From positions 1-64,000 of the forward strand of contig JAEUTH010000018.1 in the NCBI GenBank assembly GCA_016788165.1: a DNA stretch of 64,000 nucleotides, written 5' to 3'. The DNA is from Bacteroidia bacterium (GTDB taxonomy: Bacteria > Bacteroidota > Bacteroidia > AKYH767-A > OLB10). Shown here piece by piece: positions 1-64,000 of the stretch (its first letter is position 1; every line of letters begins with the position of its first letter). The notes under the pieces were generated by a model. It ran no database searches and was not told where the DNA came from. It was given only the letters and a program-made list of their open reading frames with translations. Both the position numbers and the translations under genes were made by a program.

Positions 1-201
1 GCTTTTATCGCCACCTATTTGGCTTCTACTGGCACATCCCAAAACCCATGACTTATTAGGCCCATGACAAATAAAATGGCTGCCCCAAGCATCAGGGTAA
101 TCGGCACCAAATCCGCCAACACTTTTTTGCCAATCGGTAACTATACCTTGGCCGTTTAATGCATAAGGCAGGCATAGCAATAAGGTATAAAACAGTTTCA
201 T
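1..201 (-). CDS. Secreted protein, N-terminal fragment (runs off window)
   Basis: The first 67 codons of a minus-strand gene whose remainder lies before the window. It opens at ATG 201 with a short Sec signal peptide (MKLFYTLLLCLPYALNGQ). The mature part then reads IVTDWQKSVGGFGADYPDAW. The W-Q-K-x-x-GG-x-G-x-D pattern is typical of Bacteroidota secreted beta-propeller-like repeat proteins that often carry a T9SS tail, but the tail is not visible here. The frame is open to the window edge. Function is unknown; the secreted location is an inference from the signal peptide. Confidence 0.75.
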   Translation of the reverse strand, partial: MKLFYTLLLCLPYALNGQGIVTDWQKSVGGFGADYPDAWGSHFICHGPNKSWVLGCASRSQIGGDKS

Positions 202-203
202 TT

Positions 204-290
204 TTATTGGGTTTTTATAAGTTTATACAACTGCGTTTGCTGGCCGTTTTCCTTAAATGATTGCATGCGTTGTTGTATTATTTTTTTCAT
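204..290 (-). CDS. Possible 28-residue leader ORF
   Basis: A short ATG-to-TAA frame that stops 2 bases before the start codon of the truncated secreted-protein gene. The product is basic and Gln-rich (begins MKKIIQQRMQ, ends LIKTQ). The tight spacing would allow translational coupling, but a frame this short in AT-rich DNA can arise by chance, and no homologue is recognised. Confidence 0.2.
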   Translation of the reverse strand: MKKIIQQRMQSFKENGQQTQLYKLIKTQ

Positions 291-638
291 TTTATAATGG
301 ATTATAAGTTAAAGATTGAAGGATAAATTATCGTTTAACTTACATCGCCATAACGAAGTTTACAATAGTAATGGGCTTGGTAATTTACAGCTACGCATAG
401 GCATAGCGTGTAGCGAGTAGCATAGGTTAAAATGTAGAAGCTACGAATATAAAAAAACAATTGGCCTTACTATCAATATAAATAGTAATGGTTGGAATTA
501 AAATATGTTGCTCACAAAAATTTTGCCGGGCAACTTTTTTAAAAGCAAAAATTTATTGGCGATCTGTATTGGCAAAAACTACACGGTTTTTACAAGTACA
601 CTATTGTAAAATGTAGTACTATAATTAATCTTGAAAAA
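291..638. other. Intergenic region without recognised gene
   Basis: About 350 bases between the end of the sigma-linked protease gene and the short leader ORF. It holds one imperfect hairpin near 385-410 (GCTAC...GTAGC) with no T-tract, and AT-rich DNA that presumably includes the promoter for the secreted-protein gene. No convincing TAnnTTTG box or ORF was seen. Confidence 0.4.
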
Positions 639-1727
639 CTAATTAATTACCCTTACTTCAAAAACATAGGGTTGTAACGATTTTAACTGTTGTACACGGT
701 TTTGTTTGGATAATAAACGTTTGCCTGAATTAAAATGGTTACTGAAATCGTTTTCATTAATAGTTCGTAAAGCGTCAACTATATATGATGATTTGATAGC
801 AAAGGAAGCCGCTTCGGTACGCATTTGTTTGCCACTGATAACGCCAATTACATTGCCTTGTTCGTCAAACAATGGGCCACCACTGTTGCCCGGGTTAAGC
901 GGTACACTTACCTGATAGGCCATGGTATCGTCCATATAACCGGTAAGCGAGCTTATTGAACCTTCGCCATATACTAAGTTGGTGCGTGGGTAACCCAAAG
1001 TAAAAACTTTTTGGCCCATTTCGGCACGGTTCGAGTAGAAGTTATAAGGTATTTGTTTGGGTGCTTCGTACGAACTATCCTGAATTTTTAGTAATGCAAA
1101 ATCGCAAGTCGAGTTGGTTGCTATTACTTTAGCGCTATACGCATAACCTTCGTTAACTACTTCTATGTTATTGGCGTTTTGTACAATATGAAAACTGGTA
1201 ATTAAATAACCATTGGTGGTTACTAAAAAACTTGATCCACTGTAAATACCGGGTGCTGCCGGTTTTTTTGTAGTAGCCGATGTTATGGTATTAATGGTAT
1301 TATTAATAACGCCCTGCGATTTTTTTATTTGTGCTACTTCATTAACCAAAGCGCGATATCCTTTAGGAGCTTGATTTTTATAATACAAACTTAATATTAA
1401 TGCCGTTGAAAATATGCTTACACATGCTACCGATGCTGCTATGCTGATTACCCTTACATTTCTTTTTATAAAAGGAATTATTTTACCGCTAACCGGCTGT
1501 TGTACCGAGCCAGTGGTTTGCTGGTGTGCTTCGTTTAAGGCCGCTTTAATTTTTAGCCTTTTATTATAATGGTTTAATGCCGAGTAAAATGCAACATATT
1601 CATTTACCAATTTTGCATATGCTTTATTGGTATTTATTTCATGTTCAAAATGTTTTTGTTCATCAGCCAACATCTCGCCCTTAATATATTGTTCAACGCG
1701 GGCTGCAATGGTTTCATCTATTTGCAT
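639..1727 (-). CDS. Anti-sigma-like/HtrA-type membrane serine protease
   Basis: Begins at ATG 1727 (an in-frame GTG lies directly before it); about 362 residues. Residues 1-90 are helical and charged, and match the cytoplasmic head of Bacteroidota anti-sigma factors (ARVEQYIKGEMLADEQKHFE). A single membrane segment covers about 93-117. The rest is a periplasmic S1C trypsin-fold domain of the HtrA/DegS type. The triad is visible: H181 in LITSFHIV, D210 in CDFALLKI and S283 in NPGNSGGPLF (numbered from the GTG). No PDZ domain follows the protease. The gene lies 16 bases downstream of an ECF sigma-factor gene on the same strand, so the two are probably co-transcribed. Inference: the head binds the sigma factor while the protease senses or processes envelope damage. 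The head has no clear zinc-binding HxxxCxxC, so its anti-sigma role rests on position and general pattern. Confidence 0.85.
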   Translation of the reverse strand: MQIDETIAARVEQYIKGEMLADEQKHFEHEINTNKAYAKLVNEYVAFYSALNHYNKRLKIKAALNEAHQQTTGSVQQPVSGKIIPFIKRNVRVISIAASVACVSIFSTALILSLYYKNQAPKGYRALVNEVAQIKKSQGVINNTINTITSATTKKPAAPGIYSGSSFLVTTNGYLITSFHIVQNANNIEVVNEGYAYSAKVIATNSTCDFALLKIQDSSYEAPKQIPYNFYSNRAEMGQKVFTLGYPRTNLVYGEGSISSLTGYMDDTMAYQVSVPLNPGNSGGPLFDEQGNVIGVISGKQMRTEAASFAIKSSYIVDALRTINENDFSNHFNSGKRLLSKQNRVQQLKSLQPYVFEVRVIN

Positions 1728-1743
1728 CACAAGTAATATTTAA

Positions 1744-2313
1744 TTATTTAACCGGTGGTATGTATAGTTCAAAAAATAATTTTTTAAGCCTGTTCATACA
1801 CTTATATTTTTGATTTTTTGTGTTATCGGTATTGGTGTAATTGTACTTATTGGTTAAATCGGCCATGCTTAAATGATTAAAGTAATAATCATTAATCAAA
1901 CTTTGGCAGGGCTCTCCTAAGCTTAATAAAGCTTGTTTCATGCCATCAAATTGTTTTATCTCTTCTTCCATCCATTGCGCATCATCAGGTTCAATGGCAA
2001 AAAAATCATCACTATCGTTCAGGTTACCAACATACTTACTCTTACGGCTTAATTGCTTAAGCCATAAGTTACGGCAAATCGAATACAAATACGTTTTTAA
2101 AGAACTGGTAAGCACCAACTTATTGTCTAATATTTTTTCATAAATAACAATAATGCCTTCCTGGTAAATATCTTTTGCTTCCTGGGCATCACCGCCATTT
2201 AAAACAATGAGCTGCTGTATGCTTGCAAAATGCATTTTGTAAAACACGTTAAGCAAGCTTTGATTGTTTTGCCTAAATCCTTCTATAAAGTCGTTGTCGG
2301 TGTAAGTATCCAC
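1744..2313 (-). CDS. ECF RNA polymerase sigma factor
   Basis: 189 residues, the usual ECF length. Region 2 is recognisable in FIEGFRQNNQSLLNVFYKMH, then AKDIYQEGIIVIYEKI and TYLYSICRNLWLKQL. Region 4 is in the C-terminal third (LSMADLTNKYNYTNTDNTKN), which should form the helix-turn-helix that reads the -35 element. The start is GTG 2313; no ATG lies in frame near it. It redirects RNA polymerase to a small regulon. The gene precedes the anti-sigma-like protease and is preceded by the motif TGGGTTACCTTT-N11-GTATTAA, which also lies in front of the divergent lipoprotein gene. Autoregulation is therefore likely (inference). The predicted leader is very short, about 11 bases. Confidence 0.9.
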   Translation of the reverse strand: MDTYTDNDFIEGFRQNNQSLLNVFYKMHFASIQQLIVLNGGDAQEAKDIYQEGIIVIYEKILDNKLVLTSSLKTYLYSICRNLWLKQLSRKSKYVGNLNDSDDFFAIEPDDAQWMEEEIKQFDGMKQALLSLGEPCQSLINDYYFNHLSMADLTNKYNYTNTDNTKNQKYKCMNRLKKLFFELYIPPVK

Positions 2314-2330
2314 AAATGGTTTTGCAATGG

Positions 2331-2360
2331 TTAATACATTAATTTAATAAAGGTAACCCA
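2331..2360 (-). promoter_or_regulatory. Putative ECF promoter of the sigma operon
   Basis: On the minus strand the sequence reads TGGGTTACCTTT, 11 bases, then GTATTAA. It ends 17 bases before the GTG of the sigma gene. The same two elements with the same 11-base gap occur on the plus strand at 2501-2530 before the lipoprotein gene. The first element would be the -35 and the second the -10 of an ECF promoter. The pattern is seen directly; the promoter role is inferred. Confidence 0.7.
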
Positions 2361-2500
2361 CTTGTATTGATAAAATAGGTTTTTGCTTGCCGGTAATTGC
2401 ATATATGTAATGGTGCGTATATGTTTCTGAAAATAAATTAAACTGTATGTTATTGATAATCAATATAAATTAAAAAAATATCTGTTTTTTTTAATCTGGA

Positions 2501-2530
2501 TGGGTTACCTTTTAATGTGTGCCGTATTAA
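2501..2530 (+). promoter_or_regulatory. Putative ECF promoter of the Ala-rich lipoprotein
   Basis: TGGGTTACCTTT (2501-2512), 11 bases, GTATTAA (2524-2530). Both blocks and the spacing match the promoter facing the other way at 2331-2360. The inner ends of the pair are about 140 bases apart. A start site near 2537 would leave a leader of about 30 bases before ATG 2567. This makes the lipoprotein the likeliest target of the neighbouring sigma factor. Confidence 0.7.
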
Positions 2531-2566
2531 GAGCAAGTTTAACGTTAAATAATTCAACAAAACAAA

Positions 2567-2803
2567 ATGAAAAATTCAATCAAATTTATCGCTGTAGCTT
2601 TCGCATTAGCTACTGCTGTTGCTTGTTCATCAAACAAAGTTGCCGAAGGCACTGAAGCTGTTGATTCAGCTGCTGCTGCTGCAACTGAAGCTGCTGTAAC
2701 TACAATTGACTCGGCTGCTGCTGCTGCAACTGCTGTTGTTGATTCTGCTGCTGCTGCTGCTACAACTGTAGTTGATTCAGCTGCTGCTGCTGTTACTAAG
2801 TAA
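2567..2803 (+). CDS. Small Ala-rich repeat lipoprotein
   Basis: 78 residues. A lipoprotein signal ends at C20 (LATAVAC). The mature chain is almost entirely four near-copies of a roughly 13-residue unit, V/IDSAAAAATxxV, with single acidic and Ser/Thr positions. It should form a long amphipathic Ala-rich helix, loosely reminiscent of Lpp-type envelope proteins, but it lacks the terminal Lys-Arg-Tyr-Lys type ending and is not recognisably Lpp. Gene-level repeats of GCTGCTGCT accompany the protein repeats. It is divergent from the ECF sigma operon, carries the mirrored promoter, and is followed by two strong terminators, so it is probably expressed alone and highly. Envelope protection or spacer function is only a guess. 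Confidence 0.8.
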   Translation: MKNSIKFIAVAFALATAVACSSNKVAEGTEAVDSAAAAATEAAVTTIDSAAAAATAVVDSAAAAATTVVDSAAAAVTK

Positions 2804-2824
2804 TTTTAGTATAAAGCATTTACA

Positions 2825-2857
2825 AACCCCGATAGTTATCTATCGGGGTTTTGTTTT
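2825..2857 (+). terminator. Rho-independent terminator of the lipoprotein gene
   Basis: AACCCCGATAG (2825-2835), loop TTAT, CTATCGGGGTT (2840-2850), then TTGTTTT. An 11-bp perfect stem with a T-rich tail, 21 bases after the stop codon. Confidence 0.9.
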
Positions 2858-2859
2858 AT

Positions 2860-2894
2860 ATGCCACAACGGAATAAAACCGTTGTGGCATTTTT
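2860..2894 (+). terminator. Second hairpin terminator in tandem
   Basis: ATGCCACAACGG (2860-2871), 7-base loop, CCGTTGTGGCAT (2879-2890), then TTTT. A 12-bp perfect stem directly after the first terminator. It probably insulates the HerA-like ATPase gene downstream. Confidence 0.85.
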
Positions 2895-2968
2895 GCTTGC
2901 ATTAAATCAATTAATTTGCCGTTTCATCAAAAACAAAATCATTATAAATAGCTTATAGCAAAACGAGT

Positions 2969-4531
2969 ATGGAAAACAATTTGGCAAATTTTACGCAAGC
3001 CATTCAAACAGGCTACACATTTAAAACAACAGGTATTGTATTAGGTGGCGCCATTTATAACGGTACTGTTGTACCCGGTACATTTGTACAAGCGCCTTTA
3101 AAAATGTTTAACAGGCATGGATTAATTGCAGGCGCTACCGGCACAGGCAAAACAAAAACATTGCAACACATAGCCGAAAGTTTGGCGCAACAAGGTGTGT
3201 CGTGTTTGCTTATGGATATTAAAGGCGATTTAAGTGGATTAGCTATGCCGGGTACAAACAATGAAAAAATTGCCGATAGAAGCAGTAAGCTGGGTATTAC
3301 CTGGAAACCTATTTCCTTTAAAACAGAACTGATGTCTATATCGGCCGAAGCCGGTGTAAAAATGCGTGCTACCGTTGCTGAGTTTGGTCCGGTTTTATTT
3401 TCGAAAATTTTAGAATTAAATGATACACAGGCCGGTGTGGTTTCGTTGATTTTTAAATATTGTGATGATAATGGTTTGTTGTTGGTTGATTTAAAAGATT
3501 TTAAAAAAGCACTTCAGTTTTTAACCAATGAAGGCAAAGCCGAAATCAAGGGCGAGTATGGCAGTATAAGTACAGCAACTGCATCCATAATACTTCGTAA
3601 AATAATAGAAATTGAACAGCAAGGTGCCGAAGTTTTTTTTGGCGAGAAATCGTTTGATGTAAATGATTTAATGCAATTAGATGAAAATGGGTTTGGTACC
3701 TTAAACATTATCAGACTTACCGATTTGCAAGCTAAGCCCAAACTGTTTAGCACTTTTATGCTAAGCCTGATGAGCGAAATTTACGCAACATTTGAAGAGG
3801 TAGGCGATGCTGAAGCGCCCAAGCTTTGTGTTTTTATTGATGAGGCACATTTGATTTTTAACGAAGCTTCTAAAACCTTGCTCAATCAGTTAGAAACCAT
3901 GGTTAAACTAATCAGAAGTAAAGGCGTGGGTTTGTATTTTATTACACAAATACCAACCGATGTGCCTGCCAGTATATTAAGCCAGTTAGGTTTAAAAGTG
4001 CAACATGCCTTACGTGCATTTACAGCCCAGGACCGCAAGGTTATTAAAGCCACAGCCGAAAACTATCCTGAAACCGTTTTTTATCAAACCGATGAATTAC
4101 TTACACAAGTAGGCATTGGCGAAGCTTTGGTTACTGTTTTAAATGAAAAAGGAAACCCAACGCCATTAGCCCATACCATGCTTTGTGCACCGGCCACGCG
4201 CATGGATGTTTTAACACCTGACGAGATAAATAATTTAGTTGCCAAATCAGCATTGGTTAAAAAATACAATCAAACAATTGATGCCGAAAGCGCTTACGAA
4301 ATGTTGGCCAAAAAAATTGAAGCAATGACTGATGAAACCGACATTGCCGAAAACGAAACCAAAACGGTAAAAGAAAAAGAAGAAAAATCGGTTATCGAAA
4401 CCATGGCCAACAGCACGGCAGGCAAACAAGTTTTGCGTACTGCAACCAGTATTATTACACGCGGATTGTTAGGTGCATTAGGCATTAGCAGTACACGCAC
4501 CACACGCAAAAAACGAAATTCCTGGTTTTAA
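2969..4531 (+). CDS. HerA/YjgR-like P-loop ATPase (DUF853)
   Basis: 520 residues. It has a Walker A, GATGTGKT (about 55-62), followed by LMDIKGDLSGLA, and a Walker B, CVFIDEAHLIF (near 290). The order and spacing match the DUF853/YjgR branch of HerA-FtsK ATPases, which are near 500 residues long. Later motifs fit the family: LIRSKGVGLYFITQIPTDVP and LRAFTAQDRK. The C-terminal 90 residues are Lys/Glu-rich, then basic (TRTTRKKRNSWF). These proteins are predicted cytoplasmic hexameric motors whose substrate is not established. The gene is followed 19 bases later by prmA on the same strand. Confidence 0.88.
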   Translation: MENNLANFTQAIQTGYTFKTTGIVLGGAIYNGTVVPGTFVQAPLKMFNRHGLIAGATGTGKTKTLQHIAESLAQQGVSCLLMDIKGDLSGLAMPGTNNEKIADRSSKLGITWKPISFKTELMSISAEAGVKMRATVAEFGPVLFSKILELNDTQAGVVSLIFKYCDDNGLLLVDLKDFKKALQFLTNEGKAEIKGEYGSISTATASIILRKIIEIEQQGAEVFFGEKSFDVNDLMQLDENGFGTLNIIRLTDLQAKPKLFSTFMLSLMSEIYATFEEVGDAEAPKLCVFIDEAHLIFNEASKTLLNQLETMVKLIRSKGVGLYFITQIPTDVPASILSQLGLKVQHALRAFTAQDRKVIKATAENYPETVFYQTDELLTQVGIGEALVTVLNEKGNPTPLAHTMLCAPATRMDVLTPDEINNLVAKSALVKKYNQTIDAESAYEMLAKKIEAMTDETDIAENETKTVKEKEEKSVIETMANSTAGKQVLRTATSIITRGLLGALGISSTRTTRKKRNSWF

Positions 4532-4550
4532 AATTTTAATAAAACACACT

Positions 4551-5387
4551 ATGAGCCATTACGTTGAACTTACATTTTCAATTAAACAGGATATTGTACT
4601 TTATACTGAAATTTTAATAGCACAACTTAACGATTTGGGCTATGTAATGTTTGAGGAATATGAAAACGGATTTAAGGCATACATTCCGCAAACACAATTT
4701 AACCCCGATTTATTAAACGAGATTGATACCATCACACAAAACCATTTTATAACCTATACGCAAACAGTAATTCCTTATCAAAACTGGAATCTGACCTGGG
4801 AGCAAAACTTTAACCCCGTTGTTGTTGGTAGTGATATATACGTACATGCCGACTTTCACACGCCCTTGCCACAATTTAAGTACAACATTTGTATTCAGCC
4901 CGAAATGAGTTTTGGTACAGGTCATCACGAAACTACTTCCTGTGTGATGAGCCTTATGCTTGGTTACAATTTCGACAATAAAACCGTATGTGATATGGGC
5001 AGTGGCACAGGCATTTTAGCAATTTTAGCATCAAAACTAAATGCTGCTAAAATTGACGCTGTTGATTTTGACGAAAACTGTGTGCGCAACGGTTTATCCA
5101 ATGTAAAACGGAATGCATGTAATAATATAGGAATGCATTTAGGCGATGCCGGTTTTTTATCGGGCAAACAGTATGAAATAATTATTGCCAACATCAATAA
5201 AAATATTTTACTGGCCGATGCTGATAATTATGCACAAGCAATTGCAACTTCGGGGTTATTATTAGTGAGTGGTTTTTATGCCGAAGATTTGGCAGATATA
5301 AAAACCTGCTTCGCTAAACACCAACTTATATATAAGGAAAGCTTGTTAAAAAATAACTGGTGTGCTGCTGTTTTTCAAAAGTGCTAA
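4551..5387 (+). CDS. prmA: Ribosomal protein L11 methyltransferase PrmA
   Basis: 278 residues. The N-terminal substrate-recognition half is followed by the PrmA signature MSFGTGHHETT (near 123). The SAM-binding motif I, VCDMGSGTGILAILA, comes next, then the acidic loop IDAVDFDENCV and the NINKNILL motif. This cytoplasmic enzyme transfers methyl groups from SAM to the amino groups of ribosomal protein L11. It lies between the HerA-like ATPase and the giant secreted protein. Length and motif order match the family. Confidence 0.92.
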   Translation: MSHYVELTFSIKQDIVLYTEILIAQLNDLGYVMFEEYENGFKAYIPQTQFNPDLLNEIDTITQNHFITYTQTVIPYQNWNLTWEQNFNPVVVGSDIYVHADFHTPLPQFKYNICIQPEMSFGTGHHETTSCVMSLMLGYNFDNKTVCDMGSGTGILAILASKLNAAKIDAVDFDENCVRNGLSNVKRNACNNIGMHLGDAGFLSGKQYEIIIANINKNILLADADNYAQAIATSGLLLVSGFYAEDLADIKTCFAKHQLIYKESLLKNNWCAAVFQKC

Positions 5388-5478
5388 CCTGTAATGTTGC
5401 ACCACAACATAAGTTAAACCATTGACCACATACAAGCAGCCCGGCATTAACCGTTACTTAGTGGTTATTAAATTGAAC

Positions 5479-8400
5479 ATGAAAAATATTTTTGTTTTAA
5501 CGGGATTCATATTACTCGCCCTACATCAAAGCAATGCCCAGGCACCCAAAAGCTTTACACCCGATAAAGTAGTTTTTATAAAAGAGATGGAAAACTTTTT
5601 AAAGGGCAGCATCGAAAAAGATGCTGAAACGCTAATGGAAGCATTTGAACCCGTTTGGGTTGCCGGAAAATTTAGCAACGAACAACAAAAGGCAATTTAT
5701 CAGTTTAGCAACGATATGCTGCGCAAACGCATGAAACCTTTTCCTGATTTTTCAAATTACCTTACGGCTTTAATTGGTTTTGTAAATAGCGGGCAAACCG
5801 AACAAAGTTTTAAAAACTGGCATCTTAGTTTAGAAAAGGGTTTGGCATCGAGTACCAAACGCCTTGGCGATTATATTGAAGATTGTAATACACTGTTTGC
5901 AAAAAATAAAATATATGAGTCGCCATCCGTTGCATGGGTATCGGGCAGTACTTCGTACCGGTTCGAGTTTGATAGCATGCCTAAGGTAATTTTTCCGGTA
6001 AGTACACTAACATGTTTAGCCAAAGGCGATTCATCGGTAATTACCAATACAACTATTACCTATTATCCCAACTTAAAAAAAATAATGGGCAGTGGCGGTA
6101 GCGTTAACTGGGTGCGTGGAGGCATAGCACCCACCGAAGCCTATGCGCAAATTAATAACTATACCATTGATGTAACCGGCAGCGATTATATAATTGATAC
6201 TGTTACTTTTTACTACAAAAAATATTTTGACGCCCCATTATTAGGTCGTTTTACCGATAAGTTGCTTACACAAATAACTTTCGAAAATGCATCGTACCCG
6301 CGCTTTACAAGTTTTGCACAAACATTGGATATTAAAAACCTGATAACCGATGCTAAATACCGTGGGGGCTTTGCTTTGCATGGCAGCCGCATGGTAGGCG
6401 GTGGAAACGACAGGCAAGATGCTTCGCTAATATTTTATCGCGATGGCAAACCCTTTTTTACAGCAACATCAAATAATTTTACCGTAAAACCCGATAGGGT
6501 TAGCAGCGAGCAGGCAGCTATTACTATTTTATGGAACGATGATTCTATTTACCATCCGGGCGTAAATTTTAAATATATAGTTGCCGATAAAAAAGTTACG
6601 CTTTATCGCGATATACGTGGTGCACAGCAAAGTCCGTTTTTTGATACGTATCATAATGTTGATATGTTCTTTGACGAATTAAGCTGGAAAATTACCGACC
6701 CATTAATTGACCTGAAAATGACGGTAGGCGAGGGCGAAGCCAAACTTACTTTCGAGTCGGAAAACTATTTCAGGCGGCAACGTTTCGAGCGCATACAAGG
6801 CATAGCTGACGAAACACCTCTTTATACCGTAAAAAAGTTTTCTGAAAAATATGCTACGCAAACTATTGATGTAAAGGCTCTGGCACGCGAAATGAAAATG
6901 GCCGATGACCAGGTTCGTTCCTTATTGATTAATTTAAGCAATGCCGGCTTTGTAAGTTTTGATTTTAAAACCGATGCTGCTCAAATAAAAGACAAGCTCT
7001 ATTATTATTTGCAGGCATTTACCAAAAAAACCGATTACGAAGCGCTTCAGTTTACATCGCAAATATCGGGGCAGCCCAATGCAACCATTAATTTACTCAA
7101 CTTCGATATTCGTATGCGCGGTGTAAGTCAGGTGCAGCTTAGCGATTCGCAAAATGTATTTGTTGTGCCCAATGAGCAAGAACTAATTCTGCATCAAAAC
7201 CGAAACTTCTCATTTAGTGGGCGCGTACATGCAGGCCGCTTAGATTTCTATGGCAGCAATTTCGAATTTGGTTATGATGATTTTAAATTGGATTTGAAAA
7301 AAATTGACTCGCTTCGGTTAGCCGTTCCTACGGATATATTAGACGATAAAGGCAACCCGCGTATGGCACGTGTTAAAAATGCCCTGCAAAATTTATCGGG
7401 CAATTTACTTATTGACTCGCTTAACAATAAATCGGGATTAAAACCGGGTTATGCTTACCCGTTGTTTACAGCTACCAGCAATGCATACTTGTATTATGAT
7501 TCGCCTTCGATTAAAGGGGGTGTGTATAACCGCGATAAGTTTTATTTTAAGGTTGATCCTTTTGTAATTGACAGTGCCGACTATTTGTTGGCAGCTAGTG
7601 TTTTATTTGAAGGTAATTTTGTGTCTAATATTTTTCCCGATTCGCGCGAGCAGTTAGTGTTGCAGCCCGATTACTCGTTAGGCTTTACCAAACTTACACC
7701 GGCCAATGGTTTGGCCATGTATGGTGGCAAGGCAACGTTTACCAACAAACTTACTTTAAGTAATGATGGATTGGAAGGCGATGGAACCATCAAATATTTA
7801 ACCAGTACAACACAAAGTAAAAACATCATCTTTTTTCCTGATTCAACTTTGGCTCAAGCTGATTTATTTCAAATTGATGAGGCCGTGTTAGGTGGTGCCG
7901 AATATCCCGAAGTTAAAGCCAGCCAGGTTATGATTGATTTTGAACCCAAAAAAGATTATATGGATATAAAGAAAACCGATAAAGATTTTTCATTATATCA
8001 ACAACAAGTGGCATTAGATGGCAACCTGCGTTTAACACCTCAAGGCTTAGGTGGATATGGCACTTCAGCTTTTTATGATGCCATGTTGGTATCAAGCGAT
8101 TTTCGATTTAAACAAAAAACATTTGGTGCCGATACAGCCGATTTTAAATTACGTAGCGATGATAGCCTTACCTATGCTATTGATGCTAAAAATTTTAATG
8201 CCACCATTGACCTGGCACAAAAAGCCGGAAAGTTTAAATCAAATGCAGGTCATTCGCGTATTGATTTTGCTTTGAATAAGTACTATACATACATGGATAA
8301 ATTCGACTGGTTTATCCATCAGCGCGAATTGGCATTTAAATCGGTTACAAATACGCAAGGCAATGAATTTGTGTCAACGCATCCATTGCAGGATAGCATT

Positions 8401-9894
8401 CGTTTTTACAGTGGCGAGAGTAAGTACAACCTGAACGATTATTTAATTAAAGCCAATAAAGTGGATGAAATTCGCATTGCCGATGCCAGTATAAAACCCG
8501 ATAGCGGCTATGTAGTTATCGAAAAAAACGCAGTTATCCAACCACTAAACCAAGCAGTAATTGTTGCCGATACAGCTACATCATATCACAGTATGGTTAA
8601 TGCAAAGGTTACAATAGAAACACGCAAACGTTACCAAGCCGTTGGCGATTATCAATACACCGATCAGGCCAAGGTGAAACACTTGTTGCACCTCGATCGT
8701 ATTGCTGTTGATACGGCAAACCACACCTATGCCACCGGTGAAATAGCCGATACAAGTAACTTTACCATTTCGCCCAATACATTGTTTAAAGGCAAGGTGC
8801 AGATTAATGCCACACATCGGTTTTTAAATTTCGAAGGTTTCGCACAAGTTAATCATGCATGCGATTTGCTCGAAAAAAACTGGTTTAGTTTTGCCAGCGA
8901 AATAAATCCCGATAAGGTAAAAATACCCATCAACAATCCTGTAAACGAAACCCGCGAAAAACTAACGGCCGGTATATACGTAACTTCGTCAAGCGATACA
9001 TCGTCAGGTATCTATGCCACATTTATATCCCCAAAGAAAAAAGCAAACGATATGGAAATGGTTTCGCTTAACGGATTGCTTACTTATGATAATGCTACCC
9101 ATGAGTACCGTATTGTAAGCGATACATTAACCGGTAGCGACAGTACCGGTAACTATATAAGTTTAAACGATCAGCAATGTAAAATTTTTGCTGAAGGTGC
9201 ATTAAACCTGGGCACCAATTTTGGCCAGTTTGCATCAAAATATGCCGGTAGTATTACGCATCAAATGTCAACCGATGCCACACAAATTAATTTGACTATG
9301 GACTGCGATTTTCCGTTTAATTCGGATGCACTTAAATCAATGGCCGATGTTTTTTCATCTTACCCAACCCTTAAAGCCATTAACGAAGGTAATGCATATC
9401 ACAAAGCCATGAATACGTTAGTAGGTAACGAAGTTTGGGCGAAAGCATCAGCCGAAATTGCTGCCAGCGGATCGCTTAAAAAAGTACCCGATGTTTTAAA
9501 ACATGCTTTGATAGTAACGGATGTAAACCTGACCTATAATGCACTTAGCAAATCATACCGATCTACAGGCCAAATAGGTGTGGCATTTGTAAACAAAGTA
9601 GCCATAGGTAAGTATGTGAAAGGCAATATGGAGGTAGTGAATAAAAAGGGAAGCAACAGCTTTAATTTATATGTAGAGATTGATGCATCAACCTGGTACT
9701 TCTTTTCATTTAGCCGTAATATTATGCAAGCTGTTTCATCCGATGCTACGTTTAACGAAGCTATTGCAAACACCAAAGACGATAAACGATTAAGCAAAGG
9801 AAAGGATGATGTGCCCGATTATCAATACATGTTAAGCACGGAGCGCAAAAAGAATGAGTTTTTGAAAAAACTTATCGAAACACCCGAAGAGTAA
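5479..9894 (+). CDS. Giant secreted protein of unknown function
   Basis: I chose ATG 5479 (1471 residues) over the upstream TTG 5422, because it gives a clean signal peptide, MKNIFVLTGFILLALHQSNA, cut before QAPKSF. The mature chain has no membrane segment. After an all-helical stretch (about 30-140) it is dominated by alternating hydrophobic/polar strands with turns such as GRLDFYGSNFEFGYDDF and GGVYNRDKFYFKVDPF. This suggests a long beta-rich periplasmic or surface protein. A short helical insert near 470-500 (LAREMKMADDQVRSLLINLS) looks like a winged-helix fragment but may be coincidence. There is no T9SS tail; the C-terminus is charged (KKLIETPEE). The gene sits 5 bases before truA. I do not recognise a named family. 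Confidence 0.8.
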   Translation: MKNIFVLTGFILLALHQSNAQAPKSFTPDKVVFIKEMENFLKGSIEKDAETLMEAFEPVWVAGKFSNEQQKAIYQFSNDMLRKRMKPFPDFSNYLTALIGFVNSGQTEQSFKNWHLSLEKGLASSTKRLGDYIEDCNTLFAKNKIYESPSVAWVSGSTSYRFEFDSMPKVIFPVSTLTCLAKGDSSVITNTTITYYPNLKKIMGSGGSVNWVRGGIAPTEAYAQINNYTIDVTGSDYIIDTVTFYYKKYFDAPLLGRFTDKLLTQITFENASYPRFTSFAQTLDIKNLITDAKYRGGFALHGSRMVGGGNDRQDASLIFYRDGKPFFTATSNNFTVKPDRVSSEQAAITILWNDDSIYHPGVNFKYIVADKKVTLYRDIRGAQQSPFFDTYHNVDMFFDELSWKITDPLIDLKMTVGEGEAKLTFESENYFRRQRFERIQGIADETPLYTVKKFSEKYATQTIDVKALAREMKMADDQVRSLLINLSNAGFVSFDFKTDAAQIKDKLYYYLQAFTKKTDYEALQFTSQISGQPNATINLLNFDIRMRGVSQVQLSDSQNVFVVPNEQELILHQNRNFSFSGRVHAGRLDFYGSNFEFGYDDFKLDLKKIDSLRLAVPTDILDDKGNPRMARVKNALQNLSGNLLIDSLNNKSGLKPGYAYPLFTATSNAYLYYDSPSIKGGVYNRDKFYFKVDPFVIDSADYLLAASVLFEGNFVSNIFPDSREQLVLQPDYSLGFTKLTPANGLAMYGGKATFTNKLTLSNDGLEGDGTIKYLTSTTQSKNIIFFPDSTLAQADLFQIDEAVLGGAEYPEVKASQVMIDFEPKKDYMDIKKTDKDFSLYQQQVALDGNLRLTPQGLGGYGTSAFYDAMLVSSDFRFKQKTFGADTADFKLRSDDSLTYAIDAKNFNATIDLAQKAGKFKSNAGHSRIDFALNKYYTYMDKFDWFIHQRELAFKSVTNTQGNEFVSTHPLQDSIRFYSGESKYNLNDYLIKANKVDEIRIADASIKPDSGYVVIEKNAVIQPLNQAVIVADTATSYHSMVNAKVTIETRKRYQAVGDYQYTDQAKVKHLLHLDRIAVDTANHTYATGEIADTSNFTISPNTLFKGKVQINATHRFLNFEGFAQVNHACDLLEKNWFSFASEINPDKVKIPINNPVNETREKLTAGIYVTSSSDTSSGIYATFISPKKKANDMEMVSLNGLLTYDNATHEYRIVSDTLTGSDSTGNYISLNDQQCKIFAEGALNLGTNFGQFASKYAGSITHQMSTDATQINLTMDCDFPFNSDALKSMADVFSSYPTLKAINEGNAYHKAMNTLVGNEVWAKASAEIAASGSLKKVPDVLKHALIVTDVNLTYNALSKSYRSTGQIGVAFVNKVAIGKYVKGNMEVVNKKGSNSFNLYVEIDASTWYFFSFSRNIMQAVSSDATFNEAIANTKDDKRLSKGKDDVPDYQYMLSTERKKNEFLKKLIETPEE

Positions 9895-9899
9895 AAATT

Positions 9900-10676
9900 A
9901 TGCGCTACTTTTTACAACTGCAATACAACGGTGCTAATTATGCAGGCTGGCAAATTCAAAACAATGCAGTAGCTGTACAACAAAAATTACAAGAAGCTTT
10001 GCAGGTATTGCTGCATCAACCTACAAACCTTGTGGGTTGTGGACGTACCGATACCGGTGTGCATGCACTACATTTTGTTGCACATTTTGATACGGAACTA
10101 ATACTAAATGCACAATCATTTTTGTTTTCGCTAAATGGCTTGTTACCATACGATATTGTAGTATATCATTTACAACAAGTGGCAGATACTGCACATGCGC
10201 GTTTTGATGCAAGCAGCCGGACTTATACATACTATATAGCCACACAAAAAAATGCATTCATAAATAAATCGGCCTGGTTGTTTAACGCAGCCTTAGATTT
10301 AAATGCAATGAATGCAGTTGTACCTTTGTTTTTAAAGTATAACGATTACAGTTGTTTCAGCAAAGCTCATACGCAAACTAAAACCAATAATTGTGTAATT
10401 AAATATGCACACTGGCAACAACAGGCTGATATTATTTGTTTTACCATTACAGCTGATAGGTTTTTGCGTGGTATGGTACGTGCCATTGTTGGCACCATGA
10501 TTCAGGTGGGATTACATAAAATGGATGGCAATAGTTTTGAACAAATAATAAAGCAAGGTAAACGTAGTATGGCCGGCAAGTCTGTACCTGCACATGGTTT
10601 ATATCTGGTGCAGGTTACATATCCTTATATAAGTTTTTTAAAACCGCCTGCATTAAGTTTACCAACTTTATTGTAA
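9900..10676 (+). CDS. truA: tRNA pseudouridine synthase A
   Basis: 258 residues, the usual TruA length. The N-terminus has YNGANYAGWQIQ. The catalytic motif is GCGRTDTGVHALHFVAHF, with the nucleophilic Asp in GRTDTGVHA. Further family motifs are DASSRTYTYYI and DRFLRGMVRAIVGTMIQVG. It isomerises uridines 38-40 in the tRNA anticodon arm. Its start is 5 bases after the stop of the giant secreted protein, which suggests co-transcription. An ABC exporter gene follows 30 bases later. Confidence 0.95.
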   Translation: MRYFLQLQYNGANYAGWQIQNNAVAVQQKLQEALQVLLHQPTNLVGCGRTDTGVHALHFVAHFDTELILNAQSFLFSLNGLLPYDIVVYHLQQVADTAHARFDASSRTYTYYIATQKNAFINKSAWLFNAALDLNAMNAVVPLFLKYNDYSCFSKAHTQTKTNNCVIKYAHWQQQADIICFTITADRFLRGMVRAIVGTMIQVGLHKMDGNSFEQIIKQGKRSMAGKSVPAHGLYLVQVTYPYISFLKPPALSLPTLL

Positions 10677-10706
10677 TATTTATTTTAATGTGGTAGCAAC
10701 ATAAAT

Positions 10707-12461
10707 ATGAGTGAAGTAAATCAAAAGCGTTTTAATTTTAAACTGTTGCAGCAAATTTGGGTATTTGTAAAACCACACCATAAAAAACTTTGGCTGGCAT
10801 TATTACTTACCTTGCTACTGGCTGCAATTGCACCACTGAGGCCGTACCTTACGCAATTAGCAATTGATAATTTAGCATTAGGTAGTTACACTCTTTTGCG
10901 CTATTCCATTTTTATGTTTGGCGTGTTATTAATGCAAGCGGCATTACAATTTTCATTTTCATATTTAGCAAACATCATTGCACAAGATGCAATATTTGAT
11001 TTGCGCGCGTCTGTGTTTAAGGCTATATCCACATTTAAAGTAAGTTATTTTGATGGCACACCGGTAGGTGTACTGGTTACACGTTTAGTGTCGGATATGG
11101 AAACCATTGCCGATATTTTTTCTGATGGCCTGTTGCTTATCGTTTCGGATATTATGCAAATGATTGTGATTATAGGCTTTATGTTTTATGTGGATTGGCG
11201 TTTGGCTTTATTATCATTAAGTACGCTGCCTTTTTTAATACTTGCCACCCGAATATTTCAGCAAAAAATTAAAGCGTCATTTAATGATGTAAGAAATCAG
11301 GTTGCTGCTTTAAATACATTTGTTCAGGAGCATATTTCCGGTATGCGCATTGTGCAGCTTTTTAATCATGAAGATGTTTCGTTTAAGCAATTCGAAAAAA
11401 TAAACAAGGCTCATCGTAAAGCCCATATACGTTCGGTGTGGTATTACAGTATTTTTTTTCCTGTTGTCGAAATTTTGTCAGCCTTGGCAGTAGCATTATT
11501 GGTTTGGTGGGGTGCAAGCGCTGCAATTAAAAGCAATGTTTCATTTGGAACTATAACAGCATTTATTATTTATGTGAATATGTTGTTTAGGCCCATACGC
11601 GAGTTAGCCGATAAATTTAATACACTTCAAATGGGCATGGTTAGTGGCGAGCGTGTTTTTAAACTGTTGCAACAAACCGATAAAAGCGAAACAAGCGGCA
11701 ATGTTTCAGCTAAAAATATAAAGGGAAATATCAGGTTCGAAAATGTTTGGTTTGCGTATAAAGACGAGAACTGGGTTTTGCGTAATGTTACATTTAGTGT
11801 AAATGCAGGTCAAATGATTGCTTTTGTAGGAGCTACCGGTGCCGGCAAAACTTCAATAATTAATTTACTCAACCGGTATTACGAAATACAACAAGGCGCT
11901 ATTTATATTGATGATGTTAATATCAAGGATTATAATTTAATGGAGTTAAGGCAGGCAATAGGCTTGGTGCAACAAGAAGTTTTTTTGTTTTCAGATTCTA
12001 TTGCCAATAATATTTCATTGTTTAATGAGTCCATTAGTATGGATGAGATAATACAAGCATCAAAAGCTATTGGGGCTAATAACTTTATCGAAAAAATGCC
12101 CGGTAATTATTTATACAATGTGCAGGAGCGTGGTGCCTTGTTATCGGTAGGCCAACGACAACTTATAGCATTTATACGTGCTTATATTTATAAACCGGCA
12201 ATTTTTATTTTAGATGAGGCAACCTCATCGCTCGATTCAGAGTCGGAAGTAATGATTTCGCAGGCTACCAATGCCATCGTTCATAACCGTACTTCAGTGG
12301 TAATTGCACATCGTTTAAGCACCATCCAAAATGCTGATGTGATTTTAGTTATGGATAAAGGTCAAATAATTGAGCAAGGCAACCATGAAACGCTCTTAAC
12401 ACATAATGGCGTTTACAAAAGTTTGTACGATATTCAGTTTAATACAGTGCAGCCTACCTAA
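10707..12461 (+). CDS. ABC exporter, fused permease and ATPase (MsbA/MdlB-like)
   Basis: 584 residues, a half-transporter. Residues 1-320 hold six predicted membrane segments of the type 1 exporter fold. The ATPase half has Walker A GATGAGKTS (near 375), signature LSVGQRQ (near 478; S-V replaces the usual S-G), Walker B IFILDEATSSLD (near 500) and H-loop IAHRLST. It should act as an inner-membrane homodimer, or with a partner not seen nearby. The substrate, lipid or drug, cannot be told from sequence. It lies last in the plus-strand run and converges on floA. Confidence 0.9.
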   Translation: MSEVNQKRFNFKLLQQIWVFVKPHHKKLWLALLLTLLLAAIAPLRPYLTQLAIDNLALGSYTLLRYSIFMFGVLLMQAALQFSFSYLANIIAQDAIFDLRASVFKAISTFKVSYFDGTPVGVLVTRLVSDMETIADIFSDGLLLIVSDIMQMIVIIGFMFYVDWRLALLSLSTLPFLILATRIFQQKIKASFNDVRNQVAALNTFVQEHISGMRIVQLFNHEDVSFKQFEKINKAHRKAHIRSVWYYSIFFPVVEILSALAVALLVWWGASAAIKSNVSFGTITAFIIYVNMLFRPIRELADKFNTLQMGMVSGERVFKLLQQTDKSETSGNVSAKNIKGNIRFENVWFAYKDENWVLRNVTFSVNAGQMIAFVGATGAGKTSIINLLNRYYEIQQGAIYIDDVNIKDYNLMELRQAIGLVQQEVFLFSDSIANNISLFNESISMDEIIQASKAIGANNFIEKMPGNYLYNVQERGALLSVGQRQLIAFIRAYIYKPAIFILDEATSSLDSESEVMISQATNAIVHNRTSVVIAHRLSTIQNADVILVMDKGQIIEQGNHETLLTHNGVYKSLYDIQFNTVQPT

Positions 12462-12532
12462 CCAATCAATGTTACGTATATACCATTGGTTAGCTTAAAA
12501 TGTTTTAATACAAACTAATAAAAATTAAAAAT

Positions 12533-13519
12533 TTATTTTGCTTTTTCAGGGCTGCTTCCTGTATTGCTTTTTCCAAAAGCATCGCGCATGCCTGTATCCG
12601 CTTGCAGGTTTTGCATTTTATAATAATCCATAACACCTAAATTGCCATTTTTAAATGCTTCGGCCATTGCTGTAGGTACCATCGCTTCGGCTTCAATAAC
12701 TTTGGCGCGCGCTTCTTGTGCCTTAGCTTTCATCTCTTGTTCGTAAGCTACGGCCATTGCCCTGCGTTCTTCGGCTTTGGCTTGTGCAACTTTTAAATCG
12801 GCACTGGCCTGGTCGGTTTGTAATTTGGCGCCAATGTTTTCGCCCACATCAATATCGGCAATGTCAATTGATAAAATTTCGAAAGCTGTACCGGCATCAA
12901 GTCCTTTATTTAAAACTGTTTTCGAAATCTGATCCGGATTTTCTAAAACCGATTTATGATCCTGTGCCGAACCAATTGTTGTAACAATACCTTCGCCTAC
13001 ACGTGCCAGTATGGTTTCTTCACCGGCACCACCAACCAATTGATTAATGTTAGCACGTACCGTTACTCGGGCCTTAACCATAAGCTGTATGCCATTTTTA
13101 GCAACAGCACTTACAGGTGGCGTATCAATTACACGCGGGTTTACACTAAGTTGTACGGCATCGGCTACATCGCGGCCAGCCAAGTCAATAGCTGTAGCCA
13201 TTTTAAAGTTTAAAGGGATACTTGCTTTATCAGCAGATATCATGGCCTTCATAACATTATTTACATGGCCACCTGCCAGATAATGCGTTTCTATTTCGTT
13301 TTTGGTAACCGATAGACCGGCTTTGGTCGAATTGATTAATGCATTAACCACAATGGATGGCGGCACCTTGCGCAAGCGCATCGTTATTAAATCAAAAATA
13401 CTGATACGTACATTGCTAAACACTGCCGTAATCCACAAACCTACAGGCACAAAGTATAAGAACATGAATACAAATAGTATCCCAGCGGCAATGGTTAAAG
13501 CTGAAAATGGAATTGACAT
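12533..13519 (-). CDS. floA: Flotillin-like protein FloA
   Basis: 328 residues. One N-terminal membrane segment (about 5-30) is followed by an SPFH-type core with the UPF0365/FloA signatures [13 protein letters not shown] and [20 protein letters not shown] Lys/Glu/Ala-rich coiled-coil follows ([19 protein letters not shown]). Length and motifs match Bacillus FloA/YqfA. Such proteins scaffold membrane microdomains. It sits 7 bases after the SRPBCC gene on the same strand. The usual NfeD-type partner is not adjacent. Confidence 0.92.
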
Positions 13520-13526
13520 GGTTTAA

Positions 13527-14063
13527 TTATTTTGACTCTAATATTTTTTTAAGGTTGGCTAAATTATCATTTTGTGCATTACTGATAAAGAAACGGCCCA
13601 TGTAAAATGACATAATATTAAATGGGAAGGGCGATACGCCATAAAATTTCATAGTAAGTGTTGTTTCATTATCCGATATCTTCTCAAACAACATTTCTGC
13701 TTTTGCTTTCGATTCGAAGGGGCGTTTAAAATCTAAGTCAATTTTAATACACTTATCATCCATGTAAGTTATCGTTTGCGAGCCTTGGCCAACTTCATCC
13801 ATTTTACTATTCCAACTTTGTGTAGCACCTACCGTACCATCGGTACCGGTAATGGTTGGGTTTAATTCTTTATCAGCCATAACCCAAACACTGTAGTGTT
13901 TTTGGTTGTCGAGCAGTTTTACGAAATCAATTACTTCGGTTTGGGGTTTTCTGATATTTAAAGAGTTGCTAACCGTATATTCATTGGGTATAAATAAACC
14001 TGAAAGCAATATCAACCCAATGAGGGCGCTAATTATAAAAAGGATTTTTTTTAAAATTTTCAT
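13527..14063 (-). CDS. Membrane-anchored SRPBCC (START-like) protein
   Basis: 178 residues. A single N-terminal membrane helix (about 5-24) is followed by an SRPBCC/polyketide-cyclase-like domain. Its usual opening is visible (EYTVSNSLNIRKPQTEVIDFV), then QSWNSKMDEVGQGSQTI and a C-terminal helix (AQNDNLANLKKILES). The fold binds hydrophobic ligands; the ligand is unknown. The gene precedes floA by 7 bases, so a lipid-related role at the same membrane is plausible but not shown. Confidence 0.75.
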   Translation of the reverse strand: MKILKKILFIISALIGLILLSGLFIPNEYTVSNSLNIRKPQTEVIDFVKLLDNQKHYSVWVMADKELNPTITGTDGTVGATQSWNSKMDEVGQGSQTITYMDDKCIKIDLDFKRPFESKAKAEMLFEKISDNETTLTMKFYGVSPFPFNIMSFYMGRFFISNAQNDNLANLKKILESK

Positions 14064-14407
14064 GGGTTTTAGGGTTTAGTATGGATTATATTTTAATGAA
14101 ATCATTTACTTGAAAACCGAGCTTTTACTAATGCAATGTAAAACAATAAGTTTACAAAAGGCCTTCGTGATATTGAACTTGCGCTTTGGGATAACTAATA
14201 ATCGGAAGGAATTTTTTTTTAAAATGATTTAAAGATTATTAGCAACAATACTAAATGGTTAAGCATTGTGAAATTGATTATAATACAATGGTATTTGCCG
14301 CGTACGATTAAAATAATAGAGCACTTGAAGAATCAATCCTAAATTTTTTTTAAGTAAATAAAACCAAACTTTTTTTTATGGCGTATGTATGACAAACATA
14401 CTTTGTA
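14064..14407. other. Divergent intergenic region
   Basis: 344 bases between the SRPBCC gene (minus) and the HMA-like gene (plus). It must hold both promoters. TACTTTG near 14399-14405 and a 5-bp inverted repeat GTATG/CATAC (14387-14401) sit right before ATG 14408, but neither is convincing. No ORF or RNA gene was seen. Confidence 0.4.
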
Positions 14408-14815
14408 ATGAAAAAATTTACCAAACTATCATTAGTCGTTATAACAATTTGTTTAATGCTTTTGGGGTTAGATTTATATTTCAATAATTCAAGTACCAAA
14501 CCACATAACGGCACCTTAGCGTTGGCACGTATTGATTTTAAAGGGTTGGATAGTTTACAAGCCGAGCAGGTGGTTTTTTATTTGAAAAAGCAAAAGGCAG
14601 TAAACAATGTAATGTGTTTGAAACCTTATACATCAGCTATTTATACCTACGACATAAGCCAACATACTGCTGCACAGATAGCACAATTGTTTAATGCTAC
14701 TTCGCCAATTACGGGTACGTTATTTAAGCCTACAAAATTACAACTAAGCCAAGGTTGTCCTTTATCAGCAAATACATTCACTTATAAATTATATAAATAT
14801 TTCTCACAATTTTAA
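14408..14815 (+). CDS. Membrane-tethered small protein, HMA-like fold
   Basis: 135 residues. An N-terminal membrane anchor or uncleaved signal (about 6-26) is followed by an extracytoplasmic domain. RIDFKGLDSLQAEQVVFYLK, a turn, then KPYTSAIYTYDISQHTAAQI reads as strand-helix-strand-strand-helix. This is the pattern of heavy-metal-associated (HMA) ferredoxin-like domains. The metal-binding CxxC is absent; only single cysteines remain (VMCLKP and SQGCPLS). It lies 10 bases before the haemoglobin-like lipoprotein, so the pair is likely co-transcribed. A redox or chaperone role for the globin is speculative; the family assignment is tentative. Confidence 0.6.
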   Translation: MKKFTKLSLVVITICLMLLGLDLYFNNSSTKPHNGTLALARIDFKGLDSLQAEQVVFYLKKQKAVNNVMCLKPYTSAIYTYDISQHTAAQIAQLFNATSPITGTLFKPTKLQLSQGCPLSANTFTYKLYKYFSQF

Positions 14816-14825
14816 TTCAATACTT

Positions 14826-15383
14826 ATGAAAAAGGTTTACCTGTTTGCAACAGCTTTAATGGTGTCGTTTACGGCACTGGTATTAATGCCGTCATGTAAA
14901 GATGACGATGATGATAAAGAAACCATGACATTGTACGACTCATTGGGTGGTACAAAAATGGTAGCAGATCCGGTTGGGGGTGCCATGATTGAACAAGGCA
15001 GGTTAGGTATAAGGTCGGTGGTTGATAGTACCATATTTGTAATTGCTGCCGACACGCAATTGAACACTAAATTTTTTAGTGTATTGTTAGCCGAAGTAGG
15101 TGCAGGTAACCTAACAGGATTTAATATACTTAGTAAAAACCTTACCGACTTTTTTTGTGTGGCTACAGGAGCTAAAAATTATACCTATAATGGCTTAGAT
15201 ATGGTATCGGCTCATAACCCTGCCACACATAGTCGTATAGGTTCGAAGATAAACAATGCAGAGTTTGATCGCTTTGTTGCCGATTTGGTTACCGGTGCAC
15301 AAAAAGTTGGACTAAGTAATCAGTTAATAGGTCAGGTTGGCGCCCTGGTAGAAACAACCAGAAGCCAGGTGGTACAGAACTAA
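14826..15383 (+). CDS. Lipoprotein truncated haemoglobin-like (group I)
   Basis: 185 residues. A lipoprotein signal ends at C24 (LMPSC), followed by an Asp-rich linker (KDDDDDKE). The rest reads as a group I truncated globin: TLYDSLGGTKMV, ADTQLNTKFF, NLTDFFCVATGAKNYTYNGL, then DMVSAHNP. H130 sits at the proximal haem-ligand place, and the end is FDRFVADLVTGAQKVGLSN. The usual B10 tyrosine region (FY before the ADP-like turn) reads TI here, so ligand chemistry may differ. About 15 extra residues separate the first two helices. Most truncated globins are cytoplasmic; this one should be anchored in the periplasm or outer membrane. Confidence 0.8.
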   Translation: MKKVYLFATALMVSFTALVLMPSCKDDDDDKETMTLYDSLGGTKMVADPVGGAMIEQGRLGIRSVVDSTIFVIAADTQLNTKFFSVLLAEVGAGNLTGFNILSKNLTDFFCVATGAKNYTYNGLDMVSAHNPATHSRIGSKINNAEFDRFVADLVTGAQKVGLSNQLIGQVGALVETTRSQVVQN

Positions 15384-15410
15384 AATGATTTTATGAGTTT
15401 GTTGGAGTTT

Positions 15411-15454
15411 TATTATTAAAGAGCCAATGCTTTTGCATTGGTTCTTTAATAATA
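15411..15454. terminator. Long hairpin between convergent genes
   Basis: Arms 15411-15430 and 15435-15454 are 20 bp with one G-U wobble (core GAGCCAATGC/GCATTGGTTC) around a TTTT loop. It lies between the globin gene and the convergent outer-membrane barrel gene. The AT-rich lower stem supplies T runs on both strands, so it may end transcription both ways. Confidence 0.75.
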
Positions 15455-15531
15455 TTGGTATGATTATTCCGAAAATTGAAAGGCATAAATAGTAAGTAGG
15501 CCGCTTACTTTAACTGCAGTTCATTGAATGC

Positions 15532-16944
15532 TTAATTAAATTTATGCTTAAACAATTGCGGCTTTACAATTAACATTACGTAAGCCCATTGCTGCCATTC
15601 TTTTTCAGCGCCTACCTTTGCCTTTTTTATAATGGCTGTTGATTCTGTAGGCAGGTAGTATGAGTATCCTACTTCTAAAGTAGTAAAGTTGTTAGGCTTA
15701 TATTGGAAAAGTATATCATGCTCGAAGCCTAAGTTTTTGTCAATTACATTGTTGTCAGAATCAACAAAGTTGTTTTGAGAATAAAATTGATGAAAGAAAA
15801 ATCCAACATTAACTTTCTTCGAAATGTTTTGTATGATAAACAAATAGGGATTAACCAAACCTGCATAGTTTAAGTCGCCCGGAAAGCGTGTATATAAATC
15901 CATAAAGCCATTAAAGCGATGTGCTACACCATAAAGTGGTACAAAGGAGTTGGCTTCATTACTGGTTTTAGTTGCATCCTGGCCGCTCATAATCTCGGCA
16001 CCTAAACGTACGGTGGTGTTCTTGTGGAGGTATTTAAGTTCGGGTTGTATGTAGAATGCATTTAGTTTTTGACCCGTATTATTTTTACCATGCTGGTAGT
16101 AAGCACTAAAAGTTGCGTAAATGCTTTCATGCTCAAATTCAATACGTCCACCATTTGTAAAGCGTGTATATAATTTTTCAACATTGGTGGGTGCCTGAAA
16201 ACCATCAGCACAGTTTATTGTAGTAAGCGTAAACTGTTTATTAATATTCCAGTTTAAATAATTTACAACTAATAATTTGTAGTTAACAATGGGTTTTCCT
16301 GTTTGATCAACAGGAAAAAATCCGGTACCGGCTGTAGCTTCGGCACTTTGATTCCACACGCCTGCTAACTCCGTTTTAAATTTTGTATTTATATAACGGA
16401 AGTTGATACCATCATGTGCGTTGGCGTTTTGGCGCCAGTCATTTTGTGCAAATAGCCGTTGATTATCATACATCAACCGTTGACGGCCTACGCGAATTGA
16501 AAAATTTTTGGTGATATATGGTTCTAAGTAAGCTTCAAAAACTTGAATGGTACCCGCATTGGTACGTGGGTCGTCTTTACCAAAGGTGCGTATATCCTGA
16601 ATTGAAAACTGGAAATTTAGTTTATCCAATATCTGATAGCCAAATGAAATACGCGTACGTTGGTTGGTATAAAATGCCGATGCCGTTGTATCATTAGACA
16701 TTTGGCCATAACCTTGGCGATACTCTGTTCGTGGCCTGAACTCCAAATCAATGCTGAAAACTTTGTCAACGTGTTTTTGTTGACCTTGGATAGCAGCTTC
16801 AGCACGCATAGAATCTGCATCATTTTGTGAGATAACATTTTTGTTAATGAGTAGGTTTAATACATCATCTGTTTGCGCATTTGCAATGCTTGCACTTATA
16901 AGCATGCAGGTACTTAAAACAATTTTTAGGTAGCTGTAGGTCAT
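15532..16944 (-). CDS. Outer-membrane beta-barrel, alginate-export-like porin
   Basis: 470 residues. A signal peptide ends at IANAQT. The mature protein is a series of amphipathic strands with aromatic girdles (FSIDLEFRPRTEYRQGYGQ, NFSIRVGRQRLMYDNQRLF). The motifs FRPRTEYRQG, RVGRQRLMYDNQRL and LAGVWNQ resemble the Alginate_exp porin family. Ends KPQLFKHKFN without an aromatic terminal residue. It probably forms a passive outer-membrane channel; the solute is unknown, and the family name does not imply alginate. It stands alone on its strand between two terminators. Confidence 0.75.
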   Translation of the reverse strand: MTYSYLKIVLSTCMLISASIANAQTDDVLNLLINKNVISQNDADSMRAEAAIQGQQKHVDKVFSIDLEFRPRTEYRQGYGQMSNDTTASAFYTNQRTRISFGYQILDKLNFQFSIQDIRTFGKDDPRTNAGTIQVFEAYLEPYITKNFSIRVGRQRLMYDNQRLFAQNDWRQNANAHDGINFRYINTKFKTELAGVWNQSAEATAGTGFFPVDQTGKPIVNYKLLVVNYLNWNINKQFTLTTINCADGFQAPTNVEKLYTRFTNGGRIEFEHESIYATFSAYYQHGKNNTGQKLNAFYIQPELKYLHKNTTVRLGAEIMSGQDATKTSNEANSFVPLYGVAHRFNGFMDLYTRFPGDLNYAGLVNPYLFIIQNISKKVNVGFFFHQFYSQNNFVDSDNNVIDKNLGFEHDILFQYKPNNFTTLEVGYSYYLPTESTAIIKKAKVGAEKEWQQWAYVMLIVKPQLFKHKFN

Positions 16945-17370
16945 ATGTTTTTAAATTTTTATGCTGCGAATAAAACAAAAATCTATTAAATCTATCAAAC
17001 AAGTAGATTAATTATTAAATTTTTTTTTTCTTACCACCTTTAGATACTGTTTTTTTTCAAACACTGCTTTGCTGTTTGGCTTGTCTAACAAAATGGTGGT
17101 TAACAGCACTTAGGATTTATAAAGCCAAATTGATTAGAGAAAGCCCTTAAATAAAATTATCCGGTACTAATTTGATTTTTACTTATAGCGCATAGTAATT
17201 GGTTGAATTTAAAGCCATTTTAGCAAGTCAGATTTGTACAGCGTTATGGTGCCTATGAAGTGTTGGGTAGTTAGTAGTTCTGAAAAGTAATGCATGCATA
17301 CAGTTTATGCGAAAAGTATTGATGCTGGTTCTAGTAGCTAACATCATATAGTGTAAGTGTAATAGCAAAA
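16945..17370. other. Upstream region of the barrel gene
   Basis: Over 400 AT-rich bases without a gene. A distant inverted pair TTACCACC (17031) and GGTGGTTA (17094) is present. Only a near-match to the TAnnTTTG box was found upstream of ATG 16944. No small ORF stands out. Confidence 0.4.
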
Positions 17371-17394
17371 AAAATCCCACAATTGTGGGATTTT
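17371..17394 (-). terminator. Terminator of the W/Y/H-rich protein gene
   Basis: A perfect 24-base palindrome, AAAATCCCACAATTGTGGGATTTT, starts 4 bases after the stop codon. On the minus strand it is followed by further T residues. Typical intrinsic terminator. Confidence 0.9.
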
Positions 17395-17398
17395 ACTT

Positions 17399-18664
17399 TT
17401 AACGTGGATGGCGATTGCTACCCGATGGTCGTTGTGCAGGTGCACTGGGTCTTGATTGCGGGGCTGATGGTTTTGTTGTAGGTGATGTGGGCCGTGTTTT
17501 TGGTGCATTGGGTTTTATATCATTATTACGGCTTGGTAAATCGGGTCTTGTTTGCGCAGGTGTTTCCGGACGTGATGGACTATTTGGCTTCGTTACAGGT
17601 ATATCCGTTTTTTTATCGGGCTGCAAAGTATTATTGCCGGGTCGCTTATCTATTGTAGTGTTGTTATTGCCGGGCCTATTATCTGATGCTGCATTATTAC
17701 TACCGGGTCGGTTATTATTTAAAGTATTACCCGGCCTTTGACCCGGGCGTGGATTTGCACTTGGAAAGTTTGATTTACCCGGTTTGTAATTGTTTTGTTT
17801 GATATAAGAATTACGATAATTGTTATTGGTAATATTTACGTTTACCGTATTAGAAACTTTACGATGGCCGTAATAATGATTTGAGTAATGCGAGTGGTAA
17901 TGGAAATGTGGTGTTGGCCTGTACCACCAGCCATTCCAATGCGCACCGCCACAATACCAATGGTTATAATAGTTGTGGTAATAATAGGGAGCCCAAGGAT
18001 GCCAATAGGGTGGGTAATGGCCCCAGTAGTAGGGCGAGCTCCATCGGTAATAACCGGGGCAGTAAAAAAATACTACTATCGACCAGTTTACAGGTGGTGG
18101 ACTATAGCTGGGTGGTTGGCTATAGTTGCTTGTGTTATTAGTTGTATAGTAATTATTAGTTACATTATTTACCGTAGTTGTACTGCCTTGATATGCAGGA
18201 TTGGGTGTACTGCCATAACCTTTGGTACTTGTATCGGTAGCTTTATCGGCAGGTTCAATCACATAATCTTTGCCATATAAAGTTTCGTCACCCACAACTT
18301 GTACGGTTACTTTGCCATCTTTTTTATCTACATAAATAACAGCAACGTCTTGCATATCATTTTCGCCCAGTATGGCACGTAGTACAATGGTATGCAAAGT
18401 ACCTTCGGTGTTATCAATTACTTTTACATAATCGGTTTTGCCATCATTATTCAAATCCAGGTTGTTAAGCTTTAACGAGTCGTTGTTTATTTTTTCTTCA
18501 AAAGCTTCTAATGTTTTTGATTGTTGAAACACATCAAGCATAGCTGCTAGATTAAAATTATCGCCCGGTAAATCGAGTTTGTTTTCGTCAGCGGGATCGG
18601 TGCTTTGCGCACAAGCATAGCCTATGCTGCACAAAAAAATGAGGCTAAAAAAAGTGTTTTTCAT
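17399..18664 (-). CDS. Exported low-complexity protein, aromatic and RPG-rich
   Basis: 421 residues with a signal peptide (cut near ACAQS). Residues about 25-150 form an ordered, acidic domain (LDLNNDGKTDYVKVIDN, LHTIVLRAILGENDMQDVAVIYVDKK). A Tyr/Asn/Thr linker follows, then an extremely Trp/Tyr/His-rich block (YYHNYYNHWYCGGAHWNGWW). The tail is Pro/Arg/Asn-rich and repeats RPGNN/RPGSN-like units before a basic end (SGSNRHPR). This layout recurs in Bacteroidota exported proteins of unknown role. It may be surface-bound through the aromatic/basic regions (inference). It has its own terminator. Confidence 0.75.
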   Translation of the reverse strand: MKNTFFSLIFLCSIGYACAQSTDPADENKLDLPGDNFNLAAMLDVFQQSKTLEAFEEKINNDSLKLNNLDLNNDGKTDYVKVIDNTEGTLHTIVLRAILGENDMQDVAVIYVDKKDGKVTVQVVGDETLYGKDYVIEPADKATDTSTKGYGSTPNPAYQGSTTTVNNVTNNYYTTNNTSNYSQPPSYSPPPVNWSIVVFFYCPGYYRWSSPYYWGHYPPYWHPWAPYYYHNYYNHWYCGGAHWNGWWYRPTPHFHYHSHYSNHYYGHRKVSNTVNVNITNNNYRNSYIKQNNYKPGKSNFPSANPRPGQRPGNTLNNNRPGSNNAASDNRPGNNNTTIDKRPGNNTLQPDKKTDIPVTKPNSPSRPETPAQTRPDLPSRNNDIKPNAPKTRPTSPTTKPSAPQSRPSAPAQRPSGSNRHPR

Positions 18665-18793
18665 GAGTATGGTTTTTAATTTAAATGCAATAATAAAAAG
18701 GATGAATAAAATTAATTGTTGTTTTTGATGAATTTGGCTTTTAACGGTTTAATCGAAACAGTAAATAATGTATAAAACTAAAGTTGGTATTTA

Positions 18794-21238
18794 TTATAAA
18801 TCAATGTGCCAAACGTTTTTGCAGTAATCGGCAATGCTACGGTCAGATGAAAAGTAACCCATACGTGCTACATTTAAAATACTCATTTGCGCCCATTTTT
18901 TAGGCTTTTCATATAAATTATTCACATCCTGCTGACAATCAATGTATGCTTGAAAATCGGCACAAAGCATATAGGGGTCGTTATTTTTTAATGAGTCAAC
19001 AATGGGCGCAAACAATGCGGTATTACCATCTGAAAAAGTGCCACCTGCAATAGCATCTATTACCGCTTTTAAGTTTTTATTATTTTGATAAAAATCTTGC
19101 GGACTGTATTTATGTTTTAATGCGCCAACCTGGCCTGCATCTAAGCCGAATAAGAAAAAGTTTTCGGCACCAACGGCTTCGCGCATTTCTACATTGGCAC
19201 CATCTAAAGTACCTATGGTTAGCGCACCGTTTAATGCAAATTTCATATTACCGGTTCCTGAAGCTTCTTTGCCGGCTGTACTTACTTGTTCTGATAAATC
19301 GGCTGCACGGTAAACCCACTCACTATTTTTAACACTGTAGTTTGGAAAAAACACTACTTTAATTCTTTCGTTAATGTCACTATCGTTATTAATTACATCG
19401 GCTACTGAATTAATTAAGCGGATAATTAATTTGGCAAATACATAGCCCGGTGCAGCTTTACCACCGAAAATAAAAACGCGTTGTTGTATAGCAAGCTTAG
19501 GATTTGATTTAAGTTGCAGGTATAAATGAATTATGTGTAAAACACAAAGATGCTGCCGCTTGTATTCGTGTATGCGTTTTACCTGAACATCAAACATAGC
19601 TTTTGGATTTACGGCTATGCCTGTACGTTGCAAAATCAAGTGAGCAAGCTGCCGTTTGTTTTCAAGCTTTACTTTTTGCCATTGGGTAATAAACTTATCA
19701 TCATTTATAAATGCCTCTAATTTTCGTAATTGTTCTTGTGTATTACCAATCCATGCATTGCCTATGTAGTCGCTTATTAATTTTGCAAGCATCGGATTGT
19801 TTAATGCCATCCACCTGCGTGGCGTTACACCATTGGTTACATTAATAATGTTTTTGTTTTTAATTTTTGCGAAGTCGGCCAGTAAATCTTCTTTCAAAAG
19901 TTTTGAATGCAGTTGCGATACACCATTTATAGTGTGGCTGCCTATGGATGCCAAATGTGCCATACGAACGGCTTTGCCACCGGTTTCGTCAATAATGGAT
20001 AGATTGCTAAGTAATGTATTGTTGCCGGGATGTTGTTGCGCAACCGATTCTAAAAATCGGCTGTTTATTTCATAAATAATTTCAATATGGCGGGGTAATA
20101 GTGCCGTAAATAATTGAAGTGGCCATTTCTCTAATGCTTCGGGCAATAAGGTATGATTGGTATATGAAAATACGGCTTGTGTAATTTTCCAGGCTTCGTC
20201 CCACCACATCTGATGTTCGTCAACCAGTAGTCGCATCATTTCTGCTATCGAGATGGCAGGGTGTGTATCGTTTAATTGCAATGCAAAAGTTTGTGGCAAA
20301 TCATGCAATGTTTTATTGCGTTGTAACTGTATGCCAATTACATTTTGTAACGAACATGAAACAAAAAAGTATTGTTGCATCAGGCGCAGGCGTTTCCCGT
20401 CTTCGGTTTCATCGTTAGGGTAAAGTACTTTTGATATGGTTTCGGCCCAGGTTTTTTTCTGCACGGCAATGCCATAATTACCGTGATTAAATGCACTTAA
20501 ATCCAATGCTTCAAATGCTTCGGCTTTCCATAAACGCAATAGGTTTATAGCATTGTTTTTATATCCGGGTACGGGTGTGTCATAAGCAATACCTTTTACT
20601 TCATCTTGCGCTATCCATTGCACTTCGTATTGTCCGTTAGGCTTGCTTACGGTTTGGGTATAACCACCAAATTTTATTTTGTAAGTTATATTGTGTTGTA
20701 CTATTTCCCAGGGATTGCCATTTTGTAGCCACTTATCAGTTATCTCTATTTGCTGTCCGTTTTGAATTTGTTGTTCAAATATGCCAAACTCGTATCTGAT
20801 GCCGTAACCAATTGCCGGCACTTGTAGTGTGGTCATACTATCTAAATAACATGCTGCCAAACGGCCTAAGCCACCATTGCCTAAGCCCGGCTCAACTTCT
20901 TGTTGTAATACAGCATTTATATCTAAATCTAATTGGGTTAGTGCTTCACTTACCTCCTGATAGATATCTAAATTAACGATGGCATTACCCAGGTGTGGCC
21001 CCATTAAAAACTCGGCTGATAAATAACCTACAATTTTTTTCTCATGGTCTTTGTAATGCGTCAATGCATCAATCCAGTTTTTCATTAATCGACTGCGTAG
21101 GGTATAAGCAACGGCCATGTACCAATCGTGCATCGTAGCCAATGTTGTGGTGCGACCTTGTGTGTAGAATAAGTGAAATAAAATGTCTGATTTTATTGCT
21201 TCGGCATTATTGCTAAGGTTGTACGATGGTGTTTCCAA
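18794..21238 (-). CDS. glgP: Glycogen/alpha-glucan phosphorylase
   Basis: 814 residues, GT35 family. The catalytic signature is EASGTGNMKFALNGALTIGT (near 660-680), where the Lys binds pyridoxal phosphate. Also present are GLGNGGLGRLAACYLDSM, NDTHPAISIAEMMRLLVD, RIHEYKRQHL and IFGGKAAPGY. It releases glucose 1-phosphate from alpha-1,4-glucans in the cytoplasm. No ATG lies near the N-terminus; the frame begins at TTG 21238 and the first residues (ETPSYNLSNNAEAI) are plausible. No other glycogen gene is adjacent. Confidence 0.95.
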   Translation of the reverse strand: METPSYNLSNNAEAIKSDILFHLFYTQGRTTTLATMHDWYMAVAYTLRSRLMKNWIDALTHYKDHEKKIVGYLSAEFLMGPHLGNAIVNLDIYQEVSEALTQLDLDINAVLQQEVEPGLGNGGLGRLAACYLDSMTTLQVPAIGYGIRYEFGIFEQQIQNGQQIEITDKWLQNGNPWEIVQHNITYKIKFGGYTQTVSKPNGQYEVQWIAQDEVKGIAYDTPVPGYKNNAINLLRLWKAEAFEALDLSAFNHGNYGIAVQKKTWAETISKVLYPNDETEDGKRLRLMQQYFFVSCSLQNVIGIQLQRNKTLHDLPQTFALQLNDTHPAISIAEMMRLLVDEHQMWWDEAWKITQAVFSYTNHTLLPEALEKWPLQLFTALLPRHIEIIYEINSRFLESVAQQHPGNNTLLSNLSIIDETGGKAVRMAHLASIGSHTINGVSQLHSKLLKEDLLADFAKIKNKNIINVTNGVTPRRWMALNNPMLAKLISDYIGNAWIGNTQEQLRKLEAFINDDKFITQWQKVKLENKRQLAHLILQRTGIAVNPKAMFDVQVKRIHEYKRQHLCVLHIIHLYLQLKSNPKLAIQQRVFIFGGKAAPGYVFAKLIIRLINSVADVINNDSDINERIKVVFFPNYSVKNSEWVYRAADLSEQVSTAGKEASGTGNMKFALNGALTIGTLDGANVEMREAVGAENFFLFGLDAGQVGALKHKYSPQDFYQNNKNLKAVIDAIAGGTFSDGNTALFAPIVDSLKNNDPYMLCADFQAYIDCQQDVNNLYEKPKKWAQMSILNVARMGYFSSDRSIADYCKNVWHIDL

Positions 21239-21375
21239 AATTGATTAGCAGGTTTTTTTATTATAAAATTTAGTTGAAATTAAATTAGCAGCTTTTGTAT
21301 AACCATGTTAGGTATGGTTTGTTAGCGCAATATTGTTTTGTATTTTTATTTAAAGGGGGGGATAATATAAAATCT

Positions 21376-21409
21376 AAAAAAAGCCTTGCATTTAAGGCAA
21401 AGCTTTTTT
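21376..21409 (-). terminator. Terminator after accA
   Basis: On the minus strand an A/T-flanked hairpin pairs GC and TTGC (21383-21389) with GCAA and GC (21397-21403), with one mismatch and a 7-base loop. It is followed by a T run. Lies 25 bases after the accA stop codon. Confidence 0.8.
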
Positions 21410-21433
21410 GTTTTTACATTTTACAATTGCATA

Positions 21434-22396
21434 TCAGGCTTCGTTATAAACGCCCATTGACGAAAACTTGGCAATACGTTGTTCAACCAGGTTATCAATA
21501 TTAATAGCTTTTAACAAACTTAGGTTTTGAAGTATTTCTTCTTTAACGGTGTTAAATATTTCGTCACGATTGGCATGTGCACCGCCTAATGGTTCGGCAA
21601 TAATGCCATCAATCAAATGTTGCGTCAGCATATCGGTTGCAGTTAGTTTTAACGCATCAGCAGCACGCTCTTTATTATCCCAGTTACGCCATAAAATAGA
21701 GGAGCAAGATTCGGGAGAAATTACGGAGTACCAGGTGTTTTCAAGCATCAATACTTTATCGCCAATGCCTATACCCAAAGCCCCTCCCGAAGCACCTTCG
21801 CCTATGATTATACATATAACGGGTACTTTTAATACAGCCATTTCGAGCAAATTACGTGCAATGGCCTCGCCCTGGCCTCGTTCTTCGGCCTCTAAGCCCG
21901 GATAGGCGCCCGGTGTATCAATAAGTGTAATAATTGGTTTACCAAATTTTTCGGCTAATTTCATCAGTCGTAATGCTTTGCGATAGCCTTCGGGGTTTGG
22001 CATACCAAAATTGCGGTATTGACGCTGTTTGGTGGTATTGCCTTTTTGTTGACCGATAAACATTAATGTTTGGCCGTTAATACTTCCAAAACCACCTATC
22101 ATGGCTTTATCATCTTTAACGGTTCTATCGCCAAATTGTTCGATAAAATCGCCATTGGTAAGGGCTTGTATGTAGTCTAATGCATAGGGCCTATCGGGAT
22201 GACGTGATAACTGCACCCGTTGCCACGGTGTTAAATTAGCGTAGAGTTGTGTTTTGGTTTCAACAATTTTTTGTTCCAACTCTATAATTAAGTTGGTAGT
22301 ATCTACTTTTCCTTTTTCGGCAATTTGCTTGGCTTTGTCTAATTGTTCCTGCAAAACTGCTATCGGTTTTTCGAAATCGAGTTGATTTTTACTCAT
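21434..22396 (-). CDS. accA: Acetyl-CoA carboxylase carboxyltransferase alpha subunit
   Basis: 320 residues, typical AccA length. An N-terminal coiled helix ([20 protein letters not shown]) is followed by the crotonase-like domain: [49 protein letters not shown] and [15 protein letters not shown]. With AccD, encoded elsewhere, it transfers the carboxyl group from biotin to acetyl-CoA, giving malonyl-CoA for fatty-acid synthesis. Its terminator follows it, and the lipoprotein operon on the same strand ends 61 bases upstream. Confidence 0.96.
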
Positions 22397-22457
22397 ATTT
22401 TTATTTGTAAAAGGTGGGCAAATATAGTATTAGCCTGATACCATAAAAATAGCAACC

Positions 22458-22907
22458 TTACTTTAGCAGGGTAACTAGAGGTGTTTGTACTACATTGCTT
22501 TTATTTAAGGCTCTATCGTGCACATATACTGAAAAATAAAAAGTTTGTGCATTGCTGCTGTCGGTTAAACCCATCCGTGGAAGTACAATGTTTACTTTAC
22601 CTTGTATGGGTACTTGTGCATTGGCGGGGGCTAATTGTTGTAAGCGAAATGGATACACCAATCCGTTGCGACTATCGGTTACAAATAAATTTTTTGCATC
22701 TGCATGGTTTTCGCCTAAATCGCCATTGCCGTCTTTGTAGCTCATTATGATGGTTATTGAATCAGTATAAGCTTTAGCTGAAGAAGGTGAAATGCTTTCA
22801 ATAGCAATTTCAGGTGTTTCGGATAAATTGGTTTTACTACATCCAACACCTATGAACAAACTTACTATTAAACAGTACGATAAAATTTTATTGAAGTATG
22901 AATGCAT
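22458..22907 (-). CDS. Small lipoprotein, last gene of the DUF1501 operon
   Basis: 149 residues. Lipobox ends at C23 (LFIGVGC). The mature part has IAIESISPSSAKAYTDSITI, then SYKDGNGDLGENHAD, a Gly/Asp-rich loop common in Bacteroidota lipoproteins with Ig-like folds, and ends in beta-rich sequence (FYFSVYVHDRALN). The start overlaps the end of the preceding cytochrome-like gene by 20 bases, which supports co-translation. Probably a cell-surface or periplasmic partner; function unknown. Confidence 0.75.
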   Translation of the reverse strand: MHSYFNKILSYCLIVSLFIGVGCSKTNLSETPEIAIESISPSSAKAYTDSITIIMSYKDGNGDLGENHADAKNLFVTDSRNGLVYPFRLQQLAPANAQVPIQGKVNIVLPRMGLTDSSNAQTFYFSVYVHDRALNKSNVVQTPLVTLLK

Positions 22908-23778
22908 AAAGGGTTTTGTAATAATCTACAATTTGGTTATGTGGATATTCTATAGCATTGCCCGACCCATCGTTACAGTAGTATCGGAAGTATAGCGTAG
23001 TATTTACAGGCAGAGTTTGTGTATTAATTTCTACATACCATAAACTACCAATATTGGGAACATTAATAAACTGTGGTGCTATAGCAATTGCCGAACTAAA
23101 ATCATCTTTAACCGAACTAATTTTCACCATATTTTGTTGCAGATTTCCGATTGCTGTCGAATCATCTTCCAATAAAAATACCAACGTAAATTTTAAACCA
23201 TGTGGTATTAAAAATGGATTGTAGCTAATATTGTTTAAACGAACCGTATCAAGCCGCACATTGTTACTGTCAATGGCAACATATCCTTTTACTTGTGGTG
23301 GATTATTAATGATAATTAAGGGTGGGGTAGGTTGGTTATTGATGTCGGGTGCGCCATTATTAATCCAGTTTTCGATATTTTTTAAATCTATATCACTAAG
23401 CTTACTGCTGTAAAGCGGCATACGTCCCAATACGGCATCATTGGTTGTAACACGTTCGTACAACCAACTTTTATTTACCTGATAGGGTGTTATGCGATAT
23501 AAAAATGAATTAGCACTGTCGTTTTTAATCGGTTTATGGTAAACCAGGGTGCTATACGTTGATTGAACTGTTCGGAAGTCGGGTTCGAAACTACCATCAT
23601 GGCAGCCGGGAACAGCACATCTTACAGCAAAAATATTTTTATGCAAACCTGCAATTGAAGCAGGATTTATTGTATCTGCAGGTACGGGTACAACATTGTT
23701 TGTGAAAGGATTATCGGGCTCGTTTTTTTTACAACTCCAAGCAAAAAATAAAATAAGTATGATGGCGTATTTATTCAT
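22888..23778 (-). CDS. Lipoprotein with planctomycete-type cytochrome c motif
   Basis: 296 residues. Lipobox ends at C16 (LFFAWSC). HKNIFAVRCAVPGCHDGSFE carries a CX4CH haem-attachment motif (C54, C59, H60). The downstream segment GRMPLYSSKLSDIDLKNIEN resembles the distal RMP...L...DI..I..WI..GA pattern of PSCyt1-type cytochromes, with M in the axial-ligand place. Residues from about 170 are a beta-rich domain. The CX4CH spacing is less common than CXXCH. Start ATG 23778 abuts the stop of the DUF1501 gene. Likely periplasmic, with electron transfer possible but unproven. Confidence 0.78.
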   Translation of the reverse strand: MNKYAIILILFFAWSCKKNEPDNPFTNNVVPVPADTINPASIAGLHKNIFAVRCAVPGCHDGSFEPDFRTVQSTYSTLVYHKPIKNDSANSFLYRITPYQVNKSWLYERVTTNDAVLGRMPLYSSKLSDIDLKNIENWINNGAPDINNQPTPPLIIINNPPQVKGYVAIDSNNVRLDTVRLNNISYNPFLIPHGLKFTLVFLLEDDSTAIGNLQQNMVKISSVKDDFSSAIAIAPQFINVPNIGSLWYVEINTQTLPVNTTLYFRYYCNDGSGNAIEYPHNQIVDYYKTLYAFILQ

Positions 23779-25086
23779 TTAAAAAAATGCTTGATGTAAA
23801 AAACTACCAGGCAATGTACCACCGGGTATTTGCGAATCGAAACCTAAAATGCCGGCAATGGTGGGCACTATATCTATACTTTGACCTGCCACCTGATTTA
23901 ATACCTGACCTTGTTTAACCACATTGGGTGGCCCTACTATCATGCAAAATATTTCGCGCGAAGTATTATCGCTGGTGTGGTCTAATGCCTTCCGACCGAA
24001 GTTATCAATTAAACTATTTGGGTTTAGGTTTCGGCCATGCTCGGGCGCAATTATCATAATAGTATCGTTTGCCAGGACCGGTGTACTTTGTATGGTATTC
24101 CATAAATGTGCTACAGCATAATCGGCCTTACGCAAATTGTTAGCATACTGTGTAAAGTTGCTGTGGCATATATCTACATCTTGCATGTTTACCACCAATA
24201 ATTCAGGTTTAAATTGTTTTAATATTTCTTCGGCAAAAAATATATTAAACATATCACTGTTCATTACATTGGCATTGGGTAATTGCCAGGGGTTTAGGTA
24301 TAAACCATTTGCGGCCTTATTATATGAGTCGGCAATAAAATTCTGAAGCGCAATTTTTTCAGTATGTGCATTGGTTACTCCGGCAGCGCCATTAATAAAC
24401 TGTGTATTAAAATTCTGATCTACAAAATTGCGCATCTCATTAATAATACTCTCTTCGGATGGTGTAAATGTTTTTGGGTTTGCTAATGAATTATAGCCTG
24501 ACTGAATAAAAGAAAGTGGCGAAATAAAGTTGCCTCCATAAGCGGCACCATATCCTTCGGCATTACTAAAATTTAGTGCTACATAAGGACCTAAGGTATT
24601 GGATACCCACCAACTGTTTAATGCAGTTTGTTGAGGCGCATTGTGTTTGCGATAAAGCTCGAAAACAGTTGGGTTTAATGGGTTGGCACGTATGTCTAAA
24701 TCGGTTTGAGTATAAACTCCGGTTATTGCAGTTGCATGGCCGTTGTAATGACCTGTTGGGCCTTGTGCATAACGGAACTCCTTAAAAAGTGTACCATAGT
24801 TTTGCAACGGTAATGGCAGTGGCGATGCAGGCACAGGGTCTAAACCGGGTAATATATCACTACTAATGGTTTGTGTGCCGTTAAACAAGCAACGCATTAG
24901 ATTCCCGTCTTGCATGTGTACCGATTCTAAATTACGAACACCACCTGCAAACAGGCAAAATACCACATGATTGGCTTTGCGTGCACCGGTGGCTGCAAAT
25001 AAGCGACCCTGCGGTAAAATATAAGGTAATGCTACAGCTCCGGCTGCTGCCATACCACTTCGTTTTATAAAGGCTCTTCGTTGCAC
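23779..25086 (-). CDS. Tat-exported DUF1501 protein
   Basis: 435 residues from a GTG start. A twin-arginine signal opens it (MQRRAFIKRSGMAAAGAVAL), followed by the DUF1501 pattern: VVFCLFAGGVRNLESVHM, GPTGHYNGHATAITGVYT, MQDVDICHSNFTQY, IMIIAPEHGRNLNPN and a late ALDHTSDNT. DUF1501 belongs to the alkaline-phosphatase/sulfatase-like fold, and the conserved His and Asp residues here suggest metal sites; no substrate is known. The Tat signal implies export in folded form, perhaps with a cofactor. It lies between the DUF4214-like lipoproteins and the cytochrome-like gene in one tight operon. Confidence 0.9.
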   Translation of the reverse strand: MQRRAFIKRSGMAAAGAVALPYILPQGRLFAATGARKANHVVFCLFAGGVRNLESVHMQDGNLMRCLFNGTQTISSDILPGLDPVPASPLPLPLQNYGTLFKEFRYAQGPTGHYNGHATAITGVYTQTDLDIRANPLNPTVFELYRKHNAPQQTALNSWWVSNTLGPYVALNFSNAEGYGAAYGGNFISPLSFIQSGYNSLANPKTFTPSEESIINEMRNFVDQNFNTQFINGAAGVTNAHTEKIALQNFIADSYNKAANGLYLNPWQLPNANVMNSDMFNIFFAEEILKQFKPELLVVNMQDVDICHSNFTQYANNLRKADYAVAHLWNTIQSTPVLANDTIMIIAPEHGRNLNPNSLIDNFGRKALDHTSDNTSREIFCMIVGPPNVVKQGQVLNQVAGQSIDIVPTIAGILGFDSQIPGGTLPGSFLHQAFF

Positions 25087-25097
25087 AGATTTATTTT

Positions 25098-25589
25098 TTA
25101 GTAGTAACGATATTCATTAGATGTCATAAATGCATAATAGATTAACGTAGGTGTTATCGTGTTATTGGTGGTTATTAGTTTATGCATAAAATACATCTCG
25201 AATGCATTTGGGTTTCTGTTGTAAAATTTTTTATAGGTATTTGAAATAAATGAATCTACATCAACCAGCATAGATGCTTTTGATGGTATTTGCGCACCGG
25301 GTTTCTGCAATAAATTTTTAATTATTAAATCTTCGATAAGTTTATTATCGCCAAATGAGTTATAGGCAACATTTAATTGTTGCTGCTCGGCATTCGAAAT
25401 TGCTTTGCCCAATAAATCGCTGTAAGCAATAGAAATAAATTCGGCAGTTGTTTTTACATTGGGTTTATTACTGCCTTCGGCCGAAACAGTTACTGTGTTT
25501 ACATCATAAACATAGGTTACCTCTTTTTCGCAGGAAACCAACAGGATGCATGTTGCAATAGCAATTATTTTATTTCCCCAGATATTCAT
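25098..25589 (-). CDS. Lipoprotein with two DUF4214-like units
   Basis: 163 residues. Lipobox ends at C20 (CILLVSC). Two helical units follow the pattern FI..xY..LLGR.P...E: FISIAYSDLLGKAISNAEQQ and FISNTYKKFYNRNPNAFEMY. The last unit closes with FMTSNEYRYY, like the S-x-EY/F end of DUF4214 repeats. The gene overlaps the upstream, larger lipoprotein gene by 20 bases and precedes the DUF1501 gene by 11. The DUF4214 likeness is by eye and not exact. Confidence 0.7.
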   Translation of the reverse strand: MNIWGNKIIAIATCILLVSCEKEVTYVYDVNTVTVSAEGSNKPNVKTTAEFISIAYSDLLGKAISNAEQQQLNVAYNSFGDNKLIEDLIIKNLLQKPGAQIPSKASMLVDVDSFISNTYKKFYNRNPNAFEMYFMHKLITTNNTITPTLIYYAFMTSNEYRYY

Positions 25590-26433
25590 CGCTTGTTAAA
25601 ATATACTGTTGTATGTTTTTATAATTTTTTTGTGATTTATATTGATTTGTAAGTGTAACCATTTCGGCTGTTGTTGGCTCGCGGAATAAATACCGCAGAT
25701 ATAAATCGCGCACCTGCCCTTCGTAATAATCAGTTGCATTAAAGAAGATAAAAATAAAATCGTTTTTATTGCTGCCGTTTTGCTGAAATACGGTAGCGGG
25801 TTTGTCGTTAACCATATCAATGCCTGCATCAAGTTCTTGTACGGTTGGGTAACGTCTTAAAAAATGCTGATACAAACTGGTAACAAAATTTAAAGCACCC
25901 ATGTTAATTTGGTCGTAAAAGTAATTGTCAACCATAACCATGTGCAATTGTTGTATGCTTATTTGATTTTGCTGAAGTTTGGCTATTGCGTTTTGCAGGT
26001 TAAAGATACGATTTAGTTCTAACGTAAACACCGACCAAAACGGTGCGTAAGTTGAATCGGTAAGTAAAAAATTAAACAACATAATTTTGTCTTCAAACTC
26101 ATTGGTATCAACCTGGTTTAGCAAGTCAATGTGGTTTATGTCAAACAGTTGTTTGTTATAATCGGTTTTAGTAAAAATACTTTGAATAAATAAATTTCGT
26201 TGTGCCACCGAAGTATTGTTTTGTTTTAGCGTTTGAAAAGCATTACTAAACTCGGCACTATCAGGTTTGCGGCCTAATAAACTTATATAACTTCGGTTAA
26301 TATAAGTTTCAACGATGGTAATGTTTATCGTACTATCAATCGGTGCTGTATTATTTTTAACTATTTCGGTTTCGTCTTTATTGCAGGCAACAAAAAACAA
26401 AGCCATTAAAAGTATAAATCCCAAATATCGCAT
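25570..26433 (-). CDS. Lipoprotein with three DUF4214-like units, first gene of operon
   Basis: 287 residues. Lipobox ends at C17 (LFFVAC). At least three units share the DUF4214-like pattern: YINRSYISLLGRKPDSAEFS, FVTSLYQHFLRRYPTVQELD and VRDLYLRYLFREPTTAEMV. They close with FTKTDY, FFNATDYYEG and ILTSDEYLG. Proteins of this kind stand beside DUF1501 proteins here in the place where DUF1800 or DUF1549/1553 partners stand in other phyla. A TACGTTTG promoter box lies 26 bases upstream. Possibly a surface partner for the exported DUF1501 protein; function unknown. Confidence 0.72.
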   Translation of the reverse strand: MRYLGFILLMALFFVACNKDETEIVKNNTAPIDSTINITIVETYINRSYISLLGRKPDSAEFSNAFQTLKQNNTSVAQRNLFIQSIFTKTDYNKQLFDINHIDLLNQVDTNEFEDKIMLFNFLLTDSTYAPFWSVFTLELNRIFNLQNAIAKLQQNQISIQQLHMVMVDNYFYDQINMGALNFVTSLYQHFLRRYPTVQELDAGIDMVNDKPATVFQQNGSNKNDFIFIFFNATDYYEGQVRDLYLRYLFREPTTAEMVTLTNQYKSQKNYKNIQQYILTSDEYLGK

Positions 26434-26458
26434 GTAACAATAACCTAATGTTTAAACT

Positions 26459-26466
26459 CAAACGTA
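26459..26466 (-). promoter_or_regulatory. Candidate -7 box of the DUF1501 operon
   Basis: TACGTTTG on the minus strand matches the Bacteroidota consensus TAnnTTTG and ends 26 bases before ATG 26433. The -33 region is T-rich but lacks a clear TTTG. Confidence 0.45.
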
Positions 26467-26558
26467 ATTAATTTATTTTGCATAAAATGATTTCGCAATG
26501 TTATTCTTTACAACTGTATTTAAAATTTCGGAACGTTTGATACGATAACATACCGTCT

Positions 26559-27812
26559 ATGTTTAAAAAGATTTCTACTAAAATAAAGCAAGCTTTGTTA
26601 CAATGTCAAAACGAATGGGAAGCAGCCCAAATTCGATTTGAGATGTTTCATAAGATTGAGCCTGAAAATGTTGCATGGAACAATGTGGCTACAAACTATG
26701 GATTTAATAGTGCTGCCTATTTGTTGGCATTGCAACAATCGTTAGAAAGTAATGTGCAATGCAGGTATATAATTGTTTATGAAAATGAATTGCCGCAGGG
26801 TATTGCTTATTTTCAGCTTATTAATTTGAAGGATAAACACCTGAATCAAATTTTAAATTCACGGTATTTTGAAAGTATTTACAATCGGTTTAACGGTCAG
26901 TTAGCCGAAATTAATTTTAATGATAAAAACAGTTGGCTTTGTATATGTGGTAATTTATTTGTGAGTGGGCCATACGGATTTGTGTTACAACCAAATTTAC
27001 AACCATTGGCAAAAAATATTTTTCAAACCATGGTGCAATTGGTTGAAGCGAGCTTGCCAAAATCTGATAAAATATTTGCCACGGTAGTTAAAGATTTACC
27101 ACAACAAAATGCAATGACTTCTATATTACAACAAATGGGCTTTATTGATTTTGCAATTGATCCGGATATGATTTTGGATGTTAAAAAATTTGGTAGTTAT
27201 GATACCTATATTCAGGCATTTACCTCAAAATACAGGGTGCGTGCAAATAGTGCTTTACAGAAACTTAATGATGTAACTGTTTGTAACATGGATGCAGAAA
27301 ATTTATTGCGCTACAGTAAACCCATGGCTACTTTATTGGCGCAGGTAATTGTACAGGCTCCTGTTCATTTAGCCAGTTTAAAGGCTGATTATTTTCACAA
27401 CTTAAAATGTCTGATGCCTGATAATTTTTTTGTTACCGGTTATTTTTATAATGGCCAGTTAGTTGCTTTTACATCAACAATTTTAAGCGATGGTATATTA
27501 CATGCACATTTAGTTGGTTTTGAATATAGCCTGAATAAAAAACTGGGTTTGTATCAAAACATGCTATACCAACTTGTAAAAGAAGCCATTACTATAAACG
27601 CCTGCCAATTACATTTGGGCCGCGATGCTATGGAAATTAAAAGTACCATTGGTGCAACACCGGTTACACAAAAGCTTTTTATAAAATTTGGAAATAGTAT
27701 TACGCATTTTATTCTTGATTCGTTTACCCATTTTTCGCAACCAAAGCCTTGGGTTATGCGTCAACCTTTTAAAACCCAAAATGATTTCATATCAAATGAG
27801 GTTGCAAATTAA
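26559..27812 (+). CDS. FemAB/GNAT-like acyltransferase
   Basis: 417 residues with no signal peptide. The C-terminal half has features of the FemAB-like branch of the GNAT fold: KYRVRANSALQKLNDVTV, FFVTGYFYNGQLVAFTSTIL, HLVGFEYSLNKKLGLYQNML and LHLGRDAMEIKSTIGA. These proteins move acyl or aminoacyl groups; the donor and acceptor here are unknown. The gene is divergent from the DUF1501 operon and converges on the tmRNA, with a shared terminator. A standard GNAT Q/RxxGxG/A loop is not evident, so the specific activity is uncertain. Confidence 0.65.
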   Translation: MFKKISTKIKQALLQCQNEWEAAQIRFEMFHKIEPENVAWNNVATNYGFNSAAYLLALQQSLESNVQCRYIIVYENELPQGIAYFQLINLKDKHLNQILNSRYFESIYNRFNGQLAEINFNDKNSWLCICGNLFVSGPYGFVLQPNLQPLAKNIFQTMVQLVEASLPKSDKIFATVVKDLPQQNAMTSILQQMGFIDFAIDPDMILDVKKFGSYDTYIQAFTSKYRVRANSALQKLNDVTVCNMDAENLLRYSKPMATLLAQVIVQAPVHLASLKADYFHNLKCLMPDNFFVTGYFYNGQLVAFTSTILSDGILHAHLVGFEYSLNKKLGLYQNMLYQLVKEAITINACQLHLGRDAMEIKSTIGATPVTQKLFIKFGNSITHFILDSFTHFSQPKPWVMRQPFKTQNDFISNEVAN

Positions 27813-27839
27813 ATAGCCAGCAATTATTATTGTATATAA

Positions 27840-27865
27840 AAAAAGCTACCATTTGGTAGCTTTTT
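27840..27865. terminator. Shared terminator of tmRNA and acyltransferase
   Basis: AAAAAGCTACC (27840-27850), loop ATTT, GGTAGCTTTTT (27855-27865). The stem has an A run on one side and a T run on the other, so it can act on both strands. It begins 2 bases past the tmRNA 3' end. Confidence 0.9.
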
Positions 27866-27866
27866 G

Positions 27867-28233
27867 TGGAGACGGTGGGATTCGAACCCACGTCCAAACA
27901 AGTAATCGGCAAGCTTTCTACATACTTAGTACATTTTTAATTTTCGTCAAAGCTCAGGTAAACGCACGCACCAAAGTTTTGCTTAGCTTTTTAAATTTCA
28001 TTGCACAGCAAAGCCATGTACAACTATCACTGTATTTACGATGCTCAGGTCGGGTCGCAACAGTGACACGCTACCCAACGGAGCATTGCGGGTTAATACT
28101 TGGTATTAAGCGGCAAGAGCGAAATCAGATTCGCCAGTTGAATTTTGTGAGAATTAGGATTATCGTGTCATATTCACAACACACGGTATGCTTACAAGTC
28201 AATTGCACCTGCTGTCGAAACCATGACGTCCCC
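27867..28233 (-). ncRNA. ssrA: Transfer-messenger RNA (tmRNA)
   Basis: On the minus strand the RNA begins GGGGACG and ends CGTCTCCA, giving a 7-bp acceptor stem. The T-arm reads GTGGGTTCGAATCCCAC. No 3' CCA is encoded. The tag frame GGC GAA TCT GAT TTC GCT CTT GCC GCT TAA (28135 down to 28106) gives GESDFALAA, close to the G-E-x-x-Y-A-L-A-A tags of Bacteroidota but with Phe for Tyr. With SmpB, tmRNA frees stalled ribosomes and marks the peptide for proteolysis; ClpC is also encoded in this window. The mature length is about 367 bases by pairing of the ends. Confidence 0.96.
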
Positions 28234-28269
28234 GTAAGTGTATTAACTATCTATTTTAAAGAACTGCTG

Positions 28270-28277
28270 CAAAAGTA
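28270..28277 (-). promoter_or_regulatory. Candidate -7 box of ssrA
   Basis: TACTTTTG on the minus strand matches TAnnTTTG, 37 bases before the mature 5' end. That distance would leave a precursor leader for processing. A clear -33 element is not visible. Confidence 0.35.
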
Positions 28278-28328
28278 CCACTAAAAATGCGTTGCACGGA
28301 ATTATTTTTTATTTAAACCGGCAATTGT

Positions 28329-29384
28329 TTATTGCGTGTTACCTGGTATTTTTTTTATGCTTTTGCTTAAATCAATGCCTACTGAAAAATGGTTGGTGGC
28401 TCCGGCTAAGTTATATACGGAACGACCGTAGTTTAACGTAAAGCGTTTAATGCCAAAACCAAATCCAAATGATAGGCCGGCCATTGCTTTGCGCGATTCA
28501 AAAGCAAGTTCATTTCTTCGCTGAAAATTATAACTGCCCCTGATCATAAAGTTTTTTGATAGTATGATTTCAATACTCGGAATCATGTGCAACATAATTT
28601 TTTTGCCGAACGATGTTTTTTCTGTTACCGCTTCACCGGTTATGGGATCAATTGTTGTTTGTGAATTGGGGTTTGTAAAACTGAGGTCAAACTTTTCGAG
28701 GTGCGTTACATGCAATCCCAAACGGAATGGCGCTTTATCTAATCGTTTGCTAATGCCAAACATTACTTCTAAAGGTAGTTTTTCATTATTGTCCGATACG
28801 TATGTTTTTAACTGTACTCCGGCATTGCGTGCTACCAGTGTCATACACAGTTGCTTATTGCTATTAAAATAAGTTGCGGCTAAATCTACTGCAACGCCAA
28901 CCGATGTATAACTTTCATAGTTTGAATAAATAGTTTTAAAGGTTGCGCCCACACTAAATAAACTATCAATACTGCGGCCATAACTAAGGTTTAGTACATA
29001 ATCGTTGGCATTAAAACTGCCTGTAATGTTGCCTGTATTATCCGTAGCTGTAAAATCGCCATAGCCTACAAATTGTAATGCTGCACTAACCATATTATTA
29101 CTGTCAATAGCATGTGCATAAGCCATTTGTCCCGATTTAATATCGGCAAAGTATGGGTTGTAATTAAACGTAAACTGTTTGTGCATTTGATAATTAAGTG
29201 CAGCCGGGTTTTGATAGGCCATATTCAAATCATGGTCTTTAACAGCAAGGGCTACACCACCAAATGCTGCAATGCGAGCGGCAGGCGTAAGGTTTAAAAA
29301 ATCATAAGTATGAGTACCTCCAATTTGCGCTTGCGATAATTGCACCAAGCATAAAAGCAACATGATGAGGTATTTTTTTTTCAT
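28329..29384 (-). CDS. porQ: Type IX secretion system protein PorQ
   Basis: 351 residues with a signal peptide (ends LSQAQ). The family opening is clear: GGTHTYDFLNLTPAARIAAF, then LNMAYQNPAALN. A FadL/PorV-like beta-barrel follows (NFQRRNELAFESRKAMAGLS, FGFGIKRFTLNYGRSVYN). In Porphyromonas and Flavobacterium work PorQ is an outer-membrane part of the T9SS linked to cargo attachment with PorV, PorU and PorZ. Those partners are not nearby. The presence of sorting-domain cargo in this window agrees with a working T9SS. Confidence 0.9.
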   Translation of the reverse strand: MKKKYLIMLLLCLVQLSQAQIGGTHTYDFLNLTPAARIAAFGGVALAVKDHDLNMAYQNPAALNYQMHKQFTFNYNPYFADIKSGQMAYAHAIDSNNMVSAALQFVGYGDFTATDNTGNITGSFNANDYVLNLSYGRSIDSLFSVGATFKTIYSNYESYTSVGVAVDLAATYFNSNKQLCMTLVARNAGVQLKTYVSDNNEKLPLEVMFGISKRLDKAPFRLGLHVTHLEKFDLSFTNPNSQTTIDPITGEAVTEKTSFGKKIMLHMIPSIEIILSKNFMIRGSYNFQRRNELAFESRKAMAGLSFGFGFGIKRFTLNYGRSVYNLAGATNHFSVGIDLSKSIKKIPGNTQ

Positions 29385-29431
29385 AGGATGTTAAAACCAA
29401 ACGGAAACAGCCGGTATTTATTTTGCCGGAG

Positions 29432-30706
29432 TTAAGCCGGCATCGGAAACTTTTGCATCAATTGATTAACTGATTTTTTTACGCTATCTAACACTTTCGT
29501 GTTTTCATTTTGCAAGATTACTTTGTCAATAAGAGTTACCATTTTTACTACATCTTTTTCTTTGGCACCACGGCTTGTAATGGCTGCAGTGCCTATACGC
29601 ATACCGCTGGTAACAAAAGGCGATTTATCATCAAACGGCACCATGTTTTTATTAACAGTAATATCAGCTTTAACCAAAGCATTTTCGGCTTGTTTACCAC
29701 TGATGTTTTTGCTGCGCAAGTCAATAAGCATTAAATGATTATCAGTACCACCACTTATAACTTTGTAACCTAAATCAACAAATGTTTTAGCAGCAGCTTG
29801 TGCATTTTTTACAACCTGTACGCAATATTTCAGATAATCATCTGTAAGTGCTTCGCCAAAAGCAATGGCTTTGGCTGCAATTACATGTTCGAGTGGGCCG
29901 CCTTGTGTACCCGGAAAAACGGCCCCGTCCATAATGGCTGTCATCATTCGTTTTTCGCCTTTAGGCGTAGTTAGCCCCCAGGGGTTTTCAAAATCGTTGC
30001 CCATTAAAATCATACCGCCTCTTGGTCCGCGTAATGTTTTATGGGTAGTGGTAGTAACTACATGGCAATGCGGCATTGGATCGGATAAAAGACCGCGCGC
30101 AATGAGACCTGCCGGATGTGAAATGTCGGCTAATAAAAGTGCACCAACTTTATCGGCAATTTTACGTAAGCGGGCATAGTCCCAATCGCGCGAGTAGGCC
30201 GATGCGCCACAAATTATCAACTTTGGGTTTTCTTTTTTTGCAATTTTTTCAACGTTGTTGTAATCAATAAGGCCGGTTTCTTTATCAACTCCATAAAATG
30301 AAGGAACATATAATTTACCTGAAAAATTTACCGGGCTGCCATGGGTTAAATGGCCCCCATGCGATAAATCGAAACCTAATATTTTATCACCGGGTTTTAA
30401 AATGGCTAACATAACGGCTGCATTGGCTTGCGCGCCTGAGTGCGGTTGTACGTTTACCCAGGATGCATTAAATAAAATTTTTGCACGCTCAATGGCAATG
30501 TTTTCAATCTCGTCAACTACTTCGCAGCCGCCATAATATCGTTTACCGGGCAAGCCTTCGGCATATTTATTTGTGAGTACACTGCCTTGCGCTTGCATAA
30601 CTTGCTTACTTACAAAATTTTCTGATGCAATAAGCTCAATACCGTTTTGTTGGCGTTTGTTTTCTTTGGCTATAAGCTTAAAAATTGCTGTGTCTTTGGT
30701 TTTCAT
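29432..30706 (-). CDS. glyA: Serine hydroxymethyltransferase
   Basis: 424 residues, usual GlyA length. Signatures include [31 protein letters not shown], the pyridoxal-phosphate motif [18 protein letters not shown] (Lys near 223), and [17 protein letters not shown]. It interconverts serine and glycine with tetrahydrofolate in the cytoplasm. The nucleotidyltransferase gene lies 17 bases upstream on the same strand and porQ 47 bases downstream, so a three-gene transcript is possible. Confidence 0.96.
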
Positions 30707-30723
30707 ATATGATGTGGATTGTA

Positions 30724-31716
30724 TTATGAGAAATCAATTTCTGTACTGTCGCCAATGTTCAGGCTTTGCGATAATCCTTTAAGGTATGCATCGCTGCCAA
30801 CCACACTTTCGTGTAATATGGCTGTTTCTATTTGCGAGTATGAACCAATAATGCTATCACGCACAATTGATTTTTCGATGATGGTTTTTTCGCCAACCGA
30901 AACATTTGGGCCAATTATGCTGTTACGAATATTGCAATCATCGGCAATACTTACAGGTTCAATTATAATGGTATTATGATAGTGATAGCTGGTTTTTTTC
31001 TTTTTAATGCGTTTAAGCAAAGTTGCATTGGTTTCTAACAAACTGATGCGGCTGCCGCAATCGAACCAACTGCCGGTTTGAAACGTTTTAAATTTTTGGC
31101 CTTGTGCAATCATGGCCATAAGGCCTGCTGTTAAACTAAACTCATCGTTGTTTTTTTCGTTGGCTTCGATTTGGGCTTTCATACAATTCATTAATTCGGA
31201 GGCTTGTTTAATATAATACAAGCCCGTTAATGCCAAATTTGATTTGGGTATTTTGGGTTTTTCCTGAAGGTTGGTTACATAGCCATTTTCATCTAATTCA
31301 ACCACACCATATTGGCGTGGGTCTTCAACTTTTTTTACCGCCAGGCTCGATACACCTTCTTTAATTAATGCACGCAAATCATAATCAAATATCGTATCGC
31401 CAAAAACAATAAACACACCTTCTTTCTTTTTAATACATGCATGCGCCATATAAACAGCATGGCCCGTACCTTGCCGTGGTTCTTGTAAAATAAAAGTGGC
31501 TTTTAGTTTGGGGTATTTTTCTTTGACGTGTAATTCAATCTTATCACCCATGTATCCTATTATAAATATAAACTCCGTGCAACCGCTATGTAATAAGAAA
31601 TCAACAATGTGTGATAATATTGCTTTACCCGCTACAGGTACCAATGCCTTAGGTTGTGTATGCGTATGCGGCCTGAGTTTACTTCCGATACCGGCCACAG
31701 GAATAATAACTTTCAA
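30724..31716 (-). CDS. Sugar-phosphate nucleotidyltransferase
   Basis: 330 residues; the frame opens at TTG 31716 because a stop lies two codons upstream. The nucleotide-binding signature is near the start ([20 protein letters not shown]). Later [19 protein letters not shown] and [16 protein letters not shown] fit the NTP_transferase family. From about residue 250 a left-handed beta-helix repeat is present ([20 protein letters not shown]), as in GlmU and GDP-mannose pyrophosphorylases. The sugar cannot be told. It probably supplies an activated sugar for envelope polysaccharide. Confidence 0.85.
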
Positions 31717-31923
31717 AAATTATGGCGTTTTTAATGATGGGGCAGCAAAGCTAAACTAATTGCTATAACAGCCATAACTTTTAATAATTGGACTCAAAGC
31801 ATTTTATAGATTATAATTTTGGTTTCGGCTTAATTAGTCATGCAAAGCAACTTTTAAAAAGTTGATAACAACACGGCTTGCTTCGTATTTCAATTCAATA
31901 GTATTGCCTCTTAAATTTTTTAT

Positions 31924-32871
31924 ATGAATAACATTTGTAAACTATTTAATATTTCATATCCGATAGTACAAGCCGGCATGATTTGGTGTAGCGGATGGCG
32001 ATTGGCATCAGCCGTAAGTAATGCCGGTGGTCTGGGTATAATTGGAGCTGGGAGTATGTACCCCGATGTATTAAAATTACATATCGAAAAATGTAAAGCA
32101 GCCACACAAAAACCATTTGGCGTTAATGTTCCATTGCTTTATCCTGATGTGGATGCACTTATTCAAATAATTATTGAACAAAAAGTTGAAGTAGTAATTA
32201 CATCGGCAGGCAATCCAAAAACATGGACACAACATTTAAAGCAACATGGCATTAAAGTGGTGCATGTAGTAAGCAATACCAAATTTGCGCTAAAAAGTGT
32301 TGAGGCTGGTGTTGATGCTATTGTTGCCGAAGGTTTTGAAGCCGGTGGCCACAATGGCCGCGAAGAAACAACTACCATGTGCTTAATTCCTATGATTGTA
32401 TCGGCTGTTACTGTACCCGTTATTGCTGCAGGTGGTATTGGTAGTGGCCGGGCTATGTTGGCTGCTTTTGCTTTGGGCGCACAAGGTGTGCAGGTGGGTA
32501 GTCGTTTTGTAAATGCAATTGAATCGTCAGCACATGATCATTTTAAACAAGCCATTATAAATTCGAAAGAAGGCGACACCCAATTGTTGTTAAAAAAACT
32601 AACCCCTGTAAGGCTTTTACGCAATGCATTTCAACAACGTGTGATTGATGCTGAAAACACCTGTGCCGATACATTAACACTAACCGAAATATTAGGCCGT
32701 GCACGTGCAAAAAAGGGTATGTTTGAAGGTGATATGATTGAAGGCGAATTAGAAATTGGCCAGGTAAGTGCTGCAATTAATGAAACACTACCTGCTGCAA
32801 CCATTGTTAAAAATATGATGCTTGAATTTGATGCTGCACGTGTACAAATGGATGCATTGAAATTTATTTAA
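31924..32871 (+). CDS. Nitronate monooxygenase/FabK-like flavoprotein
   Basis: 315 residues, TIM-barrel. PIVQAGMIWCSGWRLASAVS and NAGGLGIIGAGSMYP lie at the N-terminus, VAEGFEAGGHNGREETTT in the middle (with the family His), and VPVIAAGGIGSGRAMLAA plus GAQGVQVGSRF toward the flavin phosphate. These motifs are shared by nitronate monooxygenases and by FMN-dependent enoyl-ACP reductase FabK, and I cannot separate the two. It is a single gene with a shared terminator downstream. Confidence 0.85.
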   Translation: MNNICKLFNISYPIVQAGMIWCSGWRLASAVSNAGGLGIIGAGSMYPDVLKLHIEKCKAATQKPFGVNVPLLYPDVDALIQIIIEQKVEVVITSAGNPKTWTQHLKQHGIKVVHVVSNTKFALKSVEAGVDAIVAEGFEAGGHNGREETTTMCLIPMIVSAVTVPVIAAGGIGSGRAMLAAFALGAQGVQVGSRFVNAIESSAHDHFKQAIINSKEGDTQLLLKKLTPVRLLRNAFQQRVIDAENTCADTLTLTEILGRARAKKGMFEGDMIEGELEIGQVSAAINETLPAATIVKNMMLEFDAARVQMDALKFI

Positions 32872-32979
32872 TCTTATTTTTTTGCCAAAAGATATCGATC
32901 TTATAGCGCTTGCTTAACTGTAAACTCAGTGGTACTTTGGAATTTTAATGCAAGTACAAACCCATATGTTTACTTACTA

Positions 32980-33006
32980 AAAATGAGGCTGATATGCCTC
33001 ATTTTT
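32980..33006. terminator. Bidirectional terminator between convergent genes
   Basis: AAAATGAGGC (32980-32989), loop TGATAT, GCCTCATTTT (32996-33005). A 10-bp perfect stem with A/T runs on both flanks, between the flavoprotein (plus) and the zinc-ribbon gene (minus). Confidence 0.85.
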
Positions 33007-33022
33007 AAAACGCTACAATTTG

Positions 33023-33253
33023 TTAGTCAAACAAATCATGCATCCAACTTTTCTTTTTGTATTTGTGGTCGCTGTAATGGGTTTGTTTTTGATAATGTGC
33101 CTGTCCTGAATCGTGGGCAAATGATTTGTCAATTATTTTATCCAGTTCACCTCTGTCGAGCCAAACACCACGACAAGTAGGGCAATAATCTATTTCAACA
33201 CCCTGACGTTCAGACATTACTAAATCAACGGTTGTACAATTCGGACATTTCAT
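33023..33253 (-). CDS. TFIIB-type zinc-ribbon protein
   Basis: 76 residues. Two CxxC pairs are seen at the N-terminus (CPNC at 3-6 and CPTC at 24-27) in the sequence DYCPTCRGVWLDRGELDKII, the hallmark of the zf-TFIIB/COG3809 small-protein family. A charged Lys/His tail follows (HYQKQTHYSDHKYKKKSW). The zinc ribbon is structural; the partner is not known. It is a short, complete, single gene between terminator and promoter regions. Confidence 0.9.
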   Translation of the reverse strand: MKCPNCTTVDLVMSERQGVEIDYCPTCRGVWLDRGELDKIIDKSFAHDSGQAHYQKQTHYSDHKYKKKSWMHDLFD

Positions 33254-33391
33254 ATTTACATTATTTTAGATGGTACAAAGTTAAGCGGTTTAAAAAATTA
33301 AAAAAGTTTGAAACTGCATCAAAAACCAGAAATTACAGTTTGTAAAAAAAGACGTGCATAATGTTTCTAAATATAGATTGTTTAATAAAAA

Positions 33392-35551
33392 TTACCAACC
33401 ACCGCCACCGCCACCACCGCCACCGCCACCCGAAGAACCACCACCACCACTGCCACCACTGCTGCTACTGGGTGGAGTTGATGCAGAAGCTATAGTGCTA
33501 CTGATACCACCTGACAGGCCCGATGCAAATGCATGTGAATTAAAATTACTGCCATGCATACTAAAGTAGGTAGGTTGGTATCCACCTTCAATAGCCTTTT
33601 CTAAAACATTTTCGAATTTGGACGCCCATTGGTTTTCACATTCAAGTGCTATTGCATAAGGCAGATATTTTTCGAAAAGTTGAATGGTTAAATCCGGAGG
33701 ATTCATTGCATCATATTTAATTTGTTCGGCTGTTTCCACATACATTTTAAAACCCAAAACATGGTCCAATATTTTACGTCCTTCGTTAGAATAGGCTTGT
33801 AACCAACGGCTAAATAAAATTTGAATAACCAAGCCTATTAACAACAGAGCAATGGATGATAACACCAGAACAGGCGTGCCGCTATATGATATAAAATAAA
33901 CGATGGTGCCAATTACATATAACACCAGAAAAAAAATACCCCAACCCACATAATTCAAATTGAGCGTGAATAAATTTTTAAAGCTATTGGTGTTGCCATT
34001 GCTAAACTCATGTTTGTCTTTCAGATGTTTGCCCAATCCATTATAAACAGAAGCAATGGTAGCGTTGTATTTCCCTTTTTCGGCTTTTTCATTATACAGT
34101 TTATCCATGTAATAGCCATACCATTGATAACGTTGGTTAATTATTTCACTTTTATTGGTAATTAAATCGGGCTTATGAAATGTGTAAACCTGTGATTTAA
34201 AAATTAAGCCTTCAGGTTTTACTTCAATATCCACCAATCCGTTAACTGCATAATCAACTAACGATGCAGCAAAGTGATGTGATTTATAACTTTTGATAAT
34301 TAAGAAACCGCAGGCGGCAGGCGAAAAATCGGGCGGAGGTTCGAACTGTGGAAAAATGGTACCGGCAGCAGGGTCGCGGCCTACTTTATGCCAGGCATAG
34401 TAATTAAAGCAAAACAAGAACAGAACTGCCAAAATTAGCAATGGCAAAATTGCATTATCTGTTGTTGTACTCCATAATTTTTCAGTAGTAGCTGGCGGTA
34501 TTAGGGTGCCCTTTGCAATGGTAGTTGATACGGTTAGTCCTTCATTTGCTGCAAGCGGTTGCGATGTTTGAAATGTTATAACATTAGCTTCAATAATTTT
34601 GAAGGTGCAGTTACTTGTTGTAGCACCTTGTTGGCCTGTGTAACAATTGTTTTCGGTAATTTTTGTTTGCAACGGAAATACAATTTTACAGCTCACCATA
34701 CCTGTTGTGAAACTCCATCCGGTTCCATTCACATTCCAATACAATTCATCATTATTGTCACGAAAAATAATTTGTTTCGATGTGGTGTAGGTTAACACAT
34801 AGGTATAGTAACCTCTTTCGAGTATAATATCAGCTTTACCAAAGTAGTAGCTGATTCCATTATCAAGTTTTTTGGATTTGTAATTTTCATTTAATCCGTT
34901 GCATGTTGCCGCAAGCAAATTGAAAGGGACCGTTGACACAAAGCCCCATTTTGATTTGTAATGTGTAGGGAAACTGCGCACCAGGCCGCGTTTAACTTCA
35001 TCGTTGCTGCCGCCATTACCATTGTAAATCTTAATGGTTTCAACAACCGTTAAGTTGCCATCTACAGCAACATTAATATCGGCATGAAAGGAAATAATTC
35101 TGTCGGTTTCGTCTATAACGAAGATGCTTTTAAGAAATTCTTCATCGGCATAAAGTGCATCGCGTACACCGCGTTGTATTTCTCTTATATAAGTTTGTTT
35201 TCGCTTTTTACCCGATTCTGTTTCAGGTTTTGGCCAGGTGCTATATCCGTTTTCAAGCCATAAAAACCGCTTGGTAATAAACGGAGTTGCTTTTTCTATT
35301 ATTTCGGTTTTATGAAGTAAGTATGTTTCGCCAAATGCATTAGCTGGATAGTCCAGATATTTTGCAACATCAAAAGTAGCTTCTTCAATCAGTTTGTAAT
35401 ATTCGTCTGATTTAAACAGCTTATCGGCATATTTTGTAAAGCTAATTGCCTGCACGGCAATATGTGCAAGCAACAGCAATGCAAGTGTTAGCTTTGCTTT
35501 CAATCGAAAAAAATTAAAACGAAATTTTTGGTGCTTTGCCAGCTTCTGCAT
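33392..35551 (-). CDS. DUF2207 membrane protein with poly-Gly tail
   Basis: I chose ATG 35551 (719 residues) over an upstream TTG at 35560. A signal or first membrane segment is near 20-40. The extracytoplasmic domain holds DUF2207 features (DRIISFHADINVAVDGNLTV, ETIKIYNGNGG, YYTYVLTYTTSKQIIF). Membrane helices follow near 365-385 and two more near 530-580. A cytoplasmic or linker part separates them. The C-terminus is a Gly/Ser tract ending GGGW, common in this family. It overlaps the LemA gene by 38 bases; LemA-DUF2207 pairs are widespread. The role is not established. Confidence 0.85.
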   Translation of the reverse strand: MQKLAKHQKFRFNFFRLKAKLTLALLLLAHIAVQAISFTKYADKLFKSDEYYKLIEEATFDVAKYLDYPANAFGETYLLHKTEIIEKATPFITKRFLWLENGYSTWPKPETESGKKRKQTYIREIQRGVRDALYADEEFLKSIFVIDETDRIISFHADINVAVDGNLTVVETIKIYNGNGGSNDEVKRGLVRSFPTHYKSKWGFVSTVPFNLLAATCNGLNENYKSKKLDNGISYYFGKADIILERGYYTYVLTYTTSKQIIFRDNNDELYWNVNGTGWSFTTGMVSCKIVFPLQTKITENNCYTGQQGATTSNCTFKIIEANVITFQTSQPLAANEGLTVSTTIAKGTLIPPATTEKLWSTTTDNAILPLLILAVLFLFCFNYYAWHKVGRDPAAGTIFPQFEPPPDFSPAACGFLIIKSYKSHHFAASLVDYAVNGLVDIEVKPEGLIFKSQVYTFHKPDLITNKSEIINQRYQWYGYYMDKLYNEKAEKGKYNATIASVYNGLGKHLKDKHEFSNGNTNSFKNLFTLNLNYVGWGIFFLVLYVIGTIVYFISYSGTPVLVLSSIALLLIGLVIQILFSRWLQAYSNEGRKILDHVLGFKMYVETAEQIKYDAMNPPDLTIQLFEKYLPYAIALECENQWASKFENVLEKAIEGGYQPTYFSMHGSNFNSHAFASGLSGGISSTIASASTPPSSSSGGSGGGGSSGGGGGGGGGGGW

Positions 35552-36065
35552 CTTCGGCAAAAAAGGTTGCTACTTTGAAACCAAAAAGCGATGCCACTAT
35601 GTTTTTAGGAAAAACGGCAATGCTTTGATTATACTCACGTACCGTACCATTGTAATATCTGCGGCTTTGATTTATCTTTTCTTCTAAGCCTACTAACTGC
35701 TCCTGCATTTTTATAAAATGTTCATTTGCTTTTAATTCGGGATAGTTTTCGGCCAATGCTTTAAAGTTAAGCATGGCAGCACCTAAATTTTTTGCCGCTT
35801 CAATTTGTGCTTCAGGTGTTAATGCTGCAATTGATTCATTGCGTGCGCGAATTACATCGGTAAGTGTTTTATTTTCGTGACCTGCATAGCCTTTAACAAT
35901 TTCAACCGAATTGGGTATGGCATCTAAACGCTGCTGTAAGTATGCACCTATACCACTCCAGGCTTCGTTAACAAGTATGCGCTCTTTGGTTAGTTCGTTA
36001 AAAATAAAAATCAGGAATATGATTAGTAATAAAATTACAATTCCGAAAGTGCTGAATACTATCAT
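35514..36065 (-). CDS. LemA family protein
   Basis: 183 residues. One N-terminal membrane helix (about 5-25) is followed by the LemA helical core: NEAWSGIGAYLQQRLDAIPN, VEIVKGYAGHENKTLTDVI, NEHFIKMQEQLVGLEEKINQ and the conserved end motif RRYYNGTVREYNQSIAVFP. It is anchored with a short outside end. Its 3' end overlaps the DUF2207 start, so the two are translated together. The function of the pair is not known. Confidence 0.93.
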   Translation of the reverse strand: MIVFSTFGIVILLLIIFLIFIFNELTKERILVNEAWSGIGAYLQQRLDAIPNSVEIVKGYAGHENKTLTDVIRARNESIAALTPEAQIEAAKNLGAAMLNFKALAENYPELKANEHFIKMQEQLVGLEEKINQSRRYYNGTVREYNQSIAVFPKNIVASLFGFKVATFFAEDAEAGKAPKISF

Positions 36066-36229
36066 AAATAAGTGATTTTAATTTTGTTCGAATATAGGAT
36101 TGGTTTAACAAACAAGCAACCTAATACATATTTGAATTGTCGGTTTTGTCTTTATCGTTTAACAGTTATTGACGGGATAAAATTACTACATCAGTTAGTA
36201 ACTATTGCTTATAATAAATGCTTTAAAGA

Positions 36230-37543
36230 TTATTCGCGCCAGTTTAAATTTGTAAATGCGGGTTCAGCGTTAATGCGGTTCCAGTTTGTAAACCCTTTTT
36301 GTTTTGCCACATTTAATTGTTGAATAGCCTGGTTGTTGTTCCCCAGCCGTGCTGCCACAATTGCTTTTAAAAAATTTGTTTCGGCATTTGAAGTATCTAC
36401 TATGTTATAACAATTTGTAAAGTACTGTGCAGCGGTTATATTATTTTGTGCCAGTGCCTTATTACTCAGTGTATATGCCATTAAACTTAAAAAACTTAAC
36501 AACCGTTGATTACTGGCCATTAGCATTTCATTTTGAATGAGTTTTTGTAACATCTTAACTTCGTTAATCCAATAGCCGGTGTCAATACCTTGTTGCATCA
36601 TCACGGCATAATGTTGTTTGTTATTTTGCTCATTAATAAGCACGCTTTTACTGGCGTAAAGCTGATTTTTATAGTATGCTGAATTTTTTAAATCCGATAA
36701 TTCATTATTAAATCCGGGTTTATTATCAACACTAATCAAAGCATTATAGCTTATTGAAGCATCCAGATATTGCTTCTTTTGTTTGAGCTTAGCAATTAGT
36801 TTGAGTTGGTTTTTTGTATAGTTCGATTTTAATACGGAATCGTCATTATTCCAAATCAACATTGCAGCAACGGCATCTGTTAATACAGTAGCGGGACACC
36901 ATTCATGCTTGCCATTAAATATAATTAGCTGATGCTTTTGCATATTAGCCATACTATCAGCTGAAAGCAAATCGGTATAATTTAAATCGGCATTTCCGGT
37001 TATGCCTATGTAGTTTATATTATTTCTTAATAACGATGGATTAAACGGTGCTGCACCCATACATATTAACCCTTTTACCAGCGTGGTTTGTGCGGCAACA
37101 GACGCAGCTTTTGCACCACCGGAAAAGCCTGCAACATAAACGTTGTTGGTGTCAAACTTGATACGTTGCTTAATATCGTTATACCATTGCTGCCAAATTA
37201 TTTCAATAGCGGCTGCATCCATTCCGTTTTTAATTTGATGGTTGCCTACTAATATAATTTGTAAACTGTCGGCTACTTTTTGATAAAGGCTAACGGGTAA
37301 AGCGCCATCGCCATGTGGATCGAATAGAAACAGAATAGGGAACAGTTTATTGCTTTGTGCTTTATACAATGCATAACTTACCGGATAGTTTATTGCTTGA
37401 ATGTTTTTATAAAACCCCGGGTTAAAAGTATCGGTTAAAATTTTTGTTTGCGTAAGCGTTGTTGTAGTGGTTTGGGCTTTGCGGGCATTACAACCAAATA
37501 TTGTAAACAGTGCAAGCGAAATGGGCCATACAAAAAACTTCAT
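36230..37543 (-). CDS. Alpha/beta-hydrolase lipoprotein with helical tail
   Basis: 437 residues. Lipobox ends at C18 (LFTIFGC). The middle is an alpha/beta-hydrolase fold: LFPILFLFDPHGDGALP, then the nucleophile elbow NVYVAGFSGGAKAASVAAQ (Ser near 144) and a possible catalytic His in GKHEWCP. Residues after about 250 are helical, with a TPR-like rhythm (NNITAAQYFTNCYNIVDTSN, ARLGNNNQAIQQLNVAKQKG). This fits Bacteroidota secreted esterase/peptidase-like proteins. The substrate is unknown. The SDR gene lies 16 bases upstream on the same strand. Confidence 0.72.
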   Translation of the reverse strand: MKFFVWPISLALFTIFGCNARKAQTTTTTLTQTKILTDTFNPGFYKNIQAINYPVSYALYKAQSNKLFPILFLFDPHGDGALPVSLYQKVADSLQIILVGNHQIKNGMDAAAIEIIWQQWYNDIKQRIKFDTNNVYVAGFSGGAKAASVAAQTTLVKGLICMGAAPFNPSLLRNNINYIGITGNADLNYTDLLSADSMANMQKHQLIIFNGKHEWCPATVLTDAVAAMLIWNNDDSVLKSNYTKNQLKLIAKLKQKKQYLDASISYNALISVDNKPGFNNELSDLKNSAYYKNQLYASKSVLINEQNNKQHYAVMMQQGIDTGYWINEVKMLQKLIQNEMLMASNQRLLSFLSLMAYTLSNKALAQNNITAAQYFTNCYNIVDTSNAETNFLKAIVAARLGNNNQAIQQLNVAKQKGFTNWNRINAEPAFTNLNWRE

Positions 37544-37559
37544 CTGTTGATATCAAACT

Positions 37560-38273
37560 TTAAGGAGTAGAAAGTGAAACAGGTAATATTTTGCCATTAA
37601 AATAGCGATGCCCATTGGTTGCAAAATCAACAATAAAAGCAGCCATTTGCGCGGCTTCTAATGGTGCCCTGTAATCGGGAAATGCTTTTTGTAGCATTTC
37701 GGTTTGTACAGCGCCAATGGCCAAACAGTTAACCGAAATGTTTAAGGGTTTAAACTCTTCGGCTAAACATTCGGTTAGTACAGCTAAGGCGCCTTTACTG
37801 CTGCTATATGCGCTTAAGCCGCTAAATTTACTGCTACCTTGCACGCCACCCATACTGCTAATGTTAACTATATGACTTCTGATTTCTTTATGCTGTAAAT
37901 AGGGTAGTAGTAACTTAATTAATTTGGCTACACCAAAAACATTTACGCCATATAGGTGTTGCCAGTCGGCATCGGTTAATTTGCCAAAGGGTTTATTTAT
38001 TAAGGCACCGGCATTGTTAATGAGTATATCAATATGTTTCATACCATAGTCGGCCAACACATCTTTTATTTTTTTTTCGTCTAAGGTTTCTAAGTCCAGC
38101 TCTAAAATCATCAATTTAGCTGCCGGGTTTTTTTTATAAACCTCATCGTGCAACATTTTAAGTTTCCGCACATTGCGCGACATGCAAATAATCCGGTTTT
38201 GAATGGTTGCCGAAAAAGCCAGTGCCGTTTGATAACCAATACCACTGCTGGCACCTGTAATAACAATATTCAT
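37560..38273 (-). CDS. Short-chain dehydrogenase/reductase (SDR)
   Basis: 237 residues, classical SDR length. The NAD(P)-binding motif TGASSGIGYQ is at residues 6-15, NNAGALINKP is the structural NNAG motif, and the catalytic YSSSK (about 155-159) follows SSMGGVQGSSKFSG. It should reduce or oxidise a small carbonyl or alcohol. The substrate cannot be inferred. It is followed by the alpha/beta-hydrolase lipoprotein gene 16 bases later, so co-transcription is likely. Confidence 0.9.
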   Translation of the reverse strand: MNIVITGASSGIGYQTALAFSATIQNRIICMSRNVRKLKMLHDEVYKKNPAAKLMILELDLETLDEKKIKDVLADYGMKHIDILINNAGALINKPFGKLTDADWQHLYGVNVFGVAKLIKLLLPYLQHKEIRSHIVNISSMGGVQGSSKFSGLSAYSSSKGALAVLTECLAEEFKPLNISVNCLAIGAVQTEMLQKAFPDYRAPLEAAQMAAFIVDFATNGHRYFNGKILPVSLSTP

Positions 38274-38345
38274 AGGATTATTAAGTTTTATATGTTGAAA
38301 ATGCTAAATGATTAAATCAGGATAAAAGTGAAGAGTAAAAATTGA

Positions 38346-38353
38346 TAAGTTTG
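38346..38353 (+). promoter_or_regulatory. Candidate -7 box of the small barrel gene
   Basis: TAAGTTTG matches TAnnTTTG, 21 bases before ATG 38375. The leader after it is A-rich, as is common in this phylum. No clear -33 TTTG. Confidence 0.45.
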
Positions 38354-38374
38354 CCTAACAAATAAAATAAAAAG

Positions 38375-38941
38375 ATGGTACGTTTTGTTTTTACAGTAAT
38401 ATTTTTTTTTAGTGCATTCAAGGTTTATGCTCAGCAGCCACCTGCACCATTAAATCGTGGATTTAGTAAAGACAGGTTGGTTTTTGGCGGTAATGTTGGT
38501 GCGCAGTTTGGTAGTAATACTCAAGTAAACCTATCGCCCATTATAGGTTATAGATTAACCGAAAAATTAACTACCGGTGTGGGGTTAAACTACATTTATT
38601 ATCAGTACAAATACTTTGGTTACAATGGTCAAACATTTACCGAAAAGGGTCATATTTATGGTGGTAATGTTTGGGCCCAATATTTAATTATTCCGCAAGC
38701 TTATGTACATGCCGAGTATGGTATTTTAAACATGCCAATTCCCAAAGCCGGGGCCAACGGAGGTTATTATGGCGAAACCATGCGCTATAACGTAAACACG
38801 TTTTTAGTGGGCGGTGGTTATTTTCAACGCATAGGTAATAATGCCGGTGTTCAGTTTTCTATTTTATGGGATTTGATAGAAGATCAATATTCGCCATACA
38901 CCAACCCAATTATCAGAGTAGGTTTTGCCGGTGGATTTTAA
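38375..38941 (+). CDS. Small outer-membrane beta-barrel protein
   Basis: 188 residues with a signal peptide (ends KVYAQ). The mature part consists of amphipathic strands with alternating aromatics (GFSKDRLVFGGNVGAQFG, LSPIIGYRLTEKLTTGVGL, YIYYQYKYFGYNG) and ends RVGFAGGF with a terminal Phe, as barrels recognised by BamA often do. The pattern resembles small OmpA/OmpX-like barrels, but no named family is claimed. It overlaps the convergent CCA-adding gene by 4 bases at the tails. Confidence 0.75.
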   Translation: MVRFVFTVIFFFSAFKVYAQQPPAPLNRGFSKDRLVFGGNVGAQFGSNTQVNLSPIIGYRLTEKLTTGVGLNYIYYQYKYFGYNGQTFTEKGHIYGGNVWAQYLIIPQAYVHAEYGILNMPIPKAGANGGYYGETMRYNVNTFLVGGGYFQRIGNNAGVQFSILWDLIEDQYSPYTNPIIRVGFAGGF

Positions 38942-40350
38942 TTACCGGGTTTAATACCTAATGATGCAGCCGTTTTAATCATTAATGCATAGGCTTCGTC
39001 ATAGTTGTTGTTTATGTCGCCATCTAAAATTGCATCGCGAATAATTTGCTTAATAGTACCAATTGCAGGCGAGGGTTTAAGGTTAAAAGTTTGCATAATT
39101 ATTTCGCCAGTAATGGGCGGTTGCCAGTTGCGAATGCGGTCTTTTTCTTCAACTTCAATAAGCTTTTGTTTAACCAATTCATAGTTATTTAAAAACCGTT
39201 TTACTTTCATTTCATTTTTCGAAGTTATGTCGGCTGTGCATAGTTTCATCAAAGCATCAATATCATCGCCTGCTTCGAATAAAAGCCTGCGTATGGCCGA
39301 GTCGGTAACAATTTCTTGTGCCAACACGATAGGTCGTAAATGCAGTTTTACCAGTTTTTGAACAAAACGCATGGGTTCGCTTAATGGTAATTTAAATTGT
39401 TTGAAAATACCTGGCACCATGCGGGCACCTTTATCCTCATGGCCATGAAATGTCCAACCATGATTGGGTTCATATCTTTTAGTTGCCGGTTTGGCAATGT
39501 CATGTAAAATTGCTGCCCATCGTAACCATAGGTCATCGCTGGTTTTACACACATTATCGAGTACTTGCAATGTATGGTAAAAATTATCCTTATGGCTTTT
39601 ACCATTAATGGTACTTACACCATGCAGTGCCACCATTTGCGGAAAAATTAACTGAAGTAAACCTGTGTCAAATAATAGCTTAAAGCCTATAGAAGGTTTG
39701 CTGCTTAAAATAATTTTATTGATTTCGTCTGTAATGCGCTCTTGTGAAATGATACTTATGCGATGTGCATTTTTATTTATTGCAGCTAATGCCTCTGCAG
39801 CAATTTCAAATTTTAATTGTGATGCAAATCTGATTGCGCGTAACATTCGCAAAGGATCATCAGTAAAGGTAATGTCGGGGTTGGTAGGGGTTACTAATTT
39901 TTTTTGCGATAGATGTTCCATTCCGTTAAAGGCATCTATCAATGCACCAAAATCATCGTTAAGGCTTATTGCAAGTGCATTTACTGTAAAGTCTCTGCGT
40001 AACTGATCATCAAGTAAAGTGCCCGGCTTTACAATCGGATTGCGCGATGCAGCTCCATAACTTTCGGTACGGGCACCAACAAACTCCAGCGTAACATCGT
40101 GCAGTTTGATTTGTGCCGTGCCATACGTTTTAAAAACGGTAACGTTTGTTTTATTGCCCAATTTTTTTGCTACTGCCTGCGCCAAAGCAATGCCATCACC
40201 AACACAAACCATGTCAATATCTTTGCACGGTCTGTGCAACAACAAATCTCTGACCCATCCACCTACAACATAGGCCGGCATATTTATTTTATGGGCGCAT
40301 TGCTGTGTAATATGAAAAACAGGATGCGTTAGGTATTGTTTCAAATTCAT
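38938..40350 (-). CDS. CCA-adding/poly(A) polymerase family nucleotidyltransferase with HD domain
   Basis: 470 residues. The catalytic head has YVVGGWVRDLLLHRPCKDID (the GG...D.D motif) and then RRDFTVNALAISLNDDFGAL. A helical body follows (DPLRMLRAIRFASQLKFEI). An HD domain is at about 245-370 (WAAILHDIAKPATKRYEP, TFHGHEDKGARM). Such bacterial enzymes add or repair the CCA end of tRNAs. That fits this genome, whose tmRNA lacks an encoded CCA. It converges on the barrel gene with a 4-base overlap at the tails. Confidence 0.9.
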   Translation of the reverse strand: MNLKQYLTHPVFHITQQCAHKINMPAYVVGGWVRDLLLHRPCKDIDMVCVGDGIALAQAVAKKLGNKTNVTVFKTYGTAQIKLHDVTLEFVGARTESYGAASRNPIVKPGTLLDDQLRRDFTVNALAISLNDDFGALIDAFNGMEHLSQKKLVTPTNPDITFTDDPLRMLRAIRFASQLKFEIAAEALAAINKNAHRISIISQERITDEINKIILSSKPSIGFKLLFDTGLLQLIFPQMVALHGVSTINGKSHKDNFYHTLQVLDNVCKTSDDLWLRWAAILHDIAKPATKRYEPNHGWTFHGHEDKGARMVPGIFKQFKLPLSEPMRFVQKLVKLHLRPIVLAQEIVTDSAIRRLLFEAGDDIDALMKLCTADITSKNEMKVKRFLNNYELVKQKLIEVEEKDRIRNWQPPITGEIIMQTFNLKPSPAIGTIKQIIRDAILDGDINNNYDEAYALMIKTAASLGIKPGN

Positions 40351-40449
40351 GTGGTATCAAATATAGGTAGCATTTGCAGGCAGTATAGCATTTATGCAAC
40401 TCAATAATTTTTTATACAAAAAGTATTCAGCAAGTGGTAAGCATTCGTA

Positions 40450-41010
40450 CTACCTAATAATTTTTATTTCGCCATTGTTTTTTAGCGCAATTATTTTTGA
40501 TGGTTGTTTAACCGTAGTATCGTTTTGCCTGTAACTTACCACATAGTCAACTCCGTTTATAATGGCACTATCAATTTGATTAAAACTGGCGGCAGTGGGT
40601 TGGCTACTGATATTGGCCGAAGTAGAAACCAATGGCCTGCCCAGTTTATGTATTAACTTATTGCAAAAGGGTTCTTTGCAAATACGTATGGCCAATGAAT
40701 TGTTTTCGGCAAGTAAAGCAGGTGCAACACTACCGGCATTTTCGTAAATTATCGTAAGTGGTTGCGCTGTAAATTCTATCAAATCCCAGGCAATAGCCGG
40801 CACTTGCCTTACATATTTATTAAGTTGATTTTCATTTTCTAATAAAACTATCATGGCTTTATTATCGGCTCTTTGTTTCAAATTGAATATACGTTGTACG
40901 GCTGCTTCATTACGTGCATCACAACCTATGCCCCAAACGGTATCGGTTGGATATAATATAATGCCACCTGATTTAAGTATTTTAAGACACTGCTGTATGT
41001 CGTTTTCCAT
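40450..41010 (-). CDS. tsaC: L-threonylcarbamoyladenylate synthase
   Basis: 186 residues, the short TsaC/YrdC form without the C-terminal Sua5 domain. The family motifs are GGIILYPTDTVWGIGCDA near the start, FNLKQRADNKAMIVLLEN (the KxR-type substrate site) and RPLVSTSANISSQPTA. It makes threonylcarbamoyl-AMP from threonine, bicarbonate and ATP, the first step of t6A tRNA modification. The GT9 gene lies 26 bases upstream on the same strand. Confidence 0.92.
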   Translation of the reverse strand: MENDIQQCLKILKSGGIILYPTDTVWGIGCDARNEAAVQRIFNLKQRADNKAMIVLLENENQLNKYVRQVPAIAWDLIEFTAQPLTIIYENAGSVAPALLAENNSLAIRICKEPFCNKLIHKLGRPLVSTSANISSQPTAASFNQIDSAIINGVDYVVSYRQNDTTVKQPSKIIALKNNGEIKIIR

Positions 41011-41035
41011 TTTGTTACGGTTGGTGTATGGGTAA

Positions 41036-42007
41036 TTATAAAACTTGCTTTATGTTTATTTGATAAGCGCAATTAAAATGCGATTGTGGGCATTGTTTGT
41101 GACCATGCAAACCACAAGGCCTGCATTTTAAGGCTGTGCCGGTTTGTGCAATTTTGCTGTTAGTGCTTAGTGGGCCAAAACCAAAAGCAGGTATGGTGCT
41201 GCAAAAAATGGCTGTTACGGGTGCATCCGTTGCCGAACATAAGTGCATTGGGGCCGAGTCGTTTACATAATTCATTACGGCTTGTTGCATAAGCGATGCC
41301 GATTGCAATAAACTAAGTTTACCGGCCAGGTTAACAATGCCTTTATTTTCAGTACTTGTTTTTATTTCATCACAAAGCGCATTATCGGCAGGGGCACCAA
41401 TTAAATAAATTACCGGTTGTTTAATTTCATTACACAACTCAATCCATTTTTGTTTGGGCCATTGTTTGGTAAACCAAACCGAAGCAGGTGCCATACATAC
41501 ATAAGGTTGTTGTTTTAAATGCTGTACCGATGCAGCTACTTGGTTGGTGTAAAGTTTTGGTTTTGCAGCTTCGTTATCGGTTAAAGCCGTAATTAATTGC
41601 TGGTTGCGCTCAACTTCATGCAGGTTGCTGTTTAATTGATGTGTAACGGCAGTTGTAAACGCAAACGACCAAGGACTTTTATTAAAGCCAATACGTTTGT
41701 TGGCACCACTAAAAGCTGTTAACATGCCGGCATTAAAAAAACGCTGTACGTTTATTACAGTGTCATACTTTTTTTTTCTGATGCTGTTTATTAGTGTAAA
41801 CAAGCTTTTGTATTTGCCTTGTTTCTTATCCCAAATTAAAACATTGCCAATAAATGGATGGCTATCAAATAAGCTTTCATTGCCTTTTCGAACCAATACA
41901 TCTAATGTTGCTTGTGGATAATATACATGCAGTTTTTCGAGTAATGCCGTCATTAAAATGGCATCGCCAACAAAAGCTGTTTGAACAATTAAAAAACGAC
42001 TCATCAT
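41036..42007 (-). CDS. Glycosyltransferase family 9 (heptosyltransferase-like)
   Basis: 323 residues. The GT9 opening is typical: RFLIVQTAFVGDAILMTALL, then NVQRFFNAGMLTAFSGANKR and KQPYVCMAPASVWFTKQWPK (nucleotide-sugar loop). The C-terminal part has the donor-site pattern YVNDSAPMHLCSATDAPV. GT9 enzymes add heptoses or related sugars to lipopolysaccharide core. No other core-assembly gene is adjacent. It precedes tsaC by 26 bases and follows dapD by 3, all on the same strand, so one operon is likely. Confidence 0.88.
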   Translation of the reverse strand: MMSRFLIVQTAFVGDAILMTALLEKLHVYYPQATLDVLVRKGNESLFDSHPFIGNVLIWDKKQGKYKSLFTLINSIRKKKYDTVINVQRFFNAGMLTAFSGANKRIGFNKSPWSFAFTTAVTHQLNSNLHEVERNQQLITALTDNEAAKPKLYTNQVAASVQHLKQQPYVCMAPASVWFTKQWPKQKWIELCNEIKQPVIYLIGAPADNALCDEIKTSTENKGIVNLAGKLSLLQSASLMQQAVMNYVNDSAPMHLCSATDAPVTAIFCSTIPAFGFGPLSTNSKIAQTGTALKCRPCGLHGHKQCPQSHFNCAYQINIKQVL

Positions 42008-42010
42008 GTA

Positions 42011-42814
42011 TTACACAGCAACATTAAAATCGCGCAAGGCATCATTTAGCGATGTTTTGGTATCGGTACTTTGTTTGCGCTGCCCGATTATTAAAGCACA
42101 TGGAACCTGATAGCTGCCAGCATTAAAATTTTTAGTGTACGAACCGGGTATAACCACACTGCGCGGTGGTACATATCCTTTTGTTTCCACAGGTTGGGCA
42201 CCTGTAACATCAATTATTTTGGTTGACATGGTTAAAACCACATTGGCACCTAAAACGGCTTCGGTACCTACATGCACACCCTCAACAACAATGCATCGCG
42301 AACCAATAAAACAACCATCTTCAATAATTACCGGTGCAGCCTGCACGGGCTCTAAAACACCACCAATACCAACACCACCACTTAAATGTACATGCTTGCC
42401 AATTTGTGCACAAGAGCCAACGGTAGCCCAGGTATCAACCATTGTACCGCTATCAACATAAGCACCAATATTTACATAACTGGGCATAAGTATTGCACCT
42501 TTCGCTATATAAGCACCGTAGCGCGCAACGGCATGTGGTACTACTCTTATTCCTTTATCGGCATAACCTGTTTTTATTTCCATTTTATCATAAAACTCAA
42601 GCATACCGGCATGCATGGTTTTCATTTCACAAATTTGAAAATACATGATAACAGCCTGCTTTACCCAGTTATTTACTTTCCAGCCATTTGCATCGGGTTG
42701 TGCTACACGTAAACTGCCGGCATCTAATCTGGCAATAGTATCTCTTATGGCTTGTTGTGTTTGGCTATCGTTTAACAATGAGCGGTTGTTAAAGGCATCT
42801 TCAATAATTTGCAT
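42011..42814 (-). CDS. dapD: Tetrahydrodipicolinate N-succinyltransferase
   Basis: 267 residues, the usual DapD length. The N-terminal helical part (LLNDSQTQQAIRDTIARLDA) and the WVKQAVIMYFQICEM segment are followed by a left-handed beta-helix of hexapeptide repeats (AYIAKGAILMPSYVNIGAYV, DSGTMVDTWATVGSCAQIG). It transfers succinyl from succinyl-CoA to tetrahydrodipicolinate in lysine and diaminopimelate synthesis. It is the first gene of a probable dapD-GT9-tsaC operon and divergent from the ABC-F gene. Confidence 0.95.
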   Translation of the reverse strand: MQIIEDAFNNRSLLNDSQTQQAIRDTIARLDAGSLRVAQPDANGWKVNNWVKQAVIMYFQICEMKTMHAGMLEFYDKMEIKTGYADKGIRVVPHAVARYGAYIAKGAILMPSYVNIGAYVDSGTMVDTWATVGSCAQIGKHVHLSGGVGIGGVLEPVQAAPVIIEDGCFIGSRCIVVEGVHVGTEAVLGANVVLTMSTKIIDVTGAQPVETKGYVPPRSVVIPGSYTKNFNAGSYQVPCALIIGQRKQSTDTKTSLNDALRDFNVAV

Positions 42815-42962
42815 AGTTTACTTTTTAAAGGTGGGCAAGGTAGATATTATGATTTTTAATTTTAATAAACATAAATTATTAACCTTAGGTTTTGTTGAAG
42901 CAACATTGATAAAGTATTCGATTTTAACTGGATAAAAAATAGGGTGCATGTCATGTAAGTTT

Positions 42963-42970
42963 TAGTTTTG
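42963..42970 (+). promoter_or_regulatory. Candidate -7 box of the ABC-F gene
   Basis: TAGTTTTG matches TAnnTTTG and ends only 6 bases before ATG 42977. A start site at the usual distance would give a leaderless or nearly leaderless mRNA. The -33 element is not clear, so the box may be chance. Confidence 0.3.
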
Positions 42971-42976
42971 CGGCCC

Positions 42977-44851
42977 ATGAATTATTTAACAGCCGAAAAT
43001 CTGAGTAAAAGCTTTGGAGCCAATCCATTGTTCGAAAACATTAGTTTATCGCTTAGCGAAAACCAAAAGACAGCACTCATTGCTGCCAATGGAAGTGGTA
43101 AAACCACCTTATTAAAAATTTTAGCAGGTAAAGAAGTTTCTGATAGCGGACAGGTAGTGGTGCGCAAAAGTGTTACGTTGGGATATTTGGAACAGGAGCC
43201 ACAATTGATAGAAAATGCATCAATCCGCGAAAACTTATTTTTAAGTGATAATGATACATTACAGCTAATTGGCGACTATGAATTGGCATTACATGCAGGG
43301 GCAAATTACATAAATAGTGCAGGCGAAAATTTAGCCGATTTAATGCACCGCATGGATGATGCCGGTGCCTGGGATTACGAAGCGAAAGTAACTGAGGTAA
43401 TGGGCAAATTAAATATCCATGATTTGCAGTTGAAGATTGCCGACCTGTCGGGCGGGCAACGCAAACGTGTGGCCTTGGCCAAATTATTAATCGAAGAACC
43501 TGATTTGTTGTTATTAGACGAACCTACCAATCATTTAGATTTAGATATGATTGAATGGTTGGAACAATACTTAAAGCGTTTGCGTAAAACGTTATTACTC
43601 ATTACCCATGACAGATATTTTTTAGATAATGTATGTGATACTATTTTGGAGCTTGAGGATGGCGTTATGTATCAATACAAAGGCAACTATGCCTATTTTT
43701 TAGAAAAGAAAGAAGAGCGCAGGGCTGTGCAGTATGCCGAGTTGGATAAGGCCCAAAATTTATACAGGCGCGAATTGGAATGGATGCGCAGGCAGCCCAA
43801 AGCTCGAACTACCAAACAAAAAGCACGCATTGACTCGTTTTACGAAACCGAAGAAAAAGCCGGCAAACAAGTTGGTGATAAACGCATGCAAATATCCATG
43901 CAAATGAGCCGCATGGGAAGTAAAATTTTGGAGTTGGAAAATGTATGCAAACAATATGGTGATAAGGTGTTGATTAAGGATTTTTCGCATACCTTTAAAA
44001 GAGGCGAAAAGCTGGGTATATTAGGCCGAAATGGCTGTGGCAAATCAACCTTGCTAAAGATGATTATGGAAGAAGTAAAGCCTGATAAAGGAAGAATTAA
44101 AGCAGGCGAAACCATGGTTTTTGGCTACTATGCCCAGGATGGTTTGCAATTAAAAGAAGACAAAAGATTAATTGAAGTAGCCAAAGACATTTGCGAGTAT
44201 GTTGATACCGGTGGCGGTAGCTATCTGCCCGTGTCGCAGTTTTTGCAGCATTTTAATTTCGATTATAATAAGCAACATACTTATGTAAGCAAATTAAGCG
44301 GTGGCGAGCGCAGACGTTTGCACCTAATTACAGTGCTGCTTAAAAACCCCAACTTTTTAATTTTAGACGAACCAACCAACGATTTAGATATAGTAACCCT
44401 GAATATTTTAGAAGAATTTTTAGAAAACTATCATGGCTGTTTGTTGATGGTTACACACGACCGTTATTTTATGGATAGGTTGGTTGATCATGTTTTTGTA
44501 TTTACAGGGCAAGGGCAGGTGCGCGATATACATGGTAATTACACTGAATATCGAACGTTGATAGAAACAGAGAAAAAGGAAGTACAGGCAAATAAAGAGC
44601 GAACTGTTGTAAGCAAACCCGCTGAAAATAAAACGGCAAGTAAAAAACTATCGTATAATGAAGTGCGCGAACTGGCTCAATTAGAAAAAGACCTGGCCGA
44701 TTTAGAAGTACAAAAAGCAGGGTTGATATCGCAAATGGGCACACCGTTGCCACATATTGAATTACAAGAACTAACAAAAAAATATGAGGCAGCTTTACTT
44801 CTTATCGAAACCAAAACCATGCGTTGGCTTACCCTGGCCGAAATGGCGTAA
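42977..44851 (+). CDS. ABC-F family ATPase (Uup-like)
   Basis: I chose ATG 42977 (624 residues) over the in-frame TTG 42968. There are two ATPase domains and no membrane segment. First domain: Walker A ANGSGKTT (near 36), signature LSGGQRKRVALAKLL and Walker B LLLLDEPTNHLD. Second: GRNGCGKST (near 352), LSGGERRRLHLITVLL and LILDEPTNDLD. An ABC-F linker with basic residues joins them (WMRRQPKARTTKQKARID), and a C-terminal coiled-coil follows (ELAQLEKDLADLEVQKAGLI), as in Uup. ABC-F proteins work on the ribosome or on DNA structures. Which applies here is not known. Confidence 0.9.
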   Translation: MNYLTAENLSKSFGANPLFENISLSLSENQKTALIAANGSGKTTLLKILAGKEVSDSGQVVVRKSVTLGYLEQEPQLIENASIRENLFLSDNDTLQLIGDYELALHAGANYINSAGENLADLMHRMDDAGAWDYEAKVTEVMGKLNIHDLQLKIADLSGGQRKRVALAKLLIEEPDLLLLDEPTNHLDLDMIEWLEQYLKRLRKTLLLITHDRYFLDNVCDTILELEDGVMYQYKGNYAYFLEKKEERRAVQYAELDKAQNLYRRELEWMRRQPKARTTKQKARIDSFYETEEKAGKQVGDKRMQISMQMSRMGSKILELENVCKQYGDKVLIKDFSHTFKRGEKLGILGRNGCGKSTLLKMIMEEVKPDKGRIKAGETMVFGYYAQDGLQLKEDKRLIEVAKDICEYVDTGGGSYLPVSQFLQHFNFDYNKQHTYVSKLSGGERRRLHLITVLLKNPNFLILDEPTNDLDIVTLNILEEFLENYHGCLLMVTHDRYFMDRLVDHVFVFTGQGQVRDIHGNYTEYRTLIETEKKEVQANKERTVVSKPAENKTASKKLSYNEVRELAQLEKDLADLEVQKAGLISQMGTPLPHIELQELTKKYEAALLLIETKTMRWLTLAEMA

Positions 44852-44865
44852 GCAATCCGGTATAT

Positions 44866-46287
44866 TTATTTACCGCGGCCTTGTACGATTGTTTTAACGG
44901 TATAAAACAGAATTTTAATATCAAGGCCTAACGACATGTTTTCGATATAAATAATATCATACTTCAACCTTTCAACCATTTGGGTTACATTTTCGGCATA
45001 GCCAAATTTAACCTGTCCCCACGATGTAATACCGGGCCTGACTTTATGTAAATGCCTGTAATGAGGCGCTTCCTTAGTGATTAAATCAATAAAATATTGT
45101 CGTTCAGGTCGGGGGCCTACAATGCTCATATCGCCAATTAAAACATTCCAAAACTGCGGTGTTTCGTCAAGCCGAACCTTGCGCATAAAACGGCCAAAAG
45201 GTGTAATGCGCGCATCGCTGGTGCTTGATAATTGCGGTGTTCCGTTTTCGGCATTTTGATACATGCTTCGAAACTTTACAATATAAAACGGATTGCCATG
45301 CAGGCCAATGCGTTCTTGCCAAAAAAAGATGGGGCCGGGTGATGTAAGTTTGATTATAAAGGCAACAACCAGGTAAAATGGTATCAACAATATCAGAAAA
45401 AAAACAGCCACCGTAATATCAAAAACGCGTTTGGCATTTTGTTGCCATTGCGGCATTATTTCGGGGTTTATTTCGAGTAGCAGTGCCCCAAAAATGGCAT
45501 TAAGTTTTACAGTACCGGTTAGTATATCGTATATGTCGGGTATAACCTTTAAGGTTACCTTGGTGTCCTCTAATTCATTTACAATGCGCCCTACTTTTTC
45601 ATGTTCAATTGATTCAACTGCTATTATTACTTCTTCTACTTTATAGTCGGCAATAATTTTTCTGGCATCTAACAATGAACCTAAGCATGGCAATTTATTT
45701 TCGAAAAGATGACCATTGGTTTCATCAATATTAATAAAGCCAATAAACTTATTGCCATAGCTGGCTTTGGCGCTTTCAAACTCATTAAATAAATTGAGTG
45801 CTTTTAAGTTGCTTCCAATAAGTAGGGTATTAAAGCCTATTGTTCGGTTTCGGATTTTACGGGCAACTCCTGTACTTAATATGAAACGTAAGCTTGCCGT
45901 AAACAAAAAGTGCATGGCAAATAATGCAAATATGGTTTCGTAATAGCTTACATAATTTACAATGGTATCGTCTAAAAGCAATGCGAAAAAAATAAGCAGC
46001 ACACCCATGATGCTTACATATAAAGTTTCGCCAATTTCGCGCAACCGGCTACGCCTTAAAACATTTTTATACGTACCAATAAGTGTGTAAAACAATAACC
46101 AAAAAATGGGAATAAAAATAATGCCCATCCAAAAATGATTGTCAAGATTTATATCTAACTGATAGCCAAATTTACCCGATTCAATATAAATTTTACGGAA
46201 CGAATAAAACAAACCCCATGCGGCTACAGCAGCCAGGTAATCGGCTAAAATGTATTTTATGGTGTAGTATTTTTGTTGTTTATCCAT
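44866..46287 (-). CDS. Polyprenyl glycosylphosphotransferase (WcaJ-type)
   Basis: 473 residues. Four to five N-terminal membrane helices (about 10-130) lead to a CoA-binding-like domain (FNTLLIGSNLKALNLFNEFE), then another membrane helix and the catalytic bacterial sugar-transferase domain. The latter shows KRVFDITVAVFFLILLIPFY, SPGPIFFWQERIG, NPFYIVKFRSMYQ, KVRLDETPQFWNVLIGDMS and IVGPRPERQYF. It places the first sugar phosphate on undecaprenyl phosphate for exopolysaccharide or O-antigen. No other polysaccharide genes are adjacent. Confidence 0.92.
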   Translation of the reverse strand: MDKQQKYYTIKYILADYLAAVAAWGLFYSFRKIYIESGKFGYQLDINLDNHFWMGIIFIPIFWLLFYTLIGTYKNVLRRSRLREIGETLYVSIMGVLLIFFALLLDDTIVNYVSYYETIFALFAMHFLFTASLRFILSTGVARKIRNRTIGFNTLLIGSNLKALNLFNEFESAKASYGNKFIGFINIDETNGHLFENKLPCLGSLLDARKIIADYKVEEVIIAVESIEHEKVGRIVNELEDTKVTLKVIPDIYDILTGTVKLNAIFGALLLEINPEIMPQWQQNAKRVFDITVAVFFLILLIPFYLVVAFIIKLTSPGPIFFWQERIGLHGNPFYIVKFRSMYQNAENGTPQLSSTSDARITPFGRFMRKVRLDETPQFWNVLIGDMSIVGPRPERQYFIDLITKEAPHYRHLHKVRPGITSWGQVKFGYAENVTQMVERLKYDIIYIENMSLGLDIKILFYTVKTIVQGRGK

Positions 46288-46321
46288 GCAGTTAGTCCAA
46301 TAAAGCTAAGTTGCAAAAGTG

Positions 46322-47194
46322 TTAGTTGTTGCAAAGCTTCAAATTATCGAGCATTACTTTTGCTTGTGTATTTCCTTGATCAATTTGTGCGTAGATGTAT
46401 ATGTTATAATTGTCGGCAGTTAAATTATTTACGGCATCAACAATACTAATATACATTTTACGCCACTTGCCACCCGATGGCAGTACGGCAATCATTTCTA
46501 AACGTTGGCTGTTGCCCACATAGTTTCTTATCAGGCCCACAACAAATGAATTGTTACAATTGTAATTAAGTTCAATAATATTTATACGTCCTTTTGGGAT
46601 AACAAATTTGTTTAGCGTAGATATTGAAATGCGCCTGCGTATGGTATCTAAATAAAACTCGCCACTAAAAGAGCCTTCAAAAGCATTATTGGTGGTTGTA
46701 ATCATGGTATCGCTATCGGCATCGCGCACAAACTTGGTTGTACCCGAATCAAAATCATCAACTACATTAACCACAACATTACTGTTATACGTACATCGCG
46801 GCTTAATGATTGCGGTTTTACCGGGTTCGAAATTTAATGTTGTATCGTAAACAGTATAGAGCGGGTAAACGCTTCGTACGGAATTAAGGCCATTAACTTT
46901 TATACCGGCACTAATGGTTACCTGATGTTGGCCACTGTATAAAACCGGTATTGAAAAAGGCATTTCATAAGTGCCCTGCAATTTGTTATCAATATACACC
47001 CAACTATCAAAAATAGCCGAGCTCGATGAGCCTGTATTTACCGTAAAAACATTTGTGTCTATTTTAATATATGCCGGTATGGGTTCTTCGGGGTTTATAA
47101 GTTCACAACTGCTCATAAACAAAAGCGATGCAAAAAACACAAAACAACATTGTAAGCTACACTTAATAATAAACCATTGAGGCACAACAATCAA
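46322..47194 (-). CDS. Hypothetical lipoprotein
   Basis: 290 residues. The frame opens at TTG 47194; GTG 47185 is also possible. Signal with lipobox ending at C30 (LLFMSSC), then ELINPEEPIPAYIKI, a PEGA-like motif (WVYIDNKLQGTYEMPFSIPV, GQHQVTISAGIK) and a beta-sandwich-like C-terminal part (KWRKMYISIVDAVNNLTADN). The N-terminal part resembles carbohydrate-binding PEGA domains of Bacteroidota lipoproteins. Single gene, divergent from the exonuclease gene. Function unknown. Confidence 0.72.
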   Translation of the reverse strand: MIVVPQWFIIKCSLQCCFVFFASLLFMSSCELINPEEPIPAYIKIDTNVFTVNTGSSSSAIFDSWVYIDNKLQGTYEMPFSIPVLYSGQHQVTISAGIKVNGLNSVRSVYPLYTVYDTTLNFEPGKTAIIKPRCTYNSNVVVNVVDDFDSGTTKFVRDADSDTMITTTNNAFEGSFSGEFYLDTIRRRISISTLNKFVIPKGRINIIELNYNCNNSFVVGLIRNYVGNSQRLEMIAVLPSGGKWRKMYISIVDAVNNLTADNYNIYIYAQIDQGNTQAKVMLDNLKLCNN

Positions 47195-47286
47195 ATTTTA
47201 AAGGGGCACAAAGAAAGAAAAATCTTTTTAGCTAAGATTTGGCAAATTAAATGCAGCAAAAGGCTAAAATCAGATATTAGCGACTT

Positions 47287-48672
47287 ATGAAATATGCCAT
47301 AGTTGATATTGAAACCACAGGAGGTTATGCCCATGCCCATGGCATTACTGAAATTGGCATTGTTATACATAATGGCCTTAAGATAACCGACAGTTACAGT
47401 ACGTTAATAAATCCGCAGCAACCCATACCATGGTTTATTCAGCGATTAACAGGCATTACGGATGTTATGGTGGATAAAGCGCCCTTGTTTTCCGAAGTAG
47501 CGGCAACCATTTATTCTTACTTAAAAGGAGCCGTATTTGTTGCTCATAATGTGAATTTTGATTACTCTTTTGTAAATTATTTTTTAGCTCAAAATGGATA
47601 TGATTTAAAATGCAGCAAACTTTGTACGGTTAGGTTAGCCCGTAAAATATTGCCGGGATACCCAAGCTACAGTTTGGGTAAACTGTGTAAACAATTAGAT
47701 ATTAAAATAGAAGGCAGGCATCGTGCCTTGGGCGATGCCACAGCAACGGCTACCTTGTTTGATTTAATGCTAAAAAATGACGAATCGGGCTATATCAAAC
47801 AATCGCTTAAAAAAACATCGCGCGAACAAACTTTACCTCCTAACTTATCCGAAAAGTATCTGGTTAATTTACCCGATAAGCCCGGTGTTTATTACTTTTT
47901 AGACAAACAACGAAAGGTGATTTATGTAGGCAAGGCTAAAAATTTGCGCAAACGGGTGATTAGTCATTTTAGTAATAATGCCATCCATAAGCAAAAGCAG
48001 GATTTTTTAAGAAGTATATATCATCTCGAAACTGAAGTTTGCGCAACTGAACTAATGGCTATTGTGCTCGAATCGGCCGAAATTAAAAGGTTATGGCCGG
48101 CTTTTAACCGTTCACAAAAAAAGTATGAACCCGTTTTTGCAATTTATGATTATGAAGACCAAAACGGTTATCTACGTTTGTTTATAGATAAAGTAAAAAC
48201 CTTTATTAAACCACTGGCCACTTTTAAATTACACAGCGATGCCCTTGACTATCTGCATAAAATTGTGGGGCAATATGACTTATGTCCGAAACTATCGGGC
48301 TTGCAAAATAGTAGCTTGCCCTGTATTGGTTTCGAAAAAAATATGTGCAAAGGTGCATGTGCCGGCATAGAAACTTCAGCAGATTATAACCAAAGGTTAC
48401 AATTGCTTATTGATGAAATAGATGAACAAAAACCAACATTTGCTGTTAAACAAACAGGACGAAATGCAGAAGAGCAGGCAGTGTTATTGGTTGAAAAAGG
48501 AAAACTTTATGGCATGGGCTATATAAGCAACCACACACATATAGCCGGTATTGAAGATTTGAAATCGCATTTAAAACCTATAAAAGAAAATTTTCACATC
48601 CGGTTTGTTATTGCCAAGTTTGCCCAGGAAAATCCAAGTTTGGTTTGGCAATTAAAAACAACCGATTTTTAA
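47287..48672 (+). CDS. DnaQ-type exonuclease fused to GIY-YIG nuclease
   Basis: 461 residues. N-terminal DEDD exonuclease: VDIETTGGYAHAHGITEIG (motif I), FVAHNVNFDYSFVNYFL (II) and RHRALGDATATATLFDLM (III). At about 190-290 comes a UvrC-like GIY-YIG domain, LPDKPGVYYFLDKQRKVIYV with GKAKNLRKRV. The remaining 170 residues match the UvrC-adjacent region, including four cysteines (YDLCPKLSGLQNSSLPCIG, KNMCKGACAGI). Such fusions are known as Cho-like or DNA polymerase III epsilon-like proteins. A role in DNA repair is likely; no partner lies next to it. Confidence 0.9.
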   Translation: MKYAIVDIETTGGYAHAHGITEIGIVIHNGLKITDSYSTLINPQQPIPWFIQRLTGITDVMVDKAPLFSEVAATIYSYLKGAVFVAHNVNFDYSFVNYFLAQNGYDLKCSKLCTVRLARKILPGYPSYSLGKLCKQLDIKIEGRHRALGDATATATLFDLMLKNDESGYIKQSLKKTSREQTLPPNLSEKYLVNLPDKPGVYYFLDKQRKVIYVGKAKNLRKRVISHFSNNAIHKQKQDFLRSIYHLETEVCATELMAIVLESAEIKRLWPAFNRSQKKYEPVFAIYDYEDQNGYLRLFIDKVKTFIKPLATFKLHSDALDYLHKIVGQYDLCPKLSGLQNSSLPCIGFEKNMCKGACAGIETSADYNQRLQLLIDEIDEQKPTFAVKQTGRNAEEQAVLLVEKGKLYGMGYISNHTHIAGIEDLKSHLKPIKENFHIRFVIAKFAQENPSLVWQLKTTDF

Positions 48673-48737
48673 AAAAATAAACTGCATATATAGTAACCTT
48701 TACAATTTATACTTTGATTGTTTGTAGCATAACCTAA

Positions 48738-49532
48738 ATGAATAATTTTTTTCAGTTTTTAAAATCACGCACTTTTTTTATCAATATTTTATTGGCAGTT
48801 GTGCTGTTAATATTTCTTTTAGCCTTTGTATATAAGTGGCTGAACGGATACACGCGCCATGGCGAAACATTAACTGTACCCGACCTGCGTGGGCAACAAA
48901 TTAAAAATTTGGATAGGTTTTTAGAATTCAAAAATTTAAACTATCACATAGCCGATTCATCCATTTTCGACCCTACCTTGCCACCGGGCACCGTAATTGA
49001 ACAAGACCCCAAACCGGCAGAAAAAGTAAAAGAAAACCGTACCATTTACATAAGCATAACCCGCTCCATTGCCCCCGAAATAAAAATGCCCGATTTAATT
49101 GATGTATCGTACCGGCAAGCCGAAGCCATATTGCATAGCTATGGCTTAAAAGTGGGCGAAATTATTTATAAACCCGACTTAGCTAAAAATGCAGTTTTAT
49201 CCATGCAGATAAAAGGTTATACTTTAAAACCCAGTGATGTAATAAGTAAAGGAAGCACCATTGATTTAGTGTTAGGCGATGGCTATGGAAACACGCAGGT
49301 AGAAGTACCCAACCTCTATAATTTTACACTAAACGAAGCTTTATTTATTTTAAAAGGTTCGGCACTTAATGCAGGCCGTATTGAGTATGATGGTACTGTA
49401 CTTGATACACTTGCAGCGCGTATTTATAGACAAACTCCGGCTTATGGCGATTCGGTTTTTATTAGTCAGGGACAAATTATTGACCTGTTTCTTACCAATT
49501 CGAAGGTGGTACTTGATAAACATATAAAGTAA
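48738..49532 (+). CDS. Membrane-anchored PASTA-domain protein
   Basis: 264 residues. A short inside tail and one membrane helix (about 13-33) are followed by three PASTA domains: TVPDLRGQQIKNLDRFLEFK, MPDLIDVSYRQAEAILHSYG and VEVPNLYNFTLNEALFILKG. No kinase or penicillin-binding domain is present. In Bacteroidota a lone PASTA protein commonly stands beside an RluD-like synthase gene. Here the T9SS protein gene stands between the two. PASTA domains bind muropeptides or cell-wall enzymes; the partner here is unknown. Confidence 0.9.
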   Translation: MNNFFQFLKSRTFFINILLAVVLLIFLLAFVYKWLNGYTRHGETLTVPDLRGQQIKNLDRFLEFKNLNYHIADSSIFDPTLPPGTVIEQDPKPAEKVKENRTIYISITRSIAPEIKMPDLIDVSYRQAEAILHSYGLKVGEIIYKPDLAKNAVLSMQIKGYTLKPSDVISKGSTIDLVLGDGYGNTQVEVPNLYNFTLNEALFILKGSALNAGRIEYDGTVLDTLAARIYRQTPAYGDSVFISQGQIIDLFLTNSKVVLDKHIK

Positions 49533-49554
49533 CAAACTTTACAGTTGTAGGCAT

Positions 49555-49582
49555 TTTGTTTACACGCTAATAATTAATTTTG
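49555..49582 (+). promoter_or_regulatory. Candidate promoter of the T9SS cargo gene
   Basis: TTTG (49555-49558), 16 bases, TAATTTTG (49575-49582). It matches the TTTG/TAnnTTTG arrangement of Bacteroidota, with a slightly short spacer, and ends 26 bases before ATG 49609. Confidence 0.5.
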
Positions 49583-49608
49583 AACCTTTCCGTTTTCATT
49601 AATAATCA

Positions 49609-51474
49609 ATGACTAAATTTAATTTACTACTGGCATTAGGGTTTTGTAATGTGATGCATACTTTCGCGCAAAACGAAATACTACGTCCGCTAAACGCTAA
49701 TCCGGTAATTAAACTTTACAACAAAAAAGCTGTTACAACCTTAAAAGTTATGGCAAGTAGCGATACATTGTCATTGCCTTTTGTGGATGATTTTTCATCA
49801 ACCGAGGTTTATCCCGATGCAGATAAATGGCTTGACAAAAATGTTTTTATAAACCACAACTTTCCACTAAACCCGCCAACTATTGGTGCGGCCACATTTG
49901 ATGGACTCGACTCATTGGGCAATGCTTATGATAACAGCACCCCATCTGTAAGAGGTTTAAGTGATATATTAACATCGAAACCCATTAATTTAGAACAAGA
50001 TAATCAAGGCAACATTTATCAGTTAAGCGATAGTATTTGGCTCACCTTTTTTGTGGAGCGTAAGGGTAGGCGAGGCCCTGCACCCGGACCGGGTTTAAAC
50101 GACTCGTTGCTGGTTGAATTTTATGATGCCGATTCGCTAAAATGGAATACCGTATGGAGTATGAAAGGGGGCGCTGCCGATACCGTTTTTTCAAAAATTA
50201 AAATACCCATTATTGATGCTAAATATTTAGACAATGCATTTCAGTTCAGATTTAAAAGTTATGGTTATTTAACAGGCAACCTTTCGCATTGGCATATTGA
50301 TTACGTAAAGCTGCTACGTAATTTTGCGCCTTACGATAACAACATATACGACATAGCATTTCGTTATCCCGTAGCCAGTTTTTTAAATGAATACACAGCT
50401 TTACCCTGGAATCATTTTATAAATAATCCCAATATGTTTTCGCTGTTAAAAACCACTTTAATAGCCGAAGCATTTAATAACAATGGCACAACACCAATTA
50501 ACGTGCGCTTTACCGAAGCAATTTATCAGGGCAGTATGAGTAATCAGGTTTTTAGCCATGATGGTGGCAGCAACAACCTAAATGCGCAAACCGATACGCT
50601 TTATACCTATCCGCTTAATAATTTCAACATTCAAAGCAACAGTTTACCTAATGAAACATTTTATCTGGTAAATAAAATGTCGAACCAATTAACCGGTGGT
50701 GGCCAGGATAATATCAGAACCAACGATAGCATTGTAACCAGTCAGGTATTTAATAATTACTATGCTTATGATGATGGTACTGCCGAAGCAGGCTATTCTA
50801 TTACCAATGCTGTTAATGCAAAAATAGCTATGCGCTTCGATTTACTGCAAGCCGATACCGTAAGAGCTGTTCAAATATTTTTTGTACAACAATACGATAA
50901 CAGTGCTTTAAACACTTTCAGATTGGCAATTTGGAGTAGCCTAACGCCTGAAAATTTAATTTATCAGCGAAGCAGTTTGTTACCCATTTATACCGACAGC
51001 ATAAATGGTTTTGCCACTTATGCAATACCCGATACTACATTAATTTTACAAGGCACGGTTTACATAGGCCTTATTTGCAACCTGGCAAAGGATTATGATT
51101 TGGGTTTTGATTTTAACACCAACAATCAAAACAAAATGTTTTTTAATTCGAACGGTAATTGGGTTAATACTACGTTTCAAGGCTCATTTATGATACGCCC
51201 CATTTTTGGCGATTCGGCAATTTATGCCGGTGTTGATGATGTTGCTGCAAAGCATCAAATAACATTGTATCCAAATCCAACCAATAACTCAATTAACATT
51301 AATAGTAATTTGAATTTCACGCAAGCTGTTATTTACAACACCTTGGGCAAGCAAGTAGTCATTATACCTGTTGTTGAAAAAACAATACATGTTGAAAGCC
51401 TTAATGCTGGCATGTACTATGTACAATTTCGAACCAAAGAAGGTATAATAACCCGAAAGTTTATTAAAAATTAA
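49609..51474 (+). CDS. T9SS-sorted secreted protein
   Basis: 621 residues. Signal peptide (ends HTFAQ). The mature part is beta-rich with TLSLPFVDDFSSTEVYPDAD near the front, a pattern of a Bacteroidota jelly-roll-like family, and a DDGTAEAGYSITNAVNAKIA segment near 390. The final 75 residues are a type A sorting domain: ITLYPNPTNNSININSNLNF, IYNTLGKQVV, then LNAGMYYVQFRTKEGIITRK. The sorting domain directs export through the T9SS (PorQ is in this window) and usually surface attachment. No enzymatic motif was seen. Confidence 0.88.
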   Translation: MTKFNLLLALGFCNVMHTFAQNEILRPLNANPVIKLYNKKAVTTLKVMASSDTLSLPFVDDFSSTEVYPDADKWLDKNVFINHNFPLNPPTIGAATFDGLDSLGNAYDNSTPSVRGLSDILTSKPINLEQDNQGNIYQLSDSIWLTFFVERKGRRGPAPGPGLNDSLLVEFYDADSLKWNTVWSMKGGAADTVFSKIKIPIIDAKYLDNAFQFRFKSYGYLTGNLSHWHIDYVKLLRNFAPYDNNIYDIAFRYPVASFLNEYTALPWNHFINNPNMFSLLKTTLIAEAFNNNGTTPINVRFTEAIYQGSMSNQVFSHDGGSNNLNAQTDTLYTYPLNNFNIQSNSLPNETFYLVNKMSNQLTGGGQDNIRTNDSIVTSQVFNNYYAYDDGTAEAGYSITNAVNAKIAMRFDLLQADTVRAVQIFFVQQYDNSALNTFRLAIWSSLTPENLIYQRSSLLPIYTDSINGFATYAIPDTTLILQGTVYIGLICNLAKDYDLGFDFNTNNQNKMFFNSNGNWVNTTFQGSFMIRPIFGDSAIYAGVDDVAAKHQITLYPNPTNNSININSNLNFTQAVIYNTLGKQVVIIPVVEKTIHVESLNAGMYYVQFRTKEGIITRKFIKN

Positions 51475-51521
51475 TTGGTCAGTATGCGCCAAAATGATGC
51501 ATTATATTTTCATTTCGTTTT

Positions 51522-52550
51522 ATGAATAATGTAGATACCGAACAAGAGCAGGAAGAACTCTATGAGCATCATCGCATTGTAGTTGATAAGGGACAGTCGC
51601 TTTTGCGAATTGATAAATTTTTGGGCAACCGATTAGAAAATACATCACGAAACAAAATACAAACAGCAGCCGCTACAGATTGCATTCGTGTTAATGATAA
51701 GCCGGTAAAACCGAGCTATAAAGTTAAGCCGGGCGATGTAATAACCATCGTATTTTCGCATCCACCACGCGATATTGAATTGTATGCCGATGCAATTCCG
51801 TTAAACATTGTTTACGAGGACGATCAGGTAATTGTTATAAATAAACCGGCCGGTATGGTGGTGCATCCCGCTTATGGTAATTACCGCAATACGTTGGTTA
51901 ATGCTTTGGTACACCATTTTCATCCGCATTTAGGTAATGCACCATTAAAATCAGAAACGCTGCGGCCGGGTTTGGTGCATCGTATTGATAAAAATACCTC
52001 GGGTTTAATGGTAGTGGCAAAGGATGAATACAGTTTGTCATTTTTAGCAAAACAGTTTTTCGACCGTACTATAGAACGTAAATATATTGCATTGACCTGG
52101 GGTACTTTTGAGCATGATAAAGGAACCATAACCGGATATGTAGGCCGTAACTTAAAGAACCGTAAAATAATGGATGTGTTTACCGATGAAAAATTTGGTA
52201 AACATGCTGTTACACATTACACCGTATTAGAGCGTTTAGGCCCTGTTACCCTTTTGCAATGTAAATTGGAAACGGGACGCACGCATCAAATACGTGTTCA
52301 CATGAAATACATTAAACACCCGCTTTTTAATGATGCCGAATACGGTGGCGATGCCATTTTAAAAGGTACGGTTTACAATAAATACAAACAGTTTGTACAA
52401 AATTGTTTCGACTTGTTGCCCAGGCAGGCATTGCATGCTGCATCGTTGGGATTTATGCACCCAATTACCAAAAAGTTACTTTTTTTCGAAGCAGCATTGC
52501 CAACCGATTTTGACAATGCTTTGCAAAAGTGGCGGCAGTATGCCGATTGA
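51522..52550 (+). CDS. RluA-family pseudouridine synthase (RluD-like)
   Basis: 342 residues. An S4 RNA-binding domain (about 25-75; RIDKFLGNRLENTSRNKIQT, VNDKPVKPSYKVKPGDVI) is followed by the catalytic domain: VIVINKPAGMVVHPAYGNYR, PGLVHRIDKNTSGLMVVAK with the catalytic Asp in HRIDKNTSG, and LLQCKLETGRTHQIRVHMKY. It pseudouridylates rRNA (RluD targets helix 69 of 23S) or tRNA; the exact site cannot be told. It converges on the TIGR02757 gene. Confidence 0.92.
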   Translation: MNNVDTEQEQEELYEHHRIVVDKGQSLLRIDKFLGNRLENTSRNKIQTAAATDCIRVNDKPVKPSYKVKPGDVITIVFSHPPRDIELYADAIPLNIVYEDDQVIVINKPAGMVVHPAYGNYRNTLVNALVHHFHPHLGNAPLKSETLRPGLVHRIDKNTSGLMVVAKDEYSLSFLAKQFFDRTIERKYIALTWGTFEHDKGTITGYVGRNLKNRKIMDVFTDEKFGKHAVTHYTVLERLGPVTLLQCKLETGRTHQIRVHMKYIKHPLFNDAEYGGDAILKGTVYNKYKQFVQNCFDLLPRQALHAASLGFMHPITKKLLFFEAALPTDFDNALQKWRQYAD

Positions 52551-52584
52551 TTTTGTTTCAGATACGATAACAATCAGCAACTGA

Positions 52585-53400
52585 TTAATTAATAACTGCC
52601 AACCTTTTAGAATTTACACCCATACCAAATAATGCAAAATCGAAAATTGTGGGGTCGTTGGTATTGTATTGCTTTAAGCTTTCAGTTAATGCTACAGCAG
52701 CTTTCCAGTCGTTTTGCGGGCGTGTAAGTAGGCCCAATTGGCGCGCTACATTGCCACTGTGAACATCTAACGGACATATTAAATCAGCAGGATTAATGTT
52801 TCTCCAAATTCCAAAATCAACACCGTTTTTATCTTGCCTTACCATCCATCTTAAAAACATGCACATGCGCTTGGCTGAACTATTTTTATAAGGATTTCCA
52901 ATGTGTTTGGCACTTCGTTGCCATTTAAACGATTTTGTAAACGCATACCTGAAATTAAAAATAATAGCAGCCAGCGGATGCATGTATGCCGCATGTTGTA
53001 ATCGTATATCGGGGTAGTTAGGCGTAAATAGTGCCTGCAAACCCTTATGGTTGTATGCTTTACGTAATGCATCAACAAATGCCAAAGCATCTTGTCCGTT
53101 AAACGTGCGGTGTACAAATTTATTAAGCCCAAGCAATTCGTTATTTGATGCATGCATTACAAATTGGTAAGGTGCAAAGTCCATAAGTTGCATTAACTGA
53201 TTACCGTTTTTTAAAATTGATTTTCTATTACCCCAGGCAATGGTTGCTGCAAACAATGCACTGATTTCTATATCATGTTTGGCTGTAAATTTATGTGGTA
53301 TGCTTATGGGGTCATCTTCTATAAAGCATTTGTTGTTATATTTTTTAGCTTCTTCGAAAAGCAAGTCGGTTAATGCATTATTTGTTCTTTGTTCTTTCAT
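52585..53400 (-). CDS. TIGR02757-family protein (DUF2400)
   Basis: 271 residues, typical length. Family patterns are visible: DPISIPHKFTAKHDIEISA, LFAATIAWGNRKSILKNGN, CMFLRWMVRQDKNGVDFGIW and CPLDVHSGNVARQLGLLTRP. The fold is predicted to be a helix-hairpin-helix, DNA-glycosylase-like one (DVHSG and the GLLTRPQNDWKAAVALTESL end suggest this). No activity is established. It converges on the RluD-like gene. Confidence 0.9.
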   Translation of the reverse strand: MKEQRTNNALTDLLFEEAKKYNNKCFIEDDPISIPHKFTAKHDIEISALFAATIAWGNRKSILKNGNQLMQLMDFAPYQFVMHASNNELLGLNKFVHRTFNGQDALAFVDALRKAYNHKGLQALFTPNYPDIRLQHAAYMHPLAAIIFNFRYAFTKSFKWQRSAKHIGNPYKNSSAKRMCMFLRWMVRQDKNGVDFGIWRNINPADLICPLDVHSGNVARQLGLLTRPQNDWKAAVALTESLKQYNTNDPTIFDFALFGMGVNSKRLAVIN

Positions 53401-53802
53401 CTCAGTAAATTCTGTTATAATTAACGGGCAACAGGGTAACTTGTAAATAGATAGAATAACACAAGGCGAAAATGGTTTTTAATTTTTAATCTTAATATTC
53501 GTAACAAATTAAAAACGAATCAGCAAGTTACATATCACTGTTACACAACTAAATGCTTTGTATGGGATTTATTGCTTATATGATTTAAAAACGAAATTAA
53601 ATCAAGAAACATTGCGTATGGTTTTAGGTGCACTTTCTTACCAAACATTTCATTGAGCAAAAAAGCAAAAGATAGCAACAGCGTAAGGCATAGCTATATC
53701 CGTATGTCAATTGATTACGGAAATTAGAAACAGAGTTAGAGCATGAATTAACCATAGCCAAAGCATTTCAACACTCACATCTCACATTTCACCTCTCACC
53801 GC
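53401..53802. other. Intergenic region with heptamer repeats
   Basis: About 400 bases between the TIGR02757 gene and the broken T9SS gene. At 53772-53806 five diverged 7-base units of the form NNYTCAC lie end to end and run into the last codons of the broken gene. The rest is AT-rich without ORF or hairpin. Confidence 0.5.
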
Positions 53803-54024
53803 TCACTCCTTCACAAACCTGCCATAATACGTTTTATCGCCTTGTTGTAAGCGCAGTACGTATAAGCCCGGTGTTAGTATGCTAATATCTAAAGTTGTGG
53901 CATTGGTATTTTGCGTTAAGTGCATTTTACCCAAAACATCATATACAGTAACTGTATACGGCAAACCATTTATCCAATTACCATTAACCATTATCCATTT
54001 ATTTGCGGGGTTGGGGTAAAGCAA
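53803..54024 (-). CDS. Fragment 3 of the broken T9SS gene (sorting domain)
   Basis: 73 codons that contain only the type A sorting domain (MLYPNPANKW, TVYDVLGKM, LTPGLYVLRLQQGDKTYYGR). A free sorting domain without a secreted body is not expected to be a real gene, which supports the single-gene reading. Confidence 0.55.
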   Translation of the reverse strand: MLYPNPANKWIMVNGNWINGLPYTVTVYDVLGKMHLTQNTNATTLDISILTPGLYVLRLQQGDKTYYGRFVKE

Positions 54025-54089
54025 CAGTTTGGCATCGTTTATATCGTTAATACCGGCAAGTGTATCGCATAAGCTGCCTGTTAAAGGGC

Positions 54090-54800
54090 CTAACTCATAA
54101 TGTGGTAAATTAGGTAACCCGCCTCTGCTGCGATGCCCCCCAGCCAGATACTATGCGGGCGCAAATCGAAGGCATAGCCAACACTATCGGGGTAATTAAT
54201 TACCGATAGCTTGTAGTCTAAACTATCGTTTGAATTGCTATTACGAGCTGTAGCAATGTATATTTTATTATCAGGCCCTATCATGTGTTGACCTATAGCA
54301 TACTTAGCATTATCCAAACCCATTAAATATAAACGGGATGCCTTTACATTACTTGCATTTAAATTGTATTGCCATAAGGTATCGAAACGCGAGGCATACA
54401 ATACCGAGCCATCGGCCGAAAAGGAGCAGCCATAAAAAGTAGTCCAGCCATTTAATGGGTTATAAGGCATGCCTAAGTTTAAATTTAACGTTAGACTGCC
54501 CGTACACCTGTCGAAATCGAAAATATCTAATATGCCGTAGGTGTTTGCCATACATAATTTACTGCCATCTTTAGAAAACACCATTTGCCCCTGGTCGTCT
54601 GTGTTATTGCATGCTATACAACTACCAACCGATAATAGCATAGGCCCGGATATGCCTGCAGGTGTAATTAAATATTCGTAAAAATCATTGGAGAAAAAAG
54701 GATGTACCAACAACCACCAATCGCGCCCATTGCCATGTTTAACGGCAGTCATTTTCTCAGAAATTGAAGTATCACATAAAAGCACATTTTTTTGTACCAC
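54090..54800 (-). CDS. Fragment 2 of the broken T9SS gene (repeat region)
   Basis: Frame opens at an internal GTG (VVQKNVLL) and holds the repeat region (SCSADGS-like blades such as YGCSFSADGSVLYASRFDTL). It has no signal of its own. Codons after the G6 tract (54136-54141) are out of frame and end at TAG 54090. Confidence 0.55.
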   Translation of the reverse strand: MVQKNVLLCDTSISEKMTAVKHGNGRDWWLLVHPFFSNDFYEYLITPAGISGPMLLSVGSCIACNNTDDQGQMVFSKDGSKLCMANTYGILDIFDFDRCTGSLTLNLNLGMPYNPLNGWTTFYGCSFSADGSVLYASRFDTLWQYNLNASNVKASRLYLMGLDNAKYAIGQHMIGPDNKIYIATARNSNSNDSLDYKLSVINYPDSVGYAFDLRPHSIWLGGIAAEAGYLIYHIMS

Positions 54801-55255
54801 TGCCCCCGGCCACTATCCAATAGCATATCAATGGTATTATAATACAACTTAGTACCCAATGGAGGCTGGTAATCAATAGAAAACAGGTAGTAGCTGTGGC
54901 TATTTGCCGGATTGGGTAAAATTATTTGACCTTGTGTTATTGAGTAATGGCTTTTAATAACTGTAGAATTTTGCATATTCAGGGAGTTATAACTTTTAAC
55001 ATTTGCAAAAAAGGAATTTGGATAAAGAGCAGGATAATTTCCTCCACTATAAAAAATTACATTACCTGTTTTATCACTAATAGAAGCAGCAGTTTCAGCA
55101 GTTCTTATATTTGCATTAATTAAAATGGTAGGAGCGTTTGAATTATTAAAAGTAATTCCTGCCGAGTCGCCAAAAAACCAATTGTTACGCTCGCCTTGTG
55201 CCAAGCAGTTTACTGCGCATACCATGCCCAGTAAACAAAAAACAAAAGCCCTCAT
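54749..55255 (-). CDS. Fragment 1 of the broken T9SS gene (N-terminal)
   Basis: 168-codon frame from ATG 55255. Signal peptide ends VNCLAQ. Genuine sequence runs to DMLLDSGRG. The last 20 or so codons (after the G5 tract at 54803-54807) are out of frame, and the product would lack the repeats and the sorting domain. Confidence 0.6.
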   Translation of the reverse strand: MRAFVFCLLGMVCAVNCLAQGERNNWFFGDSAGITFNNSNAPTILINANIRTAETAASISDKTGNVIFYSGGNYPALYPNSFFANVKSYNSLNMQNSTVIKSHYSITQGQIILPNPANSHSYYLFSIDYQPPLGTKLYYNTIDMLLDSGRGQWYKKMCFYVILQFLRK

Positions 55256-55463
55256 TTTTTTACCGATAAAAGTTTACCATTTATAATGCCACTTGCCAGT
55301 CCTGTAATTTTATTGACGGCAATATTAACCTGTAAGCTGTTTTTTGCAGCTTGGTCTTGCAGTTGCATAGCCGTAACTAAAGAAATTTTACTTGCACAAC
55401 TGCTGATTTTTGTTGTGTGTGTGTGTGTGTGTGTGATTTTTTCATAAATGCTACTTTTTTCAT
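55252..55463 (-). CDS. Small ORF with in-frame (CA)n tract, frame broken as read
   Basis: ATG 55463 opens MKKVAFMKKS, followed by 11 CA units (55414-55435) read as His-Thr repeats. With 11 units the frame ends early (28 codons, TAG). With 10 or 13 units it continues TKISSCASKISLVTAMQLQD... to TGA 55252, 69 residues for 10 units. The TGA overlaps the ATG of the T9SS gene (ATGA), which would couple translation. A shorter start at ATG 55368 gives 38 residues without the repeat. No homologue is recognised. Confidence 0.4.
55414..55435. repeat. (TG)11 dinucleotide tract
   Basis: 22 bases of perfect TG on the plus strand, CA on the coding strand of the small ORF. It lies 27 bases after ATG 55463. 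Dinucleotide tracts near a 5' end slip easily and can switch genes on and off. Confidence 0.95.
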
Positions 55464-55546
55464 AATAGATAAAATTAAAGGGTTAAGGGAAACTTGGTTT
55501 TGAAAGTGGTAAAGATATAAAAGGAGTTGAGAGTTGAAAGGGGGGA

Positions 55547-55586
55547 CAAACAGCAACGGCTGCCCTAGGGCAGCCGTTGCTGTTTG
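55547..55586. repeat. 40-base perfect palindrome downstream of clpC
   Basis: Each arm is 20 bases (CAAACAGCAACGGCTGCCCT) with no loop base. It starts 16 bases after the clpC stop codon on the minus strand. The RNA hairpin would be very stable, but no T run follows on the minus strand, so it is not a textbook terminator. It may end or protect the clpC transcript. Confidence 0.8.
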
Positions 55587-55601
55587 AAAAAATCCTAAAA
55601 A

Positions 55602-58148
55602 TTAGCTTTCTTCTTTTTTCTTCTTTTTAGGTGTAACTGCGGCAACAGGTTTGGTTATAAGTGCTTTAAGCAAATGCTTTTCTGCATCTAAACTGAGCTC
55701 AATGGTATCGCCTTCAACCAATTCTTTTTTAATAATTTCTTCGGCTAAAATATCTTCAACATATTTTTGAATGGCACGTTTAAGCGGCCGCGCACCGAAA
55801 TTGCTATCGTAACCTTTGTCTGATAAAAACTCTTTGGCATCATCATTAATAGTAAGCTTAAAGCCTAACTCACCAACTCGTTTATAAAGGCTTTCTAACT
55901 CTATGTCAATTATTTTATAAATGTTTTCTTTAGTAAGGCTATTAAATATAACTACATCATCAATTCGGTTTAAAAACTCAGGAGCAAAGGCTTTCTTTAA
56001 AGCACCTTCGATAACACTGCGTGCATGCTCTTCGCTTTGGTTGTTTTTATTTGAAGTTGAAAAACCAACGCCCTGACCAAAATCTTTAAGCTGACGTGAG
56101 CCAATGTTAGAAGTCATTATAATGATGGCATTTTTAAAATCAATTTTTCTACCCAAACTATCGGTTAATTGTCCATCGTCTAATAATTGTAACAAGAGAT
56201 TAAAAACATCGGGATGTGCTTTTTCTATTTCATCAAGTAAAACAACTGCATAGGGCTTGCGTCTTACTTTTTCAGTTAATTGTCCGCCTTCTTCGTAACC
56301 TACATAGCCCGGAGGCGCACCAATTAAACGACTCACGGCAAATTTTTCCATGTACTCACTCATGTCAATGCGAACCAGTGCATCATCGCTGTCAAATAAG
56401 TAGGTAGCTAATATTTTTGCAAGCTCCGTTTTACCAACTCCTGTTGGGCCTAAAAAAATAAAGGAGCCAATGGGTTTATTGGGGTCTTTTAATCCGGCCC
56501 TGTTACGTTGTATGGCTTTTACTACTTTTCTAATGGCTTCGTCCTGGCCAATTACTTTTCCTTTAAGTTCATCAGGCATACTTACCAAACGTGCAGTTTC
56601 GGCTTGTGCAATGCGTGTTACCGGTACACCACTCATCATGGCAACTACTTCGGCCACATTTTCATCGGTTACAGTAAAGCGTTGGTTTTTGGTTTCTTCC
56701 TCCCATAAACGTTTCGCCAAATCCAATTGCTCAATCAGCGTTTTTTCTTTATCGCGCAAGCGTGCTGCTTCTTCATATTTTTGGTTACGCACTACCCGGT
56801 TTTTTTCGGCTTTAACGTCTTGTATTTTTTGTTCCAGATCAACAATGTTTTCAGGCACATGTATATTTTTTAAATGTACACGCGAGCCCGACTCGTCTAA
56901 AGCATCAATAGCTTTATCGGGTAAAAACCTATCGGTTATATAACGCGATGTAAGTTTAACGCATGCTTTAATAGCTTCAGGTGTGTAATTTACATGGTGA
57001 TGCTCTTCGTACTTATCTTTAATGTTATTAAGTATTTCAATGGTTTCGTCCATACTGGTAGGGTCAACCAATACTTTTTGAAAGCGTCTGTCTAAAGCGC
57101 CATCTTTTTCAATATACTGACGATATTCGTCTAATGTAGTTGCGCCAATGCATTGAATTTCGCCACGTGCCAAAGCCGGTTTAAACATATTGCTGGCATC
57201 TAATGAGCCCGAAGCACCTCCGGCACCAATTATGGTGTGTATTTCATCAATAAACAAAATTACATCAGGCGATTTTTCTAACTCATTCATCACGGCTTTC
57301 ATACGCTCTTCAAATTGCCCGCGATATTTAGTACCGGCAACTAAGCTTGCTAAATCAAGCGTAACAATTCTTTTTCCGAATAACACACGCGATACTTTAC
57401 GTTGCATAATACGCAATGCCAAACCTTCGGCAATAGCCGATTTGCCAACACCGGGTTCGCCAATTAAAATGGGGTTGTTCTTCTTTCTGCGCGATAAAAT
57501 TTGTGATACACGTTCGATTTCTTTTTCGCGACCTACAATGGCATCTAATCTACCTTCTTCAGCAGCTTTGGTTAAATCGCGACCAAAGTTATCAAGCACC
57601 GGTGTTTTCGATTTGCTATCACCCGGTTTTTTGCTTTGGCTGTAAGAAGCAGGCTCGTCTTCACGGGCCATGTTATCATCTTCGCTGTTTTGTGGCGATT
57701 CTGCTTTAGGGTTGCCATGGTACAGATCCATTTCTTCGCTAATAAATTCGTAGTTAACTCCAAATTGATTTAATATTTGCGTGGCAATATTGTCTTCATC
57801 TTTTAATATTGATAACAATAAATGTTCGGTGCCGATTATATCACTTTTATAAACCTTAGCTTCCAAGTAAGTTATTTTTAGCGCTTTTTCGGCTTGTTTG
57901 GTAAGGGGTATATTATTTAAATTGGATACGCTACCTGAACTTCCTTTTACCGAGTTTTCGATAGTTCTGCGTAGTTCAACTAAATTAATATTTAAATTTT
58001 TAAGAAAACGAATGGCTACACCTTCGCCTTCGCGTATTAAGCCTAATAATAAATGCTCTGTGCCAATATAATCATGGCCTAATCGTAAGGCTTCTTCGCG
58101 GCTGTAGGTGATTACATCTTTTACTCTGGGTGAAAATTTAGCTTCCAT
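55602..58148 (-). CDS. clpC: ATP-dependent Clp protease ATPase ClpC
   Basis: 848 residues. Order of parts: Clp N-domain (1-145, two repeats around LGHDYIGTEHLLLGLIREGE and SDIIGTEHLLLSILKDE), first AAA+ (Walker A GEPGVGKS near 231), a UVR/coiled middle region (RNQKYEEAARLRDKEKTL near 450), second AAA+ (GPTGVGKTE near 568) and a D2-small domain. The C-terminus is Lys-rich. It unfolds proteins for ClpP in the cytoplasm and may degrade tmRNA-tagged products. The substrate adaptor is unknown. A 40-base palindrome follows. Confidence 0.95.
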   Translation of the reverse strand: MEAKFSPRVKDVITYSREEALRLGHDYIGTEHLLLGLIREGEGVAIRFLKNLNINLVELRRTIENSVKGSSGSVSNLNNIPLTKQAEKALKITYLEAKVYKSDIIGTEHLLLSILKDEDNIATQILNQFGVNYEFISEEMDLYHGNPKAESPQNSEDDNMAREDEPASYSQSKKPGDSKSKTPVLDNFGRDLTKAAEEGRLDAIVGREKEIERVSQILSRRKKNNPILIGEPGVGKSAIAEGLALRIMQRKVSRVLFGKRIVTLDLASLVAGTKYRGQFEERMKAVMNELEKSPDVILFIDEIHTIIGAGGASGSLDASNMFKPALARGEIQCIGATTLDEYRQYIEKDGALDRRFQKVLVDPTSMDETIEILNNIKDKYEEHHHVNYTPEAIKACVKLTSRYITDRFLPDKAIDALDESGSRVHLKNIHVPENIVDLEQKIQDVKAEKNRVVRNQKYEEAARLRDKEKTLIEQLDLAKRLWEEETKNQRFTVTDENVAEVVAMMSGVPVTRIAQAETARLVSMPDELKGKVIGQDEAIRKVVKAIQRNRAGLKDPNKPIGSFIFLGPTGVGKTELAKILATYLFDSDDALVRIDMSEYMEKFAVSRLIGAPPGYVGYEEGGQLTEKVRRKPYAVVLLDEIEKAHPDVFNLLLQLLDDGQLTDSLGRKIDFKNAIIIMTSNIGSRQLKDFGQGVGFSTSNKNNQSEEHARSVIEGALKKAFAPEFLNRIDDVVIFNSLTKENIYKIIDIELESLYKRVGELGFKLTINDDAKEFLSDKGYDSNFGARPLKRAIQKYVEDILAEEIIKKELVEGDTIELSLDAEKHLLKALITKPVAAVTPKKKKKEES

Positions 58149-58560
58149 AAATCAGGTATTTAACTTTGGTAATGTATATATTTAGTCGAACGATTATGCT
58201 GTGCGTAAGTATTTATGTTTTTAATGCCATTGTAAAACTATGGGTTGTGTATTAGAGTTTGCTAACCTAAGCTGAATTTTACTTGATGCATACGACCTTT
58301 ATTATTTTTTTTAAAATTAATTCACGCTCAATTGTTCATTTTTTGGAATGATGTATCAACTAATGCTATGCCATGTTTAATTCTGATCTGTTATGACTTG
58401 TTTTTTCAAAGAAACTATTGAAAGGCTGACTTTTAATTAGTCGGCAATATGTTTAAATGCCAATTTTGCAGTAAGTTTATTTATAAATGAATTGCATGTA
58501 TTCGTTTGGCCTCTATTGTTATATACCTATTTGAAGTGATATTGGTTTGATAAGTGCAAA
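58149..58560. other. Upstream region of clpC, no gene
   Basis: Over 400 AT-rich bases between clpC and the metalloprotease terminator. It presumably carries the clpC promoter. No TAnnTTTG box, ORF or CtsR-like operator was recognised. Confidence 0.4.
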
Positions 58561-58591
58561 AAAAAGCCCTGAATATGATTCAGGGCTTTTT
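58561..58591 (-). terminator. Terminator of the M43 protease gene
   Basis: AAAAAGCCCTGAAT (58561-58574), loop ATG, ATTCAGGGCTTTTT (58578-58591). A 14-bp perfect stem followed by a T run on the minus strand, 18 bases after the stop codon. Confidence 0.92.
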
Positions 58592-58608
58592 TAATGAGGG
58601 TGGATTAA

Positions 58609-60513
58609 TTATTTTTCAATAACCAATTTTTGAACGGTTTTATCGCCATTTGCATTTAACTGTAGGAAGTAAATGCCTTTAGTTATTTGATTGATGTCTA
58701 ACTCCATTTTCTGATCGCCTTCGGCAATAGAGATGGTTTGTGTATAAACTACGCGACCGGTTATGTCAATTAAATTTATAGTTGCATCCTGCGATTCATC
58801 GCTAAATAAATTGATGGTTACAAGTGCGTTAGCCGGATTTGGATACATGCTAAAGTTAGCTTTGTTGCTTATAGCCGATTCGGTAATACGGAAGTTAGTT
58901 GCACTGGTATTTACACGTAAACGGTAGCAAGCTGCATTAAATACACCATTGTAACCATAAACTTGTAAGGTATAGGTACTGCCACTTGACGCGCCATTGT
59001 AATTAATGGTTTCGGCAGTAGTTCCTCCGTTTTGTGAGTTAGCAATTTGTGTACCGGCACTGTTGTATAATTTTAAATCATAATCATCAGGTAGCTGATC
59101 AAGTACAACTTGTAACTTAGGTTGTGCATTGGTGGTTGTAAAAGTTAACCAGTCCTTATCGGTAGCTGAGCTGATAATTGCGTTGATATTGGTATTGATG
59201 GCTATTGGTTTTGCAACCGACTTGCCATTATTTGGCTCATAATTATCGCTGCATCCGCCACCCGATAAAGTAGTAAATTGAGCTATTGCAGAGTATTGTC
59301 CTGTTACAGAGCAAACGGCACGCACACGATAGTCGTAAAGTGTGTTAGCAGATAAACCTGTAAGTGTTTTCGAATTGGTGGTAACTGTACTGTTTACCCA
59401 CGAACCGCTTGGGCTTAAGCGGTAACGGAAATTATAACTGGTTGCACCGCTTACTGCTGCCCAGGTTAATGTAGCGCCTGACGAAGTAATGCCTGATGCA
59501 GCTAAGCCGGTTGGTTTGCCACAGCCACCACCTACAGGTACACAACCTTGTGAAGTAGTTAAGCTAACGCGTGCACCGCCCGGAGCAAATAAGGCATTGC
59601 TACGTGCCGATTGGCCTGCTGTAAACATATTCATACAATTATCGTTTACATAATCCATATAGTTGTTAAACATATCGCCATTAGGACCATTGCTGCAAGT
59701 TACATGTGGATATGAAGGACAGCCACCGTTAGATGTTTGTTGTGTAGGCGTATCATTTACCAAATCGTTACCGCAATTGGCATCACCCCAAATATGACGC
59801 AGGTTTAGCCAGTGACCTACTTCATGCGTTAGTGTACGGCCTAAGTGGTAAGGTGATGATGTACCGGGTGCAGCAGGGCCACCAACTGAGCCGTTTAAAA
59901 CTACAATACCATCCGTACTTGCAGTACCTCCGGGGAATTGTGCATAACCTAATAAGCCGCTTCCTAACTGGCATACCCAAACGTTCATATAACTAGCAAC
60001 AGGCCAAGCATCAGCACCACCGGTTGAGTTAAACTTTACGTTATTGTTTTGCGTGAAACTTGTTACCGAAGTTTGTTTACGGATAATACCCGTTGTTGCA
60101 GCTCCATTAGGATCGCGTTGCGCTAAGCAAAACTGAATATTGGTGTTAGCAGCTACGGCTAAAAATGGAGCAGGTGCATTACCTGCATCGGCATTGGTAT
60201 GACTAAAATCGAGATTGATCACATTTAATTGCTCCATAATGCGAGCATCAGATACATTTTGAGTTGCATTGTTAACATTGTACAATACGTGAAAAACTAC
60301 AGGTATCGTTACAACCGCTTGTGTACTGTTGCTGTTTTTTTGTAATAAATAATCTTGAGTTTGTTGCTCAATTTGCTCCATACGTAGTCGCATGGCAGGG
60401 TCGTTATCTAACTGGGTTTGTAAATGCTGCATGGTGCCACAATTGCGTTGGGCTTGCACTGCATTAAACAGCAATAAGGCTGCTGCTGCCACTTTAATAG
60501 ATTTTTTTAGCAT
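58609..60513 (-). CDS. Secreted M43-type metalloprotease with T9SS tail
   Basis: 634 residues. Signal peptide (ends AVQAQ). The catalytic site is HEVGHWLNLRH (H230, E231, H234, H240), the HExxHxxGxxH pattern of pappalysin-type proteases, with a Met-turn NYMDYVNDNCMNMF after it. A fibronectin type III domain (about 333-417), a pre-peptidase C-like beta-sandwich (about 422-535; NYEPNNGKSVAKPIAINTNI) and a type A sorting domain (about 555-634; FSMYPNPANALVTINLF, KGIYFLQLNANGDKTVQKLV) follow. It should be exported through the T9SS and act outside the cell as a zinc peptidase. Confidence 0.93.
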   Translation of the reverse strand: MLKKSIKVAAAALLLFNAVQAQRNCGTMQHLQTQLDNDPAMRLRMEQIEQQTQDYLLQKNSNSTQAVVTIPVVFHVLYNVNNATQNVSDARIMEQLNVINLDFSHTNADAGNAPAPFLAVAANTNIQFCLAQRDPNGAATTGIIRKQTSVTSFTQNNNVKFNSTGGADAWPVASYMNVWVCQLGSGLLGYAQFPGGTASTDGIVVLNGSVGGPAAPGTSSPYHLGRTLTHEVGHWLNLRHIWGDANCGNDLVNDTPTQQTSNGGCPSYPHVTCSNGPNGDMFNNYMDYVNDNCMNMFTAGQSARSNALFAPGGARVSLTTSQGCVPVGGGCGKPTGLAASGITSSGATLTWAAVSGATSYNFRYRLSPSGSWVNSTVTTNSKTLTGLSANTLYDYRVRAVCSVTGQYSAIAQFTTLSGGGCSDNYEPNNGKSVAKPIAINTNINAIISSATDKDWLTFTTTNAQPKLQVVLDQLPDDYDLKLYNSAGTQIANSQNGGTTAETINYNGASSGSTYTLQVYGYNGVFNAACYRLRVNTSATNFRITESAISNKANFSMYPNPANALVTINLFSDESQDATINLIDITGRVVYTQTISIAEGDQKMELDINQITKGIYFLQLNANGDKTVQKLVIEK

Positions 60514-60570
60514 AGGATGTAAAGATTAAGTTTTGGCCAAAACAAGTATTTATAATTGATTTTCCCACTA

Positions 60571-60582
60571 ACTAATATTAGT
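60571..60582. repeat. 12-base palindrome upstream of the M43 gene
   Basis: ACTAATATTAGT, perfect, 58-69 bases before ATG 60513. It could be an operator, but nothing links it to a regulator. Confidence 0.4.
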
Positions 60583-60617
60583 GATATTTAAATAAACCAT
60601 TGTTGATTGGCTTAAAA

Positions 60618-61142
60618 TTAATCAACGGGCAGGGCTAAGGCAATTCTTTTTTTCTCCAAATCAATTTCAGTAATCATAACCTGATAAACTTCGTCCAAAA
60701 CAAAGTACTCATAAGTGGTTTTACCATTTAAATCTGGTATTTGTTTTTTATGTAACAATCCTTCAACACCATCAATTAGCATTAAAAAAGCACCATACTC
60801 CTGAATGGATACGACCGTACCTACTACAAACATACCGGGCTTAAATTTTGCAGTTACTTGTTGCCAAGGGTGTGGTTGCATTTGTTTTAATCCAAATTGT
60901 ATTTGAAGATTATCATCAATACTCAATACTTTGGCTTTTAATTTTTGATTGAGTTTTATATAATCGTCAACTGAAGTAAATCGGCCATAAGTTAAATCGT
61001 TGAGCCTGATGATACCGGTAATTATCTTATGCTGAACTACTACTCCGGTTCTAGTAATTTTAATCACTTTACAATCAAGCTCATCATCAATGGCAAGTTG
61101 TTTGATTAAAATGGTTTGTGCAGTATTTGGTTTATATACCAT
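60618..61142 (-). CDS. S1 RNA-binding domain protein
   Basis: 174 residues. Two S1-like OB folds: residues about 12-75 (DDELDCKVIKITRTGVVVQH, then VLSIDDNLQIQFGL) and about 88-172 (FKPGMFVVGTVVSIQEYGAF, LMLIDGVEGLLHKKQI, TEIDLEKKRIALALP). The second is the more canonical. S1 domains bind single-stranded RNA; the target is not known. Divergent from the histidine kinase gene with 39 bases between the starts. Confidence 0.85.
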   Translation of the reverse strand: MVYKPNTAQTILIKQLAIDDELDCKVIKITRTGVVVQHKIITGIIRLNDLTYGRFTSVDDYIKLNQKLKAKVLSIDDNLQIQFGLKQMQPHPWQQVTAKFKPGMFVVGTVVSIQEYGAFLMLIDGVEGLLHKKQIPDLNGKTTYEYFVLDEVYQVMITEIDLEKKRIALALPVD

Positions 61143-61181
61143 ATTAAAAAAAGAATTTGTTTTGCAACCTTTTAAAAATTT

Positions 61182-62489
61182 ATGCTGGAAAAATTATTGC
61201 CCTTAGGCGAACTTTGTGTTGGTAACCGAACGTTTTTTACAAAACAACAAAGGTTTTATAACCTGGCCAATATAATGGGTGTTGTTTTTTATCTTTCGGT
61301 TGTAATTATAAATTTTATAAATCAACTTTTTTTTCAACTTTCCTTGTTGTGTTTGGTGTTGGCATTGTTGCATGGACTGTATTTTTATTTGGGGCGTTAT
61401 AAACGTATTTTTAAATGGATGCCCTGGCTCTTAGTAATACAATCAATTCTAATTGCAATTATTACTTGGTTTAGCAATGCGGGTGCAAACGGACCCATGC
61501 CTATGCTTTTTGTTTTTGCACAAGCTTTTCTTTTTTCTTTTGTTGAAAGACGCTGGCAAATTTGGGTAACATTTTTCTTAGTAGCCGCATTCATATCACT
61601 TACATTAATTGAATATTTTGCTCCTGAAGTTGTGGTGCAATACCCATCTGTCGAAACACAGTTAATTGATTTGTGCTGCACTTATTTGGTAGTAGTTTTT
61701 GTATTTCTGATTCTAACCTACGTTTCGCAAAATGATTTTGATCTGGAGCATAACAAATTATTATTGTCTAATAAACTGGTTATCGAACAAAACGAAAAGT
61801 TAGAGCGGCTTAATAATATGCGCACACGTTTATTGGCAGTGCTTTCGCATGATATCAGAAGCCCGCTCACTAATATTTATAGCTTAATTGATGCCTGCCA
61901 TGAAGACTTAATTGATATCACCGAATTTAACTCTTATACGCGCGAACTTCAATTGCAAATTAGCTACAATTTAGGTCTGCTCGATAGCTTAGTATTTTGG
62001 GCACGAGCACAATCAGATAATTTTTTAGTGCAAAAGGTAGAGGTTGCTTTAAACGAAATGGTTTTACAAAGTGCCTCTGCTTTTGATGCAGCGCTTAAAC
62101 ATAAGCAGCTCGATTTGATAGTTGATATCAAACCTCAGGTAAAAATTATTTGCGACCCTGATATAGTAAAAATTGTGGTACGAAATGTTTTAAGCAATGC
62201 CATTAAGTTTAGTCATGCCAATAATAAAATTTTAATAAGCACCCAAATTGACGCAGGTAATATTAGCTTAATAGTTACCGACTACGGCTTAGGTATGGAC
62301 AAAGCCACTTTAGATAGTTTGTTTAAACCCGAGTTAACCTCGAAATTAGGTACACAAAACGAAAAGGGTGCGGGGTTGGGTTTAACCATGTGCCGCGATT
62401 TTATGACTCAGTTGGGAGGTGCGTTTAATATTAGCAGTGCAGTAAACAAAGGCACTACAGTTTTCATTAAGTTTAAACAAGGTTCGTAG
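61182..62489 (+). CDS. Membrane histidine kinase
   Basis: 435 residues. Five to six membrane helices fill residues about 25-180 with no clear periplasmic sensor. A coiled linker leads to the H-box, AVLSHDIRSPLTNIYSLI (His near 223), then the ATPase N-box (NVLSNAIKFSHANNKI), G1 (DYGLGM) and G2 (GAGLGLTMC). It should autophosphorylate and pass the phosphate to a response regulator. No regulator is adjacent, so it is an orphan here. The signal is unknown. A YdcF-family gene follows 8 bases later, so the two may be one transcript. Confidence 0.92.
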   Translation: MLEKLLPLGELCVGNRTFFTKQQRFYNLANIMGVVFYLSVVIINFINQLFFQLSLLCLVLALLHGLYFYLGRYKRIFKWMPWLLVIQSILIAIITWFSNAGANGPMPMLFVFAQAFLFSFVERRWQIWVTFFLVAAFISLTLIEYFAPEVVVQYPSVETQLIDLCCTYLVVVFVFLILTYVSQNDFDLEHNKLLLSNKLVIEQNEKLERLNNMRTRLLAVLSHDIRSPLTNIYSLIDACHEDLIDITEFNSYTRELQLQISYNLGLLDSLVFWARAQSDNFLVQKVEVALNEMVLQSASAFDAALKHKQLDLIVDIKPQVKIICDPDIVKIVVRNVLSNAIKFSHANNKILISTQIDAGNISLIVTDYGLGMDKATLDSLFKPELTSKLGTQNEKGAGLGLTMCRDFMTQLGGAFNISSAVNKGTTVFIKFKQGS

Positions 62490-62497
62490 GCTATTAA

Positions 62498-63265
62498 ATG
62501 TTTTTCTATCTGTCGAAAATTTTAAGTTTTTTAATTAACCCGCTGTTATGGGTAATTACTTTATTGTTCTTAGCTTTTTTTATAAAAAACAAGAGGTTTA
62601 AACGTTGCTTTTTTGTGTCGGGCTTATTGTTACTTGTGCTAGTTACCAATCCATTTATTATAAACCAGGTACTTCATGCATATGAGATGAAAGGCTATTC
62701 CGAAAAACAAATTGTTAGGCCTTATGATATTTGTATCGTAATGGGTGGTTCGGTGCGGTACTTCAATGGTCAAACCGTTAGACCTGTTTTTGGAAATGGT
62801 GTTGATAGGCTAATGCAGGCAGTTGCTTTATACAAAGCCGGAAAAATAAAACGCATTTTATTGTCGGGCGGTTCAGGTTATGTTACGCTGCAGCATGTAA
62901 AAGAAGCTGACTTGTTAAAGCCTGTGCTATTAAATTTTGGAATTCCTGATAGTGTAATTTATATCGAAAACCAATCGCGTAATACTTTTGAAAATGCGTA
63001 CATGTCGAAACAATTAATAGCCGATATGCCACAAATCAAAAACATATTGATTATTACCTCGGCTTATCATGTGGTACGAACCAAAGCTTGTTTCGAAAAA
63101 CTTAATTTGAAAGCAGATTATTTTCCGGTTGATGCACTTAGTGGTGAGATAAGTTTAACCCCAGACAAAATTCTAATACCCGGTGCAGATGCGGTAAGTA
63201 ATTGGGTAGCGCTGCTGCATGAATGGTTGGGATTGATTACTTACAAAATGGCCGGATATTGTTGA
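62498..63265 (+). CDS. YdcF/ElyC-family membrane protein (DUF218)
   Basis: 255 residues. Two membrane helices in the first 55 residues, then the DUF218 domain: YDICIVMGGSVRYFNGQTVR, VDRLMQAVALYKAGKIKRIL, LSGGSGY, QSRNTFENAYMSKQLI and LIITSAYHVVRTKACFEKLN. ElyC and SanA of this family act on envelope integrity and lipid-carrier turnover in enterobacteria; the activity here is only inferred. It follows the kinase by 8 bases. Confidence 0.88.
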   Translation: MFFYLSKILSFLINPLLWVITLLFLAFFIKNKRFKRCFFVSGLLLLVLVTNPFIINQVLHAYEMKGYSEKQIVRPYDICIVMGGSVRYFNGQTVRPVFGNGVDRLMQAVALYKAGKIKRILLSGGSGYVTLQHVKEADLLKPVLLNFGIPDSVIYIENQSRNTFENAYMSKQLIADMPQIKNILIITSAYHVVRTKACFEKLNLKADYFPVDALSGEISLTPDKILIPGADAVSNWVALLHEWLGLITYKMAGYC

Positions 63266-63313
63266 GGCGGTTCAAAATTTCAAATTTGTATTATTGGCAC
63301 ATTATTAACCAAA

Positions 63314-64000
63314 ATGGCTTCATTTTCTCATTGTATTATTTGTAATGCCCCGCAATTGCTGGCAATGCCTGCTTATGCACATAGTTATTTAGTTAGATGT
63401 AAGGCTTGCAATTTTGTCTTTTGTTCTGAAATTCCAACTACGCAAACCCTATCCGACTTTTATAGCCGTTATCCTGTAAGTAATAGCCTAAGCCAATTAA
63501 CAGCAAAACGTTATGATGAGTGGTTGGATAGTTTTGAACCATTCAGAAAATTAAACACCATTTTAGATGTTGGCTGTGGCGATGGCTATTTACTCGAAAG
63601 AGCTATTTTAAAAGGGTGGAAGGTATTTGGTACGGAATACACCGACAGGCAGGTAAAGCAAGGTATTGCCAAAGGAATTAACATGCATCAAGGTGCTTTG
63701 GATATCAGCAATTATGCAGTCAATAGTTTTGATGTTATATGCAGTATTGAAGTTATTGAACACATAAATAATCCGATGGAAGAGTTAAGTAAGTTTAATT
63801 ATTTGCTCAGACAGGGCGGGGCTGTTTATGTAACCACACCAAACTTTAATGCTTTATCGCATGATTATTTTAAAGCGCAATGGAATATTATTACATACCC
63901 TGAGCACTTATGCTATTTTACAAAAAGTACGTTAATCAACGCTTTTTTACGTAATGGATTTAAATGCAGCCGATTTATAACTACAGGCATATCCGTTAAA
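63314..64000 (+). CDS. SAM-dependent methyltransferase with zinc-ribbon head (partial)
   Basis: 229 codons from ATG 63314, cut by the window end. The head carries two CxxC pairs (C7/C10 in HCIICN and C29/C32 in RCKACNF), a zinc-ribbon as in sugar-methylating class I methyltransferases. Motif I is ILDVGCGDGY (83-92), then VFGTEYTDRQ and SIEVIEHINNPMEELSKF (post-I to IV). The type often modifies sugars or lipids in polysaccharide loci. The C-terminus lies outside the window. Confidence 0.88.
   Translation, partial: MASFSHCIICNAPQLLAMPAYAHSYLVRCKACNFVFCSEIPTTQTLSDFYSRYPVSNSLSQLTAKRYDEWLDSFEPFRKLNTILDVGCGDGYLLERAILKGWKVFGTEYTDRQVKQGIAKGINMHQGALDISNYAVNSFDVICSIEVIEHINNPMEELSKFNYLLRQGGAVYVTTPNFNALSHDYFKAQWNIITYPEHLCYFTKSTLINAFLRNGFKCSRFITTGISVK

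Follow-up and report, generated by a model that had tools for sequence, protein, structure and literature searches.

An anti-sigma-like head joined to an HtrA/DegS-fold protease in one membrane protein encoded behind an ECF sigma factor gene of Bacteroidota

The fused gene and its protein

We analysed a stretch of 64,000 nucleotides from a Bacteroidia bacterium (contig JAEUTH010000018.1), referred to below as the window. Near its beginning, on the minus strand, lies a gene (639-1727; stop codon 639-641) that encodes a protein of 362 amino acids and has an alternative in-frame GTG start at 1730. A previous sequence-only reading had proposed that this single chain holds a cytoplasmic anti-sigma-like head, one membrane helix and, outside, an S1C protease with a full triad. 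The open reading frame, the strand and the coordinates agree with this proposal, and in the chain a helical head is followed by a single membrane helix and by an S1C protease whose triad is intact.

The putative cytoplasmic anti-sigma head comprises residues 1-75 (1503-1727; all parts of the protein are on the minus strand), on the evidence of AF2, of family profile tallies compared with shuffled heads and of a model of the sigma factor plus head, both described below. In the AF2 model of the fused protein, built with 88 relatives, the head forms three helices (residues 2-15, 21-33 and 35-73) with a pLDDT of about 89-96 per ten-residue block over most of their length. Hydropathy detects only one hydrophobic segment that could cross the membrane, at residues about 91-116, and the transmembrane helix is placed at residues about 92-116 (1380-1454). 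Its residues A97-A98 are invariant in 255/255 homologues. It is followed by a periplasmic stalk (residues about 119-160; 1248-1373), which combines a conserved helix (YxxLRREVxxIKxxQ) with a variable linker and would be the candidate region for self-cleavage. The S1C protease domain of the HtrA/DegS fold, which lacks a PDZ domain, spans residues 161-322 (762-1247). Finally, a conserved C-terminal tail (residues 339-362; 642-713) with R344 and Q347, predicted as a helix and a strand, occupies the place where a PDZ domain would stand. Overall, AF2 is confident about the head and the protease and less certain about the stalk; it also predicts a long membrane helix and the helix-strand tail, and the domains are loosely joined (pTM 0.57).

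A Pfam scan assigns residues 164-296 to Trypsin_2 (6.6e-23) and finds no PDZ domain in the fused protein; nor is any other known sensor module present. Structural comparison places the protease among DegS, HtrA1, DegP and MucD: Foldseek matches it to HtrA1 (5e-12), and VIA-align superposes it on DegS-deltaPDZ (Z 19.9, 2.2 Å, 162 residues), a match that stops at about residue 326 and leaves about 36 residues after it. The catalytic residues are His180 (CAT, 1188-1190), Asp209 (GAT, 1101-1103) and Ser282 in the GNSGG motif (AGT, 882-884), and all three are intact in 255/255 headed homologues. The triad is thus the one described earlier as H181, D210 and S283, which had been counted from the GTG at 1730 and not from the ATG at 1727. 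The position of DegS H198 is mostly Pro in the fused proteases, as in the other HtrA proteases compared. Judged by fold and triad, the domain, modelled as a single chain, is an S1C/HtrA protease with a putative trimeric assembly and a putative proteolytic activity.

We also noted PDZ-less S1C proteases that have neither a head nor a sigma neighbour (L050:16-2133, L048, L049 and L051). They share the conserved C-terminal tail, and the tail thus belongs to the protease subfamily.

The sigma factor gene and the head

Sixteen nucleotides upstream of the fused gene lies the gene for its cognate ECF sigma factor (1744-2313, minus strand; 189 amino acids). Its product scores 46.8 bits against TIGR02937 (cut-off 42.9), and the sigma2 and sigma4 folds in a model of its homologue from an Adhaeribacter locus (L055) match ECF sigma factors. 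The earlier reading had noted the position of the fused gene directly behind this sigma gene, and the arrangement recurs far above chance: in 255/255 non-redundant full-length homologues with readable upstream DNA a sigma gene immediately precedes the fused gene and shares its strand, a count that leaves out two further full-length loci at contig ends. The gap between the two genes ranges from -169 to +156 nt with a median of 2 nt, and many of the pairs overlap. A survey of S1C proteases with such heads thus finds all those with readable upstream DNA paired with a sigma gene. Headed homologues without one, which would have spoken against the earlier reading, do not occur among the 255, and the 22 related proteases that served as control loci, none of which has a sigma gene beside it (0/22), lack the head. 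Moreover, BLAST clustering of open reading frames of at least 90 amino acids around 78 loci detects no other conserved neighbour. Since the sigma gene adjoins the headed copies only and no other neighbour of this size is conserved, the pair forms a unit, and head and sigma gene occur together. Separately, one relative (L154:1507-2514, plus strand), 95 nt behind its sigma gene, is without the first part of the head, owing to a truncation or a frameshift.

The fused protein occurs in one copy each in 284/301 and 232/246 genomes of two sampled families. Full-length relatives are found in 12/23 other genomes of the window's own family (one copy being truncated by the end of its contig) and in 55/61, 5/8, 4/4 and 4/10 genomes of four more families. 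In a class-wide sample 45/295 pass E ≤ 1e-60, and about 42 of these are full length. Among the named matches are Pedobacter, Mucilaginibacter, Sphingobacterium, Pontibacter, Hymenobacter and Rufibacter. The sigma factor and the fused protease are thus a single-copy, near-universal core pair in two sampled families of the Bacteroidota and present in several more.

To which family does the head belong? We scanned 54 diverse heads singly, with 54 shuffled heads as the control, and counted a family as touched at E ≤ 1. In Pfam, zf-HC2 is touched by 28 of the 54 heads (best 1.1e-3) and the next family by three. In NCBIfam, 17 heads touch the antisigma family NF052375 (best 6e-4) and 13 the anti-sigmaE family PRK13920 (best 8.8e-6). 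RskA_N is touched by two heads, as is DUF4880, which we take to be the N-terminal domain of FecR. None of the shuffled heads touches zf-HC2, NF052375 or PRK13920, and no family is touched more than once by them. None of the heads scanned was seen to pass the curated threshold of any anti-sigma family. Taken singly, the head from the window has no match to these families, and its first 90 residues yield nothing usable in Pfam; a search of the head profile against PDB sequences returns only chance helical matches, to PPAR. A zinc motif of the HxxxCxxC type is found in 0/255 heads. We therefore favour the view that the head is a class I anti-sigma domain, divergent and without zinc, an assignment that the profiles support for the family and not for the window's head by itself. 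The profile search thus bears out the anti-sigma-like character that had been proposed for the head, and a match to an unrelated domain, which would have contradicted it, was sought and not found: the profiles that the heads touch are those of anti-sigma families, which shuffled heads do not reach.

The matches to RskA_N and DUF4880, two heads each, would fit a head that regulates its sigma factor positively or in both directions, as some FecR- and RskA-type proteins do, so that the freed head fragment would be needed for sigma activity. A dual function is on record for RskA (PMC7509140). Matches to zf-HC2 and to plain anti-sigma families are, however, far commoner, and we consider such positive or dual regulation very unlikely.

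Three other genes in the window's genome that follow sigma genes were noted alongside. One (L227:1373-2680, minus strand; C33), behind another sigma gene, encodes a 436-residue protein that is perhaps a tandem-headed anti-sigma factor; its N-terminus has no good Pfam match and seems to contain two copies of the head pattern (head HMM E 7.7e-4). The product of a second (L232:2724-4079, plus strand; C46), behind another ECF sigma gene, has a weak match to an outer-membrane beta-barrel and is possibly Dma-like. The third (L233:2897-3763, plus strand; C17), also behind another ECF sigma gene, encodes a protein that has a CHU_C type IX secretion domain at its end.

In many loci the sigma gene and the fused gene share a reading frame and are separated by nothing but stop codons, so that reading the stop as glycine yields a natural sigma-linker-head chain. 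We modelled such a read-through chain of the Adhaeribacter locus with AF2, using 41 paired rows and additional unpaired rows. The chain forms one confident assembly with a pLDDT of 89.8 and a pTM of 0.83, the latter being a value for the whole chain and not an interface score. Since the pTM of the fused protein is only 0.57, fusion in one chain does not by itself give a high pTM. Over sigma2 and sigma4 the model superposes on sigmaE bound to RseA with 11.9 Å (154 residues), on AlgU with MucA with 12.0 Å (157 residues) and on BldN with RsbN with 8.1 Å (136 residues). For ECF sigma factors in RNA polymerase the values are 16 to 21 Å, with 19.9 Å over 142 residues for the same sigmaE. The model is thus nearer to anti-sigma-bound than to polymerase-bound sigma factors, yet its rmsd to the former is still 8-14 Å. 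The structural matches listed for this model cover its sigma part only, and the lack of a solved anti-sigma factor among matches to the head carries no weight either way. The association of head and sigma factor, which had previously been deduced from sequence pattern and gene order, is well supported as a predicted complex, and the model, together with the comparison of sigma2 and sigma4, supports a complex that would sequester the sigma factor.

Coevolution between sigma factor and head is not above that between sigma factor and protease, which the sigma factor cannot touch and which served as the control (mean-field DCA and pseudo-likelihood; 255 pairs, Neff about 174). Since phylogeny dominates the signal, this result counts for neither side. 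One might still read it, along with the weak matches of single heads to their families, as a sign that the head has no contact with the sigma factor, serves oligomerisation or localisation and is encoded by a gene that is merely co-transcribed. Such a head would have to be reconciled with a sigma gene that is adjacent in 255/255 loci, and only where a head is present, with the lack of any other conserved neighbour of at least 90 amino acids, with profile tallies that differ from those of shuffled heads and with the assembly at pTM 0.83. We regard it as highly improbable.

Promoters and a divergent lipoprotein gene

The sequence upstream of the sigma gene contains a motif, GGGTTACCTTTATTAAATTAATGTATTA (2332-2359, minus strand), that is found in 247/251 homologous upstream regions. 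GGTTAC is present in 249 of these 251 regions (9 expected), and GTATTA or a near form follows 15 or 16 bases on in 247, which gives the consensus GGGTTAC-N15/16-GTATTA. The distance between the motif and the start codon of the sigma gene is about 13 nt. It looks like an autoregulatory promoter of the ECF type, and we infer that this sigma factor reads promoters of the GGGTTAC type. A second copy, GGGTTACCTTTTAATGTGTGCCGTATTA (2502-2529, plus strand), is divergent and points to a gene (2567-2803, plus strand) for a small low-complexity lipoprotein of 78 amino acids with the lipobox AVAC. By position and promoter, this lipoprotein is a putative PG1828-family target of the sigma factor.

The two copies are the only exact matches in the window, where 0.04 are expected. 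The whole genome contains seven, including the two of this locus, and the reversed control gives six. The matches elsewhere in the genome lie inside open reading frames, save for one intergenic match before a cystathionine-beta-synthase-like gene (L370), which we judged to be due to chance.

The product of the divergent gene contains VDSAAAAAT repeats, consists to 69% of V, A, T, S and D and has almost no aromatic residues. The gene was found only through its promoter. A small low-complexity lipoprotein is encoded divergently to the sigma gene, in one to four copies, in 138/190 loci with enough upstream DNA, and in 132 of these 138 the copy nearest the sigma gene has a GGTTAC within 110 nt upstream. 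In two genomes in which none lies beside the sigma gene, a gene for a similar lipoprotein with the same GGTTAC-N15/16-GTATTA promoter is found elsewhere (L362:2002 and L363:2030, both minus strand). Of 30 divergent lipoproteins sampled, 23 match the PG1828 family (NF050142) at E ≤ 0.001, and two of six tested pass its cut-off of 50 bits; the window's own lipoprotein scores 15.2 bits. The promoter, the apparent lipoprotein target and the core status of the pair are additions to the sequence-only reading.

Inverted GTAACC elements occur in 190/251 sigma upstream regions, at preferred distances of -31 to -52 and of about -117. They outnumber the exact divergent promoters found and are possible operators or degenerate promoters.

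Proposed mechanism and related systems

The operon, the head family, the topology, the triad and the promoter with the genes behind it are read from sequence, and the sigma-head complex is predicted. From these elements we assemble a reading that we hold to be probable on balance, in which a one-protein anti-sigma factor and site-1 protease controls a small lipoprotein regulon. The cytoplasmic head would hold the ECF sigma factor encoded upstream at the membrane and presumably inhibit it, while the protease outside would be the sensor of the pathway and also make its site-1 cut. The signal would most likely consist of lipoproteins or envelope proteins that are misfolded or in the wrong place. 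Upon this signal, the protease may cut the stalk of its own or of a neighbouring copy, probably that of a neighbour in a trimer. A single RseP-like site-2 protease would then cut within the membrane and free the sigma factor. The window's genome contains one M50 gene for an RseP-type protease (PF02163, E 2.7e-58), and the two invariant alanines that lie in the membrane helix close to its cytoplasmic end would suit such a cut. Finally, the freed sigma factor would transcribe the operon that encodes it, together with at least one small PG1828-family lipoprotein gene, from GGGTTAC-N15/16-GTATTA promoters.

In this reading self-cleavage would be the trigger, and the main rival explanation differs on this point. 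The head may sequester the sigma factor while the fused protease serves mainly in envelope quality control, in which case release would follow from a change of shape or oligomer state that the membrane helix transmits, or from a cut by another protease. This explanation accommodates the head-sigma association, the best-supported step, as well as a stalk that is kept as a helix and not as one fixed cleavage motif; moreover, the headless secreted relatives with the same tail indicate that the protease works alone elsewhere. A passive sensor would, however, need neither the triad that is invariant in all headed copies nor one tethered protease per anti-sigma factor, and we consider this explanation rather unlikely.

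The divergent lipoprotein might be more than a target. It could act as the sentinel of the circuit, a flexible decoy substrate of the tethered protease that piles up next to it when lipoprotein export fails and so triggers self-cleavage and release of the sigma factor. We think this unlikely; were it true, the module would gauge lipoprotein trafficking with a lipoprotein, a promoter pair, a sigma factor and an anti-sigma protease encoded side by side.

In a large survey, only 6% of the ECF sigma factors of Bacteroidetes have class I anti-sigma neighbours (PMC7406223), a figure that fits our finding because standard profiles detect this head poorly. To what is established about the control of ECF sigma factors in Bacteroidota, the core pair adds a head that most searches miss and a promoter that can be read from 247 genomic loci, with a small, often multi-copy lipoprotein as the apparent target. 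The sensor, the anti-sigma factor and, if our inference holds, the site-1 protease reside in one chain, and the pathway can be tested by an S282A exchange combined with a promoter reporter. The literature searched contains no description of an anti-sigma factor fused to an S1C protease, and the pair is apparently undescribed, although the 2021 reclassification of ECF sigma factors may list it.

Several known systems share features with the module. The Dma proteins, dual membrane-spanning anti-sigma proteins of Bacteroides that reach the outer membrane (PMC13088901), are likewise anti-sigma factors of Bacteroidota with an unusual extracytoplasmic part. The fused protein, in contrast, ends in a periplasmic S1C protease with a short tail and has no part that spans the outer membrane. 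RsgI and FoxR/FpvR are self-cleaving anti-sigma factors (PMC12203970, PMC11637429). The proposed mechanism has in common with them an anti-sigma factor that is cut outside the membrane during signalling. A true S1C protease is attached here, whereas RsgI and FoxR/FpvR are not known to use a trypsin-like catalytic domain for their self-cleavage. The divergent lipoproteins sampled resemble the PG1828 family (NF050142) in size and layout but differ in being tied here to a dedicated ECF sigma factor and its promoter, often in several tandem copies.

With class I anti-sigma factors (zf-HC2, RskA, RseA and FecR) the protein shares a short all-helical cytoplasmic head, a transmembrane helix, a gene position after an ECF sigma gene and, as a prediction, a joint assembly with sigma2 and sigma4. 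It differs from them in that the zinc motif is absent (255 heads) and the profile scores are weak, and in having a full serine protease as the sensor part. With the HtrA/Deg S1C proteases (DegS, AlgW, MucD and HtrA1) it shares the chymotrypsin-like fold, the HDS triad and GNSGG, and it is anchored in the membrane as DegS is. A C-terminal PDZ domain is usual, if not universal, in this group; here a conserved tail of about 25 residues replaces it, and a cytoplasmic head is added at the N-terminus.

The closest parallel is the sigmaE-RseA-DegS-RseP pathway of E. coli, with which the module has in common an ECF sigma factor, an anti-sigma factor with one transmembrane helix, a periplasmic protease of the DegS fold held at the inner membrane and an RseP homologue in the genome. 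Anti-sigma factor and protease are separate proteins in E. coli, whereas here they form one open reading frame of 362 amino acids. Moreover, the fused protein lacks the PDZ domain of DegS, which leaves no switch by OMP peptides of the DegS kind, and its head is not recognised as RseA_N. Since both the separate proteins and the PDZ switch are absent, the module is not a member of the sigmaE-RseA-DegS system. We propose that it would work like an RseA/DegS pathway folded into one chain.
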